This document shows positions 1-30,552 of a stretch of 30,552 nt of DNA, in pieces; position 1 is the stretch's first letter, and every line of letters starts with the position of its first letter. Location: positions 1-30,552 of IMG/VR virus record IMGVR_UViG_3300031857_000934. One strand, given 5' to 3'. The stretch comes from a virus. A program made the position numbers and the translations under genes. Below the pieces are notes generated by a model. The model was given only the letters and a program-made list of their open reading frames with translations, did not search any database and was not told where the DNA came from.

Positions 1-2222
1 CAGGACACATCGTTGTCATGGGTTATGTTGAGTATTCACATGCTATTCATGGAAAGATATATGTGAAGATCATGAATGGTTGGGAGCTTGATGAACTTCA
101 TAATGTGTATATCAGTTCTCCTGCAGATAATCAAGTATTGCAATATGAGTCAGCAACATCACTATGGAAGAATAAAACACTTGCAACAGGCTTAACAGTA
201 GGTACTACTACTATAACAGGTGGTACAGTAGGCCGTATACTCTTTGAGGGTACAGGCAATGTATTGCAGGAGAGTGCTAACTTCTTTTGGAATAATACAA
301 ACAATAGATTGGGTATTGGTAACGCTTCGCCTTCAAGAACCTTAGATGTAACAGGTGATTTAAATGTTTCAAGTGTTTGTGTTTTACGCGGGCTTACAGT
401 AAGTGAGGCGGGTAATGTACACACATTAACAGCGCAAGGAGTAAGCACAAGCATACGTTTAATTTCTAATAGTCAAACATTAACACTTGTACCAACAGGC
501 AACGTCTTAATAGGCACAACAACAGACGCAGGTTACAAGCTCGATGTTAATGGAACGGTTAGATTATCTACAATATACTTTAATGGAGTTGCTGCAACAG
601 GAAATATTAGTGCAACTAGTTCTTCTCTTGAGTTTAACACTCCAACATCGTTTGGAGTATTTAATTTTAACTGTGGTGGGGGTGGTCGTAGAGTAAGTAT
701 TAATGGGACAGCTTCAGATACTGTAGGTAATGATTTGTTAAGTATACCTTTTGTAGTACAAAATACCACAGGAACGGGTAGAAACTTCTCAATGCTGAAT
801 ATAAACCCTACAATAAATAACACAGCTGCATACACGGGTACAGTTAGAGGTTTCTATTATAATCCTACAATTACAAGTTTAACTGGAACTATACATAGAG
901 CTATTGAAACTACTACAGGTGACGTACTTTTTGGAGCTTCAGGAACAGGGTTCTTTTGGGATAATACTAATAGTAGGTTGGGTGTTGGAACGGCTACGCC
1001 TGCAAGCACGTTAGATGTAACTGGAACAGCAAGAGTTAGTAGTTCATTAACTGCATTATCATCTGCTACTATTGGAGGTACTACTTTACTTGGAACAGCA
1101 ATCTTTCAAGTGAATGGAACTAATAAATTAGTAAACTACAACTCTTCATATTTAAGCGGTAGCTTTTATACTTATCAGGCTTTTGGAGGGTGGGATGCTT
1201 ACGGAGCTGATTCAGCCGCAGGAACTATTTTAGCAATAGGTGGTTATCGTGCTTCACAATGGGTGGGAATAACATTCCATTCAGATGGCTCCGAAAGAAT
1301 GCGCATTGCAACAGGCGGTAACGTCCTAATTGGAACCACTACAGATGCAGGTTTCAAACTTAATGTTAATGGAACGGCAAGATTTGCTCAAACAACAACA
1401 GTTAGTGCTGATTTAAGATGCAACGTAATAGGTCCAATTCAAAATCAAAATCTAACAATTCAAGCAACTTGGGCGGATAGTACACAAGTTTTAATTCAAA
1501 CGATTACAAATAAAGCTCAGGTCTTAATTGTTAGACCTGAAACGAATTTAACATTTGCATCAGGAACACATGATACTCAAAGAATAACACACACCTTTGC
1601 ACCAACAAGTGGAACAGGAGTGGCAAATGCTTTGACGCTTCAACAAACTATCAATCAAACAGGTGGCGCAAATGGAATAACAAGAGGACTTTACATCAAT
1701 CCAACGCTAACGGCAGCGGCAGACTTTAGAGCAATTGAAACAAGTAATGGTAAAGTAATTTTTGGAGGTACAGGAAACGTCCTCATCGGCACAACAACAG
1801 ACGCAGGCTTTAAGCTCGATGTGAATGGAACGGCGAGGGTGAGTGGGAACTTGACAATTAATTCAGCTATAGTAGGAGCTGATATTTTCACGTACACTCA
1901 AGGAATTGGGGCTTTTTACCGAACTGGTTCTGGAGCAGAAGGTTTAGAAATAGGAAGAAATTCAGGAACCACAATGCGATTATTTAGTGGCACTGCAAAT
2001 TTAAGAGTTTTTAATAGCGCAGGTGTTGGTATTAACACAACAACATTAAACTCTTCGTCTGTTTTTCAAATAGACAGCACTACAAAAGGCTTTTTACCTC
2101 CACGAATGACAACAACTGAAAAGAACGCTATTGCTTCGCCTGCTGCGGGCTTAGTAGTTTACGATACAACAACAAACAAATTGTGCTGTTATAATGGTAG
2201 CACTTGGAACGATTTATTCTAA
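1..2222 (+). CDS. Tail fibre / receptor-binding protein, C-terminal part (5' end outside window)
   Basis: The reading frame is open to the left edge: codons before the ATG at 18 read GHIVV in frame, so that ATG is probably internal and about 740 residues of a longer protein are seen. The protein is Gly/Thr/Asn/Val-rich with fibre-type repeats. The unit GNVLIGTTTDAG(Y/F)KL occurs three times, the unit FFW(N/D)NTN(N/S)RLG(I/V)G twice, and a longer RG(F/L)Y(Y/I)NPT...RAIET module twice. The C-terminus contains GFLPPRMTTTEKNA and ends in YNGSTWNDLF, a closing segment common in Bacteroidota phage and prophage fibre proteins. The role is inferred to be host recognition at the tail or capsid surface. 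The next gene follows after 19 bases. The class is fairly certain; the location on the virion is not. Confidence 0.8.
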   Translation, partial: GHIVVMGYVEYSHAIHGKIYVKIMNGWELDELHNVYISSPADNQVLQYESATSLWKNKTLATGLTVGTTTITGGTVGRILFEGTGNVLQESANFFWNNTNNRLGIGNASPSRTLDVTGDLNVSSVCVLRGLTVSEAGNVHTLTAQGVSTSIRLISNSQTLTLVPTGNVLIGTTTDAGYKLDVNGTVRLSTIYFNGVAATGNISATSSSLEFNTPTSFGVFNFNCGGGGRRVSINGTASDTVGNDLLSIPFVVQNTTGTGRNFSMLNINPTINNTAAYTGTVRGFYYNPTITSLTGTIHRAIETTTGDVLFGASGTGFFWDNTNSRLGVGTATPASTLDVTGTARVSSSLTALSSATIGGTTLLGTAIFQVNGTNKLVNYNSSYLSGSFYTYQAFGGWDAYGADSAAGTILAIGGYRASQWVGITFHSDGSERMRIATGGNVLIGTTTDAGFKLNVNGTARFAQTTTVSADLRCNVIGPIQNQNLTIQATWADSTQVLIQTITNKAQVLIVRPETNLTFASGTHDTQRITHTFAPTSGTGVANALTLQQTINQTGGANGITRGLYINPTLTAAADFRAIETSNGKVIFGGTGNVLIGTTTDAGFKLDVNGTARVSGNLTINSAIVGADIFTYTQGIGAFYRTGSGAEGLEIGRNSGTTMRLFSGTANLRVFNSAGVGINTTTLNSSSVFQIDSTTKGFLPPRMTTTEKNAIASPAAGLVVYDTTTNKLCCYNGSTWNDLF
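498..560 (+). repeat. Fibre repeat unit, copy 1 of 3
   Basis: Encodes GNVLIGTTTDAGYKLDVNGTV. It shares an exact 20-base match (513-532) with copy 3 (1788-1807). Confidence 0.8.
1317..1380 (+). repeat. Fibre repeat unit, copy 2 of 3
   Basis: Encodes GNVLIGTTTDAGFKLNVNGTA. The protein is nearly the same as in the other copies but third-codon positions differ widely, so this copy is older or under amino-acid-level selection. Confidence 0.8.
1773..1835 (+). repeat. Fibre repeat unit, copy 3 of 3
   Basis: Encodes GNVLIGTTTDAGFKLDVNGTA. At the DNA level it is closest to copy 1 (20-base exact match at 1788-1807). It could act as a site for homologous exchange within the fibre gene. Confidence 0.8.
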
Positions 2223-2241
2223 TAAACAAACAATATAAACA

Positions 2242-2511
2242 ATGGCTAAAATTCAACCAATCACTTTCCCTCTAAACGCAGGGGTAGCAACAGAAATGAG
2301 TGTACTCATCCTAAACTTTCCAACCGATGCAACAACTTGCACAACCTATTATGAACTAAAGACAGAGGGTACAGAGACAGAACCTTCAAAGGTTCTTTCA
2401 AATGGTAACTATACGCTAACTCCTGAACAATTCCTTCTATGGGGAGAGGACAACAGTTGGGTAGAGCAATGTGTTGCTGATGCAATAGGAGTTGTGGTCG
2501 TAAGTTTTTAA
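2242..2511 (+). CDS. Small conserved phage protein next to the fibre
   Basis: 89 residues with no membrane segment or signal peptide. The N-terminus (MAKIQPITFPLNAGVATEMSV) and the alternating hydrophobic/polar pattern suggest a small beta-rich protein. The ATG follows an A-rich leader with no Shine-Dalgarno site, as is usual for Bacteroidota. It lies 19 bases after the fibre gene and is probably co-transcribed with it, so a fibre chaperone, fibre-tip or virion accessory role is possible. I do not recognise a characterised family. Confidence 0.7.
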   Translation: MAKIQPITFPLNAGVATEMSVLILNFPTDATTCTTYYELKTEGTETEPSKVLSNGNYTLTPEQFLLWGEDNSWVEQCVADAIGVVVVSF

Positions 2512-2522
2512 TCATACATTTG
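2492..2522 (+). promoter_or_regulatory. Bacteroidota-type promoter for the lysis cassette
   Basis: TTG at 2492-2494, a 20-base spacer and TACATTTG at 2515-2522 match the Bacteroidota consensus TTG-N17-23-TAnnTTTG. The ATG of the small ORF follows 17 bases after the box (at 2539). The -7 region and the bases after it (TACATTTGTACAAA) nearly repeat the promoter at 4190-4222. Confidence 0.65.
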
Positions 2523-2538
2523 TACAAACAGAAATATT

Positions 2539-2682
2539 ATGATTACACTTAACGAAACACAAGTTAAAGAGCTTGAAGCTTTTATCCAGGAGATGCCTAC
2601 CAAATTTGGATTGCCTCTACTAGAATTCTTTAGTAAATTAGCTAAAGAGCAAAAATCTAATGAAGAAAAACTACCAGAATGA
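2539..2682 (+). CDS. Small 47-residue protein
   Basis: The ORF starts ATG ATT ACA CTT AAC and encodes MITLNETQVKELEAFIQEMP and so on, ending in EEKLPE. It is mostly charged and predicted helical. It sits directly behind a good promoter, and its stop overlaps the next start (ATGA at 2679-2682), the usual coupling for real genes here. No function recognised. The N-terminal MITLN is shared with the 41-residue ORF at 5079. Confidence 0.6.
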   Translation: MITLNETQVKELEAFIQEMPTKFGLPLLEFFSKLAKEQKSNEEKLPE

Positions 2683-3224
2683 GAAAATATTCTTACGTAG
2701 AATTAGAAAACAAGTTCAAAGAACTTGGATACGAGTGGCCAGCCTTCCATATAATTGGAACGAGATCGGCAGCTAACGAAAAAAACAAGTTTGATGATTA
2801 CTTCTATTTGATTAAAGGTCCAATAATGTACGTATTTTCAGGAACTACTAATCCTGGGACTCACTGGCTAAAGAATTTGCTAAATCCTAAGGGAACTGCA
2901 GTCCTCAAGCCAGGACAATATATAGATGCTTATCAATTAGGCTTGCATCAAGGTAAATATGAAGCATTAGTGCAACGTAAACCTGTAACTGTATACCGTG
3001 ATGGTGACAAAGATGATACTGCAGAAGAACAGGGTAAAGAAGATACCGGTTTATTTGGTATTAACATTCACCGTGCTAACCCATCGGCTATTTCTAAACT
3101 TATAGACAAATGGTCAGCAGGTTGCCAAGTGTTAGATGATCCCGAACAGTTCAAAACATTGCTTAGTTCTTGTAAGACATCGGGTAAAAAAGCATTTACT
3201 TATACATTACTAAGAGAATTCTAA
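2679..3224 (+). CDS. Putative peptidoglycan-active enzyme, YkuD-like HX14SAGC motif (candidate endolysin)
   Basis: 181 residues with no signal peptide. Residues 126-150 (FGINIHR...KWSAGCQ) hold His131, then 14 residues, then Ser146-Ala-Gly-Cys149. This is the spacing of the catalytic His/Cys motif in YkuD L,D-transpeptidase folds (HX14-17 S/T-x-G-C). Residues 48-80 (GPIMYVFSGTTNPG...LKPGQY) and 100-108 (KPVTVYRDG) fit a beta-sandwich leading to that motif. The next genes encode holin-like and spanin-like proteins, which supports a role in host wall breakdown. The fold assignment is inference from the motif; cleavage of peptidoglycan is not shown. It overlaps the upstream ORF by 4 bases. Confidence 0.6.
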   Translation: MRKYSYVELENKFKELGYEWPAFHIIGTRSAANEKNKFDDYFYLIKGPIMYVFSGTTNPGTHWLKNLLNPKGTAVLKPGQYIDAYQLGLHQGKYEALVQRKPVTVYRDGDKDDTAEEQGKEDTGLFGINIHRANPSAISKLIDKWSAGCQVLDDPEQFKTLLSSCKTSGKKAFTYTLLREF

Positions 3225-3472
3225 TGCTAAAATGGATAAAATCAATGTTCTCTGCTGAAGGAGATGTAAGCTACAAAAGAGTTGGGTCATTCCTAGCTCT
3301 TTTGACGTGCTTAGTCATTGCATATGTGTCAACATTTACAATTTACATCTGTCCAGAGTTTATCTATGATGGATTATTGATTTTATCAGGAGCAGGAATG
3401 GGATTTACAGCCGTAGAAAACGTATCAAAAGTATTCGGAAAACCAAAACAAGATGGGCAATCAGAACAATAA
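3224..3472 (+). CDS. Holin-like two-helix membrane protein
   Basis: 82 residues. A short amphipathic N-terminus (MLKWIKSMFSAEGDVSYKRV) is followed by two predicted membrane helices at about residues 21-42 and 47-64 with a short loop, and a charged C-terminal tail (KVFGKPKQDGQSEQ). Size, topology and position after the putative lysin fit a small class II-type holin. Start and preceding stop overlap by 1 base (TAATG). No residue-level signature proves holin activity. Confidence 0.6.
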   Translation: MLKWIKSMFSAEGDVSYKRVGSFLALLTCLVIAYVSTFTIYICPEFIYDGLLILSGAGMGFTAVENVSKVFGKPKQDGQSEQ

Positions 3473-3818
3473 AGTAATTTCCTTACAAGGAGTACTATTT
3501 GTAGTAGGAGCAATACTAGTTGCATTAATTATAGGATTAATTTCCCAGCTACAAGCTAGTAAAGAAGAAAAAGCCAAGGCAGATGCTAAACTAAAAGTGA
3601 TAGCAGACTTGTACGAGCTCAAAATTGACTCAATAAAGACAATGCACACTATAGATAGCCTAGCTTTCAACGATAGTATCAACAAATACAAGATACTAGC
3701 AAATGCAAACCTAATCATTAACATAAAAAAAGACAGAGATGAAGTCATTGGTCGTATTTCTAGTGCTGATAACAATGAACGTGATCAGCTATGGGCAACT
3801 TACTCCCCAAAGAATTAA
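3453..3818 (+). CDS. Inner-membrane spanin-like (Rz-like) protein
   Basis: 121 residues. A single N-terminal membrane helix (about residues 12-31) is followed by a long charged helical region (SKEEKAKADAKLK... to the end) that should form a periplasmic coiled coil. This is the architecture of i-spanins. The gene overlaps the holin-like gene by 20 bases, and its last 80 bases also encode the N-terminus of the next protein in another frame, reminiscent of Rz/Rz1 pairs. The call rests on architecture and position because spanins are not conserved in sequence. Confidence 0.55.
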   Translation: MGNQNNKVISLQGVLFVVGAILVALIIGLISQLQASKEEKAKADAKLKVIADLYELKIDSIKTMHTIDSLAFNDSINKYKILANANLIINIKKDRDEVIGRISSADNNERDQLWATYSPKN

Positions 3819-4185
3819 TTACAACGGCCAGGCCGGAGTATTCTTTACAACTAAGCAAGAAGAAACTTTGCTAAAAGCAATGGTAGACTTAGATGCTTGT
3901 AAGAAAAGTGAATTCCTGCTAAATCAAAATGTTAAATCCTATGAAATAAGATTAGCAGATAAAGACTTGGCAATCAAGACGTTAACTGACTCATATGTTA
4001 AATGTCAGGATTCGAATAAAATAAACCTTGAAAAGATTGGTACACTACAGCTAGATGTCGACAACTTAAATCTTGAACTTGATAATACAAAAGGAGAACT
4101 TACTACTTATAAAATTTCAACAGGAGCATTTGTGTTAACTACTGCTGTATTCCTTACTACTACTGTAATTGCACTAGTTAAATAA
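3739..4185 (+). CDS. Secreted coiled-coil protein with C-terminal membrane anchor (second spanin candidate)
   Basis: 148 residues. Residues 1-19 form a signal peptide (MKSLVVFLVLITMNVISYG, likely cut before Gln20). There is no lipobox Cys, unlike classical Rz1 or the unimolecular spanins. The middle is helical coiled coil (ACKKSEFLLNQNVKSYEIRL onward), and a membrane helix lies at about 124-147. The start is embedded in the +1 frame of the preceding Rz-like gene, an 80-base overlap. It is a candidate partner for that protein, but a C-terminal inner-membrane anchor would be unusual for an outer-membrane spanin subunit. Confidence 0.55.
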   Translation: MKSLVVFLVLITMNVISYGQLTPQRINYNGQAGVFFTTKQEETLLKAMVDLDACKKSEFLLNQNVKSYEIRLADKDLAIKTLTDSYVKCQDSNKINLEKIGTLQLDVDNLNLELDNTKGELTTYKISTGAFVLTTAVFLTTTVIALVK

Positions 4186-4189
4186 AAAG

Positions 4190-4222
4190 TTTGCTTATAT
4201 AAGACTATTTGTTATACATTTG
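4190..4222 (+). promoter_or_regulatory. Bacteroidota-type promoter for the GroES-like gene
   Basis: TTTG at 4190-4193, a 21-base spacer and TACATTTG at 4215-4222 closely fit TTTG/TAnnTTTG. The ATG of the co-chaperonin gene lies 20 bases after the box. It reads TACATTTGCACAAA, differing by one base from the promoter at 2492-2522. The gap 4186-4242 holds nothing else. Confidence 0.7.
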
Positions 4223-4242
4223 CACAAAGCAAATCAAAACAA

Positions 4243-4518
4243 ATGGAAAAATTAAATTTCGAACCAACACGTGACTGGTTGGTAGTCCCAAAGCCGGACA
4301 AAAAAGTTACAGATGCAGGTATCATCTTATCAGATCGTTCAGCATCACAATTACGTTCTAACGTACTTCCAGTATTAGCTGCAGGTCCAGATTGCAAATG
4401 CAAAGTTGGGGATGTAGTTTACATTCATCCGTCTAGTGATGGAGTAATCGTTGAGTTGAATGACTCAGAGTACGTTATGATTAATGAATCAATGGCCGTT
4501 CTTGGGATAGTAAAATGA
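4243..4518 (+). CDS. GroES-like co-chaperonin (Cpn10)
   Basis: 91 residues, against about 97 for bacterial GroES. It starts LNFEPTRDWLVVPKP, the typical Cpn10 first strand. It has a mobile-loop region (residues 18-39) containing the hydrophobic tripeptide Ile27-Ile28-Leu29 after AG, equivalent to the IVL that docks GroES to GroEL, and the late strand KVGDVVYIHP...YVMINESMAVLGIV. The product should form a heptameric lid on the host chaperonin, probably to fold capsid or other virion proteins, as T4 gp31 does. It has its own promoter and its stop overlaps the next start by 4 bases. No GroEL-like gene is present in the window. Confidence 0.85.
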   Translation: MEKLNFEPTRDWLVVPKPDKKVTDAGIILSDRSASQLRSNVLPVLAAGPDCKCKVGDVVYIHPSSDGVIVELNDSEYVMINESMAVLGIVK

Positions 4519-4784
4519 CAGGAACAGTTACAATGACCATAGAAGACTATGAGACATTGAAACTAGGTGCCCAAGCCTCAAAAATAGAAAGAACAGGATT
4601 ACTAAAAGCTGCAAAAGAGCTTGAGGTATTCCTGACTTTCTTGATTACAAGAGAAAACATTGACGAGCATTTAGACGAATTCAACTCATACTCCACAACA
4701 TGCAAAGTTCGTATTGTTGATGGTCGAGCTAAGATTGAGCTTTTAGATAACGGAAAACAAATAGAAGAAGATGAGGAAGATTAA
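4515..4784 (+). CDS. Small acidic hypothetical protein
   Basis: 89 residues, starting MTGTVTMTIEDYETLKLG, with a predicted helical middle (LLKAAKELEVFLTFLITRENIDEHLDEF) and a strongly acidic tail (NGKQIEEDEED). Start overlaps the GroES-like stop (ATGA), and its end overlaps the winged-helix gene by 14 bases, so translation is probably coupled. The N-terminal ITIEDYExL-type opening is common in small phage proteins of unknown function. No function assigned. Confidence 0.65.
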   Translation: MTGTVTMTIEDYETLKLGAQASKIERTGLLKAAKELEVFLTFLITRENIDEHLDEFNSYSTTCKVRIVDGRAKIELLDNGKQIEEDEED

Positions 4785-5082
4785 CATCAAAACAAACAAC
4801 ACTCTTAAATTCCTCCAAGTGTTTAATGGAATTCTAGAACTAACAGACACAGAGCTGAGAGTTCTGGCCAACCTAATTGACTTGAGTGAAACTGTAAACC
4901 TATGCTCTCCTGCCAACAAAAAGAAAGTAGCAGATGCAATGGAAATCAAAGATCACAATACGTTAAACAATTACGTTAAACGATTGAAGGATAAGAAAGC
5001 TATCGTACAGACAGCAAACGGATATGCCTTGGCTCCACTACTTAAGAAAGAGCCAGTGCAAATCAACATACTTCCACAATGA
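4771..5082 (+). CDS. Winged-helix/HTH DNA-binding protein
   Basis: 103 residues. Residues 12-40 (FLQVFNGILELTDTELRVLANL) and 48-85 (SPANKKKVADAMEIKDHNTLNNYVKRLKDKKAIVQTANGYALAPLL) follow the helix, helix-turn-helix and beta-wing pattern of MarR/replication-type winged helices. DNA binding is inferred from this pattern. A role in late transcription control or packaging is possible given its place before the terminase genes. Overlaps its upstream neighbour by 14 bases and its downstream one by 4. Confidence 0.6.
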   Translation: MRKINIKTNNTLKFLQVFNGILELTDTELRVLANLIDLSETVNLCSPANKKKVADAMEIKDHNTLNNYVKRLKDKKAIVQTANGYALAPLLKKEPVQINILPQ

Positions 5083-5204
5083 TTACACTAAACTCAAACA
5101 AAGTAATTACATACTTTTACATGGAGGGTATGTGTTTATCAGTTGTGCAGGATGGAAAAGGTAACGTAGTATTATTGCAATTAACAGAAGTTCCAAATGA
5201 GTAA
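5079..5204 (+). CDS. Small 41-residue protein
   Basis: The ORF encodes MITLNSNKVITYFYMEGMCL and ends VLLQLTEVPNE. Its start overlaps the preceding stop (ATGA, 5079-5082) and its end overlaps the next gene by 8 bases, filling what would otherwise be a gap of about 110 bases. The pattern looks like a small beta-sheet protein. No function recognised. Confidence 0.55.
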   Translation: MITLNSNKVITYFYMEGMCLSVVQDGKGNVVLLQLTEVPNE

Positions 5205-5526
5205 ATTACCATCAAGACTTAAAATGCTGGCTAACTTTACAGTAGCAGTAATCAAGCATGCAGCTTCAGGAATGAAACCTGTAACTGAAGCACAATTCTT
5301 AGAGAGAATGGATGCATGCAACACATGCCCAAACTTAGTCTTAGACGAAAAGAAAGACGGACGTTGCAGTCTGTGTGGATGTTGGGTAGAATCTAAAGGT
5401 GCATGGCAAAGCCAGAACTGTCCAGATAAACCATCTAGATGGCCAAGAATTAAGATTGGAGAGAACGGAAAACCTTTAAAATTAAAGAATGAAAGAAAAG
5501 ACGATAATACAGAAGCTGGCAACTAA
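5197..5526 (+). CDS. Zn-ribbon-like protein
   Basis: 109 residues. Cys41, Cys44, Cys57, Cys60, Cys62 and Cys75 form CxxC-x12-CxxCxC-x12-C (within DACNTCPNL, GRCSLCGCW and SQNCPDK), expected to hold a zinc ion. Small proteins with this arrangement recur in phages of Bacteroidota, with unknown function. The N-terminal 30 residues are helical and basic. The last 38 bases overlap the HU-like gene in another frame. Confidence 0.65.
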   Translation: MSKLPSRLKMLANFTVAVIKHAASGMKPVTEAQFLERMDACNTCPNLVLDEKKDGRCSLCGCWVESKGAWQSQNCPDKPSRWPRIKIGENGKPLKLKNERKDDNTEAGN

Positions 5527-5722
5527 GTACAATCTTCCTCTTACAAAAGTTGAAGATATGGTATACCACCAATTCAAGTATGCTGCTAAGATTATCAAGC
5601 TTGGAGATTTTGAAACAATTAGGCTCCCATATTTTGGGAAATTTCATGCAAAGAAGTCTAGAATTGCCCACATAAACGAACTAAAAAGAAGGAAGAATGA
5701 AAGACTTGCTAACGGTAAATAA
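5489..5722 (+). CDS. HU/IHF-like DNA-binding protein
   Basis: 77 residues. The N-terminal helices (MKEKTIIQKLATKYNLPLTK and VEDMVYHQFKYAAKII), then residues 37-56 (LGDFETIRLPYFGKFHAKKS), follow the HU/IHF pattern in which a GFGxF turn leads into the beta arm. The arm is short compared with the 90-residue bacterial HU. The start at 5489 is needed to keep the first HU helix, so the 38-base overlap with the Zn-ribbon gene is genuine. IHF-like subunits are among the genes conserved in crAss-like phages. The role may be genome compaction or packaging; it sits just before the terminase genes. Confidence 0.7.
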   Translation: MKEKTIIQKLATKYNLPLTKVEDMVYHQFKYAAKIIKLGDFETIRLPYFGKFHAKKSRIAHINELKRRKNERLANGK

Positions 5723-6194
5723 TAACATGGTCATACCATCAGTGTATGCCCTGACAATCCCTGAATTCGAAAAGCTTACAGTTAAAGAACTAAGCTTTAT
5801 CTACTTCTTTGTGGACCACAGATCTAGTTATGCAGCATATGACGATGAAGAACGTCAAGAAGTTTTAATGAAAGACTTAGGGGTGAAGATAACCCCTAAA
5901 TTAACGGCCGGAGTAGACAAGTACAGAGACTTATCTGACACTCATGCTACTAAACTTCTTAAATCTGCACGTTTGTCTGTAAACAAACTAGAGAAATACT
6001 TTAAAACAATTGACCTTACAGCTCTAGACGACAATGGCAAGCTTTTGTATCAAGCAAAGGATCTTCTATCAAACCTGTCAAAGGTTGGAGAGGTAATCGA
6101 AGGCCTAGATAGACTAGAAGAATTGATCCAAAAGCAGCAAGCCAAGGATAGTCCAAACAGAGCAGGAGTAAAAACTAATAAGTACAGTGAGTAA
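5697..6194 (+). CDS. Candidate small terminase subunit (position-based)
   Basis: 165 residues, helix-rich, directly upstream of and overlapping (8 bases) the large terminase gene. The middle (ATKLLKSARLSVNKLEKYFK) and the C-terminal coiled-coil-like segment (EVIEGLDRLEELIQKQQAK) could oligomerise, as small terminases do. An alternative ATG at 5727 (MVIPSVY) would remove the 26-base overlap with the HU-like gene and give 155 residues. The terminase call depends on position and helicity only; no HTH was clearly seen. Confidence 0.5.
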   Translation: MKDLLTVNNNMVIPSVYALTIPEFEKLTVKELSFIYFFVDHRSSYAAYDDEERQEVLMKDLGVKITPKLTAGVDKYRDLSDTHATKLLKSARLSVNKLEKYFKTIDLTALDDNGKLLYQAKDLLSNLSKVGEVIEGLDRLEELIQKQQAKDSPNRAGVKTNKYSE

Positions 6195-8160
6195 GCTTAA
6201 AGACACACATTTATTTGCCCCAGCTGCATCTCATTACATTGAGTACGGCTTTTATACCGATGCTCTCCCTGGTACAAAACAGTACTATGAGTATTGGGAT
6301 GAAGAGCAACATAGATGCATGCATGGGTACGAAGTTAATGGGGTAAAAATTTCTGGGTTTCATTACTTTTACCTAAATTATTGTCCAATAGATAGGATTA
6401 TAGATGAAGAACAACCTGATGGTGAAATTATCTCACGACGTGATAGAAGCTTCCCAGCATTTTATGACGGTGACTTCGAATACTTTAACTCAGTTGACAA
6501 GGCCCGTAGGGAAAACAAACATCTCGTGGTTCTCAAAGCTCGTCGAAAAGGATTCTCCTACAAAGCTGCAGCTATGCTTTGCCGTAACTACTTCCATATT
6601 AGGAATTCTAAGAATTTTGTATTTGCTTCTGACAAGCAATACTTAACTGGGGACGGAATGTTGTCTAAAGCTTGGGACATTGTCTCATTCATAGATGACA
6701 ATACAGCTTGGACTCAACCTCGACTTATCGACAGAGAAATGCACAAGCAATCTGGATACAAAAAGAATGTAAACGGAGCCGATGTAACTCTAGGGTTTAA
6801 ATCACAGATTATCGGTGTCAGTCTTAAAGATGATCCAGATAAAATCCGTGGTAAAGCAGGTGAACTGATCTTCTTTGAAGAAGCAGGATCTTTTGCAGGA
6901 CTCTTAAAAGCTTGGGAGGTAGCAATGCCTACAATGAGACAGGGTTCTAAAACTCTTGGGACAATGATTGCATTTGGAACAGGTGGAGAAGAAGGTCCAG
7001 GCTTTGAAGGTATGGAAGAATTGTTCTACCACCCTGAAGCTTATGACTGCCTTGGATTTGAAAACGATTGGGATGCTGGGGCTATGGGAACTACCTGCGG
7101 TTATTTTGTCCCCATCTACAAAAACTTAGATGGATTTATTGACGAGAATGGCAATAGCTTAGTCGACGAAGCAATTGCTTACGAAGAAGCTCAAAGGGAA
7201 AAGAAAAAGAAAGGTAATGACCCAAAAGCTTTTGACCAGTACATTGCCGAGATGCCGTTTACTCCACAAGAAGCTACACTTCAAGTTACAGCAAATACTT
7301 TTGACGTATCATCTTTAAAAGAACAGTACAATAGAGTAATTGCCAACGATCTTCAGAAGATTGGAGTAGCAGGTGAGATGTATTACGATAGTAAAGGTAA
7401 AGTTAGCTTCAGGCCTGACTTCAACCTTAAACCTATTGTTAAATTCCCACATAGAAAAGACGACAACTTAACCGGGGCCATAGTTATCTACGAACCTCCA
7501 TTTAAAACAGAAGTAGAAGATATTACCCCAAAGAACTTATACATAATTTGCCATGACCCATATGCACAAGGAAAGTCAGCATCAGCTACATCTCTCGGTG
7601 CAGCATATGTTATCAAAGTACCGAATAACATTTCTAAGCCTGATGATATCATTGTGGCTTCGTATGTCGGAAGGCCTCAGACCCAAGATGACTACAATAG
7701 AAATCTATTTATGCTGGCTGAATACTACAATGCAAAGATTGGATTTGAGAATGACCGAGGAGAAGTTATTGCCTATGCAAAACGATTTAGAAAAATGCAT
7801 ATGCTACAGGAAGAGTTCGAAATGCTGGATAAAAGAGATCTTAGAAGTAAGACGGTAAAACGACAGTACGGTATGCACATGACCGAACAACGTAAAGCTC
7901 AAGGTGAATTGTACATTCGTGACTGGTTAGTTAGTGGTAGAGGGGTAAACGAAGATGGGGACGTAACTCTAAATATGCACAAAATTTATGACCCAGCACT
8001 TTTACTAGAATTAATCAAATTTAATAGGCAGGGCAACTTTGACCGTGCCATGGCATTCATGATTGGGATGTATCACACACGAGAGTTATACAATAAGGAA
8101 CTTAAGTTTGATGACCATGACAACTCAAAAAATGACTGGTTTGACAAAAACTACGGTTAA
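6187..8160 (+). CDS. terL: Terminase large subunit (packaging ATPase/nuclease)
   Basis: 657 residues with a GTG start. The N-terminal GYEVNGVKISGFHYFYLNYCPI is, as I recall it, typical of crAss-like terminases. A Walker A-like loop lies at about 117-125 (LKARRKGFSY), Walker B with catalytic Glu at 227-232 (LIFFEE), and a coupling-type motif at 261-266 (IAFGTG). The C-terminal RNase H-fold nuclease has acidic residues at Asp457 (IICHDPYAQG), at 521-523 (ENDRG) and in GNFDRAMAFM near residue 620. It binds the portal and drives ATP-powered DNA translocation and genome cutting. It overlaps the upstream gene by 8 bases; an 82-base promoter-bearing gap follows. Confidence 0.93.
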   Translation: MSKLKDTHLFAPAASHYIEYGFYTDALPGTKQYYEYWDEEQHRCMHGYEVNGVKISGFHYFYLNYCPIDRIIDEEQPDGEIISRRDRSFPAFYDGDFEYFNSVDKARRENKHLVVLKARRKGFSYKAAAMLCRNYFHIRNSKNFVFASDKQYLTGDGMLSKAWDIVSFIDDNTAWTQPRLIDREMHKQSGYKKNVNGADVTLGFKSQIIGVSLKDDPDKIRGKAGELIFFEEAGSFAGLLKAWEVAMPTMRQGSKTLGTMIAFGTGGEEGPGFEGMEELFYHPEAYDCLGFENDWDAGAMGTTCGYFVPIYKNLDGFIDENGNSLVDEAIAYEEAQREKKKKGNDPKAFDQYIAEMPFTPQEATLQVTANTFDVSSLKEQYNRVIANDLQKIGVAGEMYYDSKGKVSFRPDFNLKPIVKFPHRKDDNLTGAIVIYEPPFKTEVEDITPKNLYIICHDPYAQGKSASATSLGAAYVIKVPNNISKPDDIIVASYVGRPQTQDDYNRNLFMLAEYYNAKIGFENDRGEVIAYAKRFRKMHMLQEEFEMLDKRDLRSKTVKRQYGMHMTEQRKAQGELYIRDWLVSGRGVNEDGDVTLNMHKIYDPALLLELIKFNRQGNFDRAMAFMIGMYHTRELYNKELKFDDHDNSKNDWFDKNYG

Positions 8161-8242
8161 TACTTAAGTGAGATATAATAAATAATCAACTAAAAATCAT
8201 TATCTTTATACCCGTAAGTAAAACGACACTAATTTTGTATTA
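8161..8242 (+). promoter_or_regulatory. Intergenic promoter region before the portal; leaderless-type box
   Basis: TAATTTTG at 8230-8237 fits the Bacteroidota -7 box and ends exactly 5 bases before the portal ATG (8243), predicting transcription start at or next to the ATG. A clear -33 TTTG is not seen. A second possible box, TATCTTTA, lies at 8201-8208. The 11-base string GATATAATAAA at 8172-8182 lies 71 bases before the ATG, exactly as at 12586 before the scaffold gene. Confidence 0.55.
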
Positions 8243-10453
8243 ATGTACGGACAAGCCCATATCCCAAAACAACGAATTCCATTGTCTCAAAAAAATGAGG
8301 CTTGGCAGAAATCATGTGTAGATGCATTTATCAATCTTTCTAAGTTTGGTATTAGTGAACGTCGTACATATCTTAAATCTCTTTATGATTATTACAATGG
8401 TGTAATTGACGAAGAGGATTACAACTACGTACTTAAACCTTACGGAAAGACTAGAAAGAATTTCCCGTCAAAGCTACGTAACTATCCTATCATCAAGCCA
8501 GTTATCGATCTTCTATTAGGAGAAAAATCTAAACGTCCATTAGAGTTCACTGTTACAGTGCAAAACTCTGATTCGATTAGCATCAAAGAAGAGACACTTA
8601 AACAATTAATGCTTACAAACATTAAAGCAAAGTTCTTAAGTGAGTTAGCTAAGCAAGGGCAATTACCTGAAGGAATGGAAGCTGAAGAGCCGCCACTTCC
8701 AAAGCAGATACAAGAAGAATTTAATAGAAGTTATGTGGACTCTAGAGCAATCAGAGGGCAAGCTGCTCTAAACTACATTATGTACTTCACAGAGTTTTAC
8801 GACAAATTACAAAAGCAATTCTTCCACTTCTTAGTAACTGGGGAATGCTACTCACACAAAGGGGTACGTCGTAACGAACCTTTCTACGAAGTTATCAATC
8901 CATTAGATGTCGACTTTGATAAAGATCCAGACATTGACTTCGTAGAAGATGGTGACTGGGCTATTCTTAGAAAGTATGCACATGCTTCTACAATCATAGA
9001 TAATCTCGGAGACTTTTTAACTGATGATCAAATTCTTCAATTAGAAACTCCAACACATACAGCAGCACAAGCTTACTTACTTTACCGTGCAGAAGCAGCT
9101 GGAGCTGATGATAACATTTACCGTAACCGACTTGTAGAAGTTGTAACGGTATATTGGAAATCAAGAAAGAGAGTTGGGTTTGTTGTTTACAATGACCCTA
9201 ACACTGGTAATCAAGAAACATTTGATGTTGATGAAGATTACAAAATGCCAAAAGAGTTAAAAGATCTTGGAGCCAAAATGGAATGGGAATGGGTTAACGA
9301 AGTTTGGGAGGGTACACGTATCGATGGTCTTTACTACATTAAAATGAGACCTTACGTTAACCAAAGAAACAGTTTAGACAACCCATCAATTTGCAAACTT
9401 CCAATTAATGGAAGAAAATACTCAGACATCAACTCACAGAACGTGTCGTTAATCAGTCTTGGTATTCCATATCAGCTTAATTATAACATCTATAAGTACC
9501 GTCTTGAATTAGCAATTGCTAGAAGTAAAGACATCGTAGCTCAGTTTGATATTAACATGATCCCTAAAAACTGGGACATGGATAAGTTTATGCACTATGT
9601 AGAAGGTACAGGTATTGCTTGGGTTGACTATAACAAGGAAGGAATTCAATTGTCTCCTCAACACCAGTCAGTGTTAGATATGTCAATTAAGACCATATCA
9701 CAATACTTAACTCTCCTTGAGTCTATCATGTTAGAATGGGAAAAGCTTTCCGGGGTAACAAGACAGAGACAAGGGCAAATGGGAACTTATGAAGGAAAGG
9801 CCACATCCCAGCAATCCATTGTTCAATCTTCTCACATTACTGAAGACATCTTCAGGAAGTTTTCTAACTTTGAGCAGAGAGAATTACAGGGTTTACTTGA
9901 CTATTCGAAAGAAGCTTGGCTTAACGGTAAAAAAGCAACGTACGTAATGCCTGATGGTTCATTTGATGAACTAGACATTGACCCAATCACACACATGGAA
10001 AGTGAGTATGGGATCTTTGTATCTGATGCAGGTAAAGATGTAGATAAAAAACAGAAGATTGAAGGGCTGGCTCAAGCAGCAGTTCAAAATGGTCTTCCAC
10101 TTTCTGCAGCAATTGCTATTTACGAGTCAGATAGCTTAAGTCAAATTAAAGATAAAATTGTTCAAGCTGAAAAAACTGCAGAACAATTAAAACAAGCTCA
10201 AGAGCAAGCATTACAACAACAAGAACAAGCTAAGCTTCAGATGCAACAGCAAATTGCTCAGCAAGCTTCTCTTGATAAAGAAAAAGATCGTCAACTTCAA
10301 ATTGAAGTAGCATTAATTGCAGCTGAGTCTAAAGACAAAGATTCTAGTGCAAGTCTTGAAAAAATGATGCAAGATTTCCAATTAAAACAACAAGAATTAG
10401 CTTTAAAAGAAAGAGACTTAGAAATTAAAGCTAACTCACAAATTTCAGAATAA
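8243..10453 (+). CDS. Portal protein
   Basis: 736 residues. The N-terminal LYDYYNGVIDEEDYNYVLKP and KLRNYPIIKPVIDLLLGEKS (residues 78-97) match what I recall of crAss-like portals. The middle contains the expected stem/wing region with alternating helices and strands (FFHFLVTGECYSHKGV..., VINPLDVDFDKDPDIDF). About the last 100 residues are a Gln/Lys/Glu-rich coiled coil (EQALQQQEQAKLQMQQQIAQ), likely the crown or barrel region projecting into the capsid. Twelve copies would form the DNA entry channel and the docking site for the terminase and later the tail ring proteins. It ends in TAATG, overlapping the next gene by one base. Confidence 0.9.
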   Translation: MYGQAHIPKQRIPLSQKNEAWQKSCVDAFINLSKFGISERRTYLKSLYDYYNGVIDEEDYNYVLKPYGKTRKNFPSKLRNYPIIKPVIDLLLGEKSKRPLEFTVTVQNSDSISIKEETLKQLMLTNIKAKFLSELAKQGQLPEGMEAEEPPLPKQIQEEFNRSYVDSRAIRGQAALNYIMYFTEFYDKLQKQFFHFLVTGECYSHKGVRRNEPFYEVINPLDVDFDKDPDIDFVEDGDWAILRKYAHASTIIDNLGDFLTDDQILQLETPTHTAAQAYLLYRAEAAGADDNIYRNRLVEVVTVYWKSRKRVGFVVYNDPNTGNQETFDVDEDYKMPKELKDLGAKMEWEWVNEVWEGTRIDGLYYIKMRPYVNQRNSLDNPSICKLPINGRKYSDINSQNVSLISLGIPYQLNYNIYKYRLELAIARSKDIVAQFDINMIPKNWDMDKFMHYVEGTGIAWVDYNKEGIQLSPQHQSVLDMSIKTISQYLTLLESIMLEWEKLSGVTRQRQGQMGTYEGKATSQQSIVQSSHITEDIFRKFSNFEQRELQGLLDYSKEAWLNGKKATYVMPDGSFDELDIDPITHMESEYGIFVSDAGKDVDKKQKIEGLAQAAVQNGLPLSAAIAIYESDSLSQIKDKIVQAEKTAEQLKQAQEQALQQQEQAKLQMQQQIAQQASLDKEKDRQLQIEVALIAAESKDKDSSASLEKMMQDFQLKQQELALKERDLEIKANSQISE

Positions 10454-10878
10454 TGAAGTACATGGATAAAATGGCCTCAGCTAAAGGGAAAACAACCATA
10501 CCTGGGCTAGTAGTAGAATTATTAGATGCAACACTTAAGTTTCACATTCTACACTTAACAATCACAGGACCTGGAAGCTATGCTGCTCATAAAGCCCTTA
10601 ACGAATTGTATGATGCATTACCAGGACTTGCAGATAATATTGCAGAAGGCTATCAAGGTGCAACTGGAGAAATTCCAAAGTATCCTGCAGATATGCCAGC
10701 AAATGTTTGTGCCCCTGCAATGTCAAGTGTTAAAGAGGCAATTAGTTACATTGAAGAACTTCATTCTAAAATTTCTAAATTACAAGATGCTGTGCCTTAC
10801 ACAGAAATTGTAAATGATTTAGATGCCATTAAGTCTACTTTAAATTCAGCTAAGTATAAGCTTAAATTCTTGTCATAA
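10453..10878 (+). CDS. Ferritin/Dps-like helical protein
   Basis: 141 residues. The segment FHILHLTITGPGSYAAHKALNELYDALPGLADNIAEGYQG resembles the first helix pair of Dps-like ferritins and of the DUF5856-type phage family: His34 and His37-type positions, then HKALNELYD, then an Asp/Glu helix. Two further helices (SSVKEAISYIEELHSKISKL and NDLDAIKSTLNSAKYKL) complete a four-helix bundle. Whether metal-binding residues are intact cannot be judged without alignment. Lying between portal and internal-protein genes, it is more likely a virion component or assembly factor than an iron store. Confidence 0.6.
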   Translation: MKYMDKMASAKGKTTIPGLVVELLDATLKFHILHLTITGPGSYAAHKALNELYDALPGLADNIAEGYQGATGEIPKYPADMPANVCAPAMSSVKEAISYIEELHSKISKLQDAVPYTEIVNDLDAIKSTLNSAKYKLKFLS

Positions 10879-10883
10879 ATCTT

Positions 10884-12587
10884 ATGGATAACGCTACTAG
10901 GAAAGAGCTACTGTATAAAGCAAGAGCTGTAGGATATCCTGGCAGTATCTTAGATGTCTTTGCTAACTATGATCAAGGCAGAGATTTAATTGCTGAGTTT
11001 CAACAGCAACAACAAATGCAACAGGCACAGCAAATGTCAAACATTGCTGCACAACAGTCTGGGCTAGAGCAACCTCAGCAACAAATGCAACAACCTCAAC
11101 AACAGATGCAACCACAAATGCCTGTTGTTCCAAGCTCCCCAACTCCGGCCCCTAACTTTACTCCTCCTCAGCCTCCTGCTCCAATCGGAGTTCAGTCACA
11201 AGACTCTCCAATGGGAATGGTATCAGGGCAATCAGGGCCCAATCAGGGCAGAGCTATATTTGCTAGTGGTGGATTTACAACAGATCCTCCATCTTACACT
11301 CTTCCAACTCTTGAAATAAAAGCTACAAGAAATGCACCAGTCCCTAAAATGCTAGAACCTGGTTTTCAAGATGAGTTAGCTTATCAAGAAGCTAAAAATA
11401 AACTTGAACTTAGACAGCAACTAGAAAGTGGTCAGTTAAGAAATAAAGACAATCCTGGAATCTTTGAATTTTTAAAAAATGGAAGACAAGGTGAGGAAGC
11501 TCTAAAAGAAATGTATAGAAAGTATCCAGATGATAAAAGATTAGTAGCTAAAGAGGATAGAGCCAATAAAGAAACGGGAGAGTTTTTAATTAAACAAGGA
11601 TTCCAGCAAATAATAAAGGCTCCAAGGTTTCTTAAAAGAGCTTATGATATTTTTAATTTGCCTGATCAACTTGAAGAATGGAGTCAAGCAGAAAGAGAAG
11701 CTAAAAAAGAGTATGGTAACTATACTGATGAGCTTCAAAATCAAGTAGATACTTATGAGAAAGCTCACGGTACTTACAAACCAAGCTTTATAGAAAGAAT
11801 GAGAAAAACTCGTTTTAAATTTGCTACTGGTGGCTTTACTGAAGAAGATCCAATTAAAGATGCTTATGCTGCTTACAATGCAAATAAATTAGCACAGATA
11901 ACAGATCCTAGAACAGGTAAACTTCTCCCCACAAATGATCCAAGAGCTCAAATAGATCTTAGAGAAACAATGTGGAAAAGACAACCAACTAAAGAAAACC
12001 GTACGGAAGGTACTATAGATGAACGTAGGCAAACATTAAGTTATCCTACAAATATGGGTGAAAATGATTTATTTTTTAATAGAAGTGAAGGAGTAGGAGA
12101 CCTTCCAATGAGGGCTGTAAAAATTGGTGCCAAAGGATTACTTGAAGAAGAGTATATTCTAGGCCCAAAGGGTAATTTAATTAAGAATCCAAATTATACT
12201 GGAAAACTTAGTGAAGAAGGTAAAGAATGGGCAGAAAAAGCTGTCTCTAAATATGGATTAGACCCTGCAGTTATAGGGTATTTTAATCAAAGTGCTATGT
12301 CAGATTCTACTAAAACATTGGCAGATTACGATCCATCAATTTTACTACCTTCTGAAAAATATTCAAAACAGCCAATTATTTCTGTTGGAGAAATTGGAAA
12401 CCAACTAACATGGGCTCCAAGGAAAGGGGATATAATGACTAAGAAAAATGTAGCCGACGAGGAAGGTCAGCCTAGAGTCGTAGGTGCAACTAATATGTCA
12501 GGAGTAGATATCCCTAAAAAGAAAAAAGAAAAGAAATTAGGAGGAGTTAAGTGTTACACTTGTGTAGGCAGAAAACGACGAGTGTGA
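10884..12587 (+). CDS. Gln/Pro-rich putative internal virion protein
   Basis: 567 residues. Residues 1-35 are helical. About residues 38-105 are a low-complexity Gln/Met/Pro-rich stretch encoded by CAA-rich DNA. The motif FA(S/T)GGFT occurs twice (IFASGGFTTDP and FKFATGGFTEED), each followed by a different domain-like block. The C-terminus is a basic tail with Cys residues (PKKKKEKKLGGVKCYTCVGR). The GG-K-C ending and Gly-Gly motifs recur in the gene at 24323. The position between portal and scaffold and the low complexity suggest a cargo or capsid-interior protein. No enzyme domain was recognised. Confidence 0.55.
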   Translation: MDNATRKELLYKARAVGYPGSILDVFANYDQGRDLIAEFQQQQQMQQAQQMSNIAAQQSGLEQPQQQMQQPQQQMQPQMPVVPSSPTPAPNFTPPQPPAPIGVQSQDSPMGMVSGQSGPNQGRAIFASGGFTTDPPSYTLPTLEIKATRNAPVPKMLEPGFQDELAYQEAKNKLELRQQLESGQLRNKDNPGIFEFLKNGRQGEEALKEMYRKYPDDKRLVAKEDRANKETGEFLIKQGFQQIIKAPRFLKRAYDIFNLPDQLEEWSQAEREAKKEYGNYTDELQNQVDTYEKAHGTYKPSFIERMRKTRFKFATGGFTEEDPIKDAYAAYNANKLAQITDPRTGKLLPTNDPRAQIDLRETMWKRQPTKENRTEGTIDERRQTLSYPTNMGENDLFFNRSEGVGDLPMRAVKIGAKGLLEEEYILGPKGNLIKNPNYTGKLSEEGKEWAEKAVSKYGLDPAVIGYFNQSAMSDSTKTLADYDPSILLPSEKYSKQPIISVGEIGNQLTWAPRKGDIMTKKNVADEEGQPRVVGATNMSGVDIPKKKKEKKLGGVKCYTCVGRKRRV

Positions 12588-12656
12588 TATAATAAAGCAA
12601 AGTATAAAAATAAAATTTATGCTTTTTGATTGAAAACAAGTAATAACTTTGTATCT
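12586..12656 (+). promoter_or_regulatory. Promoter region before the scaffold gene; leaderless-type box
   Basis: TAACTTTG at 12644-12651 ends 5 bases before the ATG at 12657. TTTTTG at 12623-12628 is a possible -33 element with a slightly short spacer of 15. GATATAATAAA at 12586-12596 begins 71 bases before the ATG, as in the portal leader. The sequence around the start (TAACTTTGTATCTATG) closely resembles those at 8230 and 23827. Confidence 0.6.
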
Positions 12657-13787
12657 ATGAGTAAACCAAATGACAAATTAGATTTCTCAGACATCACTTT
12701 CGACGACTTTATTGGTGATGGTCTTGAGGCAGCTGATCCAAAAGAGGATAAAGCTGAAAACATTGAAAATGATGACGATCTTGAAGATCAAGATGACGAC
12801 ATCGATGACGATAATGATAATGAAGAAGATGATGCTGATGATGATGAACCAGCTTCGAGACGTTCTTCTAAAAGAGGAGTCTTTGATGACTCTGATGATG
12901 ATGAAGAAGATGACATTGAAGATGATGGTGAACTATCTATCACAGATTCAATTGCAAAAGCTTTAGGCTATGAATTAGAAAAAGAATATGCTGATACTGA
13001 AGAAGGATTAGCTGAGTTCACTAAGGATGTTGCTAAAGAGATTGCAGAGGATCAATTGCAAGCATTGTTCGAGCAGTTCCCAACTGTGCAGAAACATCTT
13101 GATTATGTTCTTGCTGGTGGAGACCCTGACAAATTCTTTCAGACTTACAATCCTTCATTGGATTACGGTCAGATTCAAATTGACAGAGATGACGCTAGAA
13201 CTCAAAAAGGGTTCCTAACGGAATACTTGAGAGAAAAAGGACACGATGATGATTTCATCAAAGATATGATTGAGGATTACGAAGACTCTGGCAAATTATA
13301 CGACAGAGCTTTAAATGCTCAAAAACATCTTGCAGCTGGGCAGGCTAAAGAAAGAGAAGAGATTGTAGCTCGTCAAAGAGAGATGCAAAAGCAACAAGAA
13401 AAACAAACTGAAGAGTTTTGGGAGAGTGTTGCAGCTACAATTGAACAAGGAAAAGAATTTGCTGGGATTAAAATTCCAGACCGTGAAAAGGCAAAGTTCT
13501 TTGACTACATCTCTAAGCCTATGGATAAGCAGGGCCGTACCCAAAGAGATATGGACTATGCTTCTGCAGAAATGGATGCTAAATTAGCATTAGATTACTT
13601 GATGTATAAGAAACTTCAGTTGACTGATATCATCTCAACTAAAGTTAAGACAGCAAGTGCTCAAAACTTAAGACAAAAAATTCAAAGCAATCAAGAAAGA
13701 GTAAAGAATTTCGGAAAGGCTGAGAAAGGAAAAATAAAAACATTTGATCCAGACCAACTGGATGTAAAGAGGCTGTTTGAAAAATAA
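12657..13787 (+). CDS. Candidate capsid scaffolding protein (acidic N-terminus)
   Basis: 376 residues from the ATG at 12657. A TTG at 12630 would add nine residues but lies upstream of the promoter box, so the ATG is preferred. Residues 1 to about 95 are extremely acidic (runs of Asp/Glu from GAT/GAA repeats). A helical region with a charged coiled coil follows (AGQAKEREEIVARQREMQKQ), and the basic C-terminus ends FDPDQLDVKRLFEK. Acidic, helical proteins just upstream of the major capsid gene, with a basic tail that could contact the capsid protein, are typical scaffolds. No protease domain is seen. It ends 28 bases before the capsid ATG. Confidence 0.65.
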   Translation: MSKPNDKLDFSDITFDDFIGDGLEAADPKEDKAENIENDDDLEDQDDDIDDDNDNEEDDADDDEPASRRSSKRGVFDDSDDDEEDDIEDDGELSITDSIAKALGYELEKEYADTEEGLAEFTKDVAKEIAEDQLQALFEQFPTVQKHLDYVLAGGDPDKFFQTYNPSLDYGQIQIDRDDARTQKGFLTEYLREKGHDDDFIKDMIEDYEDSGKLYDRALNAQKHLAAGQAKEREEIVARQREMQKQQEKQTEEFWESVAATIEQGKEFAGIKIPDREKAKFFDYISKPMDKQGRTQRDMDYASAEMDAKLALDYLMYKKLQLTDIISTKVKTASAQNLRQKIQSNQERVKNFGKAEKGKIKTFDPDQLDVKRLFEK

Positions 13788-13802
13788 CGCAAATTAACTT
13801 TA
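13775..13802 (+). promoter_or_regulatory. Possible promoter for the major capsid gene
   Basis: TTTG at 13776-13779 and TAACTTTA at 13795-13802 are separated by 15 bases, a little short of the usual 17-23. The -7-like box is one base from the TAACTTTG boxes at 12644 and 23827 but ends 13 bases from the ATG rather than 5. The capsid gene is expected to need a strong promoter. Confidence 0.35.
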
Positions 13803-13815
13803 AAAACTAAGAATC

Positions 13816-15237
13816 ATGTCAGTAATGCAAGTTTTAAAGACGTACTATAACGATAGTCAGATGACCGATACTAACTCATTGGTTAATGCACTTATGGAAC
13901 GTCCAGAGGAGTTATCTCCTATTATTACTCACTTAGCAGGTCGTGAAGAAAAGAAGTTCCCATTGTCTTTCTTAACTGAAGGTGTTGGAAACACTAAATC
14001 TATCGATCGTTTTGAGTATGAGTACCGTGTTAAAACACACGAAATTAATGTTCGTCCTGTTGTTGTAGGATTGGGTGCAGCTGCTGGTGCAGGTGGAGCT
14101 CCTTTCTACTTAACTTTCCCAGACAAATGGTTCGTATTCCCTTACACTCTTGTTTCTCAATCAGGTGTATTGGCACGTATCATGGCTGAGCCAGTTGCAG
14201 ACGGAAGTGGTTGGAAGTATACTTTGAAAATCGTATCTCCTGATACTGCTAACGTTCCTGCTGCTGACGTAGCTGCTGGTGCTCTTTGGGGTCAATTGTA
14301 TGCTAACGTAGGTGTAGATTTCTCTCGTGGAAATGCTTCTAACTGGACTGCTCCAGGTTTAGTTCGTTCTAAGATTGGAACTATCCGTAAGTCTTACCAC
14401 TTCTCTGGAAATGCTAAAGACTATGTTGCACAATTCGAACTTCCTTTGAAAGAGGGTAGCAAAACTAAGTTGTGGATGGATTACGAAGAGTACCGTCACA
14501 TGTTGAAGTTCAAAGAAGAGTGTGAAATGTACTACTGGTACGGTCAAAAAACTCACGATGCATCTGGTACTTCTACCATGTTGGATGAGAATGGTCAGCC
14601 AGTTATTTCAGGTCCTGGTCTTCTTGAGCAAATCATCAACAAAGACACTTACTCTACGTTGACTCAAACTAAACTTGAAGAAACAATTGGAGATTTGTTC
14701 TATGGTATGACTGATGCTACAGACAAGCAAGTTACCCTTTACACTGGTATTGGTGGAGCTCGTGAGTTTGACAAAGCTCTTAAGTCTTACTATGGTGCTA
14801 ACACTTTCCTACAAACAACTCAACCATACTTCATCACTGGATCTGGTCGTAACTTGGGAATCACCGGTTACTTCACTAGCTACCAACACGTTGATGGTTA
14901 CTCAGTGAATGTAGTTAAGTCTCACTTGTTTGATCACGGTCCTGTTGCTCAAGCTTCTCAAAAGCACCCAGTATCAGGTCTTCCACTTGAGTCTTACCGT
15001 ATGGTATTCGTTGACCAATCAACTTATGACGGAGAAAACAACTTGCAAATGATCAATAAAAAAGGTCGTGAGTTACTTCGTTGGTGTGTTGCTGGTTCAG
15101 TAGTTCCAAAAGGATTTACTGCTAACGATAGCCGTGCTAGTGATATAGACGGTGCTTCTGTTCATATGCTTAAGACTGCTGGTATCTTACTTCGTCGTTT
15201 CGATACAAGCTTAGATCTTAAGTGTATTGCATCGTAA
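13816..15237 (+). CDS. Major capsid protein
   Basis: 473 residues. Segments such as FPLSFLTEGVGNTKSIDRFE, the late KHPVSGLPLESYRMVFVDQS, TYDGENNLQMINKKGRELLR and the C-terminal HMLKTAGILLRRF fit what I recall of crAss-like HK97-fold capsid proteins. Order after portal and scaffold also fits. No N-terminal cleavable delta domain is obvious, in line with the separate scaffold gene. The Arg codons I read are all CGT and Ala/Leu/Thr codons are dominated by GCT, CTT/TTG and ACT, unlike most neighbours, a sign of high expression. A strong terminator follows. Confidence 0.92.
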   Translation: MSVMQVLKTYYNDSQMTDTNSLVNALMERPEELSPIITHLAGREEKKFPLSFLTEGVGNTKSIDRFEYEYRVKTHEINVRPVVVGLGAAAGAGGAPFYLTFPDKWFVFPYTLVSQSGVLARIMAEPVADGSGWKYTLKIVSPDTANVPAADVAAGALWGQLYANVGVDFSRGNASNWTAPGLVRSKIGTIRKSYHFSGNAKDYVAQFELPLKEGSKTKLWMDYEEYRHMLKFKEECEMYYWYGQKTHDASGTSTMLDENGQPVISGPGLLEQIINKDTYSTLTQTKLEETIGDLFYGMTDATDKQVTLYTGIGGAREFDKALKSYYGANTFLQTTQPYFITGSGRNLGITGYFTSYQHVDGYSVNVVKSHLFDHGPVAQASQKHPVSGLPLESYRMVFVDQSTYDGENNLQMINKKGRELLRWCVAGSVVPKGFTANDSRASDIDGASVHMLKTAGILLRRFDTSLDLKCIAS

Positions 15238-15256
15238 TTTGTGTTTGGTTTGCACT

Positions 15257-15290
15257 AAAAAAGGGGCAGGTGAATGCCTGCTCCTTTTTA
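15257..15290 (+). terminator. Rho-independent terminator after the capsid gene
   Basis: GGGGCAGG (15263-15270), a 6-base loop and CCTGCTCC (15277-15284) form an 8-pair stem with one G-U pair. It is extended by A/T pairs on both sides and followed by TTTTTA. It lies 25 bases past the stop. Confidence 0.85.
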
Positions 15291-15307
15291 TCTTAATATA
15301 AAAACAT

Positions 15308-15330
15308 GTTAGGTTATTCTTTACCCTAAC
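15308..15330 (+). other. Small inverted repeat in the capsid/next-gene gap
   Basis: GTTAGG (15308-15313) and CCTAAC (15325-15330) are exact complements around an 11-base loop that contains TTCTTTA, somewhat like a -7 box. It lies 22 bases before the next ATG and could be an operator or leader hairpin. Weak on its own. Confidence 0.35.
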
Positions 15331-15352
15331 GATAAAGAAAAAAGAACAATAA

Positions 15353-16159
15353 ATGAAAACAGTTATTATTAGAAGACAGGAGGTATTAAATCACCTCCCA
15401 AAAGAGATCCGAGCAGGAGCAAAGATCAAAATCGGTTCAATTTATGTGAACCGTCAGCCACTCAAAGGATTGGATGGAGAAGAAGAAAACAAAATTCTCT
15501 CAAAAGTAATTGATGTACCACCTGGACATGAGAAATGGCCAGAGAAGACCAAAGACTTCTGGGCAAGTTTAAACTTAAAAGTTCCTTTCGAGGGAGTTGA
15601 GTTAAACATTGCAACAGATGAAAATGGAATGCCGGAGAATGTAATGGATTTTATTCATTACCAATGGTGTAAAAAGCATAGACAAGTGGCAGCAAATGAG
15701 GAAGAGATGAAAAGCAACTCTGAAAAGAAGTTCTACATCTACGATCCAGCTAAAGACTTGTTGAAGAAACATGCTAGAGTCCAAGTTAAAAAGGATGCTG
15801 ATAAGGAATTTATCAAGCTTACTGGAAACTTCGACAAGATGAGAGCAATTACAAGAGTATTAACTTCAGGAGATCCTTCAAGATTGTCTGAAATTGAACT
15901 CGAAAACAATTTGTACGAGCTTAAAGAAGCTAGTCCAGAGAAATTCTTACGTTATGCTTTAGATGCAGATCTAGAACTACGTGCAGAAATTGAAGAAATG
16001 GTTGAACACTCTGTTCTTAGAAGAATCGGAAATCAAGTTATCTTTGAAGACGAAACTTTAGGAGAGGACATTAAGGATACAATCATATACTTCAAGAACA
16101 AAAAGAACTCTGGAGCAGTAAACACTATGAGAGCTCGTTTGAAAGAAGTACAACACTAA
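15353..16159 (+). CDS. Conserved post-capsid structural-module protein
   Basis: 268 residues, no membrane segments. The N-terminal half (MKTVIIRRQEVLNHLPKEIR onward) is mixed alpha/beta. The C-terminal half is helical and charged (DKMRAITRVLTSGDPSRLSE, ELENNLYELKEASPEKFLRY, ELRAEIEEMVEHSVLRRIGN). The C-terminal pattern resembles small phage modules that sense or bind helical partners, but I cannot name a function. Position just after the capsid and before the connector gene suggests a capsid or neck assembly role. Confidence 0.65.
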   Translation: MKTVIIRRQEVLNHLPKEIRAGAKIKIGSIYVNRQPLKGLDGEEENKILSKVIDVPPGHEKWPEKTKDFWASLNLKVPFEGVELNIATDENGMPENVMDFIHYQWCKKHRQVAANEEEMKSNSEKKFYIYDPAKDLLKKHARVQVKKDADKEFIKLTGNFDKMRAITRVLTSGDPSRLSEIELENNLYELKEASPEKFLRYALDADLELRAEIEEMVEHSVLRRIGNQVIFEDETLGEDIKDTIIYFKNKKNSGAVNTMRARLKEVQH

Positions 16160-16172
16160 AACTAACTAGTCA

Positions 16173-17309
16173 ATGACTGTTAACGAAATGCATATAGCTG
16201 TCAACCAAGGGGTGCAAAAAATTGCATCCTTCCAGGTTGATAACTTGTTACCTCAGGAGATAGACCATGAGTTAAACCTTGCTATGATGAGATTCATCAA
16301 GCAAAGATTCAACTTTACGTCTAATCGTTTGGGGAAAGGTTTCGAGCAGTCACAGAAAAGAATAGACGACCTTCGTAACTTATTAGTAGAAAACTCAGGC
16401 GCTACTACAAGTGAAGGTCTTGTCTATACTTCAAATTATTCAAATGTCTATGTGGATCGGTATACCTTTCCACTAGACTATTTGTTTTTAGTATCAGTAA
16501 GAGCTGAGGTTTATTATACTTGCAATGTAAACATTAATAGCTTAATAGTCCCAGTATCAAATACTGTAAGTGGTGTTAGAATTGATTTAACTCCTCCTGC
16601 ACCTGGGTATGTGTTAACCACCTTTGACAGATGGAGCAGTTCAATGGGAGATTGGGAGGGAATAATGAACCTTCCTGTCGGAGAAACCATTACAACAGAT
16701 CAATTGTACGATAGCAACAACTATAACTTTGGTATAAGACCTGCAATGTCTTTCCCAGAAGGAACAGCTGGAGCTACTTCACAACAAAACCCATACTTAG
16801 ATAGCAACCAAGTTTATTTAACTAATACTTCTTGGGATGGTACAATTTGGGGAAGTGGAAATCCTGTTTCAGTACAATCAACTTGGATATTACCAGGTGA
16901 TATGTCTAGTGCAATTTATGTGCAGCATGCTGTAACTGAAACAATTACTAAGACAACTAGAACGTATCCAACAGGAAGCTATAGGATAAGCTTAGCTTCA
17001 TTTGGACAACATGACGATATTTTGTATATGATGGACGATCCATTCAATAGAGCTTGGTACAAAGAGCCCACATATACAATAGAAGAAAATTACATCGATG
17101 TTTACACCGATCAAGAATTTGTAGTACCGACTGTAAAAATAAAATACATTCGGAAACCTGTAGAAATCTCATATACTAATGGAGTAGGATGTGAATTAGC
17201 TGTTCACACTCACCATGAAATAGTTGAGATGGCTGTAAAAAGTATACTGGAAGGTATTCAAGACCCAAGGTATCAAACTCAAACAATGGAGACATTCGAG
17301 AGTGAATAA
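16173..17309 (+). CDS. Head-tail connector / ring protein
   Basis: 378 residues. The N-terminal helical block (MTVNEMHIAVNQGVQKIASF, QVDNLLPQEIDHELNLAMMR) resembles the opening of connector/adaptor proteins of crAss-like and other Bacteroidota phages, in which E-I-D-x-x-L-N-x-A is characteristic. A beta-rich insertion of about 200 residues follows, and the C-terminus returns to helix (HTHHEIVEMAVKSILEGIQD). This fits a ring protein binding below the portal. The exact ring (first or later) cannot be told. It starts 13 bases after its neighbour. Confidence 0.6.
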   Translation: MTVNEMHIAVNQGVQKIASFQVDNLLPQEIDHELNLAMMRFIKQRFNFTSNRLGKGFEQSQKRIDDLRNLLVENSGATTSEGLVYTSNYSNVYVDRYTFPLDYLFLVSVRAEVYYTCNVNINSLIVPVSNTVSGVRIDLTPPAPGYVLTTFDRWSSSMGDWEGIMNLPVGETITTDQLYDSNNYNFGIRPAMSFPEGTAGATSQQNPYLDSNQVYLTNTSWDGTIWGSGNPVSVQSTWILPGDMSSAIYVQHAVTETITKTTRTYPTGSYRISLASFGQHDDILYMMDDPFNRAWYKEPTYTIEENYIDVYTDQEFVVPTVKIKYIRKPVEISYTNGVGCELAVHTHHEIVEMAVKSILEGIQDPRYQTQTMETFESE

Positions 17310-17346
17310 TTAAATTAATGTGTTAAACGCCTAAAACTTTTAAAAA

Positions 17347-18372
17347 ATGGCACCTCAAAATCTAAATCAAGTATTCATCGCTAACAACGTTGACATGCTT
17401 GCTACTACTACCTTCAGTAACAATGCTGCAGTGACTGCATCAAACGTTAACGTATGGGACGTAGACGCTGGAACTAACTTCTCTGCAACAACTAATATGA
17501 TGGGCAGAAAGAGAATTCAAATTACTCAAACAATGCCTAGTGGTAACTGTATTGCTACTCCTATCATTGACACTAAAGACATCAAACGTATCAACTACCG
17601 TGAGTGGACTTCTGTAGTTCCTAACGTACAAGTTCAAACAATCACTTGGTCTGGACTTCCAACTGCTTCTAAGGCTGTGATGATTCGTATTGCACTTCGT
17701 ACTGCACCTACCGATTATAACAGTTTTGCTGCTCCTACTTCTGCTGGTAATGACTTGTCTGGTGGTGGTTACACTTTCCCATTAGTTGGTAACTTTGCTG
17801 CAGGTCGTATGATCTTCAACATTGAAGTACCTGCTGGAACTTATGCTGATACCACTGCTTTTGGTAACTACATTAGAGCTGCAATTGCTGCTAACCCAAC
17901 TTTGAATGCAATCTTTGCTACAAGTGGTACTAGCACATTAGTTCTTACTGCTCGTCACTACGGAGTTGACTTTGATTTGATTGCTCAGTATTCTGATGGA
18001 TCTACTAACAACTTTGTTACTAGTGTTGTTGCTACTATGGCTGCTGGTGCTGCTGCTTCTAACTATCTAATAGCTTTAGGTGACGAGAAGAAGCAACGTG
18101 CTCGTTATGGTAACTTTAACCGTATGTACTTTCCATTTGCATTTCCTGAGTTTGCTCAACCTACATTTAAATATGATGTAATTGAGATTCAGTATGCTCA
18201 CAGCTGGCCTTCTAGCACTGGTATTGCTAAAGCTGGTGAATTAAATACTGTTCGTATTTATGCTGGTACTGGATCTACTGCATTATCTTATGCTGGAGCT
18301 TCTACTGGTAGTGAATTAGCATTTGTATTCGGTTACACTGGTGGTACTGATTCTGAGCAATTGTTCTCTTAA
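17347..18372 (+). CDS. Highly expressed structural protein of unknown place
   Basis: 341 residues, beta-rich, starting MAPQNLNQVFIANNVDMLAT, with Ala/Thr/Gly-rich central parts and YGNFNRMYFPFAFPEFAQPT near the end. It has a single-gene layout: a 37-base A/T-rich leader before it and a strong terminator after it. Codons are skewed as in the capsid gene (CGT for most Arg, many GCT/ACT), suggesting a high-copy virion component such as a capsid decoration, head-fibre base or tail-tube-like protein. I do not recognise the family. Confidence 0.6.
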   Translation: MAPQNLNQVFIANNVDMLATTTFSNNAAVTASNVNVWDVDAGTNFSATTNMMGRKRIQITQTMPSGNCIATPIIDTKDIKRINYREWTSVVPNVQVQTITWSGLPTASKAVMIRIALRTAPTDYNSFAAPTSAGNDLSGGGYTFPLVGNFAAGRMIFNIEVPAGTYADTTAFGNYIRAAIAANPTLNAIFATSGTSTLVLTARHYGVDFDLIAQYSDGSTNNFVTSVVATMAAGAAASNYLIALGDEKKQRARYGNFNRMYFPFAFPEFAQPTFKYDVIEIQYAHSWPSSTGIAKAGELNTVRIYAGTGSTALSYAGASTGSELAFVFGYTGGTDSEQLFS

Positions 18373-18390
18373 TCTGAAATCTATTTTTAA

Positions 18391-18420
18391 AAGTAGGGGA
18401 GTCAAATCCCCTACTTTTTA
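18391..18420 (+). terminator. Rho-independent terminator
   Basis: A perfect 10-base-pair stem, AAGTAGGGGA (18391-18400) and TCCCCTACTT (18407-18416), with the loop GTCAAA, followed by TTTA. It lies 18 bases after the stop of the highly expressed structural gene. Confidence 0.9.
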
Positions 18421-18421
18421 T

Positions 18422-18446
18422 TATCTTTACATTCAAATTAACTTCA
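18422..18446 (+). promoter_or_regulatory. Possible promoter box before the Cys-rich gene
   Basis: TATCTTTAC at 18422-18430 resembles the Bacteroidota -7 box and the TATCTTTA at 8201. It directly follows the terminator and lies 17 bases before the ATG at 18447. No -33 TTG is seen because the hairpin fills that space. Confidence 0.4.
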
Positions 18447-18941
18447 ATGGCTATTACCTCCATTACCAGTGTTACAATCTCTGCTGACTGCAAAACATTA
18501 ACTGCAGTATTTGAAGGACAACCTACTCCTGCAAATTTTACTAATGAGATTACTACTACTACTTTTAATTCAACTACTGTTGGTACGTTGACTAATACAA
18601 GTGGTACAACATGGCAATGGGTAGTTACATCTGTACAAGCCAATGAAACCTTTACTGGAGTTATTACAATTGATTCTCTAAACGGATCATCTGTAAGTCT
18701 TGAAAAATATTCAGTAGGAACCTGTGAACTAGATTGTTGTATAGCAAATCTAGTAAATGATGCAATTAATTGCACATGTGATTGTGATCGTTGTGATGAG
18801 GATCTGCATAGAGCAGAAAAAGTTCACTTACTTGCAGAATCTGCTAAGTACAGTGCAATTAACAACAATGTAACTGATGCAATTAATAAATACACCAAAG
18901 CCAAAGAATTCTGTACAGAAGTTTGTGCTTGTGGATGTTAA
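18447..18941 (+). CDS. Two-part virion-associated protein with Cys-rich helical C-terminus
   Basis: 164 residues. Residues 1 to about 92 are a Thr/Ser/Val-rich beta domain that looks like a small Ig-like or fibre domain. The rest is helical with nine or more Cys (CELDCCIANLVNDAINCTCD, CDRCDEDLHRAEKV, ending EVCACGC). The C-terminal pattern recurs, as I remember it, in phages of Bacteroidota; the Cys could bind metal or form disulphides in the virion. Next to a post-terminator promoter and followed by fibre genes. Function unknown. Confidence 0.6.
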   Translation: MAITSITSVTISADCKTLTAVFEGQPTPANFTNEITTTTFNSTTVGTLTNTSGTTWQWVVTSVQANETFTGVITIDSLNGSSVSLEKYSVGTCELDCCIANLVNDAINCTCDCDRCDEDLHRAEKVHLLAESAKYSAINNNVTDAINKYTKAKEFCTEVCACGC

Positions 18942-18950
18942 ACAGGGAAT

Positions 18951-19385
18951 ATGGGGTACGTTCCAAATAGAATAAATAATGTAACGTTCGACCAAATGTT
19001 GAGCACTTTAGGGCTATGTCTTGCTACTAAAGGTACTGGCTTCTACAAAAAGATTGTAGGAGGTATGAAATGCTCAACCTTAGAACTTAAAAAACTAGAA
19101 TTAGTTCTTTATCTTCTAAACAGAAAAGATGCAACGTCATCTTTAGACTGTGTATTTAATGGAGCTGATATGCCAGGAGTATCTTACACAGGTAGTGTAA
19201 CTCCATCAGGTACAACTCCATACATTCAAACATTCGTAAATTACTTTACACTTAATTTTTGTAAAGATTGTATTACCTCAAGTTCGACTGCAACAACACC
19301 TGTAGTAGACACTACACCGTATTTATTGCTAGAAGATTTGAGCTTTATTTACCTAGAAGACTCTTCAAAAATAAAATTAGAATAA
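18951..19385 (+). CDS. Fibre-module small protein
   Basis: 144 residues. The N-terminal half (MGYVPNRINNVTFDQMLSTL, TLELKKLELVLYLLNRKDAT) is helical and the C-terminal half is Ser/Thr-rich and ends with YLLLEDLSFIYLEDSSKIKL. It lies between the Cys-rich protein and the fibre-like gene (1-base gap to the latter), so it is probably an adaptor or partner of those proteins. No family recognised. Confidence 0.55.
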   Translation: MGYVPNRINNVTFDQMLSTLGLCLATKGTGFYKKIVGGMKCSTLELKKLELVLYLLNRKDATSSLDCVFNGADMPGVSYTGSVTPSGTTPYIQTFVNYFTLNFCKDCITSSSTATTPVVDTTPYLLLEDLSFIYLEDSSKIKLE

Positions 19386-19386
19386 C

Positions 19387-20664
19387 ATGTCATTACCTAT
19401 AAGTTCTCTTACATTAATTGCTAAAACAAGCATAGGAGCTACTCACTATCTTCCTTTAGCAGACGGAACAGCAGCTAACTATAAGCTGTTAATTCAAGAT
19501 TTATTTCCAAATTTTAATACAATAGGGACAAGTAGTGAACTGCTATATGTAAATATAACAAATAAGAATACTTTAAATTTCAAAGGAATTAAGTCTTTCG
19601 ATAATTTGTTATCAGTTAGTACTGTAAGTAACAATATTGTTTTACAAGTAAATCCTGCTAATATTGATTTATCTCTTTGTGATAATACTACATCAGGATT
19701 TATTACAGGTCCTGTAAGCTTAACCAGTGGAATCTCAGGAACACTACCTGTTGCTAACGGTGGCACTGGCCTAACTACTTTAACAGCTAATAGCCTATTT
19801 GTAGGTAATGGAACATCAGCTTTAACGGCATTAGGAGCTGCAACTAACGGTCAAATTCCAATCGGACGTACAGGTTTATCTCCAGTATTAGCTAATATTA
19901 CTGCAGGAACTAACGTAACTGTAACCAATGGTTCAGGATCTATTTCAATTGCTGCAAGTTTGACAACGTTAACTGCTAACTTAAACGGAGCTGGTTACAA
20001 CATCTACGGTTTAGGATGGCTAAGTGGTGATGCTCAAAATGAAGGTATTGCAATTAACTCTGCAGGTAGAGTATTTATAGGTTCTTCGACACCAACTGCT
20101 TTTTATAATGCAGATCTTAATGTAAATAATAGTATTGCTCTTAATGGAAGTACTATTCAATATATTTCAATGGGATCAGTAACTACTCCAAACTGGTTAA
20201 TTATTGAAGGAGCAGATGCACTAGGATTAAATACTGCTGGAGGTAATGTAGCAATTAATGCAGGGGATGCTACTGGAACTGGTTCAGGAGGAACTACATA
20301 TATTGCTGGAGGAGCTAGTACTGCATCTACAGGATTTGGTGGAGGAGTTACATTGAATGGAGGAGGAAGCTTAAATGGAAATGCAGGTACAATTAATATA
20401 AATGCTGGGCAAGCTACTGGAACAGGTGCTGGTGGTAGCATTGTATTAAAACCCGGAACCAGCACATCAGGAACTGGAGGAATTGTTAGCCAAGAAGCAA
20501 GTTCAAATACAAGAGCATTCACTAACTTTGTAGGATTCTCTGGAGCAGCATCAGCTAACTCTATTTCTAGTTCAACAGCTTCTGCAAGTGCTAAATTTGG
20601 AGCAATAAAAATACAAATTAACGGTGTAGACAAGTGGATCAGAGTGTATGATACTGCTGAATAA
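19387..20664 (+). CDS. Fibre-like protein (head or tail fibre)
   Basis: 425 residues. The N-terminal part (MSLPISSLTLIAKTSIGATH, YLPLADGTAANYKL) resembles attachment domains. The middle has the phage-fibre signature GTLPVANGGTGLTTLTANSL. Residues from about 285 to 375 are Gly/Ala/Thr/Ser-rich repeats (NAGDATGTGSGG, INAGQATGTGAGG, GTSTSGTGG) likely to form a beta-solenoid or triple fibre. The C-terminus FGAIKIQINGVDKWIRVYDT is a typical closing module. It is a different fibre from the one at the left edge and lies in the capsid region, so a head-fibre role is possible. Confidence 0.65.
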   Translation: MSLPISSLTLIAKTSIGATHYLPLADGTAANYKLLIQDLFPNFNTIGTSSELLYVNITNKNTLNFKGIKSFDNLLSVSTVSNNIVLQVNPANIDLSLCDNTTSGFITGPVSLTSGISGTLPVANGGTGLTTLTANSLFVGNGTSALTALGAATNGQIPIGRTGLSPVLANITAGTNVTVTNGSGSISIAASLTTLTANLNGAGYNIYGLGWLSGDAQNEGIAINSAGRVFIGSSTPTAFYNADLNVNNSIALNGSTIQYISMGSVTTPNWLIIEGADALGLNTAGGNVAINAGDATGTGSGGTTYIAGGASTASTGFGGGVTLNGGGSLNGNAGTININAGQATGTGAGGSIVLKPGTSTSGTGGIVSQEASSNTRAFTNFVGFSGAASANSISSSTASASAKFGAIKIQINGVDKWIRVYDTAE

Positions 20665-20696
20665 TAAATAAGTAAAAACCAAACAAACAAATAGTT

Positions 20697-21131
20697 ATGA
20701 ACGTGATTAAACAAGAAGAGGGGTACGGTGTGAACATCACTGCTACTCGTCGTGAGTTTCTAGAAATCTACAAAGTATTACATGAAACTCGTGGAGAAAA
20801 AGGAGTTAAGTATGCAATGATCGTCTTAAAGAATTGTGACGTCATTAAAAAGGAACTTGACTTTTTAGAAGAGAAAGCTGCTCCTACTGAAGCATTTATT
20901 GAGTTGTCAAGAAAAGCTCAAGAATTAATGCAGGCTGAAAACGAAGAAGGTTTAAAAGCAATGGAGGCAGAACACATGGATGAAATTAATGCTCGTAAGC
21001 AGCAGATTGCAGAAGTGAACGTTGAACTTGACAAAGAGGTAACTCTAGAGCTCAAGATGATTAATGAGAAACTTCTCCCTGAAAGCTTATCAGCAGATCA
21101 GATAGAAACTTTAATTAAAATAATTAACTAA
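20697..21131 (+). CDS. Coiled-coil hypothetical protein
   Basis: 144 residues. An N-terminal alpha/beta part (MNVIKQEEGYGVNITATRRE, FLEIYKVLHETRGEKGVKYA) is followed by a long charged helix with heptad character from about residue 60 (AFIELSRKAQELMQAENEEG to VELDKEVTLELKMINEKL). The 32-base gap before it holds only an A-rich leader without a Shine-Dalgarno site. It may be an assembly chaperone or spacer for the adjacent fibre genes, but this is position only. Confidence 0.55.
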   Translation: MNVIKQEEGYGVNITATRREFLEIYKVLHETRGEKGVKYAMIVLKNCDVIKKELDFLEEKAAPTEAFIELSRKAQELMQAENEEGLKAMEAEHMDEINARKQQIAEVNVELDKEVTLELKMINEKLLPESLSADQIETLIKIIN

Positions 21132-21132
21132 C

Positions 21133-21435
21133 ATGAGCTACAATAGTGGTGTCGAAGTATTGTTAAACGATGGTTTAAACAATCAAACTAAAAAAGCAGG
21201 CTACCTTAACATTAACGATAACGGTGCTGAAGTACTAGAAGTTGCTGTAAACAGTATATCATTCTCTAATGTTGGAACCACTGCTATTACATTAACTGTT
21301 AATGGTGGTACATATGAATTGCCAGCAGGTTCTTCAGTATCATTTGATGCAGGAGGTGCTGAAAACAGATTTCCGTCAGGGACTTTTGAATATGACACTA
21401 CTGGTGGAATTTTGTTAATTGCTTATACTTGGTAA
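21133..21435 (+). CDS. Small beta-rich structural protein
   Basis: 100 residues, starting MSYNSGVEVLLNDGLNNQTK and ending TFEYDTTGGILLIAYTW, with regular alternation of hydrophobic and Thr/Gly residues. It fits a single beta-sandwich domain as seen in decoration or fibre-tip proteins. It begins 1 base after the coiled-coil gene. No family recognised. Confidence 0.55.
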   Translation: MSYNSGVEVLLNDGLNNQTKKAGYLNINDNGAEVLEVAVNSISFSNVGTTAITLTVNGGTYELPAGSSVSFDAGGAENRFPSGTFEYDTTGGILLIAYTW

Positions 21436-21436
21436 T

Positions 21437-21937
21437 ATGGGAACAATAATTTCATCCTCTCCAGTAACTAAAATTAAAAGTTATGCTCAGACATCTGGGT
21501 TTTCAGCTATTACAGGAGTAACTACTAATGAAATAACTGGTAGCATATTAATTGATCCAGGCACAGTAGGAGCAGGTGCAATAGAAATAACTGCTAGAGC
21601 CATTAAAACCGGAACTAGTGGAACTTTGACTGTACGTATATATGCAAATACTACCAATAGTTTAAGTGGTGCCATTTTGTTGGGAAGTAGTCCTGCAGCT
21701 GCCGCATCTAATTTGTATGTACAATTATCAAGAACTGCATTTGTAGATAAAACTTTAGGTACAAAGCTTCTTCAAGCTGGTGGGCAGGTGTACAACGATG
21801 ATACTGCTTTTAATGGTGCACCTACAAATGCAGCTATAGATTGGGGACAAGGTCAGTATATTATCTTAGCAGTTCAAAATGGAAGTGCAACGGATTCAAC
21901 TGAAGGTGCAGGTTTAATTTTTAAAATTTATAACTAA
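21437..21937 (+). CDS. Beta-rich structural protein
   Basis: 166 residues from the ATG at 21437, which lies one base after the preceding stop. An upstream TTG at 21419 would add six residues and is less likely. It is Thr/Ser/Gly/Ala-rich with segments ITARAIKTGTSGTLTVRIYA and IILAVQNGSATDSTEGAGLI, typical of jelly-roll-like virion proteins. The pair with the previous gene may form one surface structure. Function unknown. Confidence 0.55.
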   Translation: MGTIISSSPVTKIKSYAQTSGFSAITGVTTNEITGSILIDPGTVGAGAIEITARAIKTGTSGTLTVRIYANTTNSLSGAILLGSSPAAAASNLYVQLSRTAFVDKTLGTKLLQAGGQVYNDDTAFNGAPTNAAIDWGQGQYIILAVQNGSATDSTEGAGLIFKIYN

Positions 21938-21944
21938 TTAGTTA

Positions 21945-23105
21945 ATGACTCTACTAGAGCTAACCCAGACATTAACGGCCAGACCATGGTTCTTAAAGAA
22001 AGGGCCTGGTTTAGTAGCTAGAAAATTTAAGGTTAGTTTGCAAGATGCTGCTGCAGCATTAAAGATTGCAAGAGCAAAACAAAGAGAGATTAACAGAAAA
22101 GTCGTAAAAGTTGAAACCTTAACCAACGACTCTGATAATGTTATCACAGAGTTTGAACAGTATTTAGATAAAAACGGGATTGATCACTCAATGGTCAATT
22201 CCGTTAAATACTGGCAAAACATGAAAGGAGAACAACGGTTCTCTGTAGTTACCAAAAATGAAAGAACGGCAGAAGAAATTCAAAAAGATATTGAAGAATT
22301 TGCAGCCAGCTACAGCCCTAGAACTAGAGTGATTACTAAGGGTAGAGGAGTTGACTACAAAACAAAGTCTACTTTAGAAATTTCTCTTCCTGACATTCAC
22401 TATGGAAAGTTAACAGATATTACCCTAGAAGAGATGGAGAAACAATTCCTTGATACAATCGAGGATTTGGTTAACAAAGGAAGAGGGTTAAATATCGAAA
22501 AGATTCTTCTCCCAATCGGAAACGACGGGATGAATACAGACGGCATGAGAATGGCTACAACAAAGGGTACTCCTCAGCATGATGTAATCGGATGGAAAGA
22601 ATCATTTAAAGGATACTGGACTCTGATAGTTAGAGCAGTAGATTTCTTGAAAGATGTGGCTCCAGTTGATATCATTGTTGTATCGGGGAACCATGATTAC
22701 GAGAGAATGTTTTATGCTGGGGACGTTCTAGCAGGGTGGTATCGAAACGACCCAAACGTCACTGTAGATAACTCTACAATGCCTAGAAAGTATTACAAGT
22801 ATGGGAAAAACATGATAATGTTTACCCACGGAGATAATGAAAAACCTGCTGATATGCCACTAATAATGGCTACTGAGCAACCGGAAATGTTTGCAACAAC
22901 TGAGTTTAGAGAAGCTCATTGTGGGCATTACCACAAAGAACAGGTAAATGAATACCGAGGTGTTAAGGTAAGATTTCTCCCTTCAATATGTGCATTAGAT
23001 GAATGGCATAAAAAGATGGGGTACGGATCACTCAGAGCAGCTCAGGCATTCATTTGGAATCACGACGAAGGACTTGAAGGATACTTACAAAGCAATGTTA
23101 GATAA
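21945..23105 (+). CDS. Calcineurin-like metallophosphoesterase with N-terminal helical (HTH-like) region
   Basis: 386 residues. The metal site is complete: Asp150-x-His152 (ISLPDIHYGK), Gly192-Asn193-Asp194 with Asn197 (IGNDGMNTDG), GNHD at 248-251, His295 (FTHGDNE) and GHYH at 327-330. Residues 1-60 form a helical, HTH-like region (LTARPWFLKKGPGLVARKFK) that could bind DNA or a partner. Members of this fold cut phosphodiesters or phosphomonoesters with two metal ions; the substrate cannot be read from the sequence. It sits in the middle of the virion operon, 7 bases after a structural gene and 11 before a ring-protein gene. Confidence 0.8.
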   Translation: MTLLELTQTLTARPWFLKKGPGLVARKFKVSLQDAAAALKIARAKQREINRKVVKVETLTNDSDNVITEFEQYLDKNGIDHSMVNSVKYWQNMKGEQRFSVVTKNERTAEEIQKDIEEFAASYSPRTRVITKGRGVDYKTKSTLEISLPDIHYGKLTDITLEEMEKQFLDTIEDLVNKGRGLNIEKILLPIGNDGMNTDGMRMATTKGTPQHDVIGWKESFKGYWTLIVRAVDFLKDVAPVDIIVVSGNHDYERMFYAGDVLAGWYRNDPNVTVDNSTMPRKYYKYGKNMIMFTHGDNEKPADMPLIMATEQPEMFATTEFREAHCGHYHKEQVNEYRGVKVRFLPSICALDEWHKKMGYGSLRAAQAFIWNHDEGLEGYLQSNVR

Positions 23106-23116
23106 ACTACAGAAAG

Positions 23117-23815
23117 ATGACTTTAGATGAAATTTCATTTAACCTCTTAAATCTATTTAGAGGTGGACGAAGCTCACAGGATGAGGTAATATCCTTGAGC
23201 CAAATCAAATTTAATGTTAAGCACTATCGTGCTGTATTTATACGTAGGGACTATGCAAGAAATGGCTTAGTAACTCGTCACTTAGAACAAGACTTAAAGT
23301 GTGTACAATTAGAGAAAGTAGATCTTTCTAAATGCTGCAATATTAATTTAAGTTGTCCGGCATATCGTAGTGTAAAGAAAATTCCAAGAACAGTCAGATT
23401 TAACTTTGAAGAAGCTATTACTTATGTAGGAGATGTAACAGGATTAGGACGTATACAAATGATTAAGCCTTATGAGGCTAATTACATCTCAGCTGAAAAG
23501 TTTACTAAAAGCAATCCAAAAGCATTTATGATTGAAGACTATTTATATGTCCTCAACCCAAAAGGTGCTGATTATGTCAATGTACGTGGAATATTCGAAG
23601 ACCCAGAAGAGGTTGCAGAATTCATCGATTGTGCAGGACAGCCTTGCTATTCAGGTTCAGATATCTTCCCAATGCCTATGGATATGGTTCAAGGTATTAC
23701 TCAAGGAATGATGCAAGGAGAATTAAGATTATTAGCTGGAACCTTTACAGATACTGTTCTTGACCGTAGCCAAGATTTATCTCCAGGAACTCCACAACAA
23801 TCTTCAAAAGAATAA
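23117..23815 (+). CDS. Neck/ring-type virion protein
   Basis: 232 residues. The opening MTLDEISFNLLNLFRGGRSS, QDEVISLSQIKFNVKHYRAV and the two Cys-containing strands (KCCNINLSCPAYRSV) recall a structural protein family conserved in crAss-like and related Bacteroidota phages that forms part of the tail ring stack. The C-terminus is Gln/Met-rich and flexible (QGITQGMMQGELRLLAGTFT). The assignment is from memory of the family pattern and position. Confidence 0.55.
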   Translation: MTLDEISFNLLNLFRGGRSSQDEVISLSQIKFNVKHYRAVFIRRDYARNGLVTRHLEQDLKCVQLEKVDLSKCCNINLSCPAYRSVKKIPRTVRFNFEEAITYVGDVTGLGRIQMIKPYEANYISAEKFTKSNPKAFMIEDYLYVLNPKGADYVNVRGIFEDPEEVAEFIDCAGQPCYSGSDIFPMPMDMVQGITQGMMQGELRLLAGTFTDTVLDRSQDLSPGTPQQSSKE

Positions 23816-23826
23816 CAATTTTTAAT

Positions 23827-23839
23827 TAACTTTGTGACT
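23827..23839 (+). promoter_or_regulatory. Leaderless-type promoter box before the basic small protein
   Basis: TAACTTTG at 23827-23834 followed by TGACT and the ATG at 23840. Box sequence and 5-base spacing repeat those at 12644. No clear -33 element is seen upstream. Confidence 0.5.
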
Positions 23840-24100
23840 ATGGCAGCTTGGCAAAATAAAGCAGGTAAAAACCCAAAAGGTGGGCTTAACGAAAAAGGCA
23901 GAAAGTCTTACGAAAGTCAGAACCCTGGGTCAGACTTAAAGGCTCCTCAGCCTAAAGGTGGTAAAAGAAGAAATTCATTCTGTTCTAGAATGTGTGGGAT
24001 GAAGGCCAAACTTACAAGTTCAAAGACTGCTAACGATCCTCAATCAAGAATTAACAAATCACTTAGAATCTGGAACTGTGGAAGTTGCAGCAACTGGTAA
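23840..24100 (+). CDS. Small basic conserved phage protein (DUF6321-like)
   Basis: 86 residues from the ATG at 23840. A GTG two codons upstream lies inside the promoter box and is rejected. The opening AWQNKAGKNPKGGLNEKGRK and the later KRRNSFCSRMCGMKAKLTSS and SRINKSLRIWNC match a widespread small phage/bacterial family I believe is annotated DUF6321. It is Lys/Arg/Gly-rich and has five Cys (FCSRMCGM, NCGSCSNW). A nucleic-acid-binding or internal virion role is plausible; function is not established. It has its own promoter box. Confidence 0.7.
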   Translation: MAAWQNKAGKNPKGGLNEKGRKSYESQNPGSDLKAPQPKGGKRRNSFCSRMCGMKAKLTSSKTANDPQSRINKSLRIWNCGSCSNW

Positions 24101-24111
24101 TACTTAATAAA

Positions 24112-24339
24112 ATGGCTTTTAACATTGACACAAACAAGATAACAACATACGGAGAATGGGCAGGATTAAATGTAGCATGGGCTACAATATCTTATGCAAT
24201 GTTCACAAACAGTATAACTTGGATCATTGGAATTATAGGGGGTATAACCCTAATTTGGTTCAATGTTGAAAGAGCACTTAAAGCACGTCAAGAAAGACAA
24301 ATGCTAAATAAACCAAAAGAAGATGAGCAAGCTAATTAA
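24112..24339 (+). CDS. Small single-span membrane protein
   Basis: 75 residues from the ATG at 24112 (MAFNIDTNKITTYGEWAGLN), preferred over a TTG at 24085 inside the preceding gene. One or two close membrane segments lie at about residues 22-53 (VAWATISYAMFTNSITWIIG, GITLIWFNV), followed by a basic/acidic cytoplasmic tail (RALKARQERQ). A membrane peptide inside the tail module may help DNA entry or be a second holin-like factor. It overlaps the next gene by 17 bases. Confidence 0.6.
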   Translation: MAFNIDTNKITTYGEWAGLNVAWATISYAMFTNSITWIIGIIGGITLIWFNVERALKARQERQMLNKPKEDEQAN

Positions 24340-25552
24340 AAGAAAAGACGGTTCATACTCTAAGAGAGGACTTTGGGATAATATCCGTAAAAATAAAGGT
24401 TCTGGCAAAGAGCCTACTAAAGAAATGCTTAAGCAAGAATCTAAAATTAAAAAAGAAGAAAACATGAAATCAATGTATAAAGCTGGAGGCAAGACCTCTA
24501 AAAAGAAAGTAATGAAAGAAGCCCGTAGAGAGGGAGAATCTTTCATGGAAGAAAGCAAAGAACTTGCATTTGGAGCACCTAAAATGGGAATGGGTGGAGC
24601 TAGAAAATACGAAACTGGGGGTCCTGGTAAAGGATTATTTGATAAAGTAAAAGATACTTCCAATGCTCTTTATTATACTGCAGCAGCTAATAAAGCTAAC
24701 AAAGATTTCGATAAAGCTGCTAGCTTCAAAACTACTTCTTCAGAATCTTTAGAAAATTTAAATACTAAAGTAATGAATGCTAATTCTGCTGCTAAAAAAG
24801 CTGTTCAAAAAGCTAACGAAAAGAAGTTAGGTGGAAAAATTGAAACAGGTATGGAAGCTACTGGCCGTCAAAACCGTGCAGAGGGCAAAGCTACTATGGC
24901 TGGTAAGAAGAGCTATGAAGCTGGTGGTCGTAAAACCGGAAATCCTCTTAAACAAGCAAATATTACTGCTGCTTCAGATAACACTTCAGTAAGCACTGCC
25001 CCTAAACCAACAGGTCCTTCTAAACCATCTTGGCAACTTGCTCAAGCTCAAAGAATAGAAAAAGGAAATCGAGAGGTTGACAAAGCTAATGCTGAATACG
25101 TTAAGAAAGAGGAGGCTAAGAAAGCTGCTCAGCAAAAAAAGACGGAAGAAATTGATGCTCAATTAAAAAAAGAAGAAGCAGAAAGAGCAAGTAAAAGCAG
25201 AATTAGACAAAGAACTGGGGGTATTAAACAATACAAAAAAGGTGGATTTCCAGATCTTAATGGAGATAATGAGATAACTTTTGGTGATGTACTAAAAGGA
25301 AGATTAAAAGGAGAGGAAGGAAAAGAAAAGATGATGGGTGGAAAGATGTACAAGAAAGGTGGTAAGAAAACAATGGAGCCAGGTGGTGGTGGAAGATTTG
25401 CTAAGATGGTTTCAGGATTAAAGAAAGAAGGAAAATCTGAAGATTCTGCTGAAGCTATTGCTGCATCTGTTGGTCGTAAGAAATATGGTAAATCACGTTT
25501 CCAAGCTATGGCTGCTGCAGGTAAAAAGAAAATGGGTGGCAAAAAGTGTTGA
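24323..25552 (+). CDS. Lys/Gly-rich putative internal virion protein with dockerin-like loop
   Basis: 409 residues, strongly basic and low in complexity. Gly-Gly motifs preceded by Lys, Thr, Met or Ala recur about eleven times (YKAGGKTSKK, KYETGGPGKG, KKLGGKIETG, YEAGGRKTG, QYKKGGFPD, KKMGGKKC). Residues 311-322 (DLNGDNEITFGD) match the 12-residue Ca-binding loop of dockerin/EF-hand repeats. The C-terminal block EDSAEAIAASVGRKKYGKSR is another recurring phage motif, and the protein ends MGGKKC. It is probably a DNA-associated capsid-interior or cargo protein. Function is inferred only from composition and position. Confidence 0.6.
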   Translation: MSKLIKRKDGSYSKRGLWDNIRKNKGSGKEPTKEMLKQESKIKKEENMKSMYKAGGKTSKKKVMKEARREGESFMEESKELAFGAPKMGMGGARKYETGGPGKGLFDKVKDTSNALYYTAAANKANKDFDKAASFKTTSSESLENLNTKVMNANSAAKKAVQKANEKKLGGKIETGMEATGRQNRAEGKATMAGKKSYEAGGRKTGNPLKQANITAASDNTSVSTAPKPTGPSKPSWQLAQAQRIEKGNREVDKANAEYVKKEEAKKAAQQKKTEEIDAQLKKEEAERASKSRIRQRTGGIKQYKKGGFPDLNGDNEITFGDVLKGRLKGEEGKEKMMGGKMYKKGGKKTMEPGGGGRFAKMVSGLKKEGKSEDSAEAIAASVGRKKYGKSRFQAMAAAGKKKMGGKKC

Positions 25553-25556
25553 TTGA

Positions 25557-26042
25557 ATGCAAGCCAAATCACACACTTTAAAAGCCGTTCATAAAGACTA
25601 CATAACTGAAACTGAAGACGAAATAAGTTTCAACACGTTTTCTGATATATGTTCCGAGTTTAACCTAGCAATAGTTGAAGCTCTCCTTGACGGGTATGAG
25701 TTTAACATGCAAAGTAATCTCGGAACATTATCGATTAAAAGAGTAGAACGGGACCCAAGAAACCTGACAGTAGACTGGGCAGAAACCAATAAGTACAAAA
25801 AAGAACTTATTGAGAAAGGAGTAAAGTTGTACGATAGTGCAACAGGAGAAGGAGAGAAGTGGCAAGTTTATTACACTGATAAATACTACTGTAAGTATCA
25901 TTGGAGTAAATACAAAGCTAAAGTGAAGAACAAGTCTGCTTACAGATTTGACGCCACTAGAGGCAAGAAGGGAAACAAAGAGAAGTTGATAGCACTGCTA
26001 AAAACAAACGATATAGCATATTTGAAATTTAAGAAACGATGA
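25557..26042 (+). CDS. HU/IHF-like domain protein, extended C-terminus
   Basis: 161 residues. Residues 24-62 (SFNTFSDICSEFNLAIVEAL, LDGYEFNMQSNLGTLSIKRV) follow the HU helix, Gly turn and LGTLSIK strand. The second half (VDWAETNKYKKELIEKGVKL, KWQVYYTDKYYCKYHWSKYK) is a family-specific extension with many aromatic and basic residues. It may be the second of the two IHF-like subunits conserved in crAss-like phages, the first being at 5489. It overlaps the next gene by 4 bases. Confidence 0.65.
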   Translation: MQAKSHTLKAVHKDYITETEDEISFNTFSDICSEFNLAIVEALLDGYEFNMQSNLGTLSIKRVERDPRNLTVDWAETNKYKKELIEKGVKLYDSATGEGEKWQVYYTDKYYCKYHWSKYKAKVKNKSAYRFDATRGKKGNKEKLIALLKTNDIAYLKFKKR

Positions 26043-26932
26043 TCTACAAACTTGTATCTAGTAAAGCAATCATCCGTAAGGTTATGAGGGACTTAAAACC
26101 TCCTGGAGATAACTGGATCGATGATTCCGTTGAATGGATTGGGGAAGCCCTTGAACATATTGGAGCTGCTGCTCAACTTGTCACTAAAGGGTGTGTTCTT
26201 CAAATCAAAGATTGGAAGGCAATTATGCCTAACGATCTTTACTTTATTAATCAAGTTGCTGTAAACAATGCAGCTAATCCATCAGTTTCTACTGAACTAA
26301 CTGAGCTATTGGCTGAAGTTAAAACTCTCAATGAGTTTATTGAAGCTAACCCTAACGATAAGATTGGGTACAACTATCAACTTCGTGAAATCAATGCAAG
26401 ACTTTCAGTTGTAGAAAACATCTACATGAATGCTGCACAGCCATTGACCCCACTTCAATACGGTACTAGCACATTCCCTGGACATATCCACTGTGATAAA
26501 TGTACAAACCAATTTGCTAAATCAAAAGAGACTTATGTTGTAGATGGAGATTATATTAAAACTTCATTTCAAGATGGTTTTATTTGTTTAAGCTATACTG
26601 CTTTTCCAACAGATGAGGACTGTTACCCAATGGTTCCAGACAACATTAGCTACAAAGAAGCTATGTTCTGGTACATTTACAAACAAATGTTGTTAGGGGG
26701 ATACGTCCCATCTATGAATGGAATTGGCTATGATTTTGCTGACAACAAATGGAGATTCTATTGCACTCAAGCAAGAAATGCAGCTGTTTTCCCAAGCATC
26801 GACAAGTACGAGTCGTTCATGAACCAGTGGGTAAGACTTATCCCAAACTTGAACAGACATGCAAACTTCTTCGAAAACTTAGGATCAAGAGAAGAATTGA
26901 ACCGTGGATCATACGGAAGAGGATACTATTAA
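26039..26932 (+). CDS. crAss-like tail ring/hub protein
   Basis: 297 residues. The opening residues (IIRKVMRDLKPPGDNWIDDS, VEWIGEALEHIGAAAQLV) and the following strand region (VLQIKDWKAIMPNDLYFINQ) fit a protein conserved in crAss-like phages just before the muzzle gene. A helical segment (NEFIEANPNDKIGYNYQLRE) and a C-terminal beta/helix region (PDNISYKEAMFWYIYKQMLL) follow. Two Cys lie in HCDKC, perhaps a partial metal site. Likely part of the tail barrel between portal and muzzle. Starts by overlapping the HU-like gene. Confidence 0.65.
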   Translation: MIYKLVSSKAIIRKVMRDLKPPGDNWIDDSVEWIGEALEHIGAAAQLVTKGCVLQIKDWKAIMPNDLYFINQVAVNNAANPSVSTELTELLAEVKTLNEFIEANPNDKIGYNYQLREINARLSVVENIYMNAAQPLTPLQYGTSTFPGHIHCDKCTNQFAKSKETYVVDGDYIKTSFQDGFICLSYTAFPTDEDCYPMVPDNISYKEAMFWYIYKQMLLGGYVPSMNGIGYDFADNKWRFYCTQARNAAVFPSIDKYESFMNQWVRLIPNLNRHANFFENLGSREELNRGSYGRGYY

Positions 26933-26944
26933 TAATTAAGAGCA

Positions 26945-29900
26945 ATGGCAGGACAGGCAGAGAAGTTTATTAAAGGAATGAATAAAGATACCGGTCGAAT
27001 TGATCAGATCGACGGTACTTATAGAGATGCTTTGAATGCAGCAATTGACTCCGATAAAGGAGCAGTTACTAGTGAGCATGGTAATACTTTTGTTGAAAGC
27101 CTTAAAATACTTACTCAGTCATTTGAGCCTAATGGTCAGATAGCTCTGCCCGATGATACATTCATTATATTTGGAGTAGACAATACAGTAGTAGGGTTTC
27201 CATACTCTGCTATTTTTAATGTCAACCCAATTACAAATGTTGTAACTCCATTACTTGTTACAAATCCTGGTAGTGCAATCGGAGATTTAAACTTTGATTT
27301 AGAACACCCTATTACTGGAGAGTACAGAATTTCACCAACAGGTGAAGTTATAGTTTATTTTACAGACAACAAGTACACAGAAACTACTGAGCCTGCTACA
27401 AATATTAAATATATTAGTGAATATAATCCTCCACGAGTATTTAATGTAACTAGGCAGTTAGAATATTTAGAAGGAACTCCTCCTGGGGTGCCGTCTAAAC
27501 TTTACTCAGACACATCTTTTAATATCTCAACACTTAATCTATTCTTAGATTCTGGAAGAATCCCTGAATTCAAATCAGTCAGAATTCTACAAGGTGGTGG
27601 AATTGAAAGTGGAACTTATTTTTTAGGAGTAGCTTATGCAGACAAAGACTTTACAGAGACTAACGTTCTCACTTTATCAAACCCTGTTTACATTGTCCCA
27701 TCCCCTGAAGACACAATCCCCAGAGAAATTATCAGTGGATCTCCTAATGAGTTTCAAACTAATAAGTCAATTCGATGGACTTTATATAATGTAAATTCTG
27801 ATTACAAATACGTTGTACCTTATGTTATTCAAAGAATTGGGGAGGCAGAATTTGCATATAAACTAGAGCCAGTAGAAGTGAATACAGAAGCTGTTGGAAG
27901 TCTTCTTCCAAATGAAGTAGAAGTTGTTTACAGTGGTTTGGAAAATGCTGCCCAATCATCTATTCAAGAAGCAGTAATTGATAAAGTTAAATACTTAACT
28001 GCAAAAGCTATTACTCAATTAGATAATAGAATGTATGCAGCTAATTTAACTGCACGTAAAGATTTAGGATTTCAAAGATTTGCAAATAGTATCCAATTAG
28101 ACGCTGTAGCAGAATTAATAGATACCCCATTTGACCCTAGAAAATACGATGTATTCAATCTTAATGAAGGGTACACAAAAATCATCAATCCTGATGGGTA
28201 CTCATTAGGTAGAATATATCCTTATATAGACTCTATAATAAGACCTGTACAAGAGAATACAAGTAAAGGTTATAGAGATGTAGAAGAATTATTATTTAAA
28301 AAGAAGTCCTACCGTAGAGGAGAGGTATATTCTTTTTACATATCGTTCATTCTAAAAGACGGTGGAGAAACATTTGCTTATCACATTCCAGGAAGAAACT
28401 TTAAATCAATAATTCCTGGAAAAGATGTTTATGAAAACATTGCATTTCCCTCTACACCATCTACGATAGGATTTAATGCAGGTGAGGTAATGGCTGCTGA
28501 TCCTAATGCTAGAATCTATCAATATTTAGATACTTCTGTATTCCCTGCAATAATGAGTACAACTGGATATTGGGAGAACCAAAATGAGTTCTATCCTAAC
28601 ACAGATGACTTTGATGTATGGGAGGCAGACTCGTTAGGAAATCCAGTACAGACTGGTAGTTTAAGAGGATTAAATGTTAGACATCATAAGATGCCATCTA
28701 ATCACAATGACTATTTCTCTTATATTGTTAGAGATCAAGATTTCTCTAATCCTGGAATTGCATTTGATACCAACGATAATGGAGAAGTAGAATTTAAAGA
28801 GCAAGTAAGAATTCTAGGAATTAAGTTAAGAAATATCAACATCCCTAAGTTCATTCTAGAGCAAGTACAAGGTTATAAAGTGTACTATGCAAAAAGAACT
28901 CAAGGAAATAAAACTGTCATAGGTCAAAGTGGAATGCATCCAGCTAATGCTATACTTGCTGGTAACCTTTCACAAAATACAATAGATGCTACTAAAGGAC
29001 CATTCTTTAATCTTTGGTATTTAACAGGTTCTCCACAAAAAGGAGGTTTAACTCAAAAAGATGCTTTATGGATAGATACAGATTACGTATCACATTCTGT
29101 ATTTAAATTTCATGATTTTAATCTTCTTCGTAAAAAGCATACACTAGCTACAGTTACTCACATAGATGTGCAGTATGTAGTTACTATGCAAAACTGGGAG
29201 GGAAGATATAAAGGAGCTCAATTACAAAATATTTCTGGATACGGAGATGTATTTGCTACATTCAGAGCAGGTCACGGAGATGACGAGCATGCTTGGATTC
29301 ATCCTGATTTAGGGAATACAATTAACTTTGATCAACCAGATCCTGCTGCAGCCGATTACGATGTTTGGGGCCCAACTGAAATGCACGGTAATATTTTAAT
29401 TGGAGCTCAGTACAGTGTGCCTGGAACTACTGGAGTAGATTCTAAATCTTTTCCAAACCAAGAGTTACTATCAAACTTGCAGACAATATTTACCGTCGCC
29501 CCTGAAAGTGCAACATATGTACAAGGATTAACATTCCTTAAAAACATATCTTCAACTGCATTTAAAGGTGCTAGTTATATTGTTAATAATAGTGGAGAAA
29601 GTAATATTACACTTGGTCTTACTTCTGGACTACCTGCATTATATGGATATTACAGTCAAGCTTGGGATACATTAGATAATTCATTTATTTCTAAAGTTCC
29701 TATTGCTTATGGCCGTCCAAATGTTTACTTGGCAAACTTATGTTCTACAAAAACAGATGTATTTGAGCCATTTGATCAGCAGCAACTTGTGTCGACTGGA
29801 TATTATGAGTCACTATTAAATGTAAATACAACTACAGGAGTTGATTCTGTAACAGGTAAAAACTTTTACGTAGGTGCAAGTAGTGATGATATATTTGGAG

Positions 29901-30552
29901 GAGATACTTATATTGCTAGATACGGATACAGAACTACTGCTCAAAGTTTTGCACTGACTTACTTCAAAAAAGGAGTTAACCAAGAGCCTGGAGATTTCAT
30001 TAATTCAATCTACGGAGATATCCCGTTTAATATGTATACTGGTAGAACAGGTACTGAACCTGTTTTAGAGGATGGAAATGAAGATCAAAGAGAGGCTACA
30101 ATTGCACAAGTAAATAACTGGCAGAGAGGTAATGTAAATCCAGATACAACTCTATATCAGTTCATTGTAGAATCTGATGACAACATTAACTTCCGTCATT
30201 GTGGGGATGTGGAAAAAGGAGTAAGTCCAGCATCTTCAGTTTATTTTGATAAGTTTACTGCAGCAGATGTACTTTACAAATCTCCTCTTTACGACTTAAC
30301 TAAAATGGACAATCTTCTTTATGAAGATCAGTATTCTGCTTTACAAGATAAAAGAGTTACAGTACCATTCCCTAAAAAAGAAAGATCTACTAACCTTTAC
30401 CCTAATCGTGTAATTAGATCTAATATACAAGACGGTAACTTTAATGATACTTACCACTACTTCTTAGCATTAGAATATAAAGATTTTGCTCAGAATAAAG
30501 GTCAGATTACCAATGTCTTTGCAATGAACAGCTTGTTGTGGATACACACAGA
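26945..30552 (+). CDS. crAss-like tail muzzle/stabilisation protein (3' end outside window)
   Basis: Open to the right edge: at least 1202 codons with no stop, starting MAGQAEKFIKGMNKDTGRID. Residues 12-48 (MNKDTGRIDQIDGTYRDALN, then SEHGNTF) match the start that I recall as characteristic of the very large crAss-like tail protein called tail-stabilisation or muzzle protein. The rest is a long beta-rich, Tyr/Asn/Pro-rich sequence with no enzyme motif recognised. It is expected to cap the tail tip around the hub. Start at 26945 follows a 12-base gap after the ring gene. Confidence 0.75.
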   Translation, partial: MAGQAEKFIKGMNKDTGRIDQIDGTYRDALNAAIDSDKGAVTSEHGNTFVESLKILTQSFEPNGQIALPDDTFIIFGVDNTVVGFPYSAIFNVNPITNVVTPLLVTNPGSAIGDLNFDLEHPITGEYRISPTGEVIVYFTDNKYTETTEPATNIKYISEYNPPRVFNVTRQLEYLEGTPPGVPSKLYSDTSFNISTLNLFLDSGRIPEFKSVRILQGGGIESGTYFLGVAYADKDFTETNVLTLSNPVYIVPSPEDTIPREIISGSPNEFQTNKSIRWTLYNVNSDYKYVVPYVIQRIGEAEFAYKLEPVEVNTEAVGSLLPNEVEVVYSGLENAAQSSIQEAVIDKVKYLTAKAITQLDNRMYAANLTARKDLGFQRFANSIQLDAVAELIDTPFDPRKYDVFNLNEGYTKIINPDGYSLGRIYPYIDSIIRPVQENTSKGYRDVEELLFKKKSYRRGEVYSFYISFILKDGGETFAYHIPGRNFKSIIPGKDVYENIAFPSTPSTIGFNAGEVMAADPNARIYQYLDTSVFPAIMSTTGYWENQNEFYPNTDDFDVWEADSLGNPVQTGSLRGLNVRHHKMPSNHNDYFSYIVRDQDFSNPGIAFDTNDNGEVEFKEQVRILGIKLRNINIPKFILEQVQGYKVYYAKRTQGNKTVIGQSGMHPANAILAGNLSQNTIDATKGPFFNLWYLTGSPQKGGLTQKDALWIDTDYVSHSVFKFHDFNLLRKKHTLATVTHIDVQYVVTMQNWEGRYKGAQLQNISGYGDVFATFRAGHGDDEHAWIHPDLGNTINFDQPDPAAADYDVWGPTEMHGNILIGAQYSVPGTTGVDSKSFPNQELLSNLQTIFTVAPESATYVQGLTFLKNISSTAFKGASYIVNNSGESNITLGLTSGLPALYGYYSQAWDTLDNSFISKVPIAYGRPNVYLANLCSTKTDVFEPFDQQQLVSTGYYESLLNVNTTTGVDSVTGKNFYVGASSDDIFGGDTYIARYGYRTTAQSFALTYFKKGVNQEPGDFINSIYGDIPFNMYTGRTGTEPVLEDGNEDQREATIAQVNNWQRGNVNPDTTLYQFIVESDDNINFRHCGDVEKGVSPASSVYFDKFTAADVLYKSPLYDLTKMDNLLYEDQYSALQDKRVTVPFPKKERSTNLYPNRVIRSNIQDGNFNDTYHYFLALEYKDFAQNKGQITNVFAMNSLLWIHT

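Follow-up and report, generated by a model that had tools for sequence, protein, structure and literature searches.

A conserved out-of-frame overlapping gene pair, spanin-like and without a lipobox, behind the endolysin-like gene of crAss-like phages

The window, by which we mean the whole 30,552-nucleotide stretch of IMG/VR record IMGVR_UViG_3300031857_000934 that was analysed, carries two small genes, X and Y, which overlap out of frame; the same pair is present in several crAss-like groups of viruses that infect Bacteroidota, close behind the gene for a cell-wall-cutting enzyme. X and Y are two real genes that share DNA, both are under purifying selection and their overlap is nearly frozen. 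The pair is conserved, lipobox-free and spanin-like, and a function in lysis is likely: we put at roughly 0.6 the probability that X and Y form a two-subunit, spanin-like complex of the lysis stage that does without a lipid anchor. In the parts of the literature that were covered we found no worked-out mechanism by which Bacteroidota phages, crAss-like phages included, break the outer membrane. X/Y is a concrete and conserved candidate that lipobox-based filters throw out; without the fatty anchor that defines the known spanin pairs, it may break the outer membrane differently. Cultured carriers (crAss002 and Rudgehvirus jaberico) make the question testable. The features are collected in Table 1.

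Table 1. Features of the putative lysis region, numbered from the first base of the window
Feature	Position	Strand	Basis
Endolysin-like gene (181 aa)	2679..3224	+	phrog_33083 'endolysin', E = 2.5e-13; phrog_3000 (unknown function), E = 8.1e-34
Holin-like gene (82 aa, two hydrophobic segments)	3224..3472	+	position and hydrophobicity alone, dG -0.83 and +1.72
Gene X, i-spanin-like (121 aa)	3453..3818	+	ORF; pN/pS outside the overlap 0.25; AF2 model
X membrane helix, about aa 8-30	3474..3542	+	dG -1.03, KD19 2.86
X distal mini-helix, aa 107-117, within the overlap	3771..3803	+	AF2; conserved
Gene Y, secreted partner without lipobox (148 aa)	3739..4185	+	ORF; pN/pS outside the overlap 0.27; AF2 model
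Y signal peptide, aa 1-19, predicted signal peptidase I cut SYG^Q	3739..3795	+	sequence
X/Y out-of-frame (+1) overlap, 80 bases	3739..3818	+	kept in relatives; divergence 0.035 versus 0.18-0.20 outside
Y mature N-terminal motif, about aa 28-36, possible short beta turn	3820..3846	+	low-confidence AF2 beta bridge aa 28/31 alone; conserved
Y long periplasmic helix, aa 38-125	3850..4113	+	AF2; ten-residue pLDDT means at least 90 over aa 41-120
Y weakly hydrophobic C-terminal tail, aa 126-147	4114..4179	+	dG +0.34, KD19 2.09

The window covers part of the genome of a crAss-like phage. The capsid protein encoded at 13816-15237 has a match to the Crassvirus capsid family PF23898 (E = 4.3e-83), and TerL (phrog_6681) and the portal (phrog_6547) also place it in the Crassvirales. 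Between 2679 and 4185 the genes run in the order endolysin-like, holin-like, X and Y, so in this phage of Bacteroidota the pair follows an endolysin-like gene and then a holin-like one. X and Y have the arrangement looked for in a spanin pair, whose genes are adjacent, overlapping or nested and lie near lysis genes. Pfam and PHROG searches with the holin-like gene gave no match above the cut-off, and the endolysin profile had no match among solved structures. Relatives of the endolysin are present in 29 phage records, and seven of the 11 that were opened are Crassvirales. They also occur in Gammaproteobacteria, at genome loci of Microbulbifer and Thalassotalea, and in the P2-like Pseudoalteromonas phage ACA1 (L035, 3411-4031), where the gene lies between those for the tail tube and the tail assembly chaperone, an odd position for a lysis enzyme. 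Immediately 3' of Y the window has a GroES-like gene (4243-4518; Cpn10, E = 5.5e-5; phrog_3188, E = 2e-9).

The coordinates, the reading frames and the 80-base +1 overlap given in the original prediction all proved correct. The values of pN/pS and of divergence in Table 1 come from 19 distinct loci (171 pairs); the low pN/pS of both genes and the drop in divergence inside the overlap argue that the pair is more than a chance coincidence of reading frames. As to the nested genes with which the pair had been compared, X and Y overlap but are not nested. A search for the same overlap in related phages found it in 21 of the 26 loci of the first scan; these are all the loci at which neither gene is truncated, a contig end cutting into the remaining five. 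L022, one of the 21, does not differ from the window in any of the four genes and could come from the same virus.

Taken alone, X would pass as an i-spanin under published criteria, having a predicted N-terminal transmembrane domain followed by a periplasmic helix, and the original description of it as i-spanin-like, with an N-terminal membrane helix and a coiled coil, is in line with dG and with the long helix of the AF2 model. The model shows a single long helix over residues 11-102 (mean pLDDT 85.4) ahead of the distal mini-helix. Because the pTM of the X and Y models is 0.38-0.41, they were read for secondary structure alone, and in this respect both are essentially single helices. The cysteine needed for the usual disulfide between partners is missing from window X; across the family 5 of 71 X proteins have one in the ectodomain, and in 1 of 71 cases both partners do. 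Neither Pfam nor PHROG gave anything informative for X and Y, with no spanin family of PHROG matched by either window protein. Window X has sub-threshold matches of the coiled-coil type (Pkip-1, 0.00053, below the cut-off; phrog_15627 'K+ transporter', 0.00018), and X proteins of relatives match Rz-like PHROGs weakly (0.0022 at best, and 0.0067). Searching X or Y directly against 50,697 phage records with tblastn returned no match.

The reading frame of Y opens just four codons 5' of its ATG and has no other start codon there, and its cysteines are residues 54 and 89, with none before 54, so no lipobox is possible in Y. This upholds the claim that the protein lacks one, a lipobox at an alternative start having been looked for and not found. 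In the family, 68 of 71 distinct Y proteins do not match the lipobox pattern. When both strands of the window were scanned for a lipobox, the sole candidate was an ORF antisense to X (3622-3461); it was rejected as an o-spanin, being interrupted in 8 of 19 relatives. The claim that Y has a cleavable signal peptide is supported by motif. The predicted cut places a glutamine at +1, which fits the Q-rule for Bacteroidetes signal peptidase I sites as given in the portion of PMC5837995 that was covered. When 17 diverse Y proteins are aligned, this residue, Q20, is the sole invariant column, and [AGSTC]Q occurs within residues 15-36 of 67 of the 71 distinct Y proteins, against a chance expectation estimated at about three in ten. 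The AF2 model of Y starts with the signal peptide, passes through a stretch of low confidence whose single beta bridge is at 28/31, and continues as a helix over residues 38-147 that includes the tail; comparison with solved structures returned generic coiled coils only.

The pair is widespread behind related endolysins. An alignment-based scan took the best 80 of 597 confirmed IMG/VR matches to the endolysin, 71 of which have at least 900 bases behind the gene; some of these loci share contigs with the first scan (e.g. L043 with L002 and L045 with L007). It flagged 49 of the 71, one of which was spurious and was dropped (L100, two holin-like ORFs). The pair is thus found at 48 of the 71 loci with room among these best 80 matches, always in the +1 frame and with overlaps of 77-185 bases. 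The 23 loci without a real pair in the scan are L100 and 22 unflagged loci, all of which were inspected by eye (L092, L093, L096, L097, L103 and L106 among them). By eye the pair is present at L107, where X starts late; at L092 X is present and Y is cut by the contig end; at L067 the pair lies 2 kb further on; and at L093, 673-1356 bases behind the end of the endolysin, an X-like gene is overlapped by a gene for a longer secreted Y-like protein (∼227 aa, with an SQ cut site). As a control, 339 kb of other phage DNA scanned on both strands gave three hits, the known u-spanin T1 gp11 and two antisense chance hits, and a further 139 kb of phage DNA gave none.

The same design occurs in all seven Intestiviridae/Crevaviridae loci that were opened (cr271_1, Rudgehvirus, crAss002, cr107_1, cr127_1, ctcc615 and cr8_1), the two genes overlapping by 74-125 bases and in every case +1; this count needs the annotated start of Y to be moved upstream in six of the seven and the missing X to be added in ctcc615. 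In the deposited annotations of these loci (L028-L034), the late Y starts and the omitted X hide the signal peptide and the overlap. Comparison of the window family with these pairs by hhalign was not significant (probability 5% for Y and 23% for X), and the link between them therefore rests on architecture and synteny. Three loci in Bacteroidota MAGs (L151, L160 and L169, the last two from the same MAG) have the design near an endolysin with an overlap of only 4 bases, so a long overlap is not required. In a scan of genomes, 80 loci were kept of 153 confirmed and 78 had room; the pair was present at three of the 78, and another lipobox-like ORF was present at two (L137 and L176). Relatives in which the two genes are separate and outside a lysis locus were sought, and the relatives, including the three MAG loci, stay near the endolysin. 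In total there are 79 pair loci: the window, 21 from the first scan, the seven named crAss-like loci and 50 from the endolysin scan, after leaving out a copy of the window (L027), L035-L042, L100 and any pair that overlaps by less than 40 bases or in another frame. A capsid search was positive in 7 of 20 chosen records and in 5 of the 18 that bear the pair; the others are fragments or other phages.

The proposal that the design belongs to Bacteroidota phages holds for several groups but not for all. We did not find the pair in the whole genomes of crAss001, FpV4 and B124-14, in phi14:2 (all but 499 bases), in 49.9 kb of cr118_1, a Suoliviridae phage of 92.6 kb, in P2559S (1-40000 of 44988) or in the 7.6 kb surrounding the DAC16 endolysin. 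The Steigviridae covered by these scans lack it. The idea that X/Y could explain the 'spanin-less' phages B124-14 and P2559S was accordingly rejected for the whole of the former and for 1-40000 of the latter. Single proteins lie near the holin or lysis genes of crAss001 (gp27; L124, 25093-25695), cr118_1 (L209, 46364-46984), phi14:2 (L125, 18731-19309) and B124-14 (L039, 6765-7370). All four have a membrane helix at the N-terminus, a long helix and a C-terminus that looks beta-rich by eye; gp27 itself has a weak match to DUF6549 (E = 0.0017, below the cut-off). In Bacteroidota phages without X/Y, such proteins may represent a further lipid-free design. Bacteroidota genomes also have single proteins of ∼200 aa behind a holin-like gene (L141, L147, L150, L154, L159, L161-L163, L166, L172, L173, L175, L189, L197 and L199), with an N-terminal membrane segment (a cysteine near its end in some), a long helical stretch and a C-terminal hydrophobic tail; these resemble X and Y fused in one chain.

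The periplasmic lengths of X and Y correlate across the family, with rho of 0.79-0.84, or 0.64-0.79 once the overlap is removed (15-23 representatives). The two lengths differ by 14-15 residues (about 15; sd 8-9), whereas their sum has an sd of 21-24, larger than that of either alone. Length contrasts on the endolysin tree (70/74 pairs) give r = 0.57 and 0.47, values reached by 0 and 1 of 2000 permutations, respectively; the signs of the contrasts are near even for full lengths (16 the same and 14 opposite) and run 24 to 8 without the overlap. This suggests that the X and Y helices lie side by side. End-to-end bridging is disfavoured because the two lengths increase together rather than holding a constant sum.

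Which membrane holds the tail of Y is less clear. The C-terminal segment is hydrophobic, as first described, but weakly so: dG is +0.34 for window Y, -1.03 for window X and -3.81 for T1 gp11, with family medians of +0.22 for Y tails (24 of 71 below zero) and -1.32 for X helices (70 of 71 below zero), values of which only the relative order is safe. By Kyte-Doolittle (KD) hydropathy the gap is smaller (medians of 2.17 for Y and 2.61 for X), with Y the lower in 63 of 71. The 12 residues preceding the tail have a mean of 3.3 K/R versus 0.3 after it, where 0.65 residues follow on average, and in many relatives these charges are placed contrary to a type I topology; in window Y the flank charges are balanced and the charge signal is weak. 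The inner-membrane anchor first suggested for Y is thus not established. The simplest reading is still a type I protein in the inner membrane; with even charges on the two sides of the window tail and dG usable for ranking alone, we give it roughly twice the weight of the outer membrane.

In the arrangement that we favour, X would be a type II inner-membrane protein with its helix standing in the periplasm. Y would be exported by Sec and, judging by its motif, cut by signal peptidase I, leaving an N-terminal glutamine of the kind that Bacteroidota cyclise. The long helix of Y would run alongside X over most of its length, as the co-varying lengths suggest, and its weakly hydrophobic tail would lie in a membrane, in the simplest case the inner one, so that the tips of both proteins (the mini-helix of X and the N-terminal motif of Y) would sit at about the same distance from that membrane. 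On the spanin paradigm, the holin would open the inner membrane, the endolysin would remove the peptidoglycan and the X/Y complexes, once free, would form clusters and break open the outer membrane.

The tail of Y also bears on an alternative in which Y is a tail-anchored o-spanin: its tail would pass the translocon and enter the outer membrane from the periplasm, making X/Y an antiparallel, lipid-free bridge. The marginal tails fit this, as do the basic residues ahead of them (the opposite of T1 gp11, with its basic end after the transmembrane domain), and equal X and Y lengths are also compatible with a full-length antiparallel pair. Against it are the balanced charges in the window, the dG values being safe in relative order only, and the smaller hydropathy gap, and anchoring in the outer membrane by hydrophobic alpha-helices is rare; we regard this alternative as unlikely, although it deserves serious consideration. 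That Y is instead a former lipoprotein o-spanin which lost its lipobox, some relatives still being lipoproteins, seems improbable. The Y signal peptides of three Obtuvirinae (L028, L033 and L034) contain LLSC, an ambiguous sequence that could be a lipobox, but the aligned cysteine column is S in L029-L031 and I in L032 (where a Cys comes one place earlier, after L-L), two of the three have a plausible downstream signal peptidase I site (LYA^N), and the lipobox pattern is absent from nearly the whole family, as above.

What ties X/Y to lysis is genomic position, and the pair could be a lysis regulator (an antiholin or a timing factor, for example), with the outer membrane broken by another protein or without a dedicated one. 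The window covers 30.5 kb of the phage, and close relatives have contigs as long as 78-84 kb. A spanin nevertheless accounts better for two coupled proteins whose periplasmic helices are long, and the window has no lipobox candidate beyond the interrupted antisense ORF, which leaves a regulatory role rather improbable. A pair that does not serve lysis at all, such as a superinfection-exclusion or other envelope pair that travels with the endolysin, is very improbable: some related endolysins do lack X/Y, but the position behind the endolysin is constant across distant lineages, and in one lineage a conventional spanin pair occupies the same slot. At L103/L104 (4548-5185), whose proteins are letter-identical and are counted as one lineage, the same type of endolysin is followed by an i-spanin, a lipoprotein o-spanin (LSSC) and then a holin-like gene. 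We consider this to be the best argument that X/Y would do the job of a spanin. The L104 record has a divergent crAss-like capsid.

X/Y could represent a third spanin architecture, a two-component and lipid-free disruptor of the outer membrane in Bacteroidota phages with either parallel helices in one membrane or an outer-membrane tail anchor, common to animal-associated and environmental crAss-like phages; we advance this tentatively, at somewhat less than even odds. A literature search at the level of titles and abstract openings, with most subscription journals and bioRxiv outside its scope, returned no description of such a pair. In the parts of these sources that were covered, Kongari et al. 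(2018; PMC6139136) allow that a type I inner-membrane protein might serve as an i-spanin, none having been searched for; PMC12596118 filters out o-spanin candidates that lack a lipid box and reports Bacteroidetes phages with unimolecular spanins only; PMC10136315 mentions spanins in crAss-like phages without description; and PMC10367356 points, apart from spanins, to signal peptides of the Q-rule type in P. gingivalis phage genes whose function is unknown. By the published criteria, which require a lipobox, Y as predicted fails both as an o-spanin and as a u-spanin; the latter combines a lipobox with a C-terminal transmembrane domain in one protein, and Y has no lipobox and a tail that is weakly hydrophobic.

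Among known systems, X/Y is like Rz/Rz1 of lambda and the overlapped class of the P2 type, in the part of PMC6139136 that was covered, in having a type II i-spanin-like protein, an out-of-frame overlapping gene, a place in a lysis cassette and an exported partner. Unlike Rz1, Y has no lipobox, has a long helix and a C-terminal hydrophobic tail, and is almost free of proline (mean 0.8%), and window X does not have the cysteine for the disulfide, a feature described as potentially universal in two-component spanins although not strictly defining. The gp27 type of the Steigviridae and Suoliviridae resembles X in its N-terminal membrane helix, its long helix and its position adjoining a holin-like gene, but it is a single protein, no Y partner having been found, with a different and apparently beta-rich C-terminus. 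The L103/L104 pair shares with X/Y the slot, the two small genes and the helical partners, with a 4-base overlap, but its o-spanin is by motif a lipoprotein and has no C-terminal tail. The unimolecular spanin T1 gp11, which the X/Y scan picks up, is like Y exported with a C-terminal hydrophobic segment; it has a lipobox (LSGC) and a strong transmembrane domain with a basic end and, in the part of PMC6139136 covered, acts alone, whereas Y has neither and is paired with X.
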